Shown here: positions 1 to 64,000 of the stretch, piece after piece | Position numbering within the stretch: position 1 is the stretch's first letter | Layout of the letters: each line of letters begins with the position of its first letter | NCBI GenBank assembly: GCA_905234555.1 | Contig: CAJOHO010000002.1 | Span: 16,685 to 80,684, forward strand | Direction of reading: 5' to 3' | Length of the DNA: 64,000 nt | From: an uncultured Bacteroidaceae bacterium | Lineage (GTDB): Bacteria; Bacteroidota; Bacteroidia; Bacteroidales; Bacteroidaceae | Program-made: the position numbers and the translations under genes | The notes under the pieces: generated by a model | Databases searched by the model: none | Told to the model about the DNA's origin: nothing | What the model saw: only the letters and a program-made list of their open reading frames with translations

Positions 1-62
1 AGTCGCTCCGCGACTGCCTCAATGGGCAGTTCGCGAAGCTTCTGAATCTCATACTTTTCCAT
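1..62 (-). CDS. Partial CDS, probable CHC2/toprim-type DNA primase of a mobile element (N-terminus MEKYEIQKLRELPIEAVAERL)
   Basis: Minus-strand ATG at 62..60 overlaps the TGA of the 436-aa ORF (ATGA); open to the window edge; N-terminus resembles Bacteroidales element primases. Confidence 0.45.
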   Translation of the reverse strand, partial: MEKYEIQKLRELPIEAVAER

Positions 63-1372
63 CAGCGTGTTCGGTTAAGGTAAGCCTTGGTCTTGGTGTA
101 GAGCCCTGTCTGCTCATTGAAGGTAATCAGTCCGCGATGCACCCAGACGCGCAGCTGGCGCTTGGTACCGTCCTTTGACTTGCCTGTGATTTCGCGAAGC
201 GCCTCCAGCTGCTGTTCGGTAAACGAATCGCCCTTGATGTCGTCGAGCATGTTGACGGGCGCAGCCTTCGAGGCCTCTGCCGTGCTGGTGTCACCCTCTT
301 TCAGCATGTCACCCAGCACCTGGTACTTGCTCCACATGTCGTGATAGACCAGCCACTCCACCACATCGCCCATGGAGCGCGTCCATGTCATGTTATTCAG
401 CGCCCACATGACGCAGCCAGCCTTCCATGCAGAGATAAGGCTTCGCTTACCCATGTCCCACAGGCAGTCGTTGTCGGTGAGGTCGCCCAGTTCGGCGATG
501 TCATTGGCCAGGCGCTCAATGAGCTTGTTCAGGGATTTGATGACATGGCGCCCCTTGCAATTGTCGAGGCGTGCCAGGTACTCGTCCAGCTTCTCGTAGA
601 ACTCGTCGCTGAACTTGCCGATGCGGGGAATCTTTCCGTCGCGGCTGGTACGTGCCTTGTAGGAGAATACCATGCGACCCAGCGTACCGTCGTAGAGGTT
701 GTACTTGAAGAACTGGCGGGCGCGGACAGGCGTCGTGCTGATTGTGAGGTTAGTCCTCAATAATGCCGAGCCCGTGATGCCGTCCACCGTAGCACGCAGG
801 GCGTTATAGACCTCGCGATCCCACATCAGGCGCAGCATCTGCGTCACCTGCTTGTGCGAGCCGCAAAGGTTGTCCAGCTGCTCAATCTCCTTCATGTCTA
901 TGTAGGTAGTCAGTCCGCCATGCTCCTGACAAGCCATCTGCGCCTTCAGGTAGCCGGGCTTCGAGCAGTCGGCAGGCAGGAACCTCAGCAGCGGAAACAC
1001 CTCTTCGGGACGCTCCTTAGACTGGGAGCGCTTCTTGTAGGTCTTCTGATACTGGAGGTACTTTTTCAGCTCCTCCGCGTCGTCGCGGCGGAAATCGCGG
1101 TTGCAGGCTTCCACCAAAAGTCCTAACTGACCCTTGTTTCCTGCACTATCGGCTATCAAAGCAGCCTGCTGACCGCACATTTCGAACCATTGACCCGAGG
1201 GATACTGAAATTCTGCCTGACTGATTTTGGTGCCTAATACAGGAGGAAGCATGGGTAAAAGTGGTGCATGCATGTCCTGACTGGTCTGAGAGAGCAGCAA
1301 TTTGATGCATTCTGTGCCCTTGCCAAGTGTTGGCATTGCGGGCGCTGTGGGTTTTGTAATATCGTACTTCAT
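62..1372 (-). CDS. DUF3987-like (primase/helicase-associated) mobile element protein
   Basis: 436-aa ORF; family assigned by recall of Bacteroidales elements; coupled to the primase-like ORF. Confidence 0.5.
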   Translation of the reverse strand: MKYDITKPTAPAMPTLGKGTECIKLLLSQTSQDMHAPLLPMLPPVLGTKISQAEFQYPSGQWFEMCGQQAALIADSAGNKGQLGLLVEACNRDFRRDDAEELKKYLQYQKTYKKRSQSKERPEEVFPLLRFLPADCSKPGYLKAQMACQEHGGLTTYIDMKEIEQLDNLCGSHKQVTQMLRLMWDREVYNALRATVDGITGSALLRTNLTISTTPVRARQFFKYNLYDGTLGRMVFSYKARTSRDGKIPRIGKFSDEFYEKLDEYLARLDNCKGRHVIKSLNKLIERLANDIAELGDLTDNDCLWDMGKRSLISAWKAGCVMWALNNMTWTRSMGDVVEWLVYHDMWSKYQVLGDMLKEGDTSTAEASKAAPVNMLDDIKGDSFTEQQLEALREITGKSKDGTKRQLRVWVHRGLITFNEQTGLYTKTKAYLNRTR

Positions 1373-1413
1373 ATTGATAATCAGTTATTTACGTTAATTA
1401 TTTACTCTGGCTT

Positions 1414-1446
1414 TGCGTTTCAGCGTTTCGCGTTTCAGCGTTTCAG
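1414..1446. repeat. Four GCGTTTC(A) octamer direct repeats (left iteron block)
   Basis: gcgtttcagcgtttcgcgtttcagcgtttcagc. Confidence 0.85.
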
Positions 1447-1550
1447 CAGGGGGTATGCAGGGTGCAGTTTCATTCTTATATATATATAACTTACTTATTA
1501 TTAGATAGTTATATAGTTTATAGAGAAGATGTGATACCCTTTTTGCTCCC

Positions 1551-1580
1551 TGAAACGCCTGAAACGCTGAAACGCTCAGG
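1551..1580. repeat. Three TGAAACGC octamers (right iteron block, inverted relative to 1414-1446)
   Basis: tgaaacgcctgaaacgctgaaacgctcagg. Confidence 0.85.
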
Positions 1581-1592
1581 CCGTTTCTTCAC

Positions 1593-1758
1593 TCACTCTT
1601 CCCCTACAAGGCCTTTGAGTGCCTCACGGAGTTCGTTGCACACAGCGATGGCGTAGCCGTCAATCGAGAAGTCATGGCCCATCTTTACCGGGCGGAAGTT
1701 CAGGCGCAGCGAGCCGTCGTCCCTGCGCGTTACAGTAATGTGCTTGCCCAGGTACTGT
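1593..1758 (-). pseudogene. 5'-truncated gene remnant (...QYLGKHITVTRRDDGSLRLNFRPVKMGHDFSIDGYAIAVCNELREALKGLVGEE*)
   Basis: Protein-like frame ends in a stop at 1593; an upstream in-frame TGA leaves no start codon. Confidence 0.5.
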
Positions 1759-1868
1759 CATGAACCGAAAATATCCTTACAAAAAGAAAAAAACGCTTCA
1801 TGTTTGGTGGTTTCATAAAAAAGGTGTAACTTTGCAGATTGAATGATTAAAAAAATTGTAATTGTGGT

Positions 1869-2378
1869 ATGAAAAAATTGTTTTTCCTTTGCCTGATGAC
1901 GCTGCTGACATGGGGCGCACAGGCGCAGACGCTGGAGGGTTCATGGGCCACCCTACTGAGTAATGACGACGACGAAATGCAGGCGACACTTGTTCTCGCT
2001 TTCGTCAAACCGAACGATGCAGCCATGGTTATCTCGTTTGAAGGTAACGACAAGGACATGGGTAAGATGGAGTTCCAGCTTGCCATGGGCGGTACCTACG
2101 TTCAACATGGTAACAAGCTGACGCTGAACCTCGACAAGGATTCGAGCGAGGTGGAAATGAAGAACTGGGAGCCGACGGAAGAGGCTGCTGCTCTCTTTGA
2201 GCAGGACCCTGATACGAAGAAGGCTATGATCAACGCGATGACGGAACTTCTGAACACTCAGAAAGACTCGCTGGTATCAGCGTTCGGCAGGGAGGAGATG
2301 ACCATTGTCAGCCTGGAGGCAGACGAGATGGTCCTGCAGTCGGTTGATGAAAAGATTACTTTCAAAAGAGTTGAGTAA
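1869..2378 (+). CDS. Secreted hypothetical protein with signal peptide
   Basis: 169 aa, MKKLFFLCLMTLLTWGAQAQ; TAACTTTG promoter element just upstream. Confidence 0.75.
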   Translation: MKKLFFLCLMTLLTWGAQAQTLEGSWATLLSNDDDEMQATLVLAFVKPNDAAMVISFEGNDKDMGKMEFQLAMGGTYVQHGNKLTLNLDKDSSEVEMKNWEPTEEAAALFEQDPDTKKAMINAMTELLNTQKDSLVSAFGREEMTIVSLEADEMVLQSVDEKITFKRVE

Positions 2379-2398
2379 CTTCGTTTGACGAGCGATTG

Positions 2399-3634
2399 AT
2401 GTCGTATAATAATATAAGGTATAAGGGAAGATGGGGGCTGACGGCTTTGTCGCTTGTCATCTTCCTGTTTTCTTATAGTCCCGCCTTGGCGCAGAAGAAG
2501 GAGATGGCTCAGGCACGTTCTTACATTAAGAGCGGCAAGAACCTCGACAAGGCTGAGCAGATGCTTACAGCGCTACTGGAAAAGGACTCTGTCAACATGC
2601 AGAATACCAAGATTCATGACTTGCTCTATCAGGCTGTGCAGCGACAGTATGACATGGGCAACGAGAAACTCTATCTCAAACAGAAATACGACACCACCGC
2701 ACTCTTTAACCTCACCCGCCGCATGTTCTTCATCTGCCAGCGCCTGGACTCTATTGACCTGCGGCCCGACAAGAAAGGACGAGTCAGGCTGGAATACCGT
2801 GAGAAGCACGCCGGAGCACTCCATGAGATACGCCGTAACCTCTACCTGGGAGGCCGCTTTTTCCTGGTTCACAACCGGCTGGATGAAGCCTTCGATTTCT
2901 TTGACTGCTATCTGGACTGTGCGCGTCAGCCGTTGTTTACTGACTATCATTACTATGAGCGTGACACGCTGATGAAGGATGCGGCCTATTGGGCTACCTA
3001 TACCGGGTATCGTGAGAGCCTGCCTGCCCATACGCTCAAGTATGCTGAACTTGCCCTGCAGGACACCGCCAAGCTCTCGTTCACGCTGCAGTACATGGCC
3101 GAGGCCTACAACCAGCTGCACGATGACAACGGCTACCGCAACACGCTCAGCGACGGTTTCCACCGCTTTCCGGAGCATGCTTATTTCTATCCCCGCCTGC
3201 TCGACTTCTACAACGCCCGTGGACAGTACGACGAGGCGCTCCAGCTGACCGACAGCGCCCTGACGGTCAATCCCCACAGCGAGATCTTCCTCTTCGGCAA
3301 GTCAACCGTGCTGCTCAACATGGGGCGCAACGAGGAAAGCCTGGAGGTGAGCCGTCAGCTCATCGGCATCAACAACACGCTGGCCGAGCCTTACTTCAAT
3401 GCCGGAACGGCCATCCTCAACCTCATTCAGACGCTGAGCCAGGACACTCCGCGTGCCACCCTCAACGCCAAGCGCAAGACCTACTACCAGCTGGCACGCC
3501 CCTACATGGAGCACTACCGCAAGCTGGCTCCGCAGCAGCAGCACAAGTGGGCACCGGCGCTCTATACCATTTATCTCAACTTGAACCTCGGGCGCCAGTT
3601 TGAGGAGATTGACCGCATCCTCAAAGACAACTAA
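2399..3634 (+). CDS. Exported TPR-repeat protein
   Basis: Signal peptide and TPR-like helices; ORF extends 1 codon upstream to a TTG. Confidence 0.75.
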   Translation: MSYNNIRYKGRWGLTALSLVIFLFSYSPALAQKKEMAQARSYIKSGKNLDKAEQMLTALLEKDSVNMQNTKIHDLLYQAVQRQYDMGNEKLYLKQKYDTTALFNLTRRMFFICQRLDSIDLRPDKKGRVRLEYREKHAGALHEIRRNLYLGGRFFLVHNRLDEAFDFFDCYLDCARQPLFTDYHYYERDTLMKDAAYWATYTGYRESLPAHTLKYAELALQDTAKLSFTLQYMAEAYNQLHDDNGYRNTLSDGFHRFPEHAYFYPRLLDFYNARGQYDEALQLTDSALTVNPHSEIFLFGKSTVLLNMGRNEESLEVSRQLIGINNTLAEPYFNAGTAILNLIQTLSQDTPRATLNAKRKTYYQLARPYMEHYRKLAPQQQHKWAPALYTIYLNLNLGRQFEEIDRILKDN

Positions 3635-3764
3635 GAAAAGACCTTAAACGTAAAAAAACATTAAAAACACAGCCTCTACTCCTTAACTCTCGTTTTTTAT
3701 TACTATCTTTGTGGGTCAAGGAAATAACTTAAAAACATCTATATTATTAACTTAAAGTAAAATT

Positions 3765-5510
3765 ATGGAAAATAACGCTCAACTCATTGCTCAGTGCGAG
3801 GCACGGGCAAAGGAATGGCTCGCTCCGGCCTTTGACGAGGAGACACGCAAAGAAGTACAGGCCATGTTGGACAACCCTGACAAGACCGACCTTATCGATG
3901 CTTTCTATCGTGACCTGGAGTTTGGTACGGGCGGACTGCGCGGCATCATGGGCGCAGGAACCAACCGCATGAACAAGTACATCGTTGGCATGGCCACTCA
4001 GGGCTTCGCCAACTACATTCTCAAGGCTTTCCCCGGCAAGCAGTGCTCTGTTGTAGTGGGTCACGACTGCCGCAACAACGGTCGCATGTTCGCCGAGTCG
4101 GTAGCCGACATCTTCTCGGCCAACGGCATCAAGGTGTATCTCTTTGAGAGCCTCCGTCCGACGCCCGAAATCTCGTTTGCCATCCGTCATCTGGGCTGTC
4201 AGGCAGGTGTCAACGTCACCGCCAGCCACAACCCCCGTGAGTACAACGGCTACAAGGCTTACTGGGACGACGGTGCTCAGGTGCTGGCTCCGCACGACAT
4301 CGGCATCATCGACGAAGTGAACAAGGTGAAGATTGGCGACGTGAAGTTCGAGGGCAACAAGGAGCTCATCATCCCCATCGGAGGTGAGATGGACTGGGAC
4401 TACATCCAGGCTGTCAAGGAGGCTATGGTTGACCAGGATGTCATCCTGCGCCAGAAAGACCTCAACATCGTCTATTCACCCATGCACGGAACAGGCCGCG
4501 TCATCATCCCGATGGCCCTGCGCTCATGGGGCTTCCAGAACATCCACGTGGTGCCCGAGCAGATGATTATCGACGGAAACTTCCCAACCGTGGTTTCTCC
4601 GAACCCCGAGAATGCCGAAGCCATGACGCTGGGCATGAAACTGGGTACGAAGCTCAATGCCGACCTGGTGATTGCCTCTGACCCCGATGCCGACCGTCTG
4701 GCCATTGTCTGCCGCAACTCGAAGGGTGAGTGGGAGATTCTCAACGGTAACCAGACCTGCATGATGTTCTGCTGGTACATCATTGCCAACAAGAAGAAGC
4801 TCGGTCAGCTCAAGGGCAATGAGTTCCTTGTAAAGACCATTGTTACGACGGAGGTGATTGCCGAGATTGCCCGCAAGAACGGCGTGGAGTACAACGACTG
4901 CTACACCGGCTTCAAGTGGATTGCCAACGAGATTCGCGTCAACGAGGGCAAGAAGAAGTACATTGGCGGTGGTGAGGAAAGCTTCGGATTCCTGCCGTTC
5001 GACAAGGTTAGGGATAAGGACTCCCCCGCATCTATCTGCCTTATCTGCGAAATCGCTGCTTGGGCACGCGACAACGGCAAGACGCTCTATGACTTATTGA
5101 TGGACATCTACAAGGAGTATGGATTCTCACGCGAGTTCACCATCAACGTGGTTCGTCCGGGCAAGACCGGTGCCGACGAGATCAAGCAGATGATGACCGA
5201 CTTCCGTGCCAACCCGCCGAAGGACCTGGGCGGCTCGACCATCTGCCTGGCCAAGGACTTCCAGAGCCTCGAGGCCAAGAAGGCTGATGGCACCGTCGAG
5301 AAGATTGACATGCCCGCCACGTCGAACGTGCTGCAGTGGTTCTGCACCGACGGCACCAAGGTCAGCGTTCGTCCTTCAGGCACCGAGCCCAAGATCAAGT
5401 TCTATCTGGAGGTGAAAGACCCGAGCTTCAAGGGTGCTGCCGACTATGAGCGCTGCCTGAAGGCTGCCGACGAGAAGATTGAGGCCATCAAGAAGTCGCT
5501 GAACCTTTAA
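3765..5510 (+). CDS. pgm: Phosphoglucomutase/phosphomannomutase family
   Basis: TASHNP active-site serine motif, DPDADR metal-binding motif, RPSGTEPKIKFY phosphate-binding motif. Confidence 0.93.
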   Translation: MENNAQLIAQCEARAKEWLAPAFDEETRKEVQAMLDNPDKTDLIDAFYRDLEFGTGGLRGIMGAGTNRMNKYIVGMATQGFANYILKAFPGKQCSVVVGHDCRNNGRMFAESVADIFSANGIKVYLFESLRPTPEISFAIRHLGCQAGVNVTASHNPREYNGYKAYWDDGAQVLAPHDIGIIDEVNKVKIGDVKFEGNKELIIPIGGEMDWDYIQAVKEAMVDQDVILRQKDLNIVYSPMHGTGRVIIPMALRSWGFQNIHVVPEQMIIDGNFPTVVSPNPENAEAMTLGMKLGTKLNADLVIASDPDADRLAIVCRNSKGEWEILNGNQTCMMFCWYIIANKKKLGQLKGNEFLVKTIVTTEVIAEIARKNGVEYNDCYTGFKWIANEIRVNEGKKKYIGGGEESFGFLPFDKVRDKDSPASICLICEIAAWARDNGKTLYDLLMDIYKEYGFSREFTINVVRPGKTGADEIKQMMTDFRANPPKDLGGSTICLAKDFQSLEAKKADGTVEKIDMPATSNVLQWFCTDGTKVSVRPSGTEPKIKFYLEVKDPSFKGAADYERCLKAADEKIEAIKKSLNL

Positions 5511-5556
5511 GCGCAAACTACGTCCGGCACAATCTTTGTTGCCCTGACAGCATGAA

Positions 5557-5590
5557 AATACGGCTTTGCACATCGTTGCAAGGCCGTATT
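5557..5590 (+). terminator. Intrinsic terminator after pgm
   Basis: aatacggctttgc...tgcaaggccgtatt inverted repeat. Confidence 0.7.
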
Positions 5591-5617
5591 CTTTGTTGAA
5601 ACGGGGACTCCGTAGGT

Positions 5618-5655
5618 ACTCCCCTCCCATGTAGGGAAGTGGCAGGGGTAGGGTC
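5618..5655 (+). repeat. G-rich hairpin repeat family, copy G1
   Basis: actcccctcccatgtagggaagtggcaggggtagggtc. Confidence 0.5.
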
Positions 5656-5719
5656 AGGTGTTTCTGGATAATAATTAAACAATAAGCCCCGCAAATCGTT
5701 GATTTGCAGGACTTTGTGG

Positions 5720-5791
5720 TAGTCGGTAAGGGAATCGAACCCTTATGCCAAGATTGAGAATCTTGTATCCTAACCGTTAGATGAACCGACC
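5720..5791 (-). tRNA. tRNA-Glu(CTC)
   Basis: Cloverleaf GGTCGGT...ACCGACT with encoded CCA; anticodon loop TTCTCAA; GGTTCGATTCC T-arm. Confidence 0.9.
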
Positions 5792-5860
5792 GAGCAGCGA
5801 GAACAATCAAACTTGTTTGAATTGTCGAGTCGCGAGGGAGGAAGACCGTAAGGTCAACCG
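5792..5860 (+). repeat. Interspersed palindromic element R, copy 1
   Basis: gagcagcgagaacaatcaaacttgtttgaattgtcgagtcgcgaggg...gaagaccgtaaggtcaac. Confidence 0.6.
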
Positions 5861-5879
5861 CCCGTTTTTTGTAGTCAAG

Positions 5880-5966
5880 CGGAAGCTGGGGGATTCGAAC
5901 CCCCGGTACGGTAACCCGTACGGCAGTTTAGCAAACTGCTGGTTTCAGCCACTCACCCAAACTTCC
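5880..5966 (-). tRNA. tRNA-Ser(GCT)
   Basis: Long variable arm; anticodon loop TTGCTAA; acceptor GGAAGTT. Confidence 0.9.
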
Positions 5967-6143
5967 TTACCCGGTATGTTACCGTAGCATCTTCTCTCAA
6001 ATGCGGTGCAAAGGTAATGCTTTTATTTCACACTGCCAAATTTTTTTGAAACTTTTTTTTATATCCCCCTAATAAACCCTCTTAATCCTTGTTCGTATCA
6101 AAAAAAATTCGTACTTTTGCATCGGAATGTTACAATAACTAAT

Positions 6144-7454
6144 ATGAAAAAGATTTATAAAGCTCATATCCTCTATACGAAGGAGAAAAACCATTTTGAA
6201 GTACTTGAAAACGGTTATCTGGCAGTCGATGCCGACGGCTGTGTGACTGGAGTGGCGGCTGATTTGGCTTCGCTGGACGGTGAGGATGCGGAGGTCACGG
6301 ACTTCGGCAACCGTCTGCTGATTCCTGCCATGAACGATTTGCATGTGCATGCCCCGCAGTATCGCAACCAGGGCATCGCCATGGACCTGGAACTGCTGCC
6401 GTGGCTCCAGAACTACACCTTCCCCGAGGAGAAGAAATATGCCGAAACGGCCTATGCCGAGCCGATGTACCGCCGATTCATCCATGACTTGTGGCGATTC
6501 GGCACCATGCGGAGCAGCGTCTTTGCCACCATTCATACCGAGAGTACCCGCCTCTTGATGAATCTCTTCCAGGAGGCCGGCATGGGAGCGCTGGTAGGCA
6601 AGGTGGGCATGAACCGCAACTGCCCCGAAGGCCTCTCGGAGAGTGTGGACGACATGGTCCAGGGCTATGAGGAACTTATCCACTCAACGCTCAACGCTCC
6701 GCTTGGCTCTGCCGCTTCGCTCTGCGAAAAACTCTCCACCCTCGTAACACCCATCATCACGCCCCGCTTCATCCCGTCGTGTACGTCGGAGATGCTCAGA
6801 GCCTGTGGCGAGCTGGCTGCCAAGTACCAGTTGCCCGTGCAGTCGCACCTTTCGGAGAACAAGGACGAGATAGCCTGGGTGCAGGAGCTGGAACCGGAGA
6901 GCCGCAACTACGGCGATGCCTACGACCGCTATGGACTCTTCGGACAGACACCTACCGTGATGGCTCACTGCGTATGGACCGACGGCGAAGAGCTGGAACT
7001 GATGAAACAGCGCGGGGTGATGGTGGCCCACTGTCCCACATCGAACATCAACCTGGCATCGGGTATCGCACCCATTCGCCGCTTCCTCACCGAGGGTATC
7101 CCTGTCGGACTGGGCAGCGACGTGAGTGGCGGTCACGACTTCAGCATCTTCCGCATGATGGTCTATGCCGTTCAGATGAGCAAACTGCGCTATCAGCGTG
7201 ACAAGTCGTCAGCCTTCCTCTCGTTGGCAGAAGCCTTCTGGATGGCCACGAAGTCAGGAGGCAGTTTCTTTGGTCGGGTGGGTAGCTTCGAGCCTGGCTA
7301 TGAGTTTGATGCCCTCGTCATTGACGACAGCGACTTGAACCATTCCGACTACTCGCTGCTGGAGCGTCTGGAGCGTTATGTCTATCTGGGTGACGACCGT
7401 CAGATTGTGCACCGCTTCTGCCGTGGAAAGGAAATTGCAGAGCCCAGAATCTGA
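6144..7454 (+). CDS. guaD: Guanine deaminase / amidohydrolase family
   Basis: NDLHVHAPQ, QSHLSEN, AHCVW and GLGSDVSGGHD motifs; TACTTTTG promoter element at ~6111. Confidence 0.88.
   Translation: MKKIYKAHILYTKEKNHFEVLENGYLAVDADGCVTGVAADLASLDGEDAEVTDFGNRLLIPAMNDLHVHAPQYRNQGIAMDLELLPWLQNYTFPEEKKYAETAYAEPMYRRFIHDLWRFGTMRSSVFATIHTESTRLLMNLFQEAGMGALVGKVGMNRNCPEGLSESVDDMVQGYEELIHSTLNAPLGSAASLCEKLSTLVTPIITPRFIPSCTSEMLRACGELAAKYQLPVQSHLSENKDEIAWVQELEPESRNYGDAYDRYGLFGQTPTVMAHCVWTDGEELELMKQRGVMVAHCPTSNINLASGIAPIRRFLTEGIPVGLGSDVSGGHDFSIFRMMVYAVQMSKLRYQRDKSSAFLSLAEAFWMATKSGGSFFGRVGSFEPGYEFDALVIDDSDLNHSDYSLLERLERYVYLGDDRQIVHRFCRGKEIAEPRI
6681..6744 (+). repeat. Heptad-flanked palindromic cassette inside the guanine deaminase gene
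   Basis: ctcaacg ctcaacg ctccgct tggctctgccg cttcgctctgcgaaaaactctccaccctcg. Confidence 0.6.
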
Positions 7455-7531
7455 ACAAAATAAAATAAATAGCTATTTATTTTGTTTTTTCCTCATTTTT
7501 TCGTACCTTCGCAGCCACAAAGTGTGAAAAC

Positions 7532-8098
7532 ATGACACGCGAACAGGATATAAAGAATGCTGTAGAGATTTTGCGACGGGGTGGGGTGATACTCTACCCG
7601 ACGGATACGGTGTGGGGCATTGGCTGTGATGCAACGAATGCGGAGGCCGTGAAACGAGTGTATGAAATCAAGCAGCGTGAGGACTCCAAGGCACTTATCT
7701 GTCTGGTGGACAGCGATGCACGACTGCAGCGCTATGTGAGGAACGTGCCCGATGTGGCGTGGCAGATTATTGACTGTTGCGATAAACCGACGACGCTGAT
7801 TCTGGACGGAGCGGTCAATCTGGCACCCAACCTCATTGCCGAGGACGGGAGCATTGCCCTGCGCATTACGCAGGAACCGTTCTCGAAGGAGCTGTGCTAC
7901 CGTTTCCAGAAAGCGCTGGTAAGCACGAGTGCCAACATCAGCGGAGAGCCGGCAGCGCAGAACTACAGCGACATTGACCCACGACTGTTGGAACGTGTAG
8001 ATTACGTTTGCTGGAGTCGCCGGCAGGAGCATAAGCCCCACCAGCCCAGCAGTATTATCAGACTGCGTCCGGACGGCGAGGTGAAGATTATCAGGTAA
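7532..8098 (+). CDS. L-threonylcarbamoyladenylate synthase, Sua5/YciO/YrdC family
   Basis: GGVILYPTDTVWGIGCDATN and STSANISGEPA motifs. Confidence 0.9.
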   Translation: MTREQDIKNAVEILRRGGVILYPTDTVWGIGCDATNAEAVKRVYEIKQREDSKALICLVDSDARLQRYVRNVPDVAWQIIDCCDKPTTLILDGAVNLAPNLIAEDGSIALRITQEPFSKELCYRFQKALVSTSANISGEPAAQNYSDIDPRLLERVDYVCWSRRQEHKPHQPSSIIRLRPDGEVKIIR

Positions 8099-8148
8099 TT
8101 AAATAGTAAAATAGTAAAATAGGTTAGATTGTAAATTGTTTTTTTATT

Positions 8149-10161
8149 ATGAACGACAACAAAGTAATGAACCGTGCAGCGGACAATATCCGTATCCTGG
8201 CTGCTGCTATGGTGGAGAAGGCTAAGTCGGGTCACCCCGGCGGCGCTATGGGTGGTGCAGACTTCATTAACACCCTGTACAGTGAGTTTTTAGTTTACGA
8301 CCCCGAGAATCCCGCATGGGAGGGTCGCGACCGCTTCTTCCTCGACCCTGGCCACATGGCTCCGATGCTCTACAGCCAGCTCTGCCTCATTGGCAAGTAC
8401 GAGCTGGAAGACCTGAAGAACCTCCGTCAGTGGGGCTCTGTCACTCCCGGTCACCCCGAGCGCGAGATTGAGCGCGGCATTGAGAATACCTCTGGTCCTC
8501 TCGGTCAGGGACACACCTTCGCCGTGGGTGCTGCCATCGCTGCCAAGTTCCTGAAGGCTCGTCTGGGCAACGTGATGAACCAGACCATCTACGCCTACAT
8601 CTCTGACGGTGGCGTGCAGGAGGAGATTTCGCAGGGTGCTGGCCGTATTGCCGGTAACCTGGGACTGGACAACCTCATCATGTTCTACGATGCCAACGAC
8701 ATCCAGCTCTCTACCCGTACCGAGGTGGTGACCTGCGAGGATACCGCTAAGAAGTATGAGGCTTGGGGATGGTTCGTGCAGAAGATTGACGGTAACGACG
8801 TTGACCAGATTCGTGAGGCCATCAAGAAGGCTCAGGCTGAGAAGGAGCGTCCTTCACTGATTATCGGCCACTGCATCATGGGTAAGGGTGCCCGCAAGGC
8901 TGACGGCTCTTCTTACGAGTCGAACTGCGCAACCCACGGAGCTCCTCTTGGCGGCGACAACTTCGTGCAGACCATGAAGAACCTGGGTGCTGATCCTGAG
9001 AATCCGTTCCAGATCTTCCCCGAGGTGCAGGAGCTGTATGCTAAGCGTCGCGAGGAACTGAAGAAGATTGTGGCTGAGCGCTACGCCGAGAAGGCTGAGT
9101 GGGCCAAGGGCCATCCCGTGCAGGCCAAGCAGCTGGAGGAGTGGTTCAGCGGCAAGGCTCCTGTCATCGATTGGTCGAAGGTGGAGCAGAAGCCCGGCAG
9201 CGCTACCCGCAGCGCTTCGGCTGCCGTTCTGGGTCAGCTGGCCGAGCAGGTTCCCAACATGATTTGTGCTTCTGCCGACCTGTCGAACTCTGACAATACC
9301 AACGGTTTCCTGAAGAAGACCAAAGACATTGTGAAGGGTGACTTCTCTGGTGCCTTCTTCGAGGCTGGTGTGGCTGAGTTGACGATGGCTTGCTGCTGTA
9401 TCGGTATGGCTCTGCACGGTGGTGTCATCCCCGCTTGCGGTACCTTCTTCGTATTCTCTGACTACATGAAGCCCGCCGTCCGCATGGCTGCCCTCATGGA
9501 GTTGCCCGTGAAGTTCATCTGGACGCACGACGCCTTCCGCGTTGGTGAGGATGGTCCTACGCATGAGCCCGTTGAGCAGGAGGCACAGATCCGCCTCATG
9601 GAGAAGCTGAAGAACCACCACGGCAAGAACTCTGTATTGGTAGTTCGTCCTGCTGATGCTGAGGAGACCACCGTTTGCTGGCGCATGGCTATGGAGAATG
9701 TCGATACGCCTACCGCACTCATCTTCTCTCGTCAGAACATCGACATGCTGCCCGAGGGCAACGACTACACACAGGCTACGAAGGGTGCCTATGTGGTTGC
9801 CGGTAGCGATGAGAACTACGACGTCATCCTGCTGGCTTCCGGCTCTGAGGTCTCAACGCTTGAGGCTGGTGCCAAGTTGCTGGCTGCCGACGGCATTAAG
9901 ACGCGCGTGGTCAGCGTTCCTTCCGAGGGACTGTTCCGCAGCCAGTCGAAGGAGTATCAGCAGAGCGTGCTGCCCGCAGGCAAGAAGAAGTTCGGTCTGA
10001 CCGCTGGTCTGCCCGTTAACCTCGAAGGTCTGGTAGGTGCCGACGGTACTGTCTGGGGTCTTGAGAGCTTCGGCTTCTCTGCTCCCTACAAGGTGCTCGA
10101 CGAGAAGCTCGGCTTCACCGGACAGAATGTCTATGAGCAGGTGAAGAAGCTCTTGGCTTAA
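8149..10161 (+). CDS. tkt: Transketolase
   Basis: SGHPGGAMGGAD, GPLGQGHTFAVG and ThDP motifs; 670 aa. Confidence 0.95.
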   Translation: MNDNKVMNRAADNIRILAAAMVEKAKSGHPGGAMGGADFINTLYSEFLVYDPENPAWEGRDRFFLDPGHMAPMLYSQLCLIGKYELEDLKNLRQWGSVTPGHPEREIERGIENTSGPLGQGHTFAVGAAIAAKFLKARLGNVMNQTIYAYISDGGVQEEISQGAGRIAGNLGLDNLIMFYDANDIQLSTRTEVVTCEDTAKKYEAWGWFVQKIDGNDVDQIREAIKKAQAEKERPSLIIGHCIMGKGARKADGSSYESNCATHGAPLGGDNFVQTMKNLGADPENPFQIFPEVQELYAKRREELKKIVAERYAEKAEWAKGHPVQAKQLEEWFSGKAPVIDWSKVEQKPGSATRSASAAVLGQLAEQVPNMICASADLSNSDNTNGFLKKTKDIVKGDFSGAFFEAGVAELTMACCCIGMALHGGVIPACGTFFVFSDYMKPAVRMAALMELPVKFIWTHDAFRVGEDGPTHEPVEQEAQIRLMEKLKNHHGKNSVLVVRPADAEETTVCWRMAMENVDTPTALIFSRQNIDMLPEGNDYTQATKGAYVVAGSDENYDVILLASGSEVSTLEAGAKLLAADGIKTRVVSVPSEGLFRSQSKEYQQSVLPAGKKKFGLTAGLPVNLEGLVGADGTVWGLESFGFSAPYKVLDEKLGFTGQNVYEQVKKLLA

Positions 10162-10163
10162 TG

Positions 10164-10198
10164 GATAATTGACAACTGATAATTAGTAATTGACAATT
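10164..10198. repeat. Heptad array: GATAATT GACAACT GATAATT AGTAATT GACAATT
   Basis: Five 7-bp units ending at the rpiB ATG. Confidence 0.75.
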
Positions 10199-10639
10199 AT
10201 GGAGGTGAAGACCATAGGCATAGCCAGCGACCACGCTGGCTTTGCCTTGAAACAGTTTGTGAAGAAGTACCTCGACGAGAAGGGCTATGAGTATAAGGAC
10301 TACGGTACCTATACCGAGGATTCCTGTGACTATAGCGACTTCGGTCACGCGCTGGCAGAGGGCATTGAGAAAGGTGAGGTATTTCCCGGCATTGCCATTT
10401 GCGGCAGTGGTGAGGGCATTAACATGACGCTCAACAAGCACCAGAGCATACGCGCCGGACTTTGCTGGATTCCTGAGATTGCCCACCTCATTCGTCAGCA
10501 CAACAATGCCAACGTGCTGGTGATGCCCGGTCGCTTCATCGACGAGGATATGGCCCGCAAAATCATGGATGAATATTTCTCCACCGAGTTTGAGGGTGGC
10601 CGCCACCAGAAGCGAATCGACAAGATTGCGATTAAGTGA
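10199..10639 (+). CDS. rpiB: Ribose 5-phosphate isomerase B
   Basis: GIASDHAGFALK, CGSGEGINM motifs. Confidence 0.92.
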   Translation: MEVKTIGIASDHAGFALKQFVKKYLDEKGYEYKDYGTYTEDSCDYSDFGHALAEGIEKGEVFPGIAICGSGEGINMTLNKHQSIRAGLCWIPEIAHLIRQHNNANVLVMPGRFIDEDMARKIMDEYFSTEFEGGRHQKRIDKIAIK

Positions 10640-10674
10640 GAGAAGTGAAAATCTGCGTTTCACTTTCGAACGTT

Positions 10675-10740
10675 TGGAGCAGCGAGAGCCATCAAGCTTG
10701 CTTGAAGAGCCGAGTCGTGACAAACGAAGACGAAGTCAAC
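10675..10740 (+). repeat. Interspersed palindromic element R, copy 2
   Basis: ggagcagcgagagccatcaagcttgcttgaagagccgagtcgtgacaaacgaagacgaagtcaac. Confidence 0.65.
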
Positions 10741-10782
10741 GTGAGTAATCTCGACCGAAGGTCAAAATTCCCCTACAATAGT

Positions 10783-10820
10783 AAAAAGAAAAGGCTGCGA
10801 TGAAGCAGCCTTTTCTTTTT
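10783..10820. terminator. Bidirectional intrinsic terminator between rpiB and rny
   Basis: aaaaagaaaaggctgc gatgaa gcagccttttcttttt, perfect stem with A- and T-tracts. Confidence 0.92.
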
Positions 10821-10821
10821 T

Positions 10822-10842
10822 ATCACTTATCACTTATCACTT
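10822..10842. repeat. Heptad array (ATCACTT)x3
   Basis: Exact 7-bp tandem repeat reaching the rny stop codon. Confidence 0.85.
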
Positions 10843-12379
10843 ACTTCGCGTAAGCCACTGAGCGCGTTTCGCGGATAACGGTAATCTTCACCTGACCAGG
10901 ATAGGTCATCTCCGTCTGGATCTTGTTGGCAATCTCGCCAGAGAGTGCCTCCGTCTCAGCATCGTCCATCTTGTCGGCACCGACGATGACACGCAGCTCA
11001 CGACCAGCCTGAATGGCGTAGGTCTTGGTCACGCCAGGATAGGACATTGCGATGGCCTCAAGGTCGTTCAGACGCTTGATGTAAGCCTCTACAATCTCAC
11101 GACGGGCACCAGGACGGGCACCAGAGATGGCGTCACAAACCTGTACGATAGGAGCGAGCAGCGTCTGCATCTCCATTTCGTCGTGGTGGGCACCGATGGC
11201 ATTGCAGATATCGGGCTTCTCCTTGAACTTCTCTGCAAGCTTGGCACCATAGATAGCGTGGGGCAGTTCAGACTCCTCATCGGGCACCTTGCCGATGTCG
11301 TGGAGCAATCCGGCACGCTTGGCTTTCTTGGGATTCAAACCGAGTTCAGCAGCCATGACTGAGCAGAGGTTGGCCGTTTCGCGGGCATGCTGCAACAGGT
11401 TCTGGCCGTAGGAAGAGCGGTACTTCATCTTACCAATCATGCGGATAAGCTCAGGATGAAGTCCGTGTACGCCGAGGTCGATAGCCGTGCGCTTACCTAT
11501 CTCGATAACCTCGTTCTCCAGCTGTTTCTTCACCTTAGCAACCACTTCCTCGATGCGTGCGGGGTGGATACGACCGTCGGCCACCAGCTGGTGGAGTGCC
11601 AGACGGCAAGTCTCACGGCGAATGGGGTCGAAGGCAGAGATAACGATGGCCTCGGGGGTGTCGTCAACAACGATTTCCACACCGCAGGCAGCTTCCAGAG
11701 CACGAATGTTACGTCCTTCACGTCCGATGACGCGTCCCTTCACATCGTCGTTGTCAATGTGGAACACGCTGACGGAGTTCTCGACGGCCGTCTCAGTGGC
11801 TACGCGCTGAATGGTCTGAATGACAATCTTCTTGGCCTGAGCATTGGCGTTGAGCTTCGCCTCGTCCATGATTTCGTTGATGTAGCTCTGAGCATCGGTC
11901 TTCGCCTCGTCCTTCATGGCTTCCACCAGTCGGGTCTTGGCTTCCTCGGCACTGAGTCCAGAGAGCTCTTCGAGTTTGGCACGTTCCTGCAGCTGCATCT
12001 TTTCCAGTTCCTCGTGCTTGATGGCGAGCATTTTCTTCTCGTTGTCAATGCGGTTCTGCTGGTTGTCGAGGTCATTCTTGCGGCGTCCCAGCTCTTCCTG
12101 ACGCTGATTGAGAGACATCTCACGCTGCTTCAGCCGGTTCTCGTTCTGCTGGATGTGCTGGTTGCGCTGCTGCACTTCCTTTTCTAACTCGCTCTTTTTG
12201 TTCAGGAACTTCTCCTTTACTTCGAGCAATTTCTTCTCTTTGATGACTTCCGCTTCCTTGTTGGCAGCATCGATCATCTGATTATATTTTCCCTTAACTA
12301 CGTAACGGAAAACCAAGTAGCCTACGGCGACACCCAAAATGAGTGCCACAACAATGGCTATAATCGTAAGTAAATCCAT
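10841..12379 (-). CDS. rny: Ribonuclease Y
   Basis: N-terminal TM, coiled coil, KH domain ([15 protein letters not shown]), HD domain (GLLHDIGK). Confidence 0.95.
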
Positions 12380-12419
12380 AATACCTTATTAATATATATA
12401 TGTTATGTTAATATTCTCC

Positions 12420-12725
12420 TTACTTCTCACCAAGTGCGCCTTCAATTTCAGCGGTGAGCCGTTTGAGAATATCATCATAAGGGGAAGTGTCGTTATGTGC
12501 ACGTTCCTTCTGATATAACAGCGCCACATCGACCAGCGTCATCAGCGCTATTATATGCTCACTCTTACGTCCCCTGTATGCCTGAGAATAGGCGTTGTAC
12601 CGGTCGGTAATGAGTTTTGCTGCTGCACGGTAATACTCCTCGTCTTCGCGGTTAATGGTAACCTCGATTTCGGCGTCATAGACGTGCAGTCGGATATGTA
12701 GTTTCTCTTTGTTCGGTTCAGCCAT
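12420..12725 (-). CDS. zapA: Cell division protein ZapA
   Basis: Small ZapA-like protein directly upstream of rny. Confidence 0.8.
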   Translation of the reverse strand: MAEPNKEKLHIRLHVYDAEIEVTINREDEEYYRAAAKLITDRYNAYSQAYRGRKSEHIIALMTLVDVALLYQKERAHNDTSPYDDILKRLTAEIEGALGEK

Positions 12726-12737
12726 CGCTTCTGAAGA

Positions 12738-13034
12738 TTATTTAGCGTCACTCAAGATAGCAATGCATTTGTTTACATCTCTAATCAGCTTGGACAATCG
12801 GTTCTTGGCACCTTCCAGGTCACCATCCGAAATCTCAATCATCTTCGCCATCTTTAACGAATCGTAGTCACGACCCTTCTGTTCCAGTTTCTCACGGAGC
12901 TCCTGAATGTCACGCTCGTTCTTCTCGACCATCGCAAAAAGGTCTTCGTTCTCCTTTTTCAACTGCTGGAAACGGAGAAGCATCTGACGGACGCGCGTCT
13001 CAAAATCCTTCAAAACTTTCTCATTAGAGTTCAT
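12738..13034 (-). CDS. Small coiled-coil protein, ZapB-like position
   Basis: 98-aa coiled coil next to zapA; TACCTTTG on minus strand at 13063..13056. Confidence 0.7.
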   Translation of the reverse strand: MNSNEKVLKDFETRVRQMLLRFQQLKKENEDLFAMVEKNERDIQELREKLEQKGRDYDSLKMAKMIEISDGDLEGAKNRLSKLIRDVNKCIAILSDAK

Positions 13035-13072
13035 AGCCTAACTCGTTAATTTGCACAAAGGTAATGCTTTAA

Positions 13073-13100
13073 TATGAAAGATGAAAGGTGAAAGATGAAA
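13073..13100. repeat. Heptad array TATGAAA GATGAAA GGTGAAA GATGAAA
   Basis: Four 7-bp units. Confidence 0.75.
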
Positions 13101-13102
13101 AA

Positions 13103-13747
13103 TTATGATTTTTTAGGGTTTGAATCGTCGTTTTTGGGCCTTGGCTCCTTTTTTGCCAGCATAATGACCTTAAAAATGAAACTGGTGGTCCACTGGGGAG
13201 AGAAGCCCAGACGTTTGGCCAGTTCACGGATTCCGACTGCTGTTTTCAGCACGGCGGCATCCTTGAAGTCGTTCTTGTTAAAGATGTCGTCAACGGTCTG
13301 CTCGGTAGCCGAGAAGAGGGTCTTCTTGAACATGCTGGGAATGCGCAGCTTATACTTCATGAGGTTTGTGATAAGCATCAGCAAATCGTTGGTATAAGCC
13401 TGAAACTGAATCATATAAGGCTGTACGTCCTGAATCTTGCGGCAACGCTTTTTGATGCTCTGGTCAATCTCCTTGAAGAAGTTATCGTCCATCTCGTAGA
13501 TGTCTTTCAGCATCTTCTTGCAGCGGCTCTTTTCGCCAACGCCTAACTTGTTGTTGACGGTAGGAACGTGCAGCGTTGTCTTGAAAACTCGCAGGTCGGG
13601 TAGGGCAGCCATGTTGGTAATACCCAGGTCGGCGGCCATAACAGCCTGGAAATATACACGAATAAGCGTCATGTAGTCTTCCATGCCGCCCGTCTTTTGT
13701 GTATCTTCGGAGTCTTTGCGTCCGAATAAATTAGATAAAAATCCCAT
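13103..13747 (-). CDS. Conserved hypothetical protein
   Basis: 214-aa ORF with promoter element TACCTTTG upstream on the minus strand. Confidence 0.65.
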   Translation of the reverse strand: MGFLSNLFGRKDSEDTQKTGGMEDYMTLIRVYFQAVMAADLGITNMAALPDLRVFKTTLHVPTVNNKLGVGEKSRCKKMLKDIYEMDDNFFKEIDQSIKKRCRKIQDVQPYMIQFQAYTNDLLMLITNLMKYKLRIPSMFKKTLFSATEQTVDDIFNKNDFKDAAVLKTAVGIRELAKRLGFSPQWTTSFIFKVIMLAKKEPRPKNDDSNPKKS

Positions 13748-13866
13748 TTCTTATTTGCTTTTTCTGTTTACTAATTCCAATTTCGGGTGCAAAGGTACGG
13801 ATAAGTGAGCAAAATACAAAAGGAAAACTTGTTTTTCTTTTTATTTTCGAACAAAAGTACAAAAAA

Positions 13867-13901
13867 GATGAAGGATTAAAGTTGAAAGTTGAAAGATTAT
13901 G
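13867..13901. repeat. Heptad array GATGAAG GATTAAA GTTGAAA GTTGAAA GATTATG
   Basis: Five 7-bp units. Confidence 0.7.
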
Positions 13902-13947
13902 AAAGCTAATCCGTAAAAAAAAGTTAATTCGGGTGTGACGACAATAA

Positions 13948-13975
13948 ATTCTTCATTCTTCATTCTTCATTCTTC
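13948..13975. repeat. Heptad array (ATTCTTC)x4 upstream of rfbA
   Basis: Exact 7-bp tandem repeat; TACCTTTG -7 at 13988-13995. Confidence 0.9.
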
Positions 13976-14018
13976 ACTAAAAATTACTACCTTTGCAGCC
14001 TGAATATAACGTTATATC

Positions 14019-14900
14019 ATGAAAGGAATAGTTTTAGCTGGGGGAAGTGGCACACGCCTCTATCCTATTACTAAAGGAATCAGCAAACAGCTGATCCCCA
14101 TATTCGATAAGCCGATGATTTACTATCCCATCTCGGCTTTGATGCTTGCTGGTATCCGTGAGATACTGATTATCAGCACTCCTTATGACTTGCCGGGCTT
14201 CAAACGATTGTTGGGGACCGGTGAGGATATCGGCGTAAAGTTTGAATATGCCGAACAGCCTTCACCTGACGGATTGGCACAGGCTTTCATTATCGGTGAG
14301 AAATTCATTGGTGATGATTGCGCGTGTCTGGTTCTTGGTGATAATATCTTCTATGGAAGCGGCTTCACAGGATTGCTGCGTCAGAGTGTTGAGAATGCTG
14401 AGAAACGTGGTGAGGCTACCGTTTTTGGCTATTATGTCAATGACCCGGAGCGTTATGGTGTGGCAGAATTTGACAGCGAAGGCAATTGCCTCAGCATAGA
14501 GGAGAAACCCGAGCATCCGAAATCAAACTACGCTGTCGTAGGACTTTATTTCTACCCCAACAGCGTGGTGGAGATAGCCAAGAACATCAAGCCCAGTGCC
14601 CGTGGCGAATTGGAAATCACGACGGTCAATCAGGAATACCTGAAGCAGAAGAACCTGAAGGTGATGACGCTGCAGCGCGGTTTTGCCTGGTTGGACACCG
14701 GCACTCATGACAGTCTCAGCGAAGCCAGTACATTTATTGAGGTCATTGAGAAGCGTCAGGGCTTAAAAGTGGCTTGTCTTGAGGAAATCGCCTTTAAGCG
14801 TGGATGGATTAACCGCGAACAGCTGAAGGCTGTGGCCCAGCCCATGATCAAGAACGGCTACGGTCAATATCTGATGCAGTTGGCTGAACAGAACCGATAA
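14019..14900 (+). CDS. rfbA: Glucose-1-phosphate thymidylyltransferase
   Basis: [18 protein letters not shown], 293 aa, DTGTHDSL. Confidence 0.95.
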
Positions 14901-14946
14901 ATAACAATAGATAATTAACCAGAAAATAACATACCTAATTATAAAA

Positions 14947-17463
14947 ATGGAAGAAAACAAGAAGATTGAAACAGTGGACAATGTAGATGTCGTTGTTCAG
15001 AACGAAGAAGAGAATTCATTTGACATCAGGACCATTTTCACCATGGTGATCCTGAACTGGCAATGGTTCGTGCTGTCGCTTCTCATCTTTATTTTCGGAG
15101 CTCTAATCTATTTGCGTTATACGACGCCAGTATATCAGGTTTCAGTAAAAATGTTGATAAAAGATGAGGATACACGCCGCAGAAGTTCAAGTCAGTTAGC
15201 AAACATGCGTGACTTTGGTTTCATGACCAACAGTACAGGTATTGAAAATGAGGTGGAAATCCTGCAAAGCAAAATCTTGTCAGAGGAAGTGGTCAGAAAC
15301 CTCAAGTTATACACAGACTACTATTCTGACGGACGCATCAAGAAGAACCTTATGTATCAGACACAGCCACTTAATGTTGACATTGACCCCTTGAGTCTTA
15401 GCAAGATGGAAGATACGCTCCGTACTGTGAAGATGACAGTGACCAAAGAGAAAAATCAGTATGTGGCACAAGGTGTTATTATTTCGCCTAACGGAGGCGA
15501 CCGTGAATTCAAAACCACGTTTACTTCCATGCCTGCTGCCAGAAAAATCTCTGTTGGTACGCTGACCTTTACCACAAACGGCAACAGAAAACCCCTCATG
15601 GAAGGCGACTGCATGTTTGTTGTCATCAATCCTGTTTCTGTTGTTGCTACCCGTTTCGTTAATAATCTGTCTATAGCTCCCACTTCTAAAGTGACACAGA
15701 TTGCAGAGATTACAGTTAAGGACATCAGCCCCAAACGCGCTCAGGACTACCTGAATGAGTTGGCAGTATGCTATAATGGACAGGCCAATGCAGACAAGAA
15801 TGAGATAGCCCGTAAGACCGAGCAGTTCATTAACGACCGTATGGACAAAATCAACCACGAACTGGGTTTGACGGAGAGCCAGTTGGAGAGTTATAAACGC
15901 AGCCATAATGTAACGTACATGAGTATGGATGCTGGTCAGGCAGTACAGCGTACCAGTGAGTTCTCTGATCAGTTGTCACAGGTAAATGCTCAGATACAGA
16001 TGATAGACTACATGCGTGAGTATGTAGAAAATCCCTCCAATAAATATCAATTAATGCCTTCTGGTGTAGGGTTGAGTGATGCTGCATCAGCTTCACTCAT
16101 CAACGACTATAATAGGGCCGTACAGGATCGAAACCGTCTGCTACGTTCCGCTTCTGAGAATGCTCCTCAGGTGATGACGCTTACCAGTACTCTTGACGAA
16201 CTGCAGCGCAGTATCCGTACATCTCTGACCCAGGCTCACCGCTCTGCTGACATTCGTCGTCAGAGCATTAGCAGCCAGTACAGTATGTATCAAGGTCGTG
16301 TCAGCAGTACTCCTGAGCAGGAGCGTGTCCTCACAGAGATAGGTCGTCAGCAAGAAGTCAAGTCTGGTCTTTATTTGATGTTGTTGCAGAAACGAGAGGA
16401 GAACTCTATTTCGCTTGCAGCTACAGCTGATAAGGGTAAACTCATTGACAAGCCCAAGTTTGGTGGAAAAGTTAGTCCCAAATCCGCCATTATTATGCTA
16501 CTTGCCCTGATCCTTGGTGCAGGACTTCCCGCACTCATTATCTATCTGCTGCAGTTCCTGAAGTACAAGATTGAAGGTCCCGACGATATTGCAAAGCTTA
16601 CCAAGCTGCCTCTGGTGGCCGAAGTTGCGGTTGCCAGCGAAAGCGCCAAGACTGCTGCCGGTATCGTGGTACATGAGAACCAGAACGACCAGATCGATGA
16701 GATTTTCCGCTCCATGCGTACGAATATCCAGTTCATGATGACCGACAAGCAGAAAGTCATTCTCTTCTCATCCACTACATCGGGTGAGGGTAAGACGTTC
16801 AACGCCGCCAACCTTGCTGTCAGCTTCGCACTATTAGGCAAGAAGGTCATCCTGTTAGGTCTTGATATCCGTAAGCCTGCCTTAGGACGCCTGTTCAATG
16901 TAGGTAGTCGCGAGGTGGGTATCACCAACCTGCTGAATAAGGAAAATGTAACGATGGCCGATGTCAATGCCCAGGTTATTCCCTCTGGCGTTAACAAGAA
17001 CCTCGACTTGCTGCTGGCTGGTCCCGTACCTCCCAACCCTACAGAGTTGTTGGCACGCGAGAACTTGAATACCATTTTCAACTATCTCAAAGAGGAATAT
17101 GACTACCTTATCCTTGATACCGCACCTGTCGGACTCGTAACCGATACGTACCAGATTGCCAAGTATGCTGACGTATCAGTCATGATCTGCCGTTCTGACT
17201 ACACCCCGAAGGCCAACGTTGCCATGCTCAATACCATCAGCAACGAGAAGAAGATGCCGAATATGTGTATCGTTCTCAATGGCGTGGATATGTCGAAGAA
17301 GAAGTACCGCTACTACTACGGCTACGGTCGTTACGGTAAGTACGGACGCTATGGCTATGGCCGCATGGGTTATGGTAAGTATGGCTACGGCAACTATGGC
17401 TCGTATGGCAACTATGCCAGCAGCCACTATGGAAAGGCCGACGACAAGTCCATCAAGAAGTGA
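14947..17463 (+). CDS. Wzc-like polysaccharide co-polymerase / BY-kinase with a Tyr-Gly-rich C-terminal tail
   Basis: Wzz domain, Walker motifs (SSTTSGEGKTFNAANLA, DTAPVG), tail KKKYRYYYGYGRYGKYGRYGYGRMGYGKYGYGNYGSYGNYASSHYGK. Confidence 0.93.
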   Translation: MEENKKIETVDNVDVVVQNEEENSFDIRTIFTMVILNWQWFVLSLLIFIFGALIYLRYTTPVYQVSVKMLIKDEDTRRRSSSQLANMRDFGFMTNSTGIENEVEILQSKILSEEVVRNLKLYTDYYSDGRIKKNLMYQTQPLNVDIDPLSLSKMEDTLRTVKMTVTKEKNQYVAQGVIISPNGGDREFKTTFTSMPAARKISVGTLTFTTNGNRKPLMEGDCMFVVINPVSVVATRFVNNLSIAPTSKVTQIAEITVKDISPKRAQDYLNELAVCYNGQANADKNEIARKTEQFINDRMDKINHELGLTESQLESYKRSHNVTYMSMDAGQAVQRTSEFSDQLSQVNAQIQMIDYMREYVENPSNKYQLMPSGVGLSDAASASLINDYNRAVQDRNRLLRSASENAPQVMTLTSTLDELQRSIRTSLTQAHRSADIRRQSISSQYSMYQGRVSSTPEQERVLTEIGRQQEVKSGLYLMLLQKREENSISLAATADKGKLIDKPKFGGKVSPKSAIIMLLALILGAGLPALIIYLLQFLKYKIEGPDDIAKLTKLPLVAEVAVASESAKTAAGIVVHENQNDQIDEIFRSMRTNIQFMMTDKQKVILFSSTTSGEGKTFNAANLAVSFALLGKKVILLGLDIRKPALGRLFNVGSREVGITNLLNKENVTMADVNAQVIPSGVNKNLDLLLAGPVPPNPTELLARENLNTIFNYLKEEYDYLILDTAPVGLVTDTYQIAKYADVSVMICRSDYTPKANVAMLNTISNEKKMPNMCIVLNGVDMSKKKYRYYYGYGRYGKYGRYGYGRMGYGKYGYGNYGSYGNYASSHYGKADDKSIKK

Positions 17464-17489
17464 TTAAGGATTACTGATTAAAGATTATA
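17462..17489. repeat. Heptad array GATTAAG GATTACT GATTAAA GATTATA
   Basis: Four 7-bp units immediately before the next start codon. Confidence 0.8.
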
Positions 17490-17492
17490 GAA

Positions 17493-17945
17493 ATGACTAT
17501 TGCAGTAGATTTCGACGGAACGATAGTTGAACACAAGTACCCTGCCATCGGCGAGGAGATACCCTTTGCCGTTGACACGCTTAAGATGCTCATCAGGGAC
17601 CGCCACAAGCTCATCTTGTGGAGTGTCCGTGAGGGGCACCTCCTTGATGAGGCTGTAGCGTGGTGCAAGGAGCGTGGAATAGAGTTCTATGCCGTCAACA
17701 AAGACTATCCCGAAGAAACTACTGAGAATAATCAGCATTTCAGTCGTAAGCTCAAGGTCGATATCTTCATTGACGACCGCAACTTGGGTGGCTTGCCCGA
17801 CTGGGGAACCATCTACCGCATGGTCAGCCGCCGCAAGACTTGGAACGATATCTTCGAAGAGGATAGCGCCCTTGATTTCCATTCCAGCTACGAGCGTCAC
17901 CACAATCGTGAAAAGAAAAAGAAGAAGTGGTGGCAGCTTGGCTGA
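17493..17945 (+). CDS. HAD-like hydrolase
   Basis: MTIAVDFDGTIVE motif, VDIFIDDRN. Confidence 0.8.
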   Translation: MTIAVDFDGTIVEHKYPAIGEEIPFAVDTLKMLIRDRHKLILWSVREGHLLDEAVAWCKERGIEFYAVNKDYPEETTENNQHFSRKLKVDIFIDDRNLGGLPDWGTIYRMVSRRKTWNDIFEEDSALDFHSSYERHHNREKKKKKWWQLG

Positions 17946-17976
17946 TTTCCGAAACGAATGAATAAGCGCAAAAGAT

Positions 17977-18007
17977 AACGCCGTCTGTTGTTGAAGCAGG
18001 CGGCGTT
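17977..18007 (+). terminator. Intrinsic terminator
   Basis: aacgccgtctg...caggcggcgttttt. Confidence 0.8.
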
Positions 18008-18034
18008 TTTGTGCTATTGGGAAGCTTGTTCCGG

Positions 18035-19993
18035 CTAATCAGGTCGGGAGAATTGGAGTACGGCATTGCGGAGGGCATCAGGGTTGCCCATGTCGTACAT
18101 TTCGCCTTTGAGCCGGACACCCATCATGCCGCTCTGCGCACGCACACGGTCGAGGGCTGTGGTCAGTTCTATTTCGCGGTTCCTGTCAGTACGGCTGGCA
18201 TCGGAGGATTCCTCATCGGCTTTTTTGATATCATGCCCTAACTGCTCGAAGACCTCTGGGGTGAGGATGTACTGTCCGAAGACAGAATAGTAGCGGTGCT
18301 TGCCGTCTTGTCCGCGCACACCCAGGAACTCCTCGGCATACGAAGCCTTGGGTTTCTCGTTCATCATGCTCACGTTGAGGATGCTTTCCTCCTTGTCTTC
18401 CCACACGCCGCTGAGAATGCCGTAATGGCTGACGTCTTTCAGCGGAACGGAGTGAATGCTGACCAGCAGCTGGTTGTAGCGCTCGTACTCTTCAATGAGC
18501 TGCAGGGCACAGGGCTTGTTGCTGGTGCTGCGGTAGAGCGTGTCACCCAAAAGCAGCAGTACGGGCTCGTTGTGTGCGAAGTCAACAGCCTGATAGACGG
18601 CATGACCGAAGCCGCGCTTCTCTCTCTGATAGACGTAGTGGAGGCGTTTGCCGATGTCGAGGATGTGGTTCTCGTACTCCTGGTTCTCAGGGTTGAGTTT
18701 CTGCATGTGTTCCTCGGAAAGCGGCTTCTCGAAGAACTCGGCATACTGCATGCGCTCCTCTTCAGAACCGAGCACCAGGCAGATTTCCTCAATGCCGCTC
18801 TTGATGAGTTCTTCAAGCAGGATGAGGATAACGGGACGAACCTTTCCGTCAGGGCAGGGGATGGGGAAGAAATCCTTCTTCAGTGCACGGGTGGCAGGAT
18901 AGAGGCGGGTGCCGAAACCTGCCACGGGGATGATGGCACGACGCACGGTGTGTATGGGATGCAGGGTGAGCTTATAAGCCTTCATTCCCTGACTGTTCAG
19001 GTAATCCACCAACTGCAGCTGAGACTCTTCGTTGCGAGCCAGGAACTGCACAGAACCGTCACCGTGGGAGCCCACACCCTTACCACCATATATGAGCGGC
19101 TGTATAGCTGGATCGTGTAGCGTAGCATGCAGCTTGGGTGCTTTCAGGGCGGGCGACATGGGAGCCACCTGCTTGTCGAACAGTTCTTCGGCTTCAGTCA
19201 TCAGGCGTCCTAATGCCTCGGCATTACCGGTAGCCATGTGTTCCATTGCCTGCTTGACGATTTCCTGGTTACGCTCACCCAGTGCTTCGTGTAACAGTTG
19301 TTCCTGTTCTGACGAGGCAAAGGGGTAGGCCTTGTTCAGGTCACTCAGAATCTTGATGGTATCCTTTTCTCCACACAGGTCGGCGAATACCCAGTAGAGC
19401 GGTTTCTTGACATTGAGCGAACGTACTTCAATCTCATCACCGTCGAAAGTCATCAGGTTGGGCTTCACGCCAAAGGCACAAGCCTGGTCAAGGCGTCCGC
19501 AGCGTGACGAGGTGCGGAGTTCACCCAGATAGGCAATGTTCATTTCGCCCAGCGTGTTGAGGTTGAGATTATATATTAAGTTGAACGCGCGCGCGACGAG
19601 AACACAAATGGCTGCCGACGATGACAGACCGCTCTTGATGGGCAGCGTCATGTTGGTGATGCGGATGCTGACTCCTCCCACCTTGTACCATTCGAGCATG
19701 TAGCTGGCAACACCTGCACAGTAACAGAAGAAGCTTCCCGACTTGGCGATGCGCTTAAGCTCAGGTTCACTCATACGACAGGAGAAGTCACTCCATTGTC
19801 CCGAAATTTCGGGTGCATCGCTGCGCATTTCAAAGATAGGCGACTTTTCTACTTCGGCATAGATGCCTTGTTCAATACCTGTGACGATGGCTGCGCCAGG
19901 CTGAATGTCAGCATTCATGGTGCGGTAGTGACCAGCCCAGTCGGTATGCTCTCCAAACAGACACAGACGTCCGGGAACAAATAGCTTAATCAT
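18035..19993 (-). CDS. Fusion: N-terminal GHMP/galactokinase-like sugar kinase and C-terminal GalU-like nucleotidyltransferase
   Basis: PGRLCLFGEHTDWAGHY and LPIKSGLSSSAAICVL (GHMP kinase); RRAIIPVAGFGTRLYPATRALKKDFFPI (GalU-like) in one 652-aa frame. Confidence 0.88.
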   Translation of the reverse strand: MIKLFVPGRLCLFGEHTDWAGHYRTMNADIQPGAAIVTGIEQGIYAEVEKSPIFEMRSDAPEISGQWSDFSCRMSEPELKRIAKSGSFFCYCAGVASYMLEWYKVGGVSIRITNMTLPIKSGLSSSAAICVLVARAFNLIYNLNLNTLGEMNIAYLGELRTSSRCGRLDQACAFGVKPNLMTFDGDEIEVRSLNVKKPLYWVFADLCGEKDTIKILSDLNKAYPFASSEQEQLLHEALGERNQEIVKQAMEHMATGNAEALGRLMTEAEELFDKQVAPMSPALKAPKLHATLHDPAIQPLIYGGKGVGSHGDGSVQFLARNEESQLQLVDYLNSQGMKAYKLTLHPIHTVRRAIIPVAGFGTRLYPATRALKKDFFPIPCPDGKVRPVILILLEELIKSGIEEICLVLGSEEERMQYAEFFEKPLSEEHMQKLNPENQEYENHILDIGKRLHYVYQREKRGFGHAVYQAVDFAHNEPVLLLLGDTLYRSTSNKPCALQLIEEYERYNQLLVSIHSVPLKDVSHYGILSGVWEDKEESILNVSMMNEKPKASYAEEFLGVRGQDGKHRYYSVFGQYILTPEVFEQLGHDIKKADEESSDASRTDRNREIELTTALDRVRAQSGMMGVRLKGEMYDMGNPDALRNAVLQFSRPD

Positions 19994-20217
19994 ACGGTTT
20001 CGATATTTAAGATTTGCGATTTTGCGTTTGTCAATTTGTTAAATTTCGTACAAAGATACATGTTTTTGTCGAAATATTGCATTTTTTTCAAGAATAATTT
20101 GGTTATTTCACTCATTTTGCATACTTTTGCACGCAATAAATAATAAATTATTCATCAAACTGTAATTAAAACGAACGCCTATCGACACAATTATACTCTG
20201 TTTTTAACGAGTAAGCA

Positions 20218-20820
20218 ATGAGAAGATTCGAAGAAATGACTGACGAGGAATTGGCCTTGCAGTACGTCGATGGTAATAATATGGCATTTGATGAGTTGTT
20301 AGCACGCAATCAGCAAAAACTCTTCAACTATATTCTGTTTATGGTTCATGACCAGGAACAGGCAAATGACATTTTCCAGGATACCTTCGTGAAAATCATC
20401 ACCAAGCTCCAGGAGGGAAGCTATACGGATTCAGGCAAGTTTTCGTACTGGATGACGCGTATAGCCCATAACATCATGATGGACCAGTTCCGCACGCAAC
20501 GTTGTGAGCGTATCATTGAACCCAATGCCGATAACGACCTGAGCAACCTCAAGGGAGCGGAAATCATGGAACTGAACATGGAGACGCAGATGGTGAACAA
20601 CCAGATTATGCGTGACGTGCGCCACATGATGGACAACCTGCCTGCCCCACAACGGGAGGTAGTCTATATGCGCATGTATCAGGATCTCTCCTTCAAGGAA
20701 ATAGCTGAGATTACCGGAGTGAGCATCAATACAGCTTTGGGCCGTATGCGCTACGCCATCCTCAATCTTCGCCGCATGGCAAAGAAGCATAACATCATGC
20801 TAAGCGTGGAGTGCGCGTAA
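20218..20820 (+). CDS. ECF-type RNA polymerase sigma factor
   Basis: Sigma region 2 (DIFQDTFVKII) and region 4 HTH (FKEIAEITGVSINTALGRMRYA). Confidence 0.9.
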   Translation: MRRFEEMTDEELALQYVDGNNMAFDELLARNQQKLFNYILFMVHDQEQANDIFQDTFVKIITKLQEGSYTDSGKFSYWMTRIAHNIMMDQFRTQRCERIIEPNADNDLSNLKGAEIMELNMETQMVNNQIMRDVRHMMDNLPAPQREVVYMRMYQDLSFKEIAEITGVSINTALGRMRYAILNLRRMAKKHNIMLSVECA

Positions 20821-21453
20821 GTCGTGAATAATCTGTTCAGGAGCGGGATTCCTGAACACATAGCTGCCGCTTACCAGCACATCAACACCAGCCTTTACCA
20901 AACGTGGTGCCGTTTCACCTTGTACGCCGCCATCAACTTCTATCAGCGTCTTGCAGCCTTTCTCGTCAATGAGTCGGCGCAGGCGCTTCACTTTTTCTAT
21001 GGTATTCTCAATGAACGTCTGGCCGCCGAACCCGGGGTTGACACTCATGAGCAGCACCATCTCCACATCCTGAATGATGTCTTCAAGCACACTGACCGGC
21101 GTTGACGGATTGAGCGTCACGCCAGCCTTCATGCCTGCATCGTGAATCTCCTGTACCGTGCGGTGCAGGTGGGTGCTGGCTTCGTAGTGTACGTTCATCA
21201 TCATGGCACCCAGCTTGGCCGTCTGCTTGATGTAACGTTCCGGTTGAACAATCATCAGGTGAACGTCGAGCGGTTTGGTGCAGGCTTTGGCAACAAACTC
21301 CAGAACGGGAAATCCGAACGAGATGTTCGGAACGAAGACACCGTCCATTACGTCCAGGTGGAGCCAGTCAGCTTCACTACGGTTAATCATTGCTATTTCG
21401 CTGTCAAGGTGCAGGAAGTCGGCAGCGAGAAGTGATGGGGAAACTTTTGTCAT
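20800..21453 (-). CDS. rpe: Ribulose-phosphate 3-epimerase
   Basis: KVSPSLLAADF, HLDVMDGVFVPN, VNPGFGGQ. Confidence 0.95.
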   Translation of the reverse strand: MTKVSPSLLAADFLHLDSEIAMINRSEADWLHLDVMDGVFVPNISFGFPVLEFVAKACTKPLDVHLMIVQPERYIKQTAKLGAMMMNVHYEASTHLHRTVQEIHDAGMKAGVTLNPSTPVSVLEDIIQDVEMVLLMSVNPGFGGQTFIENTIEKVKRLRRLIDEKGCKTLIEVDGGVQGETAPRLVKAGVDVLVSGSYVFRNPAPEQIIHDLRALHA

Positions 21454-21473
21454 TGAGCTTTGAACTTTGAGCT
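21453..21473. repeat. Heptad array TTGAGCT TTGAACT TTGAGCT at the rpe start
   Basis: Three 7-bp units. Confidence 0.65.
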
Positions 21474-21663
21474 TTTTAATTCAGGCAGTACGACACGCAG
21501 GTGTTGTCGGCCATTCTTGCCACGCGATAAGTGTGGGCAAATTCCTTAATCAGTCTCAGGGTTTTCTCACTGGGTCTAAATACGTCGGGGGTAAAATAAT
21601 TCATAGGCAAACCTTTTTTGTTAATTACTATATACCTAACGTATAAAGATGCGATTTATTATA

Positions 21664-22656
21664 TTATCTGACCGAATATTTTTCAATATTTTTTATCCCA
21701 TTCAGAAAATCGTTTGCGGGCATTCTTTTCTTTCCCGCCAGCTGCAGTTCGTCAATCGTCAGTTCCGTTCCTTCGCCAGCAGGAAAGGTGAGGGTGGAGG
21801 GCTCTTTGCTGTGCAAAGCGGCAGAGCCGAGCGGATGGTGGAGGGTGGAGGATGGAGTGACGTGCGCCTTGTAGATTTTCAGCATCGTCTCCTTGCCGTC
21901 GGGAGCCACCAGCATGGTCCACGCTCCTGGGATGGGTGACAGTCCCCTGATGAAGTTGCGGATATCCTCTGCGGGCCGTGACCAGTCAATGCGGCAATTC
22001 TCCTTGAACAGCTTGGGGGCCGGCTTTAGCACTTGTCCCGCAGTCATCAGTTGCTTCTGGGGAATGCTGACGGGGGAACCGTCAGCTGCGATGATGCGCT
22101 CCAGCGTTTCCAGGCAGATGTCTGCACCTAACTGCATCAGTCCGTCATAGACATACTCCACGTCTGCATCCGATGGGATGTCGAATGTCTTCTGCAGAAT
22201 GATGCGTCCCGTATCAATGTCGTGGTCGAGGAAGAAGGTTGTGACACCCGTCTGCTTCTCACCGTTGATAATGGCCCAGTTGATGGGTGCAGCACCTCGG
22301 TATTGCGGCAACAGGGCAGCATGAACGTTGAATGTCCCGTATTCGGGCATAGCCCACACCACCTCTGGCAGCATGCGGAAGGCCACTACCACTTGCAGGT
22401 TGGCCCCAAAAGAGCGCAACTCCTCCACAAACTCCGGGTCTTTCATCTTCTCCGGCTGCAAAACGGGAAGTCCTACGGACAAGGCATATTGCTTTACTTG
22501 TGATGGTTGGAGCACGCTGCCATGACGGCCTACGGGCCGGTCGGGTTGGGTGACTACGGCCACTACCTTGTAGCCGTTCTCAATTATTGCTTTCAGGGTG
22601 GGCACCGCAAACTCCGGTGTTCCCATAAACACAATTCGCAAATCACTCTTTTTCAT
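21664..22656 (-). CDS. fmt: Methionyl-tRNA formyltransferase
   Basis: RIVFMGTPEFAVPTL, NVHAALLPQYRGAAPINWAI; 330 aa. Confidence 0.95.
   Translation of the reverse strand: MKKSDLRIVFMGTPEFAVPTLKAIIENGYKVVAVVTQPDRPVGRHGSVLQPSQVKQYALSVGLPVLQPEKMKDPEFVEELRSFGANLQVVVAFRMLPEVVWAMPEYGTFNVHAALLPQYRGAAPINWAIINGEKQTGVTTFFLDHDIDTGRIILQKTFDIPSDADVEYVYDGLMQLGADICLETLERIIAADGSPVSIPQKQLMTAGQVLKPAPKLFKENCRIDWSRPAEDIRNFIRGLSPIPGAWTMLVAPDGKETMLKIYKAHVTPSSTLHHPLGSAALHSKEPSTLTFPAGEGTELTIDELQLAGKKRMPANDFLNGIKNIEKYSVR
21788..21858 (-). repeat. Heptad-flanked palindromic cassette inside fmt
   Basis: minus strand: ctccatc ctccacc ctccacc atccgct cggctctgccg ctttgcacagcaaagag ccctccaccctcacc. Confidence 0.6.
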
Positions 22657-22690
22657 ATCAATTGTAAATCGAAAACCGTTAATTCGTAAA

Positions 22691-24502
22691 TTACTCCTGA
22701 CTCATGTCTGCAACCATTTTACGGTACATCTCGTAGATGCGCTGGCGTGAAATATAGCCTTTCATGTGGTTGTCGGCGTTAAGCACCGGCAGCCAGTCGG
22801 CTCCTGTCTGGTCAAACACTTTCATCACTTCTGTCATCGACTGGTTGTCGTGCAGCGTGGCGGCGGGTCGCGTCATCAGCTGGGCAGCCTTGAAATGGTG
22901 GTACAGCTCAATGCGGAATACCACGTGACGAATGCGGCGAATGTCAATCTCTCCCAGTAGTTTGCCTGCTGCGTCAAGCACGGGCAGCTGACTGTTATGG
23001 CTGTGTGAAATCTTGTGCACAATCTGTCCCAGCTCCATGTCAGGCTCCACAGCCATGTAGTCGTGGTCAATGACCGAGTCGAGGCTCATCAGCGTCAGCA
23101 CGGCATGATCCGTATGGTGGGTGATGAGCTGTCCGCGTTTGGCCAGTCGCATGCCATAGATGCTGTGGGGCTCAAATATTATAATAGTAAGGTACGCGCA
23201 CACGCTCGTAATCATCAGCGGCATGAAGAGGTTGTAGCCGCTCGTTATCTCGGCAATGAGGAAGATGCCTGTCAGCGGGGCATGCATGACACCCGACATG
23301 ACACCAGCCATTCCTAAGAGCGCAAAGTTCTTCTCTGGCACATAGACGCCCACACCCTGCTGGTTCCACAGACGGGCGAAGAAGAATCCTGCAAAGCAGC
23401 CGATGAACAGGCTCGGGGCAAACGTACCGCCCACGCCGCCGGCACCGTTCGTTGCCGATGTGGCAAACACCTTTGTCAGCAGCACCAGTGCCAGATATGC
23501 CAGCAGCCACTCGCTGTGTCCGTAGAACAGCGAACCGTCGAGTATCTGGTTCCAGTCGGCCTCCGTACGGCCGTTCAGCAGTAGGCTGATGGCTTGGTAG
23601 CCCTCGCCGTAGAGGCTGGGGAAGAGGAAGATGAGCAGGCTGAGCATCAGTCCGCCAATCACCAGCTTGACGTACGGCTTGTCCTTGAAACGGGCGAACA
23701 TCCCCTCGGTGGCCGTCATCATGCGGATGAAGTACAGGCTCACCAGTCCGCAGAACACGCCGAGCAGGATGGTAGCGGGCACCCGTTCTACCGTCCAGTC
23801 GGAATCAATATGGAATGTAAACAGCGTGTTGTCGCCACTGAAGATATAGGTAAAGCAAGTGGCCGTCACGCAACTCACAAGGATGGGCAGCAGCGACGCC
23901 ATCGTCAGGTCAATCATCAACACCTCCAGCGTAAAGACCAGTCCGGCTATCGGTGCCTTGAAAATACCAGCAATGGCACCCGCCGCACCACAGCCAATGA
24001 GCAACATCAGCGTTCGGCTGTCCAATCGCAGAATGCGGCCCAGGTTCGAGCCGATGGCACTTCCCGTGAGCACAATAGGCGCCTCGGCACCTACCGAACC
24101 GCCAAACGCAATGGTGATGGCCGAGGAGATAACGCTCGACCACGTGTTATGTGCCTTCAGCCGGCTCTTCTTGGCGCTGATAGCGTAGAGAATGTGTGTG
24201 ATGCCGTGTGAGATGTCGTCGCGGACAATGTACCTGACAAAGAGCGAGGTAAGGTAGATACCGATGACAGGCAGGATGAGGTAGAGCCAGTTGGCCTCCG
24301 TGCTGTCCACCTGACTCGTCAGCAGTGCGCTGATGTGGTTGATGAGCGTGTGGAGGATGAAGGCGGCAACGGCAGCAAAGAAACCGACGAGCAGCGCCAG
24401 AATGATGATAAACATCCTGTCGCTGACGTGCTTTATCCGCCATTCATGTAGGCGGTCCAGCCACTTGGAGTGGGGCATTTCCCCCGTTTCCGTCATTTTC
24501 AC
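22691..24502 (-). CDS. ClC-family chloride channel/transporter with C-terminal CBS domains
   Basis: GGSVGAEAP, GIFKAPIAGLVF, GGVGGTFAPSL motifs; paired CBS. Confidence 0.93.
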   Translation of the reverse strand: MKMTETGEMPHSKWLDRLHEWRIKHVSDRMFIIILALLVGFFAAVAAFILHTLINHISALLTSQVDSTEANWLYLILPVIGIYLTSLFVRYIVRDDISHGITHILYAISAKKSRLKAHNTWSSVISSAITIAFGGSVGAEAPIVLTGSAIGSNLGRILRLDSRTLMLLIGCGAAGAIAGIFKAPIAGLVFTLEVLMIDLTMASLLPILVSCVTATCFTYIFSGDNTLFTFHIDSDWTVERVPATILLGVFCGLVSLYFIRMMTATEGMFARFKDKPYVKLVIGGLMLSLLIFLFPSLYGEGYQAISLLLNGRTEADWNQILDGSLFYGHSEWLLAYLALVLLTKVFATSATNGAGGVGGTFAPSLFIGCFAGFFFARLWNQQGVGVYVPEKNFALLGMAGVMSGVMHAPLTGIFLIAEITSGYNLFMPLMITSVCAYLTIIIFEPHSIYGMRLAKRGQLITHHTDHAVLTLMSLDSVIDHDYMAVEPDMELGQIVHKISHSHNSQLPVLDAAGKLLGEIDIRRIRHVVFRIELYHHFKAAQLMTRPAATLHDNQSMTEVMKVFDQTGADWLPVLNADNHMKGYISRQRIYEMYRKMVADMSQE

Positions 24503-24520
24503 GGCTACAAAGGTACAAAA

Positions 24521-24555
24521 AAATTATAATTCATGATTCATAATTCATAATTATT
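24521..24555. repeat. Heptad array AAATTAT AATTCAT GATTCAT AATTCAT AATTATT
   Basis: Five 7-bp units abutting the cttatctttgcac promoter element. Confidence 0.75.
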
Positions 24556-24598
24556 TCTTATCTTTGCACACAAATACTGACCTTAAACATCTACGGAG

Positions 24599-26611
24599 AT
24601 GAAGAAGATGAGCAATATCAAACGTTTGGTCGTGTTGTTGCTGACCTTTATGTGTTTGTCGCTGACATACGCCATACCCCTTACGCCTGCTGACATCCAG
24701 CATAAGGCCGATTCACTGCGTTCCATTATCAACACTCGTCAGGGAGATGAGCGTGCAGCCGTGTTTCGCGAGTTGTTCAAGCTCTATTTTGCCAATAATC
24801 AGGTTGAGCCCGCCTACATTGTGCTCGATGAGCTCATTGCTTTGGAACAGGACCTCAAACAGCCTGAGCGCGAAGCCTCAGCCCGTTGGAACAAGATAGC
24901 CCTGCTCAACAATTCCGGACGTTACGAGATGCTGCTTGATGAGGCCGAGACGCAGATGAAGTGGTTCAAGGACCATCAGATGTGGGACCGTTATTACCAG
25001 GTATGGCAGCGCAAGTGTTCTGCCAATCACGACCTGCGCCGCCTTCAGTCGGCCATGCGTGAGGCCCGTGCCATGCAGGAAGACGCCCAGCGTCGCAAGA
25101 ATAACATCGGCCGTGCTATGTCCTATAAGCAGATAGGTTCCGTCTATTATGACATCCGTGAACTGCAGAAAGCCACCGAAGCCTTTGAGCACAGTGCCGC
25201 CCTGTTGGTGGAGGAGTACGATTCCACCGGCATGCTCAGCGGTGTCTATGAAGGACTCTGCCAGTCGCTCGACGGGCGCGGGCTCTATGAAGAGGAACTG
25301 GCCACCGCACAGACCTGGGAGCAGTACATGCTGGACTTAGTCCCCAAGCACGGAATCAATAGCGTCAGTCCGCCCCTGGTCACCTGCCAGATTGCCCAGG
25401 CTTCCGCCTATCTGGGTATGAAGCAGTACGACAAAGTACGCATGGCCATACAGAAGGCCGAGGAGTATCAGCAGATGGGACAGTCGTCACTTACCCTGTA
25501 CTATCTGTATGAGATGTATATGCGTCTTGCACTTGCTGAGGGACACAACGACCGCGCTCTTCAGTACTGTGACTCCGCCCTGAACCTGAAACTCACCGTT
25601 GACAACAAAATCTATGAGTTGCGTGCCGAAGCCTTGCTGAAGACCGGAAGGCTGGGGGAGGCTGCCGCCGTCATACAGGAGCTCTATAACCGCAAGGACA
25701 CCCTCTATATCAGTGCCATGCAGAGTCAGTTGGACGAGCAACATGCCCTTTTCAAGATTGAGGAAATGGAAAATGAGAAACGGCAGCTCCGCCTCATGAT
25801 GGCTTGTATCATCGGTGGTTCCATCATCGTGCTGCTTATTGCCTTTACCCTTTACCGTCGCCGTGAGAACTGCAAGCTGAAGCAACTCAACGAGCAGCTG
25901 CAGCATGCCAACCTGAAGGCAGAGGAGTCAACACGCATGAAGATGGAGTTCATCAAGAACATCTCCCACGAGATACGCACCCCACTCAACGTGCTCAACG
26001 GCTTCACGCAGATCATGCTCGAGCCGGGCATGGAGATGGATGACAAAACCAAGGACAATATCCGTGAACGCATCCGCAACAGCACCATCCGAGTTACCGA
26101 GTTGTTTGACAAAATGCTGGAACTCTCCGACGTTGAATCGCAGACCTTTATTGAGCGCCTTGACAACGTTACCCCCTTGGATGTCCTCACAGAGGCTGCG
26201 CTCCACGCCCACATGGACAAGCAAACCCATATCAACTTCCATCAACACATAGAGCCTGAAGCCCGTGGCATTACCGTTCACACCAACCGCAAGCAGCTTA
26301 TCCGGGTATTGACACTCCTGCTTTGCAATGCCATTCAGTTCACGCCTAAGGGTGATGTGTCCGTACGTGTTTCCTGTAGTCCCGATCAACAAAACGTACA
26401 GTTCATCGTCGAGGATACCGGCATCGGCATTCCCCAGCAGGAGTCCGAACGCATCTTTGAGGAGTTCGTACAGCTTAACGAGTATGTCGATGGCGCAGGC
26501 ATCGGACTCACCGTCGCCCGTCGCATTGCCCGCCGTCTGGGTGGAGACGTCACGCTCGACACCACCTATACTGAGGGAGCCCGCTTCGTGGTTAACCTTC
26601 CCGTCTCTTAG
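24599..26611 (+). CDS. TPR-containing sensor histidine kinase
   Basis: EFIKNISHEIRTPLNVL H-box; VEDTGIGIP and GAGIGLTVARRIA; TPR N-terminus and TM. Confidence 0.92.
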   Translation: MKKMSNIKRLVVLLLTFMCLSLTYAIPLTPADIQHKADSLRSIINTRQGDERAAVFRELFKLYFANNQVEPAYIVLDELIALEQDLKQPEREASARWNKIALLNNSGRYEMLLDEAETQMKWFKDHQMWDRYYQVWQRKCSANHDLRRLQSAMREARAMQEDAQRRKNNIGRAMSYKQIGSVYYDIRELQKATEAFEHSAALLVEEYDSTGMLSGVYEGLCQSLDGRGLYEEELATAQTWEQYMLDLVPKHGINSVSPPLVTCQIAQASAYLGMKQYDKVRMAIQKAEEYQQMGQSSLTLYYLYEMYMRLALAEGHNDRALQYCDSALNLKLTVDNKIYELRAEALLKTGRLGEAAAVIQELYNRKDTLYISAMQSQLDEQHALFKIEEMENEKRQLRLMMACIIGGSIIVLLIAFTLYRRRENCKLKQLNEQLQHANLKAEESTRMKMEFIKNISHEIRTPLNVLNGFTQIMLEPGMEMDDKTKDNIRERIRNSTIRVTELFDKMLELSDVESQTFIERLDNVTPLDVLTEAALHAHMDKQTHINFHQHIEPEARGITVHTNRKQLIRVLTLLLCNAIQFTPKGDVSVRVSCSPDQQNVQFIVEDTGIGIPQQESERIFEEFVQLNEYVDGAGIGLTVARRIARRLGGDVTLDTTYTEGARFVVNLPVS

Positions 26612-26645
26612 CCTACCCCTCGCCCCCTCCCCAAGGGAGGGGCTT
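26611..26645 (-). repeat. G-rich hairpin repeat family, copy G2
   Basis: gcctacccctcgccccctccccaagggaggggctt. Confidence 0.5.
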
Positions 26646-26759
26646 CTTTATCCATTTTTACGGGTTAGCGCCCTTTTGCCATAAAAAAGGCCTAAATTGT
26701 TAGTGTGTGGGTGCAGGTAATACAGTACCTTTGCTCAAATATTCTAACACTAACAAATT

Positions 26760-29700
26760 ATGAAAAAGAAGTTATTGCTCTTTTCCATGTTGCTCCTGTT
26801 CATGGGAGTGAACATGCAGGCTCAGTCTATCGCTACCCAGCAGATGGACGAGCGGTTCAACAACGGAACCACGATGCCTTTCGGCTGGTTTGCTGAAGGC
26901 TGGATAGTTGAAGACGGTAAGGCCAAGTCGAAGGCCACCGAAGACTCTGATAATAATGGCATGCCCGGCATGGGCAATGTCAACCCTGGAGAAAATCCAA
27001 GCCAGGGACCCGCCGGTATGAACGGCATGTTTGGCGGCAACCGCCTCAGGACCTATATGCTCACTCCCCCCGTGTCTGTTCAGGCAGGCGAGAACCTGGT
27101 GTTCTCTGCCCGTAAACCCCAGAATGAGGGCTTCAGTTTCGACCTGAAGGCCATCATGGGCATGACCGACACCATATTCGTGGTAGAGCGCACGGTCTAT
27201 GGTAAGAACCAGTGGTTGCGTGTGGGTGAATATACGACGATACTGAATGACGAATCCCAGACGTTCACCATATCGGGCACGCCTGCGGGTGAATACCGCT
27301 TCCGTTTCGTGTCGTGTGTCGATGCCGAGGTTGACAGCATTGCGGGCTTCCACATTGACACCGAGGCCCCCGACCTGCTGGTGACGGTTGACAGTCTGCA
27401 TACGCGCTTTGTGGATTATAGCGTTTGTGCCGTTGACAGCACCAAGGAGTTCATCGTCATCAATACCGGTACGGGTACGCTGAACGTTAACATCACGTCA
27501 GACGACGCGGCGCTGTTCAGCGTCGATAGAAGCCAGCTCAGCATTAACGCTGGCGACTCTGCCAGGGTGAACGTCACGTTCCACTATGCCGCAGGCCAGA
27601 TTGGCAAGAACGAGGCCTTGCTCAGTTTCTGTCCTACCGACGAGCGAGTGGTGAATACCTATATTAATGTCGCTGCGGTCATCACCGACCCCGATGTGTG
27701 GGCTGTCGATTTCAACGACGACCAGCTTCCCTTGGGCTGCTATGGTGAAGGCTTTGTGGTGAAGGAAGGCGTGGCTACCCACTATAATCCCGATGGCGGC
27801 GGTATGGCTGCCATGGCTGCCATCTTTGGCGGTGGCGGTGCCAGCGACTGGTTCATGACACCCCCGCTATCCATTCAGGGTGTGAATGACGCTGTAGTCT
27901 TCTCGCTGAAGAACGGCGACGGCAGCTACAAGGGCCCCATCATCGACCCGCAGGCCAACGTGACCATCGAGAGAACCGTCTATGGCAGCAACCAGTGGGA
28001 GAAGGTGGATGCCTACCAGCTGAAGGACACGCTGTACCACACGAAGTGGATTGCCTGGATGCCGGCAGGCGACTACCGCTTCCGCTTCGTCTCTGGCGAC
28101 AGCCTTTGCATTGACAGCATTGCCGGCGGCCGCATCAACATGAATGCCCCCGACCTGCTGGTGCGCTATAATGGAAAAGCTACACAGACCGTGAACTACG
28201 GCATGGCCCGTGGCAGCCAGACCAAGACCTTCCAGCTCATCAATACGGGTACGTCGGTCTTGCAGCTCTATGCCATGTCGAGCGATCCTACGTTCTACAC
28301 CCTGAGTCAGCAGATGTTCAGCATTGCTCCTGGCGAGTCGGCCGATATTGACGTTACCTTCAATCACGACCCGGAGGCGCTGGGTGCCCACCAGGCAGCC
28401 CTCGTCTTGGTACCGACTAATTGCCAGATAGCCACGCAGATGGTCTATCTGTCAGCCTATATCACCTACGACGACGCTTGGTCGGAAGACTTTGAGCCAG
28501 AGTTCTTGGTCGAGGAAGGCGATGTCGTTGATTTGCCCATAGGCTGGAGCACCACCGGCTGGCAGATTACCAAGGGCGGTGGTATGGATATGATGGCCAT
28601 GATGGGCATGGGTGGCGCCGAGAAGACGTGGGCTCCCCATACCGACAGCGATGCCTACGAGCTCATCACCCCCAGTCTGCAGGCCAAGAAGGGCGACGTG
28701 CTTCGCTTCTATGCCGACATCAGCAGCGGGTGGCTCAACGTCTTCTACAAGCGTGACGTCGATCCGGACTGGACCTATCAGAACACCTATATTACTGCAG
28801 ACTCGCTGTACTTCATCGCACCGCTCTCGGGAGTCTATCAGCTGAAGTTTACCGGCAGCTCCGTATCGGTTGATGACTTCCTCGGTTTCCTGAGTCCTAT
28901 GGAGTGGGCATCCCTGCAGGACGACAGCTCGTTCGATGCTCAAAATGCTGAGGTCATAGAACACTTCACGGGCAGGATGGCAAACGTAGCATACGACCGC
29001 GTGCTCTCAGCAGAGCAGAAGGCTGACGGCACATTTATTCCCAAGGCCTACACACTCTGTCTGCCCTACGACTTCCGCTTCGGCGAGCTTGTAGAGCCTG
29101 GCAAGATAAAGTTCTACCAGCTCTCGTTCGTCGATGACTACTACAAGCAGTTCGTATTTACCGCCGTGCCCGATGTCGCCGAAGCAGGAAAAGCATACCT
29201 GGCTGTGGTAGAACAGGGCGATGTCAGCCTGAACGCCTTTAATGTGGAACTGATTAGCACAGAGCAGTCAGAGGACACAGAGGTCAACGACTACGGTGAA
29301 TGGTTCTTCAACGACAACCTGACGACGGTGGGCCAGTGGAGAGGCAACTTCAGCAGCATCAGCGCAACCGATGCCGACGGCATGAACATGTACTGTCTGC
29401 TGGAGGACGGCACATGGGCACGTTTCACCTCAGATGACAATGCCGGCGCCAGTCTTAAGCCCTTCCGCGCCTACTTCTTATCCGACGAACCAATCAATAC
29501 TCCTGCCGCAGCCCCGGCACAGACGCAGGACAACAACATTGGCACGAAGTACCGCACGCTGTTCAGCAACGCCGGAGTGGGTAACGTGAGCGATGGCAAC
29601 GTGCCTGATGCGTTTAACATCCTCTACGATGGCGACATCCCCAACCCGTCATCTACTCCCACCAGCATCGAGCCCACCATCCAGACCATCGATGCTGACG

Positions 29701-29798
29701 GCACCAGCCGCTACTTCGACCTCCAGGGCCGACAGCTTAACGGCAAGCCCAACAAGGGAATATATATCCAAGATGGAAAAAAGGTTGTGACTAAGTGA
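26760..29798 (+). CDS. Large secreted protein with three choice-of-anchor-J-like modules, ASH-like segments and a possible T9SS-type C-terminal domain
   Basis: Signal peptide; repeated W..GW / TPPLSIQ modules; C-terminus YFDLQGRQLNGKPNKGIYIQDGKKVVTK. Confidence 0.75.
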   Translation: MKKKLLLFSMLLLFMGVNMQAQSIATQQMDERFNNGTTMPFGWFAEGWIVEDGKAKSKATEDSDNNGMPGMGNVNPGENPSQGPAGMNGMFGGNRLRTYMLTPPVSVQAGENLVFSARKPQNEGFSFDLKAIMGMTDTIFVVERTVYGKNQWLRVGEYTTILNDESQTFTISGTPAGEYRFRFVSCVDAEVDSIAGFHIDTEAPDLLVTVDSLHTRFVDYSVCAVDSTKEFIVINTGTGTLNVNITSDDAALFSVDRSQLSINAGDSARVNVTFHYAAGQIGKNEALLSFCPTDERVVNTYINVAAVITDPDVWAVDFNDDQLPLGCYGEGFVVKEGVATHYNPDGGGMAAMAAIFGGGGASDWFMTPPLSIQGVNDAVVFSLKNGDGSYKGPIIDPQANVTIERTVYGSNQWEKVDAYQLKDTLYHTKWIAWMPAGDYRFRFVSGDSLCIDSIAGGRINMNAPDLLVRYNGKATQTVNYGMARGSQTKTFQLINTGTSVLQLYAMSSDPTFYTLSQQMFSIAPGESADIDVTFNHDPEALGAHQAALVLVPTNCQIATQMVYLSAYITYDDAWSEDFEPEFLVEEGDVVDLPIGWSTTGWQITKGGGMDMMAMMGMGGAEKTWAPHTDSDAYELITPSLQAKKGDVLRFYADISSGWLNVFYKRDVDPDWTYQNTYITADSLYFIAPLSGVYQLKFTGSSVSVDDFLGFLSPMEWASLQDDSSFDAQNAEVIEHFTGRMANVAYDRVLSAEQKADGTFIPKAYTLCLPYDFRFGELVEPGKIKFYQLSFVDDYYKQFVFTAVPDVAEAGKAYLAVVEQGDVSLNAFNVELISTEQSEDTEVNDYGEWFFNDNLTTVGQWRGNFSSISATDADGMNMYCLLEDGTWARFTSDDNAGASLKPFRAYFLSDEPINTPAAAPAQTQDNNIGTKYRTLFSNAGVGNVSDGNVPDAFNILYDGDIPNPSSTPTSIEPTIQTIDADGTSRYFDLQGRQLNGKPNKGIYIQDGKKVVTK

Positions 29799-29806
29799 GC
29801 ATAAAG

Positions 29807-29836
29807 TTGAGGAGACCATAGCATTGGCCTCCTCAA
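29807..29836 (+). terminator. Intrinsic terminator
   Basis: ttgaggagacca tagca ttggcctcctcaa. Confidence 0.75.
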
Positions 29837-29936
29837 TATTTAATTCATATTATGCAAGTTAAATAATTCAAAATAAATAATGATTCAAAAAAATTGTTCG
29901 TATCTTTGCAGACACAGTGCATAAAACAGTAAGAAT

Positions 29937-30170
29937 ATGACACAGATTGTTGTAAACGTATCCGACAGCAGCATTGTTCCTGGGCTTCGGAAAGTGCTGA
30001 GCCGCATTGGCGGTGTAGAGAAAGTGCAGGTGGTGAGGGAAAAACCAAGGAAGCCGTCTGCACGCCAGAGATTTCTTGGAGAACTGCGCCATGCGGTAGG
30101 GCAGGCCAAAGACTTCAAGGAGGGAAAAGTTGAATTTAGCACTTGGGAGGAAATGATGAATGAAATATGA
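29937..30170 (+). CDS. Putative type II antitoxin
   Basis: 77-aa ORF overlapping the RelE-like ORF; TATCTTTG promoter element upstream. Confidence 0.6.
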   Translation: MTQIVVNVSDSSIVPGLRKVLSRIGGVEKVQVVREKPRKPSARQRFLGELRHAVGQAKDFKEGKVEFSTWEEMMNEI

Positions 30171-30501
30171 CTTTCGCCCATCTCCTGATTTCATCAAGGG
30201 TGTCAAAGCCTTGGCAAAACGCTATCCGTCGCTGAAGACAGACTTGCAGGAATTGCGCAACAGCCTGGAACAAAACCCTGAGCAAGGCATAGACTTGGGC
30301 GGTGGCTTGCGCAAGGTGCGACTGAATATCCGTAGCAAGGGCCGTGGTAAGGCTGGCGGTGCAAGAGTTATCACCTTCAACATTATTATTTCAAAGAGCG
30401 ATATGGTGATAGCATTGGTATATATCTACGACAAGGCAGACGCATCAAGTGTTAAGAACGATGTTATGCGCAGCATTGTAAAAGAAATGGGATTGCTATG
30501 A
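30160..30501 (+). CDS. RelE/ParE-superfamily toxin-like protein
   Basis: 113 aa; PDFIKGVKALAKRYPSLKTDLQEL...GGGLRKVRLNIRSKGRGKAGGARVITF...LVYIYDKAD. Confidence 0.7.
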   Translation: MKYDFRPSPDFIKGVKALAKRYPSLKTDLQELRNSLEQNPEQGIDLGGGLRKVRLNIRSKGRGKAGGARVITFNIIISKSDMVIALVYIYDKADASSVKNDVMRSIVKEMGLL

Positions 30502-30667
30502 CGTCCTACAGATATGTCATGTACTGGTTCTGACACACCGTTCTCATCTGTCCCCCTCCCACAACATCTTCACGCTATGAATCTAAATTTTTCTTGATAT
30601 ATACGTCGATTTTCTTGGATTCTTGAAAGTTTTTTTGTACCTTTGCAGCAGTAAAACAGTCAAAGTT

Positions 30668-31321
30668 ATGCCAAGAAAGAAGAGAGGCCTACCGTATAAG
30701 TTGCTGCCCCGTCCCACAAAGGACGAAAACGGACAGCCCTTGCTCTATGCCCGTCCGGCCATAGACATTAGGTATCCCATGGGCTTTCTTGATGACTTCT
30801 GCCACGACCATCGTGGCATGCATTCCGGTGAACTGACGCGTGCTTTTGAGTGTTTTCTCGACGTTGCAGCCATCCACATGAAGAAAGGTGAGCGCATAGA
30901 CACGCCCATAGGCAGTTTTGCGGTGAAGCTTCGTCTTGATGGCGACTACTCTGACCCCAAGAAGGTGAAGACAAAGAATGTACAGTATGCTGGCATAGAG
31001 TTCATTCCGTCCAAAGACTTTGTCAAGGCCTTGGAAAGCCAGCTGAAAGAAGGTTTCGTCTATAGGCCCGACCGTGTTCATACTAAATCGATGCAGACGC
31101 TGCGCGAAGAGGGCACCATCGATGAGGCCCTGCAGAAGTGCTTAGAGCGTAGAAACTTCACTATCCACACGTTCTGCTATTACAGCGATATGAAATACTC
31201 TACTGCCAGAGATTATCTGAACAAGCTCTGCAAAGGCGATCCGCCACTGTTGCAGAAAAGAAAATTCGGCACCTCGATGCTCTTCTCACCCTATCGTGAA
31301 AAAGAAGAGGAAAAAAAGTAG
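30668..31321 (+). CDS. HU/IHF-like DNA-binding protein with a C-terminal helical extension
   Basis: HU-like fold pattern with R/K-rich N-terminus; TACCTTTG promoter element at ~30638. Confidence 0.6.
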   Translation: MPRKKRGLPYKLLPRPTKDENGQPLLYARPAIDIRYPMGFLDDFCHDHRGMHSGELTRAFECFLDVAAIHMKKGERIDTPIGSFAVKLRLDGDYSDPKKVKTKNVQYAGIEFIPSKDFVKALESQLKEGFVYRPDRVHTKSMQTLREEGTIDEALQKCLERRNFTIHTFCYYSDMKYSTARDYLNKLCKGDPPLLQKRKFGTSMLFSPYREKEEEKK

Positions 31322-31324
31322 GAA

Positions 31325-31412
31325 CACGCCGCCCGCCGCTTGATTGAGCGCCGCCCGCCGTCCAATCAGACGGCGGGCGGCGCTATATTGGACGGCGCCC
31401 GCCGTCTTCTTA
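31325..31412. repeat. Four GC-rich 22-bp units (16+6) including a perfect 16-bp-stem hairpin
   Basis: CACGCCGCCCGCCGCT-TGATTG / AGCGCCGCCCGCCGTC-CAATCA / GACGGCGGGCGGCGCT-ATATTG / GACGGCGCCCGCCGTC-TTCTTA. Confidence 0.85.
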
Positions 31413-31417
31413 CGAAA

Positions 31418-31527
31418 CGGCACCTCCTTCCCTATAAGGCGGCACCTTCTCCCCTCCCATCCCGCCACTTCGCCCCTGCCTATCGCCACCTTTGTTTCTT
31501 TCGTCCCGCCACTTCGTCTCCCAAAGT
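31418..31527. repeat. Five further degenerate 22-bp units
   Basis: CGGCACCTCCTTCCCT-ATAAGG / CGGCACCTTCTCCCCT-CCCATC / CCGCCACTTCGCCCCT-GCCTAT / CGCCACCTTTGTTTCT-TTCGTC / CCGCCACTTCGTCTCC-CAAAGT. Confidence 0.75.
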
Positions 31528-31551
31528 CAGCATCTATCGCTTTGAAACATA

Positions 31552-31579
31552 ATATGACAGATACTAGGTATTGTCATAT
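31552..31579. other. Hairpin between the 22-bp array and the tracrRNA terminator
   Basis: ATATGACA(G)ATAC tag GTATTGTCATAT, 12-bp stem with one bulge. Confidence 0.6.
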
Positions 31580-31599
31580 ATTCAACCCATATTGCTGAC

Positions 31600-31685
31600 A
31601 ACAAAAACTCCCACCGAAGCGGGAGTATAGGTTTTACCCTTCGGCCACTACGGCCTTATTGTGATAAGATGTAGGAAATCTTACT
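31600..31685 (-). ncRNA. tracrRNA of the type II-C CRISPR-Cas9 system
   Basis: Anti-repeat 31659-31677 (ttgtgataagatgtaggaa) is 16/19 identical to repeat 5' half; then GGCC-GTAGT-GGCC stem and terminator CTCCCGCTTCGGTGGGAGTTTTT (31625-31603). Confidence 0.85.
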
Positions 31686-31689
31686 GGTG

Positions 31690-31720
31690 CAAAATTACAA
31701 ATTTATTTGGTGATATCAAA
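31690..31720 (-). promoter_or_regulatory. tracrRNA promoter, Bacteroidetes type
   Basis: Minus strand TTTG (31720-31717), 19 nt, TAATTTTG (31697-31690). Confidence 0.7.
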
Positions 31721-31737
31721 ATTTTTTTGTACTTTTA
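31706..31737 (+). promoter_or_regulatory. cas9 promoter overlapping the divergent tracrRNA promoter
   Basis: TTTG (31706-31709), 20 nt, TACTTTTA (31730-31737). Confidence 0.6.
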
Positions 31738-31764
31738 CCGCAAATTTAACTAAAAACTTTGTTT

Positions 31765-34700
31765 ATGGAACGAATACTAGGTATAGACACAGGTACAAAC
31801 AGTCTTGGATGGGCTATTGTTGATAAGGAAGATGGTATAACTACTTTGGTCGCAAAAGGAACAAATATCTTTGCCGAAGGTGTAAAAATGGATCAAGGGA
31901 AGGAGTTGTCAAAGGCTGCAGAGAGAACAGACCATCGAGCCTTGAGACGCATTTACTGGCGCAGAAAGGTGAGAAAGATTCGTCTGCTGACAGTCTTGAT
32001 GGAGAATGGATTGTGTCCGCTTGTAACAAAGGAAGATTTGCGCAAGTGGAGATTGAAGGGAGAATATCCCATGAGCGAAGAGTTTATAAACTGGCAGCGA
32101 ACAGAGGATAAGGAGAATGTTAACCCTTATCGTTTTCGTTTTATCTGTCTGACACAAAAACTCGATATGAGCGATGCAACTCAGCGACACATACTCGGAC
32201 GTGCTCTTTATCATTTAAATCAGCGTAGAGGTTTCCTAAGCAATCGTAAAGATACAACACAAGAGTCAGAAGGCACCGTTAGTCAAGACATTGACAAGCT
32301 GTCGGAGTCGATAGAAGCGAGCGGTTGCAAATATCTGGGAGAATACTTCTTTCATCTCTATGAGCGCGGAGAGAAAATAAGAAGTCATTACACTTCACGT
32401 AAGGACCATTACATGAAAGAGTTTCTTGCAATTTGTGAAATGCAGGAACTTGATGAGAGTTTGGTGGGCAAACTAAGGAAAGCCATATTCTTTCAACGAC
32501 CTTTGAAGTCTCAGAAGGGATTGGTTGGCAAATGTACTTTCGAAAAGAACAAGAGTCGCTGTCCGGTTTCGCATCCGTTGTTCGAGGAGTTTCGCATGTA
32601 TCAGTTCCTTAACAGTGTCAAGGTAGCTGTTAGTACATTATATGAAAGTGGGGAGCGCTTCCTTACCGAGGAAGAGAAACAAAAGGCCATTCCGATGTTC
32701 CTTCGCAAGTCTAAACAGAAGTTTGTTTTCGAGGACATAGCCAAGGCCGTTGCAGGCAAGAACAACTATTGTGGTATGCACGATGCTGAACAGAAGGCTT
32801 ACCGATTCAATTATACTTTGGATACTAGTGTCTCTGGCTGTCCTGTGCTGGCGGGTCTGACCGATATCTTCGGAGGAAATTGGCTTGATGCCGTTTGTGA
32901 AGTTTATACCAAGGGTGAGGGAAAGAGTCGCTATGAGGTAATGAACGATATATGGCATGTGCTGTTTTCTTTCGATGATAACGACAGGTTGAAGGAATTT
33001 GCTATGGCTCGTCTTCAGTTGTCAGAGGAAGATGCATCGAAATTCTGCAAGATTCATATCGCATCCGACTATGCCTCACTCAGTCTGAAAGCCATTCGCA
33101 AAATTCTTCCGTTCATGAAGAATTACGGACTGATATATTCCAAGGCAGTTTTCCTGGCCAACCTTGGAGAAGTCGTGCCTCGATACATTTGGGAATTAAA
33201 AGAAACGCGAGATGCACTTGTGGAGAACGTTATCAACGTAATGAATAATCTACAGAACGTTCATGATACAGCCACACTCGAAGAATGTGTAAAAGGGTAT
33301 CTAAAGGATAGGTATAACGTAGATGACAAATCACTCGAAAAGCTCTATCATCCCTCAATGATTGACCCTTATCCACGTCAGAAACCCAACGACGATGGTA
33401 TTTATCAATTGGGCTCTCCACGTATTAGTAGTGTTAAGAATCCAATGGCTATGCATTCGATGTTCAGACTGCGCAAGGTGGTGAATCTCTTGCTTAAGAA
33501 TGGATATATAGACGAGGACACTAAGGTGCATATTGAATTCTCACGCGATCTCAATGATGCTAACAAGCGCAAAGCCATACAACGATGGAATAAAGACAAC
33601 GAAAACAATAGGAACAAGTGTAGGGAAGAGATAAAAAAACTCTACAAGGAACATTGTGGAAAAGATATTGAACCCTCTGATACGGATATTTTGAAGTATC
33701 AACTCTGGGAAGAGCAAAACCATATCTGTGTCTATACCGGAGACACCATCTGTATCTGTGATTTCCTTGGTGAGAACCCTGCCTATGACATCGAACACAC
33801 CATTCCGAGAAGCGTTGGCGGAGATACCACCAAAGAGAATCTTACGTTGTGTAGCAGTAAATTTAATCGTGAAACAAAAAAGACAAAGAAGCCTTCGGAC
33901 CTCGCAAACCATGAGGAGATTCTTCAGCGCATTGAGCATTGGAAAGACAACTACGTAGAACTGGATAAGAGAATTCGCTCGCTGAAGAGAAAAACGGCTG
34001 CCAACAAGGAACAGAAAGACCAAAACATACAGAATCGCCACTATCTGAAGTTGCAACGCGACTATTGGCTTGGAAAGTATAAACGTTTTACGATGACAGA
34101 GATTCCCGAAGGATTCTCTCGTCGTCAGGGAACAGACATTAGCGTAATCTCTCGCTTCGCACGAATGTATCTGAAGTCAGTCTTCAAACAGGTGTATATT
34201 GTTAAAGGCATCGCCACCTCGGATTTTCGAAAGATATGGGGCATTCAAAATGTCTATGAGAAGAAAAAACGTGACAATCACGTCCACCATTGTATTGATG
34301 CCATCACCATTGCATGCATAGACAAGGGTGAGTATGATAAACTTGCCCAATACTATCACGATGAGGAAAACCACAAGTGGTATGGATACGACAAAGCGGA
34401 CTTCCCAAAGCCATGGCCAACTTTTGTTGAAGATGTCAAGAAAGTACAAGACGAACTCCTTGTGGCACATTACTCAAAAGACAATATGCCCAAACAGTCG
34501 AAACGCAATGTTAGAAATCGAGACGGCAAGATATTAAGAAACAGTCGTGGAGAAAAAGTGCAGATGCGAGGAGATACGGCACGTGGTTCGCTCCATAAGG
34601 ATACTTATTATGGAGCGATTAAAAGAGATGATGAAATAAAGTATGTAGTAAGAAAATCTGTATCTTCACTTTCGGATGCAGACATTGAGAATATTGTTGA

Positions 34701-35394
34701 CGAGGCTGTAAAAGAAATAATAAAAACTGCCATTCTGCTTCATGGAAGTTTGAAGAATGCGGTAGAAAAAGGTCTTTGGATGAATGAGAGCAAAGGTATT
34801 AAAATAAATAAGGTAAGGTGCTTTGTAAGTAAAGCTCCGATTATTATTACTTCTCATCGCGACCTGTCCAGAAAGGAATATAAACAAAACCTACTTGCAT
34901 GGAATGACAGCAACTATCTTGTTGCAATCTATATTGGCAAAAATGAGAAGGGGAAAGAAGACCGAGAGTTTGAAGAGATAAACCTACTTAATGCCGCAAG
35001 GTATTATAGAAGAAGTAATGAAAGAGATACGACAGGAGATCCCATTGTACCAATAAAGAGTCAGAAAGGATATCCGTTGGTTTATAAATTGTCAATAGGT
35101 ACAATGGTACTCCTCTATGATAACAACCCAGAAGAAATTTGGGAAATGGATAGAGCTAACCTTCAAAAGCGTCTATATGTCATCAATGCGTTGTCTTTGA
35201 CGGATGGCAGAATGATGTTGATGCATCATCAGGAAGCACGCCAAGCTACAGAGGCAAAAAAAGAAATGGGCGCATATTCGTATGATGGAAACTTAAAGCC
35301 TGTTCTACGTATTACGTTCAATAGATTCAAGGCTCTTGTTCAAGGTGTAGATTTTGAGATTAACGATTTAGGTGAGATAAGGAGGTTGATATGA
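31765..35394 (+). CDS. cas9: Type II-C CRISPR-associated endonuclease Cas9 (1209 aa)
   Basis: RuvC-I (ILGIDTGTNSLGWAI), Arg-rich bridge helix, RuvC-II (VHIEFSRDLN), HNH (YDIEHTIPRSVGGDTTKENLTLCSSKFNRE), RuvC-III (HHCIDAITIACID). Confidence 0.98.
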   Translation: MERILGIDTGTNSLGWAIVDKEDGITTLVAKGTNIFAEGVKMDQGKELSKAAERTDHRALRRIYWRRKVRKIRLLTVLMENGLCPLVTKEDLRKWRLKGEYPMSEEFINWQRTEDKENVNPYRFRFICLTQKLDMSDATQRHILGRALYHLNQRRGFLSNRKDTTQESEGTVSQDIDKLSESIEASGCKYLGEYFFHLYERGEKIRSHYTSRKDHYMKEFLAICEMQELDESLVGKLRKAIFFQRPLKSQKGLVGKCTFEKNKSRCPVSHPLFEEFRMYQFLNSVKVAVSTLYESGERFLTEEEKQKAIPMFLRKSKQKFVFEDIAKAVAGKNNYCGMHDAEQKAYRFNYTLDTSVSGCPVLAGLTDIFGGNWLDAVCEVYTKGEGKSRYEVMNDIWHVLFSFDDNDRLKEFAMARLQLSEEDASKFCKIHIASDYASLSLKAIRKILPFMKNYGLIYSKAVFLANLGEVVPRYIWELKETRDALVENVINVMNNLQNVHDTATLEECVKGYLKDRYNVDDKSLEKLYHPSMIDPYPRQKPNDDGIYQLGSPRISSVKNPMAMHSMFRLRKVVNLLLKNGYIDEDTKVHIEFSRDLNDANKRKAIQRWNKDNENNRNKCREEIKKLYKEHCGKDIEPSDTDILKYQLWEEQNHICVYTGDTICICDFLGENPAYDIEHTIPRSVGGDTTKENLTLCSSKFNRETKKTKKPSDLANHEEILQRIEHWKDNYVELDKRIRSLKRKTAANKEQKDQNIQNRHYLKLQRDYWLGKYKRFTMTEIPEGFSRRQGTDISVISRFARMYLKSVFKQVYIVKGIATSDFRKIWGIQNVYEKKKRDNHVHHCIDAITIACIDKGEYDKLAQYYHDEENHKWYGYDKADFPKPWPTFVEDVKKVQDELLVAHYSKDNMPKQSKRNVRNRDGKILRNSRGEKVQMRGDTARGSLHKDTYYGAIKRDDEIKYVVRKSVSSLSDADIENIVDEAVKEIIKTAILLHGSLKNAVEKGLWMNESKGIKINKVRCFVSKAPIIITSHRDLSRKEYKQNLLAWNDSNYLVAIYIGKNEKGKEDREFEEINLLNAARYYRRSNERDTTGDPIVPIKSQKGYPLVYKLSIGTMVLLYDNNPEEIWEMDRANLQKRLYVINALSLTDGRMMLMHHQEARQATEAKKEMGAYSYDGNLKPVLRITFNRFKALVQGVDFEINDLGEIRRLI

Positions 35395-36278
35395 TTAAGC
35401 AAACATTGATGTTTACGTCTCCTGTATCTTTGTCTTTGAAGGACCATCAAATCGTCATCACATTCAAGGACAATAAGGATTCTGTAACCCGCCCGATAGA
35501 AGATATCGGCTTCGTTGTCATAGAAAATCCGCAAGTAAGCATATCCGTGCCATTGCTCAATGAATTGGCTGATAACAACGTGTCTGTTATCTTCTGCGAC
35601 AAAAAGCAGATGCCCCGAACAATGCTGATGACGCTGGAAGGCAACACTACTCAGCAGGAAAGCTACAAGTACCAAATGGAAGCTTCTGCTCCTTTGAAGA
35701 AGAACGTCTGGAAACAATTGGTGGAATGCAAAATCAGGAATCAGGCTCTTTTGTTGAATTCATTAGGAAAAAACGGTGATGCATTGAAACCTTATTATAT
35801 GAATGTGAAGTCAGGTGATACCGATAATCGAGAAGGAGCTGCTGCGCGGGAATACTGGAGCAGAATATTTTACGATGGTTTCAAAAGAGAACGGGAAGGG
35901 GAGTCGCCAAATAACCTGCTGAACTATGGTTATACTATTCTAAGAGCAGCAGTTGCTCGTGCATTGATTGGCTCTGGGCTTTATCCAGCCTTTGGTGTGT
36001 TTCATCGTAACCGTTATAATGCATTCCCGTTAGCTGATGATGTAATGGAACCATATCGGCCTTTCGTTGATGAAATTGTGTATCATTTATATTACGATGG
36101 GGCTGTCAGCGAGCTGGACAGTCAGTCGAAAGGAAAACTCTTGAGGGTGTTGTTCTCAGACGTGAGAATGGGAAAAGTAACACGTCCCTTGGAGAATGCG
36201 CTGTCATTGACCACAGCGTCACTACTGAGGATGTATAAGGGAGAAACAGATAAATTGTCATTGCCTATGATAACATGA
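35391..36278 (+). CDS. cas1: CRISPR-associated endonuclease Cas1
   Basis: ATGA overlap with cas9; type II Cas1 motifs (LNYGYTILRAAVARALIGSGLYPAFGVFHRN, MEPYRPFVDE). Confidence 0.97.
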   Translation: MIKQTLMFTSPVSLSLKDHQIVITFKDNKDSVTRPIEDIGFVVIENPQVSISVPLLNELADNNVSVIFCDKKQMPRTMLMTLEGNTTQQESYKYQMEASAPLKKNVWKQLVECKIRNQALLLNSLGKNGDALKPYYMNVKSGDTDNREGAAAREYWSRIFYDGFKREREGESPNNLLNYGYTILRAAVARALIGSGLYPAFGVFHRNRYNAFPLADDVMEPYRPFVDEIVYHLYYDGAVSELDSQSKGKLLRVLFSDVRMGKVTRPLENALSLTTASLLRMYKGETDKLSLPMIT

Positions 36279-36616
36279 GTGAAGTCCGATTAAATGCATA
36301 TCATATTATGTGGCTGTTTGTCTTCTTCGATTTGCCTGTCGTAACACAGAAAGAACGTAAGATAGCTGCGCTCTTTAGGAAAAATCTGATGAAGGACGGC
36401 TTTGTGATGTTGCAATATTCGGTTTATATTCGTCATTGTGCATCATACGAGAGTCAAATGGTACACATAAAACGAATTAAAGCCATTGCGCCAGAAACAG
36501 GTATGGTAAGTATATTGAGTGTGACAGATAAGCAATATGGTGATATCGTGAACTTTTGGGGAAAGGAAAAAAAGAAAAAAGTGCCGACGGAGCCTTTACA
36601 GTTAGAATTTTTTTAG
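36275..36616 (+). CDS. cas2: CRISPR-associated endoribonuclease Cas2
   Basis: ATGA overlap with cas1; MWLFVFFDLPVVTQKERK, 113 aa. Confidence 0.96.
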   Translation: MSEVRLNAYHIMWLFVFFDLPVVTQKERKIAALFRKNLMKDGFVMLQYSVYIRHCASYESQMVHIKRIKAIAPETGMVSILSVTDKQYGDIVNFWGKEKKKKVPTEPLQLEFF

Positions 36617-36624
36617 TACATTTG
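36617..36624 (+). promoter_or_regulatory. Putative leader promoter -7 element for the CRISPR array
   Basis: TACATTTG just after the cas2 stop, ~85 nt before repeat 1; -33 element weak. Confidence 0.5.
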
Positions 36625-36708
36625 CAAACAGAAATCCACATCAGATGCCACTTCTTAGACAAGAAAAAGCATATAACTGCTTGTAATATAGGATAATAAT
36701 CAACCTAT

Positions 36709-38455
36709 GTTGTGGTTTGATGTAGGAATAGAGAGATAAACAACACTTCACCAGACGGGGATTCGCCTTGAAGGTTGTGGTTTGATGTAGGAATAGAGAG
36801 ATAAACAACCCCTGCCCGCTCCGAGAGTTGTTCCTGTGTGTTGTGGTTTGATGTAGGAATAGAGAGATAAACAACCCCATCACGCGCTTCACCATTGCGC
36901 CCAGCGTTGTGGTTTGATGTAGGAATAGAGAGATAAACAACAGGCGTGCATCCTGAGCATCCGCAAGCACGGTTGTGGTTTGATGTAGGAATAGAGAGAT
37001 AAACAACGCCGGGCCACTACGACGCGCAAGGGCAGTAGTTGTGGTTTGATGTAGGAATAGAGAGATAAACAACATGTTTCCAGAAGGTTACACCGTTAAT
37101 TCAGTTGTGGTTTGATGTAGGAATAGAGAGATAAACAACTGGACGAACCAAACAATTCAATCCAGCGGCGTTGTGGTTTGATGTAGGAATAGAGAGATAA
37201 ACAACGACGGATGATGATCCTGACTGGCAGGCTCGTTGTGGTTTGATGTAGGAATAGAGAGATAAACAACTTGCGGCCACGGAATGAAAGTGGATATTCC
37301 GTTGTGGTTTGATGTAGGAATAGAGAGATAAACAACCAATCACTGGTATGTGGGGTGTACGTTTCGTTGTGGTTTGATGTAGGAATAGAGAGATAAACAA
37401 CGCTGGCCTGCGAAGGTCGGCGGCTCTTTTTGTTGTGGTTTGATGTAGGAATAGAGAGATAAACAACCTACAGCGGCTGCAGGTCCAATCGTTGAAGGTT
37501 GTGGTTTGATGTAGGAATAGAGAGATAAACAACATTTCAAGTCAATGCCCTATCCCGACGGCTGTTGTGGTTTGATGTAGGAATAGAGAGATAAACAACC
37601 GGCGCAGGGTGAGCAGGTCGCGGGCGAGCGTTGTGGTTTGATGTAGGAATAGAGAGATAAACAACGCTGGAGCACGCTGAAGATGAACCATTCCTGTTGT
37701 GGTTTGATGTAGGAATAGAGAGATAAACAACTCATCATCGGTGAGGAGAAGCCGGCGCAGGTTGTGGTTTGATGTAGGAATAGAGAGATAAACAACCATC
37801 AAAGACCGCCACGTTGAGCCGAGTGCGTTGTGGTTTGATGTAGGAATAGAGAGATAAACAACTGACCGCCACCTCCGAACAAATCCCCTGAAGTTGTGGT
37901 TTGATGTAGGAATAGAGAGATAAACAACGGAGAACGGCGACGAGCCGATGGCCAGCGCGTTGTGGTTTGATGTAGGAATAGAGAGATAAACAACCATCAC
38001 ATCCGCAGGGTGGCAGAAGTATTGGTTGTGGTTTGATGTAGGAATAGAGAGATAAACAACTTCATGCTGCCTCTCAACCGTGAGGCCATCGTTGTGGTTT
38101 GATGTAGGAATAGAGAGATAAACAACCTGCTCTAGATGTTGTCGCAAACTGCTATCGTTGTGGTTTGATGTAGGAATAGAGAGATAAACAACGTATTGGC
38201 AGTACCTACCAGACCGCCAAGTGTTGTGGTTTGATGTAGGAATAGAGAGATAAACAACTTCGGGGTTTATCGCCACCTTATCCTTAATGTTGTGGTTTGA
38301 TGTAGGAATAGAGAGATAAACAACATATCGTAATGAACCCGCCCTTCTCTCATGTTGTGGTTTGATGTAGGAATAGAGAGATAAACAACTCAACACCAAG
38401 CGCATTGTAATGTTCTACCGTTGTGGTTTGATGTAGGAATAGAGAGATAAACAAC
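36709..38455 (+). CRISPR. CRISPR array: 27 repeats of 36 bp and 26 spacers of 29-30 bp
   Basis: GTTGTGGTTTGATGTAGGAATAGAGAGATAAACAAC at 65/66-bp spacing, all copies read as identical; crRNA strand + from anti-repeat orientation. Confidence 0.99.
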
Positions 38456-38569
38456 GAATCAGCCACTGCCGATTATGACAGGTACCAGGTCCTTATCATA
38501 ACCAAATTTTTGGAGGAAAAAGTAGAGGAGGCCGCAGCTGTGCAGCCTAACGTATCAATTTGCTTGCTC

Positions 38570-39694
38570 CTACTTCATGCTTCGTTGATACCAAATCTTA
38601 AATACAGGATCTTCTAGATAGACTGTGTCTTTATCGAAGTCTATCATTTCTTTGTCCTGCAATGCTGATTTAATGCGTGAGATGTTCGATTTGCTGCCAA
38701 GGTTGTAAGCCTCAAGGATGGCCTTGCTGCCAAAGTCTGAACTTACACCATCACATAACGCACGAATAAAGTTCAACTGATAGCCTGTTAATCCCTTCAA
38801 TTGCTCTTCAAAAAGGGCGGAACACTGGGCCAGCAGGGCATCAACACCACGACAGAAATCTTCTTCAGTAGTCGTTTGCTCCGTCTCCGCCAATACATTC
38901 CAGGCAAGTTGCTGCACATAAGAGGAATTATCCTCCACCGTCTCACAAATTCTCTTTGCAAGACTCTCGGGGATTTGCTTTCCCTGACGCTCGAATCTGG
39001 AACAGATGAAGGGTACCCAGTCTGCTGTTGGTATCTTGTCTAAAAACATCATCTCGCCAAACTGAAAGAATGGCATCCTGCGATTCTGGAAAAGGTTGGT
39101 CATCAGGTGTTTCTTGCTGCCGAAAAGACAATACGACACATTGCGCTGATGTTGCCAAATTCCACGCAGGCGTTTCTGAATGGTCAGCGTATCAGGCATC
39201 TCACCAATCTGCTGAAATTCATCAATGCAAACGACGATATGAACTCCTTGTGCCTGACCTATCATCTCTGGCAACTGCAGGATTTCCTCTGGCTGATAAT
39301 TCTGTGGCGTAATTCCCAAAGATAGCGAGAACTCAGACATCGGCTCTGGCGAGAAAGCAATCTTAGGTGTCAGTCTGATTAGGAATCTCTTAACGTTCTC
39401 TAGCACCTGTTCGGTCTTGGTGGCAGTCTGTTTCAACAGCTCGGTGGCAAAGCGATTGTAGAAATCATACTCACTACGACAGTCGTAGATGTCCATAAAC
39501 ACCATCTTAATCTTCGGATCGGTCATTTCCTTCATGACTTTTCGCACGATAGAACTCTTTCCAATTCGTCGAGGCGATACAAGGATGACATTGATGCCAT
39601 TCTCCAAATTCATCTTCAGTCGTTTGGTCTCTTTTACTCTGTCCGTGAAGTTTTCGCCCTCAACAGACATACCATAAACAAATGCCTTTTCCAT
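38570..39694 (-). CDS. AAA ATPase (archaeal-ATPase-like)
   Basis: Walker A VSPRRIGKSSIVRKV, Walker B VVCIDEFQQIGE; start MEKAFVYG. Confidence 0.85.
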   Translation of the reverse strand: MEKAFVYGMSVEGENFTDRVKETKRLKMNLENGINVILVSPRRIGKSSIVRKVMKEMTDPKIKMVFMDIYDCRSEYDFYNRFATELLKQTATKTEQVLENVKRFLIRLTPKIAFSPEPMSEFSLSLGITPQNYQPEEILQLPEMIGQAQGVHIVVCIDEFQQIGEMPDTLTIQKRLRGIWQHQRNVSYCLFGSKKHLMTNLFQNRRMPFFQFGEMMFLDKIPTADWVPFICSRFERQGKQIPESLAKRICETVEDNSSYVQQLAWNVLAETEQTTTEEDFCRGVDALLAQCSALFEEQLKGLTGYQLNFIRALCDGVSSDFGSKAILEAYNLGSKSNISRIKSALQDKEMIDFDKDTVYLEDPVFKIWYQRSMK

Positions 39695-39716
39695 ATCAAT
39701 TCGATTCTTTTGGGTG

Positions 39717-39771
39717 CAAATATAAGCAAAAAAACTGAAGTACACAAATTTGTGGACCACAATTTTGTGTA
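39717..39771 (-). promoter_or_regulatory. ATPase promoter with overlapping 31-bp palindrome
   Basis: Minus strand TTTG (39748-39745), 20 nt, TATATTTG (39724-39717); palindrome TACACAAATTTGTGG A CCACAATTTTGTGTA at 39741-39771. Confidence 0.7.
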
Positions 39772-39809
39772 CCAACGTATTTTTGTTGTTTTTTCTCCTA
39801 TGTTGTTAT

Positions 39810-39872
39810 ACTGTTGACTGACGTCTTCTTCCTTCGCACCTCGGCCATTCAAGCATGCTTGATGGCTCCGTC
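39810..39872 (-). repeat. Interspersed palindromic element R, copy 4
   Basis: minus: ctgacggagccatcaagcatgcttgaatggccgaggtgcgaaggaagaagacgtcagtcaac. Confidence 0.5.
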
Positions 39873-39891
39873 AGTTATTCTAAGAACGAAG

Positions 39892-39928
39892 CAGGCGCAT
39901 CGCCTGAATTGAGCAAGCGATGCGCCTG
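39892..39928. terminator. Strong hairpin, possible terminator or processing site
   Basis: caggcgcatcgc ctgaattgagcaa gcgatgcgcctg, perfect 12-bp stem. Confidence 0.5.
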
Positions 39929-39948
39929 AATGGAGCTGACGATATGTC

Positions 39949-41538
39949 TTACTTGATGTTGAGCACGATGATGGACTTGGCGGGAACCTTGACGGTAAGC
40001 ACGCCGTTCTTCAGCTTGGCATCCTTGTAGTCACGCGGAGCAACGACTGCGGGGTGTGCAAAGTCGTTGAAGTCTGCCACGTTGGCCGAGGTCAGGATGC
40101 GGCCGCTGACCTGCTTGGCCGTGAAGCCGTCGATGCGGAAGTCGATGGTCTGGTCCTTGTCGAGGCTGACGTTGGTAACGGCCAGCACGATGCTGCCGTC
40201 CTGCGTCTTGGCTGCCGAGGCAGAGAGCATGGGGCAGGGGCGGTAGCCCTCGTCCATAGCCTTCTTCTTCACCTTGTAGTAGCCCCTGCTCACGGCCATC
40301 ACTTCACTCTCGAGGTCAACGGGCAGATAGGTGGCCTCCTGGAACGGGGTGTACATCTCGAACACGTGGTAGGTCGGTGTGAGTACCATGTGACCGGTGC
40401 CTTCCTGGTCGGTGAGTATCATGGACTGCAGGACGTTGACAATCTGTGCGATGTTGGCCATCTTCACGCGGTCGGTGTACTTATGGAACACGTTGAGGCT
40501 CAGCGAGGCAACGAAGGCATCGCGCAGGGCGTTCTGCTGATAGAGGTGGCCGGCAATGGTGCCAGGCTCCTCGTCCCACCAGGTGCCCCACTCATCGACG
40601 AGCAGTCCTACCTTGCCCTCGGGGTCTTTCTCGTCCATGATGGCCTTGTGTTTCTTGATGACCTCCTCAATCTCCAGACACTTGCCCAGCGCCCAGTAGT
40701 ACTGGTCGTTGTCGAACTGGGTGGCAGAGCCCTTCGGGCCTTCCCATCCGGAGCAGGTGTAGTAGTGCAGGGAGATGCCCTGCATGCGGTTGCCCACCTT
40801 GTCCATCAGCACCTTAGTCCAGTCGTAGTCGTAGTCGCTGGCTCCCGAGGCTATGCGGTAGAGCTTGTTGCCCGTGTAGTCGCGCAGGTAGGTGTTGAAC
40901 TTGCGGAACTCGTCGCTGTAGTACTCGGGTGTCATGTTGCCGCCGCAGCCCCAGGCCTCGTTGCCGATGCCGAAGTACTTGACGTGCCAGGCCTTGTCGC
41001 GGCCGTTCTGGCGGCGCAGGCGTGCCATGGGCGTGTCGCCGTCGGAGGTCATGTACTCCACCCACTGGGCCATCTCCTTGACGGTGCCGGAGCCGACGTT
41101 GCCGCTGATGTACGGCTCACAGCCCAGCATCTCGCAGAGGTTCAGGAACTCGTGGGTACCGAAGGAGTTGTCCTCGATGGTACCGCCCCAGTTGTTGTTA
41201 CGCAGGGAGGGACGCTGGCTTTTGGGACCGATGCCGTCCATCCAGTGATAGTCGTCGGCGAAGCAGCCGCCCGGCCAACGGAGCACGGGAACCTTCAGGG
41301 CCTTCAGGGCCTCGAACACGTCCTTGCGGTAGCCGTTGATATTGGGGATGGGGGAGTCTTCGCCTACCCACAGACCGCCGTAGATGCAGCTTCCGAGGTG
41401 TTCGGAGAACTGGCCGTATATCTCGCGGTTGATCTTGGCACCTGCCTTGTCGGCATGAATGGTTGCGGGGATGTTGTCAGCGGCATTTGCCGTGAAGGCA
41501 AAAGCTGCCATTGTGATGGAAATAAATAATGTTTTCAT
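39949..41538 (-). CDS. Alpha-L-arabinofuranosidase, GH51-like, secreted
   Basis: Signal peptide; [42 protein letters not shown]. Confidence 0.9.
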
Positions 41539-41544
41539 AATTGA

Positions 41545-43128
41545 TTACTTGTTCTCCACTGCAGCCTGTTCGATGGGCAGACAGCGCTTGTAGTTCTCGA
41601 TGTATTTCTCGAAGCCGACGACGTCGTCGGCTGTGGGAGCGACAGAGACACCCGTGTTGCCTGCGAAGACGACATCCTCCAAGTAGTCGGCAAGGTTCTT
41701 TCCCTTATTATTAATAAGGTATCCTGCCAGCAGGGCGATACCCCATGCACCACCTTCGCCTGCCGTCTCCATGACGGAGATGGGCGAGTTGAGGGCTGCT
41801 GCCAGCATGCGCTGACCAACGCCGGGCGTCTTGAAGTAGCCACCGTGACCGGTGATGCGGTCCACGCGGATCTTCTCCTCCTTGAACAGGATGTCGTTAC
41901 CAATCTTCAGCACGCCGATGGCACCATAGAGGTGGGCACGCATGAAGTTGGCGAGGTTGAACTTGTCGTTGGCAGAGCGAACGAACATGGGACGGCCCTC
42001 GGCCAGACCTGTGACGGGTTCACCTGACACATAGTTGTAGGCCATCAGGCCGCCGCAGTCGGTGTCACCCTCAAGGGCCTTGTTGAAGAGCTTGCCGTAG
42101 AGCTCGTTCATGTCAATGGGAACACCCAGCAGCTGCTGGTACTCCTTGAACAGACCCACCCAGGCGTTGATGTCTGAGGTGCAGTTGTTGCAATGTACCA
42201 TTGCCACGAGGCTTCCGTCGGGAGTGGTGACCATGTCGAGCATTTCGTAAGGCTTGCTCAGGTCTTTCTCCAGCACAATCATGGAGAAGGAAGAAGTACC
42301 GGCGCTGACGTTACCTGTGCGCTGGCGAACGGCGTTGGTGGCAACCATACCTGTACCTGCGTCGCCTTCTGGAGGACAAACAGGAATACCTGGTTTCAAG
42401 TGGCCACTGACGTCGAGTTTCAGAGCGCCTTCAGGAGTAAGGAAACCTGCGTTCTCACCTGCGTTGAGTGACTTTGGCAGGATGTCGAGCAGCTTGTATG
42501 GCATACCCTTTGCTTCCAGCAGCTTGTCGAACTTCTCTACCATCGTGGCATCGTAAGTCTTGGTCTTGGGATCTACAGGAATCATACCTGAAGCATCGCC
42601 TACGCCGAGCACTTTCTGACCAGTCACCTGCCAATGAACATAACCGGCGAGGGTGGTGAGGAAGTCGATGTCCTTCACATGTTCTTCGTTGTCGAGAATG
42701 GCTTGATAGATGTGGCTGATGCTCCAACGGAGAGGGATGTTGTAGTTGAAGAGTTCGCTGAGTTCGGCAGCAGCTTTGCCAGTGTTGGTGTTACGCCAGG
42801 TGCGGAAAGGAACGAGAATGTCGTTGCCTTTGAACGGCATGTAACCGTGCATCATAGCGCTGAAGCCAATGGCAGCGAGTGTTTCGATTTCCACTTCGTA
42901 CTGCTGAAGCACGTTCTTGCGAAGGTCGGCATAGCAGTCCTGGAGTCCGTACCAGATGGCTTCGGTGCTGTAGGTCCAAAGTCCGTCAACGAGCTGGTTT
43001 TCCCAAGTGTGGCTACCTTGAGCGATGGGCTTGTTCTCCTGATCGATGAGAACAGCCTTGATGCGGGTAGAGCCAAACTCGATACCGAGAATGGCTTTAC
43101 CTGCTTCAATTGTCTGTTTTGCTGTCAT
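41545..43128 (-). CDS. FGGY-family carbohydrate kinase, probable ribulokinase by context
   Basis: [39 protein letters not shown]; between araA and GH51. Confidence 0.85.
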
Positions 43129-43132
43129 AGGA

Positions 43133-44671
43133 TTACTTCAGTGCTTTGTTCAACATGAAATAAACTTCGTTGTTGCGGAGGGTCTGCTTGAATTCGCTGA
43201 TGTTCGTGTTCTTGTTGATCTTCACGTACTCGATACCTGCCATTTCTGCGAAATCCTCCCAATACTCTTCATTGATGTCATAGGAGAATGCGCTGTGGTG
43301 AGTACCACCGGCGAGAATCCATGCAGCAGCACCGATTTCGAATGTGGGCTGTGGAATCCAGAGTGCGGAAGCAACAGGAAGATGTGGCATGGGCTTTGGC
43401 TCGATGCACTCTACTTCCTGAGAGATGAGGCGGAAGCGGTTGCCGAGGTCAACAACTGTAGCCTTGATACCACGACCGGTCTTCGATGTGAACACGAGGC
43501 GGGCAGTCTGCTGCTTGCGGATACCGATGCCGAGGAAGTGAACTTCGAGCTTTGGCTTATCGACAGCAATCATCGGGCAGATTTCGAGCATGTGGCTCTG
43601 GAGGCAAGAGCTGCGGTTGCCTGCGAAGTTGAGGGTGTAGTCCTCGAGGAATGAGCAACCGATAGGCATACCCTGCTGGATAACCCAGAGTGTGCGATAG
43701 AGACAAGCAGTTTTCCAGTCGCCTTCTGCACCGAAACCGTAACCTTCTTCCATCAGACGCTGAGAAGCGAGACCTGGAATCTGGTCGAAACCAACGAAGT
43801 TAGGATCGTCGATGTCGGCATCGCCGAGGTCGTCGAAGTTAGTGGTGAACGCAGTTGCACCCTCGTCCTTCAGTACGCGACGGAGAGCGATTTCAGCCTT
43901 AGCTGCGTTGTGAACCTTCTCCCAGTAAACTTCTTCGCCGCTCTCGTCAATCTTGATGGTGTAGAGTTTCTTGTACTCTTCAACGAGTTCGTCGGCTTCT
44001 GCGTCAGTCACCTTCTTGAAGTACTCCATGAGGCAGCTTACTGGGTAGTAATCTACGTGGTAGCCCAGACGCTGCTCAAATTCTACGCGGTCGCCGTCGG
44101 TTACAGCCACGTTGTTCATGTTCATACCGAACATCAAGCAACGAACATTGTGAGCGTCAGCAACACCAGCTGCTACACGTGCCCAAACAGCAATCTGCTT
44201 CTGTACAGACTCTTCCTTCCAGTAGCCGCAAACCACCTTGCGAGGAACACGCATGCGAGTGCAGATGTGTCCGAATTCGATGTCTCCGTGAGCACTCTGG
44301 TTGAGGTTCATGAAGTCCATGTCGATGGCATCCCAAGGAATTTCAGCGTTGTACTGAGTGTGGAAGTGGAGGAGTGGCTTCTCCAATGCCTGCAGACCCT
44401 TGATCCACATCTTGGCAGGAGAGAAGGTGTGCATCCAAGTGATGATACCTGCGCACTTCTCGTCGTTGTTGGCTGCCTTCATCACAGCTTCCACCTCGTT
44501 GGAAGAGTTGGCTGTTCCTTTATACACAATCTTGATAGGAATGATGCCGGAGGCGTTGAGACCTTCTACCATTTCCTTAGAGTGAGCGTCAACTGCGATG
44601 ACTGCGTCACCACCATAGAGCAACTGTGCACCAGTTACCCACCAAAGTTCCAAATTTTCAAATGCTTTCAT
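43133..44671 (-). CDS. araA: L-arabinose isomerase
   Basis: [33 protein letters not shown]. Confidence 0.95.
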
Positions 44672-44704
44672 TTTTTAATTGATTTTTAGGTGTTTGTAAT
44701 ATGT

Positions 44705-44753
44705 TTTAATGAATGATGAATTCTTAATTATGAATTGTGAATGATGAATTGAT
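44705..44753. repeat. Heptad array TTTAATG AATGATG AATTCTT AATTATG AATTGTG AATGATG AATTGAT between araD and araA
   Basis: Seven consecutive 7-bp units. Confidence 0.75.
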
Positions 44754-45463
44754 TAATGCTTTTGTCCTTTCTGTCCGTAGTATGCGTTAGGACCATGCTT
44801 GCGGTTATAGTGTTTTTCCACGAGCAGCTGGTTCATGGTGAGGTTGGGATTTACAGAGAAGGCTATGAAAGCCATCTTTGCACATTGTTCCATCACCTTG
44901 GCATTATACACCGCGTTGTCGGGAGATGTTCCCCAAGAGAACGGACCGTGGTTTTTCACGAGAACGGCAGGAGTGTGGTCGGGGTTGATCTTGCGAATGT
45001 TGAGAATTTCATCTACAATCACGTTGCCTGTTTCCAGTTCGTACTGACCTTCCACCTCTTCCTTAGTCATATCGCGCGTGCACGGGATAGCTTTATAGAA
45101 ATAGTCGGCGTGTGTGGTTCCGATGTTCGGAATGTCCTTGCCTGCCTGAGCAAAAGCTGTGGCGTAAGTGGAGTGGGTGTGTACCACACCTTGAATATTT
45201 GGGAAAGCCTTGTAGAGCACGAGGTGAGTGGGTGTGTCGCTCGATGGGTTCAGGTCGCCTTCCACCACCTTTCCTGTTTCCAAATCCACAACAACCATAT
45301 CCGAGGCTTTCATCTCGTCGTAGCTGACACCTGACGGCTTAATTACTACGAGTCCTTTTTCACGGTCGATACCTGAGACGTTTCCCCAGGTGAAAATAAC
45401 CAATCCCTGTTTTACAAGGTCTAAATTAGCCTTGAAAACTTTCTGTTTTAATTCTTCAAGCAT
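44753..45463 (-). CDS. araD: L-ribulose-5-phosphate 4-epimerase
   Basis: Class II aldolase motifs: [43 protein letters not shown]. Confidence 0.94.
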
Positions 45464-45550
45464 TGTATTTATTTTATGGTAAGAATCTACCTGATGAGTA
45501 AAAAGAAGGGTTAGAGGGAAGCTGACTTCCCCCTAACCTGTACGAATCTT

Positions 45551-47284
45551 TTAGAAGAAATACCAATAGAAGCAGCCACAGAGAGCAACTACACCAAGAG
45601 TGGCAACGATGTCCCATACGTTCCAGCTTTCGCGGATTTCACGGCGATATTCCTTCGAGAAGGTGATAGCCTCTACCTGAGCAGCAGATGGAGCCTTCGT
45701 GAAGAAGGAAACGGCTACCATCAGGATCACGATGAAGACAAGCAGCCAGCACTCGAAGATGAGCCAGTTGGTCTGCCAGAACCATGCTGTGTTTTCCCAA
45801 AGTGCACCTTCCATAGCGGCGTGACCATTGTCGGTAACGACGTTGGTGATCAGACGGATCATACCAATCACGAAACCACCGATCAAACCCCATTCACCAG
45901 CCTTTGGCGTGATCTTCTTCGAGAAGATACCCAGCGTGAATACAGCAACCATTGCAGGAGCAAGCAGCGACTGGATTCCTTGCAGATAGCTGTAGAGGGT
46001 GTTCATCGACATCATCACAGGCATCCAAGCCAGACCGAGCAGCACAACTACGACGGTAGCTATACGACCTACCAGCACATAGTGCTCTTCCGTCTTACCT
46101 TTCTTCATAGGCTTGTAGAAGTCCTCGGTGAAGAGGGTAGCGCAAGAGTTGAAGAAGGCAGCCAGAGAAGCGACGAGTGCGCAGATGAAACCAATGGTTA
46201 CGATACCCTTGATACCGGCAGGAAGCACGTTCTTTACCATTACGGCAAAAGCTCCGTCGGTATCGCCCAGACCTGCTTCTCCGAAGAAACCTTGGTTGGC
46301 GAGAGTGGCAGCGATCATACCAGGAATGAGGAACATGAACACAGGAAGGAGCTTGAAGTAACCGGCTGCGATGGTACCACGACGTGCACGCTTGATTACC
46401 TCAGAGTTGGCTTCACCCTTGGTCTGACCAAGCACACGCTGAACGATGTGCTGGTCGGTACACCAGTACCAGAAGCCGATGATAGAAGCACCAATGAATA
46501 CAACGAAGCCTGGATATTCCTGATACATCGGGTCGTCCTCAACCCAGTGGAACATGTGAGTGGTTCCGTGTCCGTCATGCAGCTTGCTGCAGTAGTCCAT
46601 CATGGTTGACCAACCTTCCGAGATGCTGCCGCCGCCAAGGGCTGCCAATCCGAGGAAGAGAACCAGGAACGAACCTACAATCAGGATAGGAGTCTGGATG
46701 GCAGAAAGGGTCATCACACCCTTCATACCGCCAAACACCGTGAAGATTGCTGTAATCACAATCAGACCGATGGCGCCCCACCAGAAGGGAAGTCCCAGCA
46801 GGTACTGGAAGAATACACCACCTGTGAAAGCTGTCACACTTACCTTGGTCAGCACGTAGGCAATCAGCGTGATGATGCTGAGCCAGGAACCAGTCTTCGG
46901 CGTATAGCGGAACTTCAGGAAGTCGGGCATCGTGATGATCTTGCCTAACTTCTGGTTGAGTGCCTGATAGAAGGGAACGAAGAGCCAACCGAGGATGAGG
47001 ATCATCCAGCCCTGCATTTCCCAGTGTGCCATACCGACACCGTCCTTGGCACCTGTACCGGCGAGACCTACGAGGTGCTCCGAACCGATGTTGGCAGCAA
47101 AGATGGCTGCACCGATGATATACCAAGGCTCACCTTTACCGAAGAGATAGTCTTCGCTGCTGGCACCAGCCATTTTCTTTTTGTCTTTCACGATAGAGCG
47201 ATAAACCGCCCAAACTACTGCACCGATTCCTAATCCCAGAACCAGCCAGTCGAGCCATAAGAACTCGTTACTATTCCAATTCAT
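45551..47284 (-). CDS. Sodium:solute symporter, SGLT-like
   Basis: Multi-TM SSS family; FAANIGSEHLVGLAGTGA, GFWYWCTDQHIVQRVLG. Confidence 0.92.
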   Translation of the reverse strand: MNWNSNEFLWLDWLVLGLGIGAVVWAVYRSIVKDKKKMAGASSEDYLFGKGEPWYIIGAAIFAANIGSEHLVGLAGTGAKDGVGMAHWEMQGWMILILGWLFVPFYQALNQKLGKIITMPDFLKFRYTPKTGSWLSIITLIAYVLTKVSVTAFTGGVFFQYLLGLPFWWGAIGLIVITAIFTVFGGMKGVMTLSAIQTPILIVGSFLVLFLGLAALGGGSISEGWSTMMDYCSKLHDGHGTTHMFHWVEDDPMYQEYPGFVVFIGASIIGFWYWCTDQHIVQRVLGQTKGEANSEVIKRARRGTIAAGYFKLLPVFMFLIPGMIAATLANQGFFGEAGLGDTDGAFAVMVKNVLPAGIKGIVTIGFICALVASLAAFFNSCATLFTEDFYKPMKKGKTEEHYVLVGRIATVVVVLLGLAWMPVMMSMNTLYSYLQGIQSLLAPAMVAVFTLGIFSKKITPKAGEWGLIGGFVIGMIRLITNVVTDNGHAAMEGALWENTAWFWQTNWLIFECWLLVFIVILMVAVSFFTKAPSAAQVEAITFSKEYRREIRESWNVWDIVATLGVVALCGCFYWYFF

Positions 47285-47349
47285 TGTTTGATGTTGTTAT
47301 TGATTTTGTTAATAATTATTTTCGTTCTTTCAATTCAATTCAAATTTCA

Positions 47350-47391
47350 ATTATGCATTATGAATTGTGCATTATGAATTATGCATTAAAA
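47350..47391. repeat. Heptad array ATTATGC ATTATGA ATTGTGC ATTATGA ATTATGC ATTAAAA
   Basis: Six 7-bp units ending at the aldose epimerase stop. Confidence 0.8.
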
Positions 47392-48615
47392 TCACTTTTC
47401 TACCAGGAACTTATACTTGCAGTAGCTGTGATAAGGTTTCTCTGGAGTGATGAAAGCATTGCTGTTTTCCCAGCCTTCCATCTTATACTTGTTAGGAGAG
47501 TCGGGATATTTCTGGCTTTCCAGACAGATGGCGCAATGTTTCTGGTACATGATGCCGCCCTTACCTGGACGAGTGCCGTCTTGGAAGTTAGCTGTGTAGC
47601 ACTGGATACCAGGCTCGTTGGTGTAAACCTCCAGCTTGATGCCGGAACGTGGGTCGAACAACGTAGCAGCAATAGCCTTCTCGTCACCCTTCGTGTTCAG
47701 ACACCAGTTGTGGTCATAACCACCACCGGCAGCAAGGATTTCAGGATCACTCTCGTCGCCCTTCCAGTCTGTGCCAAGTGCCTTAGGTTGGCGGAAATCG
47801 AATACAGTTCCCTCTACAGGACGGATTTCGCCGGTTGGCATATAAGTGCTGTCGGCAGGGGTGTAGTTGTCGGCATTCACCATCAGGAGAGCCTCGTCAA
47901 CGGTGTTGTTCAGGTCGCCACTCAGGTTGAAGTAAGAGTGGTTGGTCATGTTGATGATGGTTGGCTTCGTGGTAGTAGCGTCGTAGTTGATCACCAGCTC
48001 GTTGTCCTCTGTGAGGTCGAACTTCACCTTGGCTGTCACCTCACCTGGGAACTTGTTGTCGCCATCGGGTGAAACAATCTGAAGCGTCAGCGAGTTGTCG
48101 GTGCTTTCCACTACGTCGTACACCTGATACTGCCAGCCTGTGTAACCACCATGAAGTGAGTGGAAGCCGTTGTTGTTCTTGTCGAGCTTCACGGTATCCT
48201 CACCTACAACAAACTGACCTCCGTCGATACGGTTGGCATAGCGGCCTACCGAGCAACCGAAGTCAGTTTCAAAGTTCCAGGGGAAGTAGTTCTCAATCTT
48301 GTCGAAGCCACAGACAACATCCTTGAAGTTGCCGTCCTTGTCAGGCACTACGATGCTGACTACACGTCCGCCAAAGTTGGTGATGCTCACTTCCATGCCT
48401 GCCTTGTTGGTTAGGGTGTAGAGCTTCACTTGCTTGCCGTTGGCCTCGTCGGCAACGAATTTCTGGGCATCATAGTCGTATGCCACAGCAATAGTGGTGT
48501 CGAACTTCTCAGGTTCCAGACCTGATTTGAGTTCTGCCTTCGTGCTTTTGCTGCACGAACAGAGAAGAGCCGCTACTGCAGCCGTTCCCATCAATACTGA
48601 TTGAATTTTTCTCAT
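47392..48615 (-). CDS. Aldose 1-epimerase, lipoprotein
   Basis: LCSCSKS lipobox; GM motifs (TNHSYFNLSG, GGGYDHNWCLN). Confidence 0.92.
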   Translation of the reverse strand: MRKIQSVLMGTAAVAALLCSCSKSTKAELKSGLEPEKFDTTIAVAYDYDAQKFVADEANGKQVKLYTLTNKAGMEVSITNFGGRVVSIVVPDKDGNFKDVVCGFDKIENYFPWNFETDFGCSVGRYANRIDGGQFVVGEDTVKLDKNNNGFHSLHGGYTGWQYQVYDVVESTDNSLTLQIVSPDGDNKFPGEVTAKVKFDLTEDNELVINYDATTTKPTIINMTNHSYFNLSGDLNNTVDEALLMVNADNYTPADSTYMPTGEIRPVEGTVFDFRQPKALGTDWKGDESDPEILAAGGGYDHNWCLNTKGDEKAIAATLFDPRSGIKLEVYTNEPGIQCYTANFQDGTRPGKGGIMYQKHCAICLESQKYPDSPNKYKMEGWENSNAFITPEKPYHSYCKYKFLVEK

Positions 48616-48698
48616 GATTGCGTTATGTAATTAGTAATGGTTGATTGTTTTCATGTAAATGAATCGCCTTCATCGAGGCATTTTTGCACTATCAACGG

Positions 48699-48706
48699 CA
48701 AAGGTA
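48699..48706 (-). promoter_or_regulatory. -7 element for the arabinose operon
   Basis: TACCTTTG on minus strand upstream of the first operon gene. Confidence 0.5.
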
Positions 48707-48858
48707 ACTATTTTTTCTCATTCTGCCATATTTTTCTAACAAAAAATTGCTATACTCCCTCACTTTCGCTAAAAAAAGGCTCCACAGTTGGCAGTTTGCC
48801 CTCAAATTAACCTTTTGTTTGCATCTACATTGCCGCCTCGCGACAATATTTAACGATG

Positions 48859-48893
48859 TTAATTATGAATTGTGAATTCTCATTTCTCAATTC
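48859..48893. repeat. Heptad array TTAATTA TGAATTG TGAATTC TCATTTC TCAATTC
   Basis: Five 7-bp units between divergent genes. Confidence 0.65.
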
Positions 48894-49054
48894 AGCTGCT
48901 AAATTGTCAAAAAGTCTGTTCATGTGGTCAAAATAGGCTATTTTAATGTTTTTTTGTCAAAATACTTTCGCGTTTCGGAAAGTTTTGTCTATCTTTGCAG
49001 AAACTTCGGTGTGCAGTTTTTTTGTCATCAACTAAAACATTATATAAATTGAAA

Positions 49055-50383
49055 ATGGAAAAACAAACGGTAATGCCCGCGGATGGACGTTTGGGCATTC
49101 TTGTTGTCGGCAACGGTGCAGTTGCAACAACTTTCATGACAGGTGTTCTCATGACTCGTAAGGGACTGGCGAAGCCTGTAGGTTCGATGACTCAATACGA
49201 CAAGATCCGTGTGGGTCGTGGAGCCGACAAAAAGTATCTGAAGTATGATGAGATCGTTCCCCTTGCCAAGCTCGATGATATCATCTTTGGCTGCTGGGAT
49301 GTCTATCCTCAGAATGCTTATCAGGCTGCTATCTATGCTGAAGTGCTGAAGGAAAAGGACATTGAGCCTGTTCGCGACGAGCTGATGCAGATTGTTCCCA
49401 TGAAAGCTGCTTTCGACAAGAACTACGCCAAGCGTCTCGATGGCGACAATGTGAAAGAGTGCAAGACCCGTTGGAATATGGTGGAACAGCTGCGTGAGGA
49501 TATCCGCAAGTTCAAGGAACAGAACGACTGCGCACGTATCGTTGTGCTTTGGGCTGCCTCTACCGAAATCTATGTTCCTGTGGATGAGAAAGTTCACTAC
49601 CACTTGGCTGACCTCGAAGCTGCCATGAAGGCAGACGACCGCGAACACATCGCTCCTTCCATGTGTTATGCTTATGCTGCTCTTGCCGAAGGTGCTCCGT
49701 TCATCATGGGTGCTCCTAACACCACAGTCGATATTCCTGCGATGTGGGAAATGGCAGAAAAGACCAAGATGCCGATTGCCGGTAAGGACTTTAAGACAGG
49801 TCAGACATTGGTGAAGAGCGGTTTTGCGCCTATCATCGGTACTCGTTGTCTGGGTCTCAACGGATGGTTCTCAACGAATATTCTTGGAAACCGCGATGGA
49901 CTGGTGCTCGACGAACCAGCCAACTTCCGTACGAAGGAAGTGAGCAAACTCTCCACGCTGGAAACCATTCTCAAGCCAGATGTTCAGCCAGACCTCTACG
50001 GGCACGGAAACGATGAAGATACACAGTACTATCATAAGGTACGCATCAACTACTATCCGCCTCGCAACGACAACAAGGAAGGTTGGGACAACATCGACAT
50101 CTTCGGCTGGATGGGCTATCCCATGCAGATCAAGATCAACTTCCTCTGCCGCGACTCCATCCTGGCTGCTCCGCTCTGCCTCGACCTCTGTCTGCTCAGC
50201 GACCTCGCAGCACGTGCCGGACGCTATGGCACTCAGCGTTTCCTCAGCTTCTTCCTGAAGTCACCAATGCACGACTACACACAGGGTGAGGAAGCCGTCA
50301 ACCACCTCTATCAGCAATATACGATGCTGAAAAACGCAATCCGCGAGATGGGTGGCTACGAAGCTGACGAAGAAATTGACTAA
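49055..50383 (+). CDS. Inositol-3-phosphate synthase
   Basis: GILVVGNGAVATTFMTGV, LVKSGFAPIIGTRCLGLNGWFSTNILGNRDG; NAD-binding MIPS family. Confidence 0.9.
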   Translation: MEKQTVMPADGRLGILVVGNGAVATTFMTGVLMTRKGLAKPVGSMTQYDKIRVGRGADKKYLKYDEIVPLAKLDDIIFGCWDVYPQNAYQAAIYAEVLKEKDIEPVRDELMQIVPMKAAFDKNYAKRLDGDNVKECKTRWNMVEQLREDIRKFKEQNDCARIVVLWAASTEIYVPVDEKVHYHLADLEAAMKADDREHIAPSMCYAYAALAEGAPFIMGAPNTTVDIPAMWEMAEKTKMPIAGKDFKTGQTLVKSGFAPIIGTRCLGLNGWFSTNILGNRDGLVLDEPANFRTKEVSKLSTLETILKPDVQPDLYGHGNDEDTQYYHKVRINYYPPRNDNKEGWDNIDIFGWMGYPMQIKINFLCRDSILAAPLCLDLCLLSDLAARAGRYGTQRFLSFFLKSPMHDYTQGEEAVNHLYQQYTMLKNAIREMGGYEADEEID

Positions 50384-50409
50384 GGCAGTTTCTCAAAAAG
50401 AATACTTTC

Positions 50410-53067
50410 GTGATTAAAAGGCTATTCCTTTTTATATGGCTTTTCGTTTTACTCCCTTCCCTCTTCGGGGTGGGAGTTTATGCTCAGGTGACAGGCGTTG
50501 TGGTTGATTCAAAGACACGCCAGCCACTTGAGTATGTCTATGTGCTTTATGAAGGAAAAGGAGTAGGCGATGTGACCGACTCGAAAGGACGGTTCTCCAT
50601 TCGCGAGGAAGCTGGATGGAACGAACTGACGGTTCAGTCTATGGGTTATGTAACACAGAAAGTAAAGCTTGTACAAGGTAAGACAAGAAATCTGAAAATC
50701 AGGCTTGTACCAGAGCCAAGACAACTGAAGGAAGTGTCGGTGACGAGTAAGCGAACCAAGTATAGTCGCAAGGACAATCCTGCCGTCGAACTGATGCGGA
50801 AAGTGATTGCTGCCAAGAAGACAACCGACCTCCACACCAAAGACTATTTCTCCTATACCTCTTACGAGAAGATGACCTTCTCCATCAATGACTTCACGGA
50901 GAAAATCTTCGATGTGGATGAAGCCAAACCTTGGGCTTTCCTGAAGGATCACGTGGAGATGAGTCCGGAGACAGGTAAGTGGATTCTTCCGCTGACGGTG
51001 GATGAGACGTTGTCGAGCACCTACTACAAGAAAGACCCGAAGACCGAAAAGACGCTTATCAAGGCAAAGAACTCGAAAGGTATCAACGATCTCATCAACA
51101 CAGGTGAGATTCTGACAACGACGCTGAAAGATATCTTTACCGATGTTGACATCTACGACGAGGAATGCCGCCTGTTGAAGTCTCACTTGAAAAGTCCTAT
51201 TGCCAACTCCGCCATCAACTTCTACCGCTATTACCTCGAGGACACCCTCGCCATCGAAGGCGACAGCGTGATTCGTGTAGATTTCGTTCCCAACAATCAG
51301 CAGGACTTCGGCTTCTCCGGCACGCTCTACGTCATGAAGGACAGTACCTATCAGGTGCGACGGGTTGAACTCACCATTCCTAAACAGAGCAATATCAACT
51401 TTGTTGATAACATGACCATCAGTCAGGATCTGGAAACGTTGGAGACAGGTGAGCGTGTGGTCACAACCAACGATATGCTCATCGAGTTGAGTCTCACTTC
51501 GTGGCTGAGCAAAGTGCAGGTGCAGCGGGTAGTCCGACATTTCGACTATGCTTTCGCACCGATTCCCAAGTCTGTATTCAAGCACATCAAGGGAACCGTC
51601 TATCAGGAGCCGGATGCCACCATGCATACCGACAATGCGTTCTGGAAGGATTACCGAAAGGTGGAACTGACGGAGAGTGAGGACAAGATGGACTCGTTCC
51701 TCGACAAGCTCACACATATCAAAGGCTTCAAATACATTATGTTTGGAGCCAAGGCGTTGATTGAGAACTTCGTGGAGACGTCCGATTCCATTCAGAACAA
51801 CAAGTTCGACTTCGGACCCATCAACACGATGATTACCTTCAACCACTACGACAAGGTTCGTTTCCGCATTCCTGGACTCACCACCGCCCATTTTCATCCC
51901 CACCTTTTCTGGAACGGATATATCGCCTATGGTGTTGACACCAAGAATGTGTATGGACGCTCCGAAATCATCTGGTCGTTCAACAAGAAAGCCTATCTTA
52001 CACGCGAATTCCCCAAGAACAACCTCCATTTCTCCTACTGGAACGATGTGAAGTCGCCTTTCGACAAGTTCATGCCGACCGATAAGGATAATGTGTTTAC
52101 GGCGCTGAAAGCCACGAAGGTCGATCAGTTCAACCACGTCAGGGAATGGAAGGTGATGTACGATCGCGAGTGGTACGACGGACAGAAGTTCAATGTGTCG
52201 TTTGCCCGCACCAGCTACGATCCCGTCGATCGCCTCTTCTACCAACCGTTGGGGACAGATCCTAACGTACCAACGCAGGGAATGGATGCCCTCACACGCG
52301 ATCCTTCGAAATATATCAACCGCTTCCGCACCAGCGAATTCAAGGTGGGTGTGTCGTTCGAACCTGGTGCCACCTATATCAACACCAAGCAGCGACGCCT
52401 CAAAATCAACAAGGATGCACCCATCATCTCCCTGAGCCACACGATGGGTGTGAAGGGACTGTTCGGTGGCGACTACAACTACAACGTCACGGAGCTGGAA
52501 CTCTACAAACGTCTCTATGTACCTGGTGGTTGGGGACATATCAGCACCGACGTCAAGGGTGGAATCCAGTGGAACAAAGTGCCGTTCCCCTTGCTCATCC
52601 ATCCACCTGCCAACCAGTCCTTCATCTTGATGGACCACACCTTCTCGCTCATTTCTTCGCTTGAGTTCCTCAACGACCGCTACCTCCAAGGAATGATCGA
52701 GTGGGACCTCTGTGGAAAGATCTTCAACCGCATTCCCTTGCTCAAGAAATTGAAACTCAGGGAAATGGTAGGTTTGAATGTGCTTTATGGCTACTTGTCC
52801 GACAAGAACAACCCTGCTACTTCCAACTACACAGATCCCGAACTCTTCTACTTCCCAGGACACTTCGTCGGCGATGGGAATGGAGGAACCTATTACGAGA
52901 ACAACACCGTGGTGATGGAGAAGACACAACCCTACATGGAGCTGCGACTGGGTGTTCACAACATCTTCCGACTGCTCCACATAGAGTATGTCCGCCGTCT
53001 CACTTATCGCAACAATCCAGGCATCAACAAAGAAGGCATCCGCTTCATGTTCCGCATGAAGTTCTAA
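50410..53067 (+). CDS. DUF5686-like outer-membrane protein with carboxypeptidase-like N-terminal domain
   Basis: GVVVDSKTRQPLEYVYV...VTDSKGRFSI domain; C-terminal beta-strand pattern ending in F. Confidence 0.8.
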   Translation: MIKRLFLFIWLFVLLPSLFGVGVYAQVTGVVVDSKTRQPLEYVYVLYEGKGVGDVTDSKGRFSIREEAGWNELTVQSMGYVTQKVKLVQGKTRNLKIRLVPEPRQLKEVSVTSKRTKYSRKDNPAVELMRKVIAAKKTTDLHTKDYFSYTSYEKMTFSINDFTEKIFDVDEAKPWAFLKDHVEMSPETGKWILPLTVDETLSSTYYKKDPKTEKTLIKAKNSKGINDLINTGEILTTTLKDIFTDVDIYDEECRLLKSHLKSPIANSAINFYRYYLEDTLAIEGDSVIRVDFVPNNQQDFGFSGTLYVMKDSTYQVRRVELTIPKQSNINFVDNMTISQDLETLETGERVVTTNDMLIELSLTSWLSKVQVQRVVRHFDYAFAPIPKSVFKHIKGTVYQEPDATMHTDNAFWKDYRKVELTESEDKMDSFLDKLTHIKGFKYIMFGAKALIENFVETSDSIQNNKFDFGPINTMITFNHYDKVRFRIPGLTTAHFHPHLFWNGYIAYGVDTKNVYGRSEIIWSFNKKAYLTREFPKNNLHFSYWNDVKSPFDKFMPTDKDNVFTALKATKVDQFNHVREWKVMYDREWYDGQKFNVSFARTSYDPVDRLFYQPLGTDPNVPTQGMDALTRDPSKYINRFRTSEFKVGVSFEPGATYINTKQRRLKINKDAPIISLSHTMGVKGLFGGDYNYNVTELELYKRLYVPGGWGHISTDVKGGIQWNKVPFPLLIHPPANQSFILMDHTFSLISSLEFLNDRYLQGMIEWDLCGKIFNRIPLLKKLKLREMVGLNVLYGYLSDKNNPATSNYTDPELFYFPGHFVGDGNGGTYYENNTVVMEKTQPYMELRLGVHNIFRLLHIEYVRRLTYRNNPGINKEGIRFMFRMKF

Positions 53068-53079
53068 ATCTGTTTCGCT

Positions 53080-54387
53080 ATGCTTTTCCTCGAAAAAGTT
53101 CGTTCCTTTGTTTCTCAGCATCAGCTTTTTGCGAAAGGTGATGTGGTGGTTTGTGGTGTGAGCGGAGGTGCCGACTCCGTTTGCCTGCTGCTGCTGTTGA
53201 AGGAACTGGGTTGTTGTCCTGTGGCAGCTCATTGCAATTTCCATTTGCGGGCTGAGGAAAGCGATGCTGATGAGGCGTTTGTCCGCGACTTATGCCAGCA
53301 ACTCGAAGTACCGCTTCATGTCAAGCACTTCGACACAATCCCTTTTGCCCAGGAGCAGAAAATCAGCATTGAAATGGCAGCTCGCGATTTGCGTTACGAC
53401 TGGTTCCGCCAACTCTGTCAGGAACTCGGTGCCAAGTGTGTGGCTGTGGCTCATCATCGCGATGACAATGTGGAGACGCTCCTGCTCAATCTGGTGCGGG
53501 GAACGGGTCTGAAAGGCTTGTGCGGAATGCAACCGAAGAAAGGGGTAGTGGTGCGTCCGTTGCTCTGTGTCTCAAGACAAGAAGTTCTTGACTACCTGAA
53601 GGATAAGCAACAAAGTTATAGGATTGATTCAACCAATCTGAAGGCTGATTTCAGTCGTAATAAACTGCGTCTGGAAGTGTTGCCTCTGTTGCGTGAGATC
53701 AATGCCGGAGCCGATGAGAATATCTCGACAGCGATAGAGAATCTGAACGAGGTACAGATGATGTACCGCTATTGTGTAGATGAGTTTGTCTCTGCCAGCA
53801 TCGATGGTGCGTCGGAAGTAAATATCGAGATGGTGCTGCGTGCTCCCTCCCCTTTGTCTGTGCTCCACGAAATCCTTTCGCCTTTCGGCTTCAACCGTCC
53901 CCAGCTGAAGGAATTGCTGGCAGTCATCCAGAGGGTAGGGAAGTCCTCTGGTCCTACGGTGAATGGAGTGGGCAAGACGTTCCTTTCTAATACCCATCGA
54001 GTTGTGGTCAATCGTGAACAGCTCATCATCGAGACGCTGGAACAGCCTGTCATCAAACCCGAGATTCGTCAGACGGTGATGGAGCATACGCCAGATTTCC
54101 GTTTCAATCCCGATGCCAGCTTCGCTTATTTCGACAAAGCGAAGTTGCAAGGACAGTTAGAACTGCGATTAGTGCAGGAAGGCGACCGCTTTCAGCCATT
54201 TGGCATGAAAGGAACGAAGCTGGTGAGTGATTTCTTCACCGATCTGAAACTCAGCCGCATAGAAAAAGCACGCCAGTGGGTACTGACGTGCGATGGGGTT
54301 ATTGTCTGGGTTGTAGGCCGCAGGACTTCCGACCTTTTCCGTGTCGATCCCGACACAAAGGAAATCCTCGTCCTCCAACTCCTCTAA
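53080..54387 (+). CDS. tilS: tRNA(Ile)-lysidine synthase
   Basis: VCGVSGGADSVCLLLLL PP-loop, HHRDDNVETLLLNLVRG. Confidence 0.94.
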   Translation: MLFLEKVRSFVSQHQLFAKGDVVVCGVSGGADSVCLLLLLKELGCCPVAAHCNFHLRAEESDADEAFVRDLCQQLEVPLHVKHFDTIPFAQEQKISIEMAARDLRYDWFRQLCQELGAKCVAVAHHRDDNVETLLLNLVRGTGLKGLCGMQPKKGVVVRPLLCVSRQEVLDYLKDKQQSYRIDSTNLKADFSRNKLRLEVLPLLREINAGADENISTAIENLNEVQMMYRYCVDEFVSASIDGASEVNIEMVLRAPSPLSVLHEILSPFGFNRPQLKELLAVIQRVGKSSGPTVNGVGKTFLSNTHRVVVNREQLIIETLEQPVIKPEIRQTVMEHTPDFRFNPDASFAYFDKAKLQGQLELRLVQEGDRFQPFGMKGTKLVSDFFTDLKLSRIEKARQWVLTCDGVIVWVVGRRTSDLFRVDPDTKEILVLQLL

Positions 54388-54467
54388 TGATTCATTAAGC
54401 CACCATGCCCTCGGCGTCAGCCGTGGGTTTATACTGCCATCGGCGCTTTTCCGCTGAGTCACTCTTC

Positions 54468-54501
54468 ACCCCTCCCTCGGGAGGGGACGGGGAGGGGTCT
54501 C
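54468..54501. repeat. G-rich hairpin repeat family, copy G3, in a convergent intergenic region
   Basis: cacccctccctcgggaggggacggggaggggtct. Confidence 0.55.
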
Positions 54502-54502
54502 T

Positions 54503-55639
54503 TCACTTTTTACTCTTCACCATAGTCTTTTGGCGTTTCTGCACCTGTTTCCATTGGGCTTTGGCGAGTTCCTGCATATCCACCACTTCGTCCTTCTCAT
54601 CCACGATCTCAAAGCCCAGCATCGTCTCAATCACATCTTCCAGCGTGACGATACCACGCATCGAACCGTATTCGTCGATGATGACGCAGATATGCTCCTT
54701 GCGTTCGAGCAGCGTTTCCCAGATGTTGGAAACAGGCTCGTCTTCGTTGAAGGTCAGGATCGGACGGGCTAAGTCCTTGAGCTTCACCTTGAACTGATCC
54801 TGTGCCAGCTTTTCCAGCACTTCCTGCTTCAGCACATATCCTGTGATGTAGTCGTCGTTCTCCTCCTCGTAGAGGGGAATACGGCTGAACTTGGCAAAGT
54901 CGTCCGACTGGTAGAACTCGCGGATGGTCTGCGAGGATTCTGCCATCGTCACCACACTCGATGGTGTCATAATCTCGTGGGCTGTGATCTGGTCAAGCTT
55001 CAGCAAGTTCTGAATCATCTTGTTTTCTTCCTTCTCCAGCACACCTTCCTCAGCACCTGTCGTCACCATTGCTGCCACTTCCTCACGACTGACGGAGGTC
55101 TGCTGGGCATTTTTCGAGATGAGATGTGTGAATTTCTCCACAATGAATACCAGCGGATAGGTAATCAGGATAAAGAAACGGATGAGGCGTGATGCAGGGA
55201 TGGCAAGCGAACGCCAGTAGTTCGAACCGATGGTTTTGGGAATGATTTCGCTGAACACCAGCACACAGAATGTGAAAACGCCGGAGATGACACCCACACC
55301 AGTGCTGTCGAACAGACGGGCAGCTTCGCTACCTACGAGCGAAGCACCTACCGTGTTGGCAATCGTGTTGACAACCAGGATAGCAGAGATGGGGCGGTCG
55401 ATGTTGCTTTTCAGCTGCTTCAGACGAGCAGCACCTTTCTTGCCCTGTTGCTCCAGCGTGTTGATAAACGACATAGGAGTGGAGAGCAGCGTTGCTTCCA
55501 GCACAGAGCAGATGGACGACACAATGAGTGCCAGTAAGATATAGGTAATAAGAGGGGTGAAATTTGCGTCCTCTTTCAGGACGGCAAAAAGGTTTTGGGT
55601 GGCAGCTAATATCGCCGCCGGATATGAATCTGAGTCCAT
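54503..55639 (-). CDS. CNNM/CBS-domain transporter (HlyC/CorC family, GldE-like)
   Basis: DUF21 + CBS pair; start MDSDSYPAAI; the rest of the 567-aa ORF is upstream read-through. Confidence 0.88.
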   Translation of the reverse strand: MDSDSYPAAILAATQNLFAVLKEDANFTPLITYILLALIVSSICSVLEATLLSTPMSFINTLEQQGKKGAARLKQLKSNIDRPISAILVVNTIANTVGASLVGSEAARLFDSTGVGVISGVFTFCVLVFSEIIPKTIGSNYWRSLAIPASRLIRFFILITYPLVFIVEKFTHLISKNAQQTSVSREEVAAMVTTGAEEGVLEKEENKMIQNLLKLDQITAHEIMTPSSVVTMAESSQTIREFYQSDDFAKFSRIPLYEEENDDYITGYVLKQEVLEKLAQDQFKVKLKDLARPILTFNEDEPVSNIWETLLERKEHICVIIDEYGSMRGIVTLEDVIETMLGFEIVDEKDEVVDMQELAKAQWKQVQKRQKTMVKSKK

Positions 55640-55876
55640 TAAAAAGTTAAACAATTGGTTTACAAGCTGCGAAGTTACGAATAACTCAGCACAAAACCAA
55701 ATAAAAACAACAAAAAGTACATTTTCCGAACACATTTCCCCTCTTTCACGTGAATACCACCCCAAATCCACACACCATAAATGACAAAGCGCAGGCAAGA
55801 AAAGACGGGTGATTCCATCAGCCGAAGATGAAGAAAACCGGCACAACATGGAATCAAAAAAGCCTTTCCTTTTATT

Positions 55877-55946
55877 GCCCCAAAGGGGCTGGGGGCTTTC
55901 TTTTATAATACTCCCCTCTCTTTCGGAGAGGGGTCGGGGGAGAGTC
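55877..55946. repeat. G-rich hairpin repeat family, two adjacent copies (G4, G5)
   Basis: gccccaaaggggctgggggctttc and actcccctctctttcggagaggggtcgggggagagtc. Confidence 0.55.
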
Positions 55947-56022
55947 CAAAGGAAAGCCTCGCAAGGGATTCGGCTTGTGAGTCGAGTTGCTTGCGAGACT
56001 TGAAAGGGAAAAGTGGAGCTGC

Positions 56023-56099
56023 TTACTCTCCTTGTGCGTCGAGGGCAGCAAGTTTGCTGGGTTGAGTTACTCTCCTTGGGCGTCGAGGGCAGCAAGTTT
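56023..56099. repeat. 33-bp duplication of the DUF349 gene 3' end
   Basis: ttactctccttg[t/g]gcgtcgagggcagcaagttt at 56023-56055 and 56067-56099, one mismatch. Confidence 0.9.
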
Positions 56100-58004
56100 T
56101 TGCTTGATTTCGTTGAGGTCGGCACGGAGCTTGTCAACCTTTCGGTTGAGTTCCTCAACGAGGGCGTTGCCGTTCTTCGACTTGGACGAGAGGGTGAGGA
56201 AACCAAGGTTGTTTTCGTAAGTCTTGATTTCGTTGTTGAGGATGTCGTACTGACGAAGCAGACGCTCCCGAACCTTTCCGTCTGTATCCTTCACTTCGCT
56301 CTTGAAGCGGTTGATGCGACGACGGCTGGCGCTTTCGCTGAGTGCTCCGTACAGACGATCCATCTGTGCACGGAAGGCCTTGTAGATATTCTCTTTCTCA
56401 CGATAGGGCACATGACCCACCTCGTTCCATTGTTCCTGTGCCTCACGCAGTTGCGGACGGTAGTCACCTTCGAAGGTCTCTGGATCGATGGCAGCCAACG
56501 AATCGATAATGGCCTGTTTCTTCTGCAGGTTCTCCACCTGTTCGCTGTGCTGTGACGAGTTGGCTGCTTTCTTGGCTTCGAAGAACGCGTCGCATGCAGC
56601 ATTGAAGCGTTTCCAGATTTCGTCGCTATACTTCTTGGGAACGGTACCGATTTCTTTCCATTGCTTCTGCAGCGCTACCAGCTTCTCGGTTGTGGCTTTC
56701 CAGTCTGTGCTGTCCTTCAGGGCTTCAGCCTGTTCGCAGAGTGCTTCTTTCTGCTTGAGGTTGGTGTTGAGGGATTCGCGTACGGTCTTGAAGAATTCTG
56801 TCTTGCGGGTGAAGAACGCATCGCAGGCAGCACGGAAACGCTGGAAGATCTTGTCGTTCATCTTCTGAGGTGCGTAGCCGATGGTCTTCCATTCTGCCTG
56901 AAGGGCAATGATCTGGTCGGAAACGCCGTTCCAGTCGGCAAACGTCTTGAGGCTGTCGAGGTCGAAAGCTTCTACTTTTTCGCAGAGCGCCGTCTTCTTC
57001 TCCAGGTTCTCGTTCTCCTGAGCCTTACGTGCCTCGAAGAATTCCTGATGGCGCTTATTGATCACGGTGGAGGCAGCCTTGAAGCGGGTCCATACGCTTT
57101 CGCGCAGGTCACGTTCCACAGGACCGATCTCGCGGAACTCCTGATGAAGCTGCTGGAGCTGACGGAAGGCAGCAACGACGTCTTCCTCGTCTTGCAGTTT
57201 CTCTGCACGTTCGCAGAGGGCTGTCTTGAGTTCCAGGTTCTTCTTGAAGTCGTAGGCACGGAACTCGTTGTTGAGTTTGAGGGTGTCGTAGAACTGCTCC
57301 ACATACACCTGATAGGTTTTCCAGAGGTCTGTGGCTTTCTCGGCAGGAACCTGCTTGATGTCGTTCCACTGCTGTTGCAGGGCCTTGAACTCGTTATAGT
57401 TGCGGTTCACCTCGTCGGGTGTGGCGAGGATCTCCTTGATTTTCTCTATGATTTCCAGCTTCTTCTGGTAGTTCTCCTCCAACGCCTGCTGCTCAGCTTC
57501 GTGCTGGGCTGCACGCTTCTCGCGCAAGACGCCCATCAGCTCCTTGAACTCCTGCTCCTCTGGTGATTCGGGTGCAGGCATGTAGGCATCAGGATCGCCA
57601 CCTTCGGCAATGAAGGTTTTGTAGGCTTCTTCTTGCTGCTGCTTGTGGATTCGGTAGAAGTGGCTCTTGAGCGCATCTGTCTCCTGACGCGACACATCTT
57701 CGTCGCCAGCAGCCAATTCTTTCAGCCGGTTGATAATCTCTTCCTTACTTTCATACACACGCGCGGGTGTTTCTTCCTCAGCAGGAGCTTCTTCTTCAGC
57801 AGGAGCTTCCTCTTCAGATGGTGTTTCCACTTCTGCAAGAACTTCCTCTTCTGCAGGTGTTTCTTCTTGATTAGGTGTCTCTTCCACGGGTGTGGGTACG
57901 GTAGTTTCCTCTACTTCTGCAGGAGAAGTTTCGGCAACTGTTGGGTTCTCTGCAACGGGTTCCTCTTGGATTTCCTCGTTGACGTTCTTGATGTCAGTCA
58001 TCAC
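56067..58004 (-). CDS. DUF349 domain protein with Glu/Pro-rich N-terminus
   Basis: Repeated ~70-aa coiled-coil modules (W..IG..P); acidic EEEAPAEEE stretch. Confidence 0.9.
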   Translation of the reverse strand: MMTDIKNVNEEIQEEPVAENPTVAETSPAEVEETTVPTPVEETPNQEETPAEEEVLAEVETPSEEEAPAEEEAPAEEETPARVYESKEEIINRLKELAAGDEDVSRQETDALKSHFYRIHKQQQEEAYKTFIAEGGDPDAYMPAPESPEEQEFKELMGVLREKRAAQHEAEQQALEENYQKKLEIIEKIKEILATPDEVNRNYNEFKALQQQWNDIKQVPAEKATDLWKTYQVYVEQFYDTLKLNNEFRAYDFKKNLELKTALCERAEKLQDEEDVVAAFRQLQQLHQEFREIGPVERDLRESVWTRFKAASTVINKRHQEFFEARKAQENENLEKKTALCEKVEAFDLDSLKTFADWNGVSDQIIALQAEWKTIGYAPQKMNDKIFQRFRAACDAFFTRKTEFFKTVRESLNTNLKQKEALCEQAEALKDSTDWKATTEKLVALQKQWKEIGTVPKKYSDEIWKRFNAACDAFFEAKKAANSSQHSEQVENLQKKQAIIDSLAAIDPETFEGDYRPQLREAQEQWNEVGHVPYREKENIYKAFRAQMDRLYGALSESASRRRINRFKSEVKDTDGKVRERLLRQYDILNNEIKTYENNLGFLTLSSKSKNGNALVEELNRKVDKLRADLNEIKQKLAALDAQGE

Positions 58005-58306
58005 CTTCGAATTGTTTTAAGTTTAAGAATGCGTGAGGACGTAGTGTCTCTCACTCGTTAGTTTTACACAGTTTGCGCACTTCGACAAGGTGTTTTTGTG
58101 CTTAACAGTTGCAAATCTACTAAAAAAAAGTGTTGGCACAAAAAAAAGTTCGCTTTTCCTAATAAAAAAACTTAAATATTTGGCAAAATTGAGCAAAAAG
58201 CACTATCTTTGTGCTAACAAAAGTGCGTTATTGCGTTTTAACGGCTATAGAAACGAGAAAGACGCGATGACGATATTTGTCAACTCTACTAATATAAATA
58301 AGGTAT

Positions 58307-59434
58307 ATGAACAAACTGAAAAGATATACTTTCGCAATGGTGCTGATGGCTGCTTTCTCTACCCATGCCTCAGCACAGAAAATGGTGATCGGAAGCTACG
58401 TCTTCCCCAAAGATAACGCCTCCTACTATGGTGAACTGGCAGGAGGCAAACCCAACGGTAAAGGTAAGACCACATTCCGCAACGGAGATACCTACGAAGG
58501 CGACTACGAGAAAGGTAAGCGCCAAGGACGGGGCATCTACATCTTCTCCGACACAGGAGAGAAGTACGACGGACAGTGGTTCGAAGACCATCAGCACGGC
58601 AAGGGAACTTTCTATTTTTCCAACAACAACCGCTACGAGGGTCTTTGGTTCAAGGACTATCAGGAAGGCGAAGGCACCATGTACTACTACAACGGTGACA
58701 AGTATGTGGGCAACTGGAAAGAAGACAAACGTGAGGGTCACGGCGCTTACTATTGGGTGAACGGCATCACCTACGACGGTGAGTGGCTGGCAGACCGTAA
58801 ACACGGAAAAGGTCTGTACGACTGGCGCGACGGCAGCAGCTACTATGGTGAGTGGGCTTACGACCAGCGTAACGGACAAGGCACCTATTACTATGCCAAT
58901 GGTGACAAATACGAAGGTGCCTGGAAGAACGACATGATGGAAGGTCGTGGCATCTACACGTTCCACAACGGAGACAAATACGAAGGCGACTACTACAACG
59001 GACAGCGTACAGGGCAGGGTATCTTCACCTATGCCGACGGACGCCGCTACGTAGGTCTCTTCAAGAACGGAGTGATGTGTGGACACGGTGTCTTCACCTG
59101 GCCCGACGGTTCTGTCTATGACGGCAGCTGGCAGGAAGACAAGCAGAACGGCTTTGGAAAATATACCACCAAGGCTGGCGACACCTACGAAGGCAACTGG
59201 GTGAACGGTCTGATGGATGGTGACAACGGCATCCTGAGAATGAAGGACGGCTCGAAGTTCAAAGGCAGCTTCAAGCAGGGCATGAAGAACGGACGCGGAG
59301 TGGAAGAGGCTGCAGACGGCACTCGTTTCGAAGGCAACTACCAGAACGACGTGCGTCACGGTTCCTTTGTAGAGAAAGACCGCAACGGAAAAGTCATCCG
59401 CAAAGGCAGCTACAACCGCGGCAGACTGGAGTAA
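58307..59434 (+). CDS. MORN-repeat protein with signal peptide
   Basis: About 14 tandem Y.G.w..g...G.G.....G repeats. Confidence 0.95.
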   Translation: MNKLKRYTFAMVLMAAFSTHASAQKMVIGSYVFPKDNASYYGELAGGKPNGKGKTTFRNGDTYEGDYEKGKRQGRGIYIFSDTGEKYDGQWFEDHQHGKGTFYFSNNNRYEGLWFKDYQEGEGTMYYYNGDKYVGNWKEDKREGHGAYYWVNGITYDGEWLADRKHGKGLYDWRDGSSYYGEWAYDQRNGQGTYYYANGDKYEGAWKNDMMEGRGIYTFHNGDKYEGDYYNGQRTGQGIFTYADGRRYVGLFKNGVMCGHGVFTWPDGSVYDGSWQEDKQNGFGKYTTKAGDTYEGNWVNGLMDGDNGILRMKDGSKFKGSFKQGMKNGRGVEEAADGTRFEGNYQNDVRHGSFVEKDRNGKVIRKGSYNRGRLE

Positions 59435-59438
59435 ATTA

Positions 59439-59501
59439 AGTGAAGAGTGAAGAGTGAAGAATTCATTAAACAGGGACATTAAACTTTAAACTGTAAACGG
59501 G
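59439..59501. repeat. Heptad array (AGTGAAG)x3 AATTCAT TAAACAG GGACATT AAACTTT AAACTGT AAACGGG
   Basis: Nine 7-bp units, first three exact. Confidence 0.75.
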
Positions 59502-59507
59502 AACATT

Positions 59508-59570
59508 TTGGAACAGCGAGAGCAATAACAAGTTTGCTTGATTATTGCCGAGTCGTGACAAAATCGACTG
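59508..59570 (+). repeat. Interspersed palindromic element R, copy 3
   Basis: ttggaacagcgagagcaataacaagtttgcttgattattgccgagtcgtgacaaaatcgac. Confidence 0.65.
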
Positions 59571-59573
59571 AAT

Positions 59574-59608
59574 GTAATTCAGTAAACAGTAAACGGTAAA
59601 CTATAAAT
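59574..59608. repeat. Heptad array GTAATTC AGTAAAC AGTAAAC GGTAAAC TATAAAT
   Basis: Five 7-bp units just before the next ATG. Confidence 0.8.
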
Positions 59609-59611
59609 ATC

Positions 59612-60055
59612 ATGATTCTTGACACACTGAACAACTTGAAAAAGTACGTAGCCCTGAATCCACGTTTTCAGCAGGTGGTGGACTTCATGGCGGCTACAGA
59701 CATGGAAGCACAGGCTCCAGGCAAGGTGGAGATTGACGGCGAAGAACTCTTTGCCAATTTCTGCGTTGCCCAGGGCAAGACGCCTGATCAGGCTAAACTC
59801 GAAACCCACGACGTGATGATTGACATCCAGATGCCATTCAGTTGCGCTGAAACGATGGGCTATACCCCACGAACCGCTTTGCCCGAACAACCTTACAACA
59901 GCGAGAAGGATATCACCTTCTACGAGGGTGGGGCAGAGCAGTATATCACCGTTCATCCTGGCGAATTCGCCATCTTCTTCCCACAGGACGGCCACGCCCC
60001 CTGCATCTCCAGCGAGAAAGAAATCAAAAAAGTAATCTTTAAAGTGAAAGCATAA
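59612..60055 (+). CDS. YhcH/YjgK/YiaL family (DUF386) protein
   Basis: 147 aa; HPGEFAIFFPQDGHAPC. Confidence 0.88.
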   Translation: MILDTLNNLKKYVALNPRFQQVVDFMAATDMEAQAPGKVEIDGEELFANFCVAQGKTPDQAKLETHDVMIDIQMPFSCAETMGYTPRTALPEQPYNSEKDITFYEGGAEQYITVHPGEFAIFFPQDGHAPCISSEKEIKKVIFKVKA

Positions 60056-62082
60056 TGGCAACAAAGAAAGTTCAGCATATCGGGCTGGTAAAGAACGACG
60101 GATGGCTCGAACCATTCGAAGACGCAATCCGTGGACGTCACGACCACGCGCTCTATAAACTCAATGAGCTGACCAACAACGGGAAGCAGACCCTCAGCGA
60201 TTTTGCGTCGGGCTATCTCTACTTCGGTCTCCATCGCACAGAGAAGGGATGGGTGCTGCGCGAATGGGCACCCAACGCCACAGACATCTATGTTATTGGC
60301 GACTTCAACGGATGGCAGGAGGACGAGAAGTACAAGATGAAACGTCTGAAGAACTCAGGAAACTGGGAAGTGAAACTGCCCGCAAAAGCCATGAAGCACG
60401 GCGACCTTTATAAATTAAAGGTAAAGTGGAACGGTGGTGAAGGCGAACGCATCCCAGCCTGGGCACAGCGTGTGGTTCAGGACGACTTTACCAAGATTTT
60501 CTCTGCACAGGTGTGGGCACCAGCCGAACCGTATGTCTGGAAGAAGAAGACGTTCCGTCCCAACACAGATCCTCTGCTGATTTACGAATGTCACATTGGT
60601 ATGGCTCAGGACGCCGAGAAGGTCGGCACTTATCGCGAATTCAAGGACAACATCCTGCCTCGCGTGGTGAAAGACGGATACAACTGCATTCAGATTATGG
60701 CTATTGCCGAACATCCTTACTACGGCAGTTTTGGTTATCATGTCTCCAACTTCTTCGCTCCCAGCAGCCGATTTGGCACTCCTGAAGAGTTGAAGGAACT
60801 CGTGGATGAGGCTCATCGTCAGGGCATTGCCGTCATTATGGACATTGTTCACAGTCACGCTGTGAAGAACGAGATAGAAGGCTTGGGCAACTTCGCTGGA
60901 GATCCTTGCCAGTACTTCAATCAGGGTGGACGTCGCGAACATCCAGCCTGGGACAGCCTCTGTTTCGACTACGGTAAGAACGAAGTGCTTCACTTCCTGC
61001 TTTCCAACTGCAAATACTGGCTCGAAGAGTTCCACTTCGACGGCTATCGTTTCGACGGCGTTACCTCCATGCTTTACTACAGTCACGGACTGGGCGAAGC
61101 CTTCGGAGGTTACGGCGACTACTACAACGGACATGAGGACGACGAAGCCATTGCCTACCTCACGCTTGCCAACCTGCTGATCCACGAAGTGAAGCCGAAG
61201 GCTATCACGATTGCCGAGGAAGTGAGCGGAATGCCAGGACTTGCTGCACCGTTCAAGGATGGCGGCTACGGCTTTGACTACCGTATGGCGATGAATATCC
61301 CAGACTACTGGATCAAGACCATCAAGGAACTGAAGGACGAAGACTGGAAACCCAGCTCGATGTTCTGGGAAACTACCAATCGTCGTGCAGACGAGAAAAC
61401 CATTTCCTATGCAGAAAGCCACGACCAGGCACTTGTGGGCGACAAAACAATTATCTTCCGACTCATCGATGCCGATATGTACTGGCATTTCAAGAAAGGT
61501 GACGAGAACTTTGTGGCAAATCGCGGCATCGCTCTCCACAAGATGATACGCCTGCTGACAGCCTCTACAATTAATGGTGGATACCTTAACTTCATGGGTA
61601 ACGAATTCGGTCATCCTGAGTGGATAGACTTCCCACGCGAAGGAAACGGATGGAGCCACAAGTATGCACGTCGTCAATGGAATCTCGTCGACAACAAGGA
61701 ACTCTGCTATCATTGGCTTGGCGACTTCGACGAAGCGATGATTCACCTCATCGGTTCGGTGAAGAACTTCCAGAAGACTCCTGTGGTGGAAGTTTGGCAT
61801 AACGACGGCGACCAGATCCTCGCTTACTTCCGTGGCGACCTCCTCTTCGTGTTCAACTTCAGTCCAGACCGCTCTTACACAGACTATGGCTTCATCGTTC
61901 CTGAAGGTTCCTACGAGGTGGTACTCAACACCGACGCCACATGCTTCGGAGGCAACGGATTCGCCGACGACTCCGTGCGCCACTTCACTAACTTCGATCC
62001 TATCTATAAGAAGGACGGTAAAGGCTGGCTCAAACTCTATGTCCCAGCCCGTAGCGCTGTGGTGCTGAGAAAGGCAGACTAA
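60055..62082 (+). CDS. glgB: 1,4-alpha-glucan branching enzyme
   Basis: CBM48 + GH13 motifs: VIMDIVHSHA, DGYRFDGVTSMLY, EEVSGMP; TAATG overlap with previous gene. Confidence 0.93.
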   Translation: MATKKVQHIGLVKNDGWLEPFEDAIRGRHDHALYKLNELTNNGKQTLSDFASGYLYFGLHRTEKGWVLREWAPNATDIYVIGDFNGWQEDEKYKMKRLKNSGNWEVKLPAKAMKHGDLYKLKVKWNGGEGERIPAWAQRVVQDDFTKIFSAQVWAPAEPYVWKKKTFRPNTDPLLIYECHIGMAQDAEKVGTYREFKDNILPRVVKDGYNCIQIMAIAEHPYYGSFGYHVSNFFAPSSRFGTPEELKELVDEAHRQGIAVIMDIVHSHAVKNEIEGLGNFAGDPCQYFNQGGRREHPAWDSLCFDYGKNEVLHFLLSNCKYWLEEFHFDGYRFDGVTSMLYYSHGLGEAFGGYGDYYNGHEDDEAIAYLTLANLLIHEVKPKAITIAEEVSGMPGLAAPFKDGGYGFDYRMAMNIPDYWIKTIKELKDEDWKPSSMFWETTNRRADEKTISYAESHDQALVGDKTIIFRLIDADMYWHFKKGDENFVANRGIALHKMIRLLTASTINGGYLNFMGNEFGHPEWIDFPREGNGWSHKYARRQWNLVDNKELCYHWLGDFDEAMIHLIGSVKNFQKTPVVEVWHNDGDQILAYFRGDLLFVFNFSPDRSYTDYGFIVPEGSYEVVLNTDATCFGGNGFADDSVRHFTNFDPIYKKDGKGWLKLYVPARSAVVLRKAD

Positions 62083-62140
62083 TTCGTAGTTGTCTCAGAT
62101 TATCTGAAGTGATAGACCAAATTCGTAACAGAAACGAAAC

Positions 62141-63460
62141 GTGAACTATAATTATCAACGTCAGCAGAAGACCGCGGGAATCATTCGTTATTCCTGCGGC
62201 ATTCTGTTTTGCCTGTTCTGTTTCACCTATCTCTTCTTTCTCCAAGGCGAACTCCTGGCACAGGCCCAGTTCGTCTATTCCCGTGGTGTCACCAACTATT
62301 CCCTTTTCGTTGGTGCCTTCATCATCACAGCCGTTCTGCAGATTGTGCAATGGCTGGTGGCGAAATTGGCAAAAACACCCTCTCGCTGGTATGTGCTGAC
62401 TTATTTCCCTTCGTTCCTCGCTTTGACGATGCTCACGCATATCGATGAGCAGAGTATCAATCATTTCTCTTTTGGCGCATGGAAATGGCTCGCACCCCTT
62501 CTGCTCATTCTCTATGTCCTTCTGCTTCGTTTTCTCTATGAGAAAAATTACTCTCGCGAGTCTCATCAGCCACTCCCCATCGTGCGTCTGCTCTCCACGA
62601 ACTATCTCCTTCTTCTCATCATGGCGCTGCTCACAGCAGGAACAGGAACAGCGTCCGATGTCTATATGTTTGAGCTGAAGACCGAACGTCTGCTGGCGGA
62701 AGGACAGACCGACGATGCGCTCCAAGTGGGACGTCGTTCCCTGCAAAGCAGTCAGCGACTTACCAACCTGAGGATGTATGCCCTCTCCTTGCAGGATTCG
62801 TTGGCTGAACACCTCTTCGACTATCCCCAGGCGTTTGGCATCGACGGACTTCTCACCCTCAGCGACTCCGATCAGCTCGTCCACAGGATTACCTCTCAGG
62901 ATATAGCTTGTTCGTTGGGAATGAAGATCGGAACCAGCATCCGAACGCCACAGCGATACTTCCAGCTGGTACTTGAACACCACACCGAACTGCTCGACTC
63001 CCTTTCGCAGATGGATTCCCTTGCCTTTGGCGGAAATGACTCCCTCCGGTTAGCTCACGAGAACCGTTTGCAGGCCCTTCGCCGTCAGACCCGCCGCACA
63101 GCCGACTATTATCTCTGCAGCCTGCTGCTCCAGCGCGATGTCATCGGTTTTGTGGATTCTTATACAAAATATCACCAGCGACTTTATCCCGACCTGCCCG
63201 ACTCCGTATGGATGAATAGCGAAGTGCTGCTACCTGTTCAGCGAGGTGATGTGGGTTCGTTGGAGGTTGTGGTTCAGCGGGCCTATCGTGAAGCATTAGT
63301 GGTAGGGATGCCCGAGTGTGCAGATTCGCTGACGCTTCAGCGTCATCAATCATACGTAGAGATGCGTGACAGCATTCAAGATCCCGTAGTTCGTCAGAAC
63401 CAAACCCGCCGCCGCTTCGGCAACACCTTCTGGTGGTATCTCGATAACCCTTTGCCCTAA
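62141..63460 (+). CDS. Multi-TM protein, DUF6057-like
   Basis: 439 aa, N-terminal TM helices and soluble C-terminus; probable GTG start. Confidence 0.65.
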   Translation: MNYNYQRQQKTAGIIRYSCGILFCLFCFTYLFFLQGELLAQAQFVYSRGVTNYSLFVGAFIITAVLQIVQWLVAKLAKTPSRWYVLTYFPSFLALTMLTHIDEQSINHFSFGAWKWLAPLLLILYVLLLRFLYEKNYSRESHQPLPIVRLLSTNYLLLLIMALLTAGTGTASDVYMFELKTERLLAEGQTDDALQVGRRSLQSSQRLTNLRMYALSLQDSLAEHLFDYPQAFGIDGLLTLSDSDQLVHRITSQDIACSLGMKIGTSIRTPQRYFQLVLEHHTELLDSLSQMDSLAFGGNDSLRLAHENRLQALRRQTRRTADYYLCSLLLQRDVIGFVDSYTKYHQRLYPDLPDSVWMNSEVLLPVQRGDVGSLEVVVQRAYREALVVGMPECADSLTLQRHQSYVEMRDSIQDPVVRQNQTRRRFGNTFWWYLDNPLP

Positions 63461-63691
63461 AGGGGGTGCAAGGTTCCTTCGGGAGCGAGATGGGACAGAC
63501 CGGGAAACCGCCTGCCACATGTTGAGGATGAGAGTGCGGAGAAGGGAAATAGAGAGGTTGTGGAGAGGGGAAGGGGTGTGTGCGTGGAGAGGTCGATGGA
63601 GGACAGAAAACGTGAAAATGACGCTCTGAGGTGGCAAATCGGGGGTGTAATGACAAAAAAACTTAATTTGTAGCAAGTTTTTTGGGGAAGG

Positions 63692-63724
63692 TTTTGAGGG
63701 TTCGGATTTTTTTGCGTAACTTTG
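63692..63724 (+). promoter_or_regulatory. gyrA promoter
   Basis: TTTTG, 20 nt, TAACTTTG (63717-63724). Confidence 0.6.
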
Positions 63725-63763
63725 GAAAGTTTTTCGGGTGGAGTTGCGATGATATCGCAACAT

Positions 63764-63829
63764 ACTGAACCCAAACGAAGGGCTGACTGAACCCAAACGA
63801 AAGGCCGACTGAACCCAAACGAAGGACTG
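63764..63829. repeat. Three 22-bp direct repeats in the predicted gyrA 5'UTR
   Basis: ACTGAACCCAAACGAA + GGGCTG / AGGCCG / GGACTG. Confidence 0.95.
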
Positions 63830-63896
63830 ACGGACCTATATATAATAAGGTATAGGGATTTGGAACAGCAGAAACGATATTTATTAAGATACAAAA

Positions 63897-64000
63897 ATGA
63901 TTGAACAAGACAGAATTATTAAGGTTGACATCAATGAGAGTATGCGGAAATCATACATCGACTATTCGATGTCTGTGATTGTGGCGCGTGCGCTCCCTGA
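63897..64000 (+). CDS. gyrA: DNA gyrase subunit A, N-terminal part
   Basis: MIEQDRIIKVDINESMRKSYIDYSMSVIVARALP; runs off the window. Confidence 0.95.
   Translation, partial: MIEQDRIIKVDINESMRKSYIDYSMSVIVARALP

Follow-up and report, generated by a model that had tools for sequence, protein, structure and literature searches.

A heptad-flanked segment inside the guanine deaminase gene of a Bacteroidaceae contig is very probably (we put the probability at about 0.85) one copy of a dispersed, non-autonomous, hairpin-dependent mobile repeat of Prevotellaceae-type Bacteroidales. The contig was analysed over a stretch of 64,000 nucleotides, called the window below.

Results

The window holds two copies of the repeat, in two unrelated genes. 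The guanine deaminase copy lies at 6681-6743 on the forward strand, within an open reading frame (6144-7454, forward) that Pfam assigns to the amidohydrolase family (Amidohydro_1, PF01979) and whose best solved relative is 2i9u (E 2.6e-140). The segment reads CACTC AACGCTC AACGCTC CGCTTGGCTCTGCCGCTTCGCTCTGCGAAA AACTCTC CACCCTC and encodes HSTLNAPLGSAASLCEKLSTL, confirming the original prediction of a heptad cassette in frame in this gene. That prediction treated the whole segment as one palindromic heptad cassette; the repeat is indeed palindromic, but the repeated unit comprises only the 30 nt at 6700-6729, matched by a covariance model and read as PLGSAASLCE in the guanine deaminase frame. 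The remainder consists of flanking heptads, recognised from the sequence together with a period-7 test of the flanks on the left (6681-6699) and the register between left and right heptads on the right (6730-6743). The right heptads begin with AAC, a triplet that nearly always stands directly 3' of the unit. A related cassette had also been proposed in the methionyl-tRNA formyltransferase gene fmt (21664-22656, reverse strand; Pfam Formyl_trans_N and Formyl_trans_C), and we find it there: the guanine deaminase segment matches 21790-21850 on the reverse strand over 61 nt at 79% identity, with E=3.8e-8 against the whole genome, and because the host genes are unrelated, chance is excluded as the source of this likeness. 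In fmt the unit, CGCTCGGCTCTGCCGCTTTGCACAGCAAAG, occupies 21804-21833 in the same reading frame as in guanine deaminase, with CACTC CATCCTC CACCCTC CACCATC on its 5' side (21834-21859) and AGCCCTC CACCCTC on its 3' side (21790-21803), all on the reverse strand. The triplet 3' of this copy is AGC in the window and AAC in the near twin Prevotella sp. RUI127 (heptad AACCCTC). The covariance model R1 matches the two copies at 6700-6732 (53.7 bits) and 21833-21801 (50.8 bits); the next-best match in the window scores 11.5 bits, and all others fall below 12.

The unit has a constrained structure and a nearly invariant length. Aligned copies give the consensus CGCTYGGCTYTGCCG-CTTNG-N5-CNAAG followed by AA(C/T), in which an unpaired CGCT precedes hairpins of 4 bp (CGGC-NNN-GCCG) and 5 bp (CTTNG-N5-CNAAG), and single-strand folding yields the two hairpins side by side. 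An alignment of 129 model matches (81 distinct rows) retains 98.3% of pairs, where slid controls retain 16-51%, and the stems carry 42 two-sided changes; the fourth pair of the second stem alone is CG in 35 cases, GC in 27, UA in 10 and AU in 2. The 129-match alignment is fitted to the structure, but compensatory variation of that fourth pair is also seen in the small ungapped seed alignment. The model itself was built from ungapped 33-mers, MAFFT having misplaced the variable hairpin loop, and includes the AAC positions; copies picked by their first 21 nt alone nearly all continue with AAC or AAT. The length is exactly 30 nt in 148 of 156 copies with distinct flanks, in coding and noncoding copies alike, so that preservation of frame follows from the length of the unit. 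In 40 of the 62 distinct units none of the six frames contains a stop, compared with 32% of shuffled units, and these stop-free frames owe something to base composition. Since the unit measures ten codons and is usually free of stops in every frame, a gene can remain readable after receiving it in either orientation. A search of six unit-carrying loci against Rfam returned only tRNAs above the gathering threshold, and no family for the unit.

Most copies are intergenic. About 20 of the 105 model matches examined fall in genes that Pfam or clear homology identifies, and the carriers are diverse: guanine deaminase, fmt, GH3, GH2, GH115/GH43, DUF6016, DUF418, CcsA, a LytTR regulator, QueA, an NRPS adenylation domain, A2M, TldD, an AsmA-like protein, an M23 peptidase linker, Vsr, RHS and others. 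These coding copies occur in both orientations and in at least four frames, giving peptides such as PLGSAASLCEEL and RSALPLRSAKN in the sense direction and FFDERSGRAER and SSTSEAAKPSA in the opposite one.

In guanine deaminase, the unit sits in a loop that differs from homologue to homologue. The loop between LI and VRPII usually has 16 residues among 80 distinct orthologous loops (the window counted, RUI127 left out) and 28 in the window, as in RUI127 (L005); loop length ranges from 14 to 35 residues, and 21 of the 80 loops have at least 22. Alignment with 2i9u leaves a 12-residue gap at the insert, and an AlphaFold2 model of the enzyme (pTM 0.87; best PDB match 2i9u, TM 0.90) puts the insert in a disordered loop (residues 184-200) that connects helix 168-183 to strand 201-207, with pLDDT below 50 at 191-197. 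Several long loops are plainly built from other 7-bp repeats (GTTCAAC/T in L078, ATCACCC in L081, ACCTCTC in L029, AATTGTC in L077, CTCCTGA/T in L014), and the mean self-similarity of long loops peaks at lags 7 (0.388) and 14 (0.381), compared with 0.247 elsewhere in the same genes. The long repeat-built loops, the gap against 2i9u and the low-pLDDT loop together indicate that this position tolerates repeat insertions. Both window copies add length, one to this disordered loop and the other to part of the C-terminal domain of Fmt.

These results support the original prediction of a mobile repeat that keeps the reading frame: the unit lies in frame in some 20 protein families, in other genomes as well, and is absent from homologues. 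As had been anticipated for guanine deaminase, the segment is missing from the usual 16-residue loop and falls in a loop between a helix and a strand; it is not conserved as part of the fold in all homologues. Going beyond that prediction are the exact size of 30 nt, entry 5' of AA(C/T), the use of both strands and several frames, and the mostly intergenic location of copies.

Other palindromic segments share the guanine deaminase loop. Of the orthologues L056 and L061, only one carries a different palindromic stretch, exactly 33 nt in length, around CTTGGCTTTCCCCTTCGGGTCGCCGAGCTGAAC; its reverse complement contains GCTCGGC and ends near CCAAG, and it is perhaps a cousin of the 30-nt unit. Further palindromic inserts, of the GAGACGTTTC type and the CTCCCC/GGGGAGG type, occur in L011, L057, L064, L068, L073 and L083. 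Among the loci examined, there are clear further copies of the L064-type palindrome and of L061-type heptads, and no second copies of L057, L068, L076 and other loop palindromes.

Empty and filled sites define the boundaries of the unit. The dispersed noncoding repeat at L053 has the sequence CCTGAGC|AACTTTTTGTTGCTCAGG and forms a perfect 10-bp hairpin; at the equivalent bond, CCTGAGC/AAC, nine of ten related repeats carry the 30-nt unit and one (L138) a 29-nt version, which breaks up the hairpin. The empty L053 site and the filled ones belong to one repeat family and are not orthologous loci in the strict sense. The TldD protein of genome G045 has ten extra residues, FDERSGRAER, that are absent from all 17 orthologues in the genus, and removing 30 nt from its gene restores a segment as long as in the orthologues. 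An RHS gene carries the unit between SPD and NYVQ, and in the GH3 gene of G201 it lies inside an insert of 16 residues that neither 11 homologues nor solved structures possess. All four cases (L053, TldD, RHS, GH3) agree on a 30-nt unit, on a target neither duplicated nor lost, and on AA(C/T) belonging to the target rather than to the unit. These comparisons show the unit to be present by exact 30-nt insertion just 5' of AA(C/T), or 3' of GTT/ATT on the other strand. Within species, we found no presence/absence difference, both window copies being common to RUI127, and no transposition was observed.

The noncoding repeat to which L053 belongs is about 120-250 bp long, with the form GCAACACTAAG...CCTGAGC...GCTCAGG...GTTGCGGAATT, and is conserved in several genera. 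Its members (L138, L209, L214, L215, L217, L223, L272, L273, L274, L337 and L053) mostly carry the unit, and transposase-like ORFs adjoin this IS-like repeat in some loci. Larger hairpins of the GGGGCACAAA...CGTCCCCTTTGTGCCCC type, which resemble a further REP family, enclose the unit at L276, L278 and L137.

The heptads that flank the window copies reflect a general association. Among 156 copies with distinct flanks, the 7-mers to the left and right of the unit match at offset 0 only, with a mean of 3.49 positions against 1.7-2.2 at other offsets and 2.71 (sd 0.07) after shuffling; 62 of these copies match at five or more of seven positions, where shuffling gives a mean of 21 and a maximum of 32. 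Their flanks are periodic at 7 and at no other lag, and within arrays the unit stands in register with AA(C/T)NNNN heptads. The simplest reading is that AA(C/T) is the target, which AA(C/T)NNNN arrays present once every seven bases. The heptads are repeats in their own right and provide the unit with a preferred context for landing. Unit plus heptad (37 nt) recurs in tandem at L192 and L260. Comparison with RUI127 reveals a 7-bp array indel at 21476 and a 16-bp one at 8108, sequence differences which indicate that heptad arrays change by whole units within the species. Period-7 runs number 56 in 464 kb of the assembly that contains the window (G000), compared with 0-9 for other periods except 14.

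Heptads are also the dominant tandem repeat of the window, where arrays lacking the unit (TTATCAC, ATTCTTC and others) lie at 10820-10843, 13948-13976, 47350-47388 and 59439-59460. Other repeats in the window are a CRISPR-like array at 36709-38469, with 27 copies of GTTGTGGTTTGATGTAGGAATAGAGAGATAAACAAC spaced by 65-66 bases, and MORN-like tandem repeats (NGDKYEGDW) in one coding region at 58471-59207.

The unit is widespread and patchily distributed between related genomes, most of those compared being metagenome-assembled. Its 21-nt core occurs in 12 of 301 family genomes, with up to 38 copies in one, and a reversed-pattern control gave no match in the same 301. The covariance model matches at E<=0.01 in 212 of 399 family genomes and 26 of 30 genera; about 17 candidates were scored per genome, making copy counts lower bounds, and E-values come from a short, rough calibration that leaves the weak matches among the 212 uncertain. 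When more candidates were scored, some rumen genomes proved to hold 40-84 copies (RUI127 69, G013 64, G015 84, G016 79, G018 63), and the unit was absent from 2 of 23 genomes. G000 has three copies, two of them on the window contig, and no copy of the core was found in 12 genomes of its genus. The same-genus search is misleading, since the window contig seems misbinned. The assembly looks chimeric, as its two fmt genes differ in affinity: that of the window (contig C2) is 79% identical to that of G013 and 54-58% to those of same-genus genomes, whereas a second fmt (contig C26) is 68-81% identical to the latter. Given these two affinities, and DNA identity of 97-98% to RUI127 with the assembly's own genus less alike, the window contig is probably a misbinned contig from an RUI127-like Prevotella. 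On three rumen viral contigs (L393, L394, L397) the unit lies in frame in ORFs, one of them of 702 aa. A search for named plasmid or phage carriers with a 33-nt query returned only chance-level plasmid matches and three weak Microviridae matches (best E=0.03).

Discussion

The comparisons of sites show insertion of exactly 30 nt immediately 5' of AA(C/T), a target neither duplicated nor lost, and we propose that heptad arrays, with one AA(C/T) every seven bases, serve as landing places. Copies that enter protein loops would be tolerated and kept by drift, with no need for a function of the encoded peptide. With less assurance, we suggest that, like REP or IS200/IS605 elements, the unit may move as a single-stranded hairpin, and that carriage in IS-like repeats and viral contigs, both plausible vehicles between genomes, may account for part of its spread. 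IS200/IS605 elements leave no target duplication. Together with RAYT-mobilised REPs they resemble the unit in bearing hairpins, in a strand-asymmetric, one-sided target and in the lack of duplication. Mobilisation of such a hairpin by an enzyme acting in trans has, by our estimate, slightly less than an even chance of being correct. The Y1 transposase family (PF01797) is present in carriers G244, G201 and G268 and weakly in G045; it was not detected in carriers G000, G308 and G304, drafts in which absence is not absolute, and no transposase flanking the unit was found. The unit differs in both respects from RAYT-associated REPs, a REP-type enzyme is left without support from co-occurrence, and involvement of a RAYT is not supported. 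Insertion of the integron attC type, at AA|C, was also considered and set aside: the left flank lacks a terminal AA, position -2 being T in 61% of cases.

Spread could instead be passive, through template switching, slippage or recombination between heptads or short homologies, with hairpins doing no more than stalling replication forks. The lack of any transposase association would fit such a process, as would the 7-bp and 16-bp indels by which arrays vary within species, the register of unit and heptads, and the 37-nt tandems; we nonetheless consider it rather unlikely, since copies at heptad-free sites (TldD, RHS, the IS-like hairpin) keep the same precise 30-nt bounds and right-hand AAC, an indication of a defined cleavage site. 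A cis-acting RNA or DNA signal, such as a terminator, a transcript-end hairpin or a protein-binding site, selected between genes and intragenic by accident, would explain why structure is kept by compensatory changes, even at the one shared IS-like site, and the empty Rfam result in six loci would make its role an undescribed one. Patchiness among related genomes, the variety of contexts and the lack of a regular T run after the hairpin render this improbable.

Explanations at the level of protein fare worse. Several coding copies each encode RSALPLRSAKN, FFDERSGRAER or SSTSEAAKPSA, as might be expected had a ten-residue linker or module spread by being useful; yet both orientations and several frames yield unrelated peptides in unrelated proteins, copies are mostly intergenic and conservation tracks the hairpin, so we regard selection for a peptide as highly improbable. 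Ordinary length variation of the guanine deaminase loop, with the likeness to fmt arising by chance, could appeal to the range of 14 to 35 residues among orthologues, but its probability is negligible: the fmt match at E=3.8e-8, the two window matches above 50 bits with all others below 12, and the dozens of copies per genome in relatives already refute it. The reading we favour remains that of a mobile hairpin repeat.

The unit has functional parallels among known repeats. Rickettsia palindromic elements (RPEs; Ogata 2000), of about 150 bp in an obligate intracellular alphaproteobacterium, are dispersed palindromic repeats found in frame in many unrelated protein genes and inferred to be selfish (PMC10969869). 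Like them, the unit is a dispersed palindromic DNA repeat that lies in frame in unrelated genes and is absent from orthologues; unlike them, it has 30 nt and two small hairpins, a gut and rumen Bacteroidales host range, a fixed AA(C/T) on the right and a heptad context. Given the difference in size, the likeness is one of mode of working. GTAG and CGTC REPs are 20-40 bp long, palindromic, of high copy number and mostly intergenic with some intragenic copies, and CGTC repeats, which have no known transposase, occur in Bacteroidetes among other phyla (PMC3733652). The unit resembles both in size, palindromes, copy number and siting, but its sense strand opens with CGCT and closes with CNAAG, and its other strand opens with CTTNG, so that neither tag marks an end; the distinction is drawn on these end tags. 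Heptamer direct repeats such as TAACTGA form 7-bp tandem arrays that are mainly intergenic, include Bacteroidetes examples and are suspected of horizontal spread (PMC4679880). Tandem 7-bp arrays of this STRR type describe our flanks and not the unit: cyanobacterial STRR or heptamer repeats are heptads alone, whereas here the heptads are AA(C/T)NNNN, and a distinct hairpin unit is lodged where they meet. MITEs and PARCELs are further non-autonomous palindromic repeats that may add coding sequence (PMC10969869, PMC2996958). In contrast to MITEs, the unit lacks terminal inverted repeats with target duplication (the difference at L053 and TldD is exactly 30 nt), and, unlike a PARCEL, it is no 25-residue tandem protein repeat. 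Since the unit lacks both REP end tags, the RAYT association and the target duplication of MITEs, we judge it to be an element that works like an RPE or a REP rather than a member of either class.

We found no paper in the open literature that describes the unit sequence, which does not prove that none exists. We tentatively suggest, as a possibility that we hold at somewhat under one in two, that it may represent a new class of minimal element: a double hairpin of 30 nt, and thus a whole number of codons, that would be inserted strand-specifically at AA(C/T) without duplication by an undescribed Bacteroidales enzyme, would use heptad arrays as landing pads, and would repeatedly have added ten residues to functional proteins.

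So far, Rickettsia and some REP-rich genomes have supplied most of the known in-frame selfish repeats. The family described here has a fixed size and an observed empty site, is plentiful in common bacteria of the gut and rumen, and occurs within about 20 families of enzymes and other proteins. Annotators and structure modellers should be aware that such ten-residue inserts are DNA repeats. The many empty and filled alleles offer a route to finding the mobilising enzyme, and the family makes it possible to measure how mobile DNA supplies proteins with short insertions, and to test this in culturable relatives.

Follow-up and report, generated by a model that had tools for sequence, protein, structure and literature searches.

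What kind of element is the run of nine 22-bp units that directly follows an HU-like gene in the window, the 64,000-nt stretch analysed here from the draft genome of an uncultured Bacteroidaceae bacterium? All of the structural features first reported for this array, namely the nine units, their coordinates, the 5-nt gap after unit 4 and the perfect reverse complementarity of the 16-bp cores of units 2 and 3, are present exactly as described (Table 1). It also abuts the stop codon of the HU-like gene as proposed, beginning 3 nt past the TAG (31319–31321). Identity at lag 22 over the whole array is 0.519, compared with 0.297 ± 0.031 in dinucleotide shuffles, a level reached by none of 2000; this is equally true for units 1–4 (0.576; 0/2000) and units 5–9 (0.534; 0/2000) taken alone, and lag 44 is as strong as lag 22. 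The claimed 22-bp phasing is thus confirmed, and with it the placement of the sites on one face of the DNA. Within part 1 of the window array, the half-site consensus is GACGGCG around a 2-bp centre, with unit 3 inverted relative to units 1, 2 and 4, whilst part 2 is shifted by 5 nt relative to the phase of part 1.

Table 1. Coordinates of the array and adjoining features in the window
Feature	Position	Strand	Description
Probable promoter of HU-like gene	30615..30645	+	TTGG 30615–30618, 19-nt spacer, TACCTTTG 30638–30645
HU-HIG gene	30668..31321	+	217 aa; HU domain residues 8–132, C-terminal winged helix 148–208
Array part 1	31325..31412	.	Four 22-bp units, each a 16-bp quasi-palindrome plus 6-bp spacer
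Array part 2	31418..31527	.	Five 22-bp units rich in pyrimidines; plus strand with much C and little G
tracrRNA of type II-C CRISPR system	31600..31695 (about)	-	Array neighbour, separate from array

The array is not coding, as had been maintained from the outset, and nor is it a CRISPR array, whose repeats would be near-identical, longer than ~20 nt and separated by unique spacers; here, the 16-bp cores diverge and the spacers are of 6 bp, again in keeping with the original reading. An intrinsic terminator was similarly ruled out, as no plus-strand stem–loop with a U-run occurs within the array. The further statement that the cores degrade needs correction, in that the array has two parts and both are conserved, the first with palindromic GC cores and the second rich in pyrimidines.

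The product of the HU-like gene is an HU-HIG protein, i.e. an HU domain fused to a winged helix (wHTH), matching the PF18291 profile at E = 2.8e-11 (44 bits, against a curated cut-off of 26.2). Its AlphaFold model (pLDDT 86) displays an HU fold plus a wHTH, with a putative DNA-binding protein of Bacteroides vulgatus (4fmr) as the top Foldseek match, followed by HU/IHF proteins and ArsR-type wHTH proteins. The HU-HIG family is reportedly expanded in Bacteroidetes, with a proposed role against invading DNA. The promoter in Table 1 is a probable one, by comparison with the Bacteroidales promoter consensus. Directly upstream of the gene is a RelE-like toxin gene (30160–30501; PF06296, borderline at the cut-off). 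As the HU-like gene lies upstream on the plus strand and the tracrRNA downstream on the minus strand, the array is situated between two convergent genes. The tracrRNA, which is upstream of cas9, has an anti-repeat, GATTTCCTACATC, that pairs with GATGTAGGAA of the CRISPR repeat, and an intrinsic terminator at 31626–31607 on the minus strand; the type II-C-like CRISPR-Cas locus itself (31768–38455) comprises cas9, then cas1-/cas2-like genes and about 26 repeats. Whilst the preliminary description was correct in placing the array between the HU-like gene and the tracrRNA, the proximity to the latter is incidental, since no conserved neighbour gene was found beside HU-linked arrays.

With regard to distribution, the HU-HIG protein is sporadic within the family, occurring in 19 of 400 genomes (E ≤ 1e-8). 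A GTDB genome search returned 80 relatives, nearly all from Prevotella/Prevotellaceae or other Bacteroidales, and mostly from rumen and gut MAGs with a few isolates. No HU relatives were found in viral contigs, phages or plasmids, making a phage or plasmid module unlikely, and this candidate was rejected. A search for similar arrays downstream of homologous HU-like genes had been proposed as a check; when 260 bp after the stop codon was scanned for the top lag between 12 and 39, this was exactly 22 in 74 of 77 loci, compared with 26 of 1416 random stretches of the same loci, and no 22-bp signal was present upstream of the gene. In a reduced set of 35 arrays less than 80 % alike, which was chosen partly by half-site similarity and so is not an independent test, the top lag was 22 in every case; for stretches that follow other genes of these loci, this was so in 8 of 208. 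Identity among the corresponding HU proteins is 36–89 % (median 49 %), and the window array shares at most 74 % identity (median 44 %) with the others. Across relatives, the layout is retained and the sequence is not. The loci compared are related by descent, most genomes are MAGs, and some tallies were obtained with in-house threshold scans and rough ORF calling.

Part 1 in these relatives usually comprises four 22-bp units, each a 16-bp quasi-palindrome of the form N5-CG-nn-CG-N5 followed by 6 AT-rich bp. CG-nn-CG is nearly constant between loci and N5 varies, with 2.96 of 5 half-site positions identical within a locus compared with 1.66 between loci. The commonest core centre is CC in units 1, 2 and 4 but GG in unit 3, which is hence inverted, and in most relatives an A-rich-GGT(T) motif stands ahead of unit 1. 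Part 2 consists of 22-bp units with TCTCCCTG-like pyrimidines, and has a top lag of 22 in 31 of 35 arrays; its TCCCY is mostly found at phase 16–17 of part 1, which is the place of the AT-rich spacers, so the phase of the first part mostly carries on into the second. A generic search for CGnnCG at 22-bp intervals was also run over the 400 genomes, and is not used as an element count because it catches unrelated 22-bp families too.

Half-site similarity tracks the wHTH when the HU domain is controlled for (partial Mantel r = 0.26, with 3 of 2000 permutations as high), and shows no association with the HU domain given the wHTH (r = 0.065; 289/2000). Residues 177–178, with which the recognition helix starts, come second and third among the 163 positions tested for association with the half-site. 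Many HU positions associate with it as well, so shared ancestry may account for such links, and phylogeny is a confounder of the half-site/protein association. Paralogues within one genome can have different half-sites (L053 versus L061; L057 versus L105, the latter pair being from the cultured strain Prevotella sp. tc2-28).

Genomes possessing the HU-HIG gene often hold the same array elsewhere. In G235, arrays with the cognate core are found at eight places and the HU gene at one; there are four such places in G388 and three in G199, whilst G264 has three arrays matching its own HU gene and five of a second family, for which no HU gene was found in that 69 %-complete MAG. A three-unit pattern gave 172 matches in G269, compared with 2 for a control; at two matches per four-unit array this equates to roughly 80–90 arrays, so that this chromosome probably holds about 80 dispersed copies. 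Nine of ten solo copies retrieved from G269 carry the GGCAGCG core, as does the array beside its HU gene (C42).

These solo copies are variously organised. Those of G235 and G388 consist of a promoter, short leader, array and part 2, and the G199/G264 family has the same arrangement with another promoter-leader; in both, the promoter at the head of these ORF-less copies is of the kind found before the HU-like gene. One solo copy, L257, still contains the 3′-terminal part of the HU ORF, recognised by a profile match that is weak but at the proper position, and is therefore a gene-deleted derivative; some solo copies are thus derivatives that lost the gene and kept promoter and array. Copies in G269 have no shared promoter and begin at the A-rich-GGTT, starting GGTTGGCAGCG and in many cases ending CGCTGCCAACC; several are followed by a second conserved block, CTCCTGAAT..CACCCCATTTCGCTCGTCATCAACAATGCTCA (L279, L281, L283, L286). 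The left boundary of solo copy L259 is sharp when compared with G388, a relative without this copy. The flanks of the site are on different contigs in G388, with no target-site duplication or clean empty site seen, and due to this rearrangement L259 is not usable as proof of simple insertion. Positions 999–1067 of L259 contain a 68-bp sequence with a promoter-like end that recurs many times in the related genomes G388, G420, G222 and G026. Three contigs (L015, L022, L087) end less than 40 nt past the stop codon of the HU gene, which would be expected if dispersed array copies disturb assembly. A Y1 transposase (RAYT) was rejected as general mobiliser because neither G235 nor G199, both with dispersed copies, has a Y1_Tnp match. 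Y1-transposase-like (RAYT-like) genes do stand directly beside HU-HIG genes in L007 and L203.

The 22-bp period extends beyond this family. Within 1.16 Mb scanned of the window's own genome there are 29 noncoding periodic arrays at lag 22, and no other lag between 15 and 30 yields more than 5; in 200 kb from each of two complete relatives there are two lag-22 arrays, and no such noncoding array was found in 150 kb of E. coli. Several sequence families are represented among the own-genome arrays, AAGTACTT and GAGCACGCTC being examples. For HU-HIG genes from other subfamilies, a 22-bp array was present within 1.5 kb in 14 of 39 cases, compared with 29 of 347 own-genome tiles (p about 1e-5); leaving out the ordinary HU genes, which was decided post hoc, gives 14 of 25 (p about 2e-8). 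This suggests that an association with 22-bp arrays may be general for HU-HIG proteins. The genome-wide preference, the sporadic distribution and the gene-free copies in relatives were all overlooked in the preliminary description.

Because layout is kept without sequence, and copies occur across the chromosome in some relatives, the array probably provides docking sites for the adjoining protein. More fully, it is on balance probable, if far from assured, that the linked HU-wHTH protein binds these units as helically phased sites, whose dispersal resembles that of REPINs. Evidence for this comes from the periodicity, the layout, conservation beside the gene, the half-site/wHTH association, the cognate-core solo copies and the gene-deleted derivatives, all of which are seen at the level of sequence; from these we infer binding and wrapping, an autoregulatory or nucleoid role, and the way in which copies spread. 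A dimer would sit on each quasi-palindrome, i.e. on two N5-CG half-sites around 2 bp, with the winged helix reading N5 and the HU part dimerising and bending the DNA. With a spacing of two turns, every site would lie on the same side of the helix, allowing about 180–200 bp to be wrapped in a single nucleoprotein complex beside the protein's own gene. Protein and site would change together, keeping paralogues orthogonal; gene and array would form an accessory unit, and in some relatives the array may spread to intergenic places without the gene, much as REPINs do with their linked gene. Recognition of double-stranded DNA is favoured by the symmetry of the cores, the two-turn spacing, the phase that both parts keep, and the way in which the sites co-vary with the wHTH. 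Conversely, double-stranded sites alone do not require RNA hairpins, the highest pairing between units 2 and 3, or the constant polarity of part 2, and the promoter kept in some solo families is needless for a pure binding site. It also counts against this reading that the linked array is the only copy found in the window's own draft genome, which is 81 % complete.

Rather unlikely as a full account, but the strongest of the alternatives, is a selfish, REPIN/MITE-like dispersed repeat with the array as its cis component, spread by the HU-HIG protein or an unlinked transposase, with any host function secondary. The near-identical solo copies at three to eight places in four genomes and the high-copy family of G269 are as this would predict, as are the promoter and array ends retained by gene-deleted derivatives, the sharp left boundary of L259, the patchy occurrence of the gene and the RAYT-like neighbours in L007 and L203. 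Set against these, the unit contains no transposase, the two genomes without a Y1_Tnp match have dispersed copies all the same, no target-site duplication or clean empty site was seen, and conservation of the layout over such divergent proteins suggests selection. A selfish, REPIN-like component is nonetheless likely for the dispersed copies.

Less probable still is that the array acts as RNA, serving the HU gene as a structured 3′ UTR, mRNA stabiliser or Rho-dependent terminator, in which case the solo copies would be small RNAs. The predicted RNA fold of the region is very stable (z = -7.5), the array separates the HU gene from the convergent tracrRNA, and two solo families retain promoters, although those of G269 share none. 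In the copies of G235/G388, 14–15 of the 16 base pairs between units 2 and 3 are retained, one change in L257 being compensatory, and the sense strand of part 2 is C-rich and G-poor (C > G) in all 35 arrays, giving constant strand polarity. However, the pairing of units 2 and 3, whilst the highest of all unit pairs, is only slightly above that of 1 and 3 or 3 and 4, and an explanation of the inverted units by RNA hairpins alone was therefore rejected. Moreover, no U-run follows the hairpins, and the strict 22-bp phase of both parts is common to many unrelated intergenic arrays. Neutral tandem duplications happening to lie after an HU-HIG gene are very improbable: tandem repeats are common in these genomes, but the two-part layout recurs with unrelated sequence, the preferred noncoding period is 22 bp and not 19–21 or 23–25, the E. 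coli stretch has no such array, and the 74 of 77 loci already contradict chance placement.

As for known systems, we know of no report of an HU-HIG-linked, cognate, helically phased array or of dispersed copies thereof, and a search of open-licence papers on HU-linked or 22-bp repeats returned none. Plasmid iterons and parS/parC centromere arrays are phased direct repeats beside the gene of their binding protein; the present array differs in being chromosomal, without a conserved replication or partition gene nearby, and no relative of its protein was found in a plasmid collection. REP/REPIN-RAYT systems (PMC3733652, PMC3116915) and the Bacteroidetes tnpA_REP subclass 2.6 (PMC6006769) similarly have palindromic intergenic repeats with one copy beside a linked gene and others elsewhere. 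Their partner, however, is a Y1 transposase, whilst here it is an HU-HIG DNA-binding protein, and dispersed intergenic copies are found in relatives but not in the window's own draft genome. Unlike REP/REPIN-RAYT, the array is strictly 22-bp phased, with four units plus a pyrimidine-rich part, and HU-linked arrays have no uniform GTAG or CGTC tag; a GTAG happens to precede the window array, relatives having the A-rich motif in this place. The BrickBuilt MITE (a 23-nt repeat with a leader and a tail bearing small inverted-repeat ends) and the 22/23-nt tandem repeats of Porphyromonas gingivalis resemble the array in being intergenic, of about two turns per unit and from Bacteroidota, and some show promoter activity (PMC4596501). 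BrickBuilt, on the other hand, is a single family of 23-nt units with another layout, in P. gingivalis and P. gulae, and is not described with an HU gene link or a palindromic CG-nn-CG core (PMC4596501). None of REPIN-RAYT, BrickBuilt, the P. gingivalis tandem repeats or tnpA_REP 2.6 has been described with an HU-HIG partner, a four-plus-n layout or this core.

A broader proposal, possible but more tentative than that of cognate binding sites, is that HU-HIG proteins and 22-bp phased arrays constitute an undescribed, Bacteroidota-wide class of protein-linked dispersed sites, each protein having its own fast-changing recognition sequence beside its gene and seeded across the chromosome, where the resulting helically phased nucleoprotein complexes would have an organising or regulatory role in the genome or act selfishly. 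If true, this would provide a concrete DNA target for the expanded HU-HIG family of Bacteroidota, a second route besides REPIN-RAYT by which a gene-linked repeat can spread through a bacterial chromosome, and natural protein/site pairs for reading the winged-helix recognition code; it would also explain 22 bp as the preferred intergenic repeat period in these genomes. Other 22-bp arrays of the window's own genome include dispersed examples (L142, L165, L181, L190, L196, L336) with the AAGTACTT palindrome in AT-rich spacers, one AAGTACTT array being directly upstream of another HU-HIG gene (L199). The window itself contains three near-identical 22-bp units of another sequence family (ACTGAACCCAAACGAAGGGCTG; 63764–63831) just upstream of gyrA, and a second 22-bp periodic intergenic stretch with palindromes (39846–39943) just past the end of a minus-strand gene.
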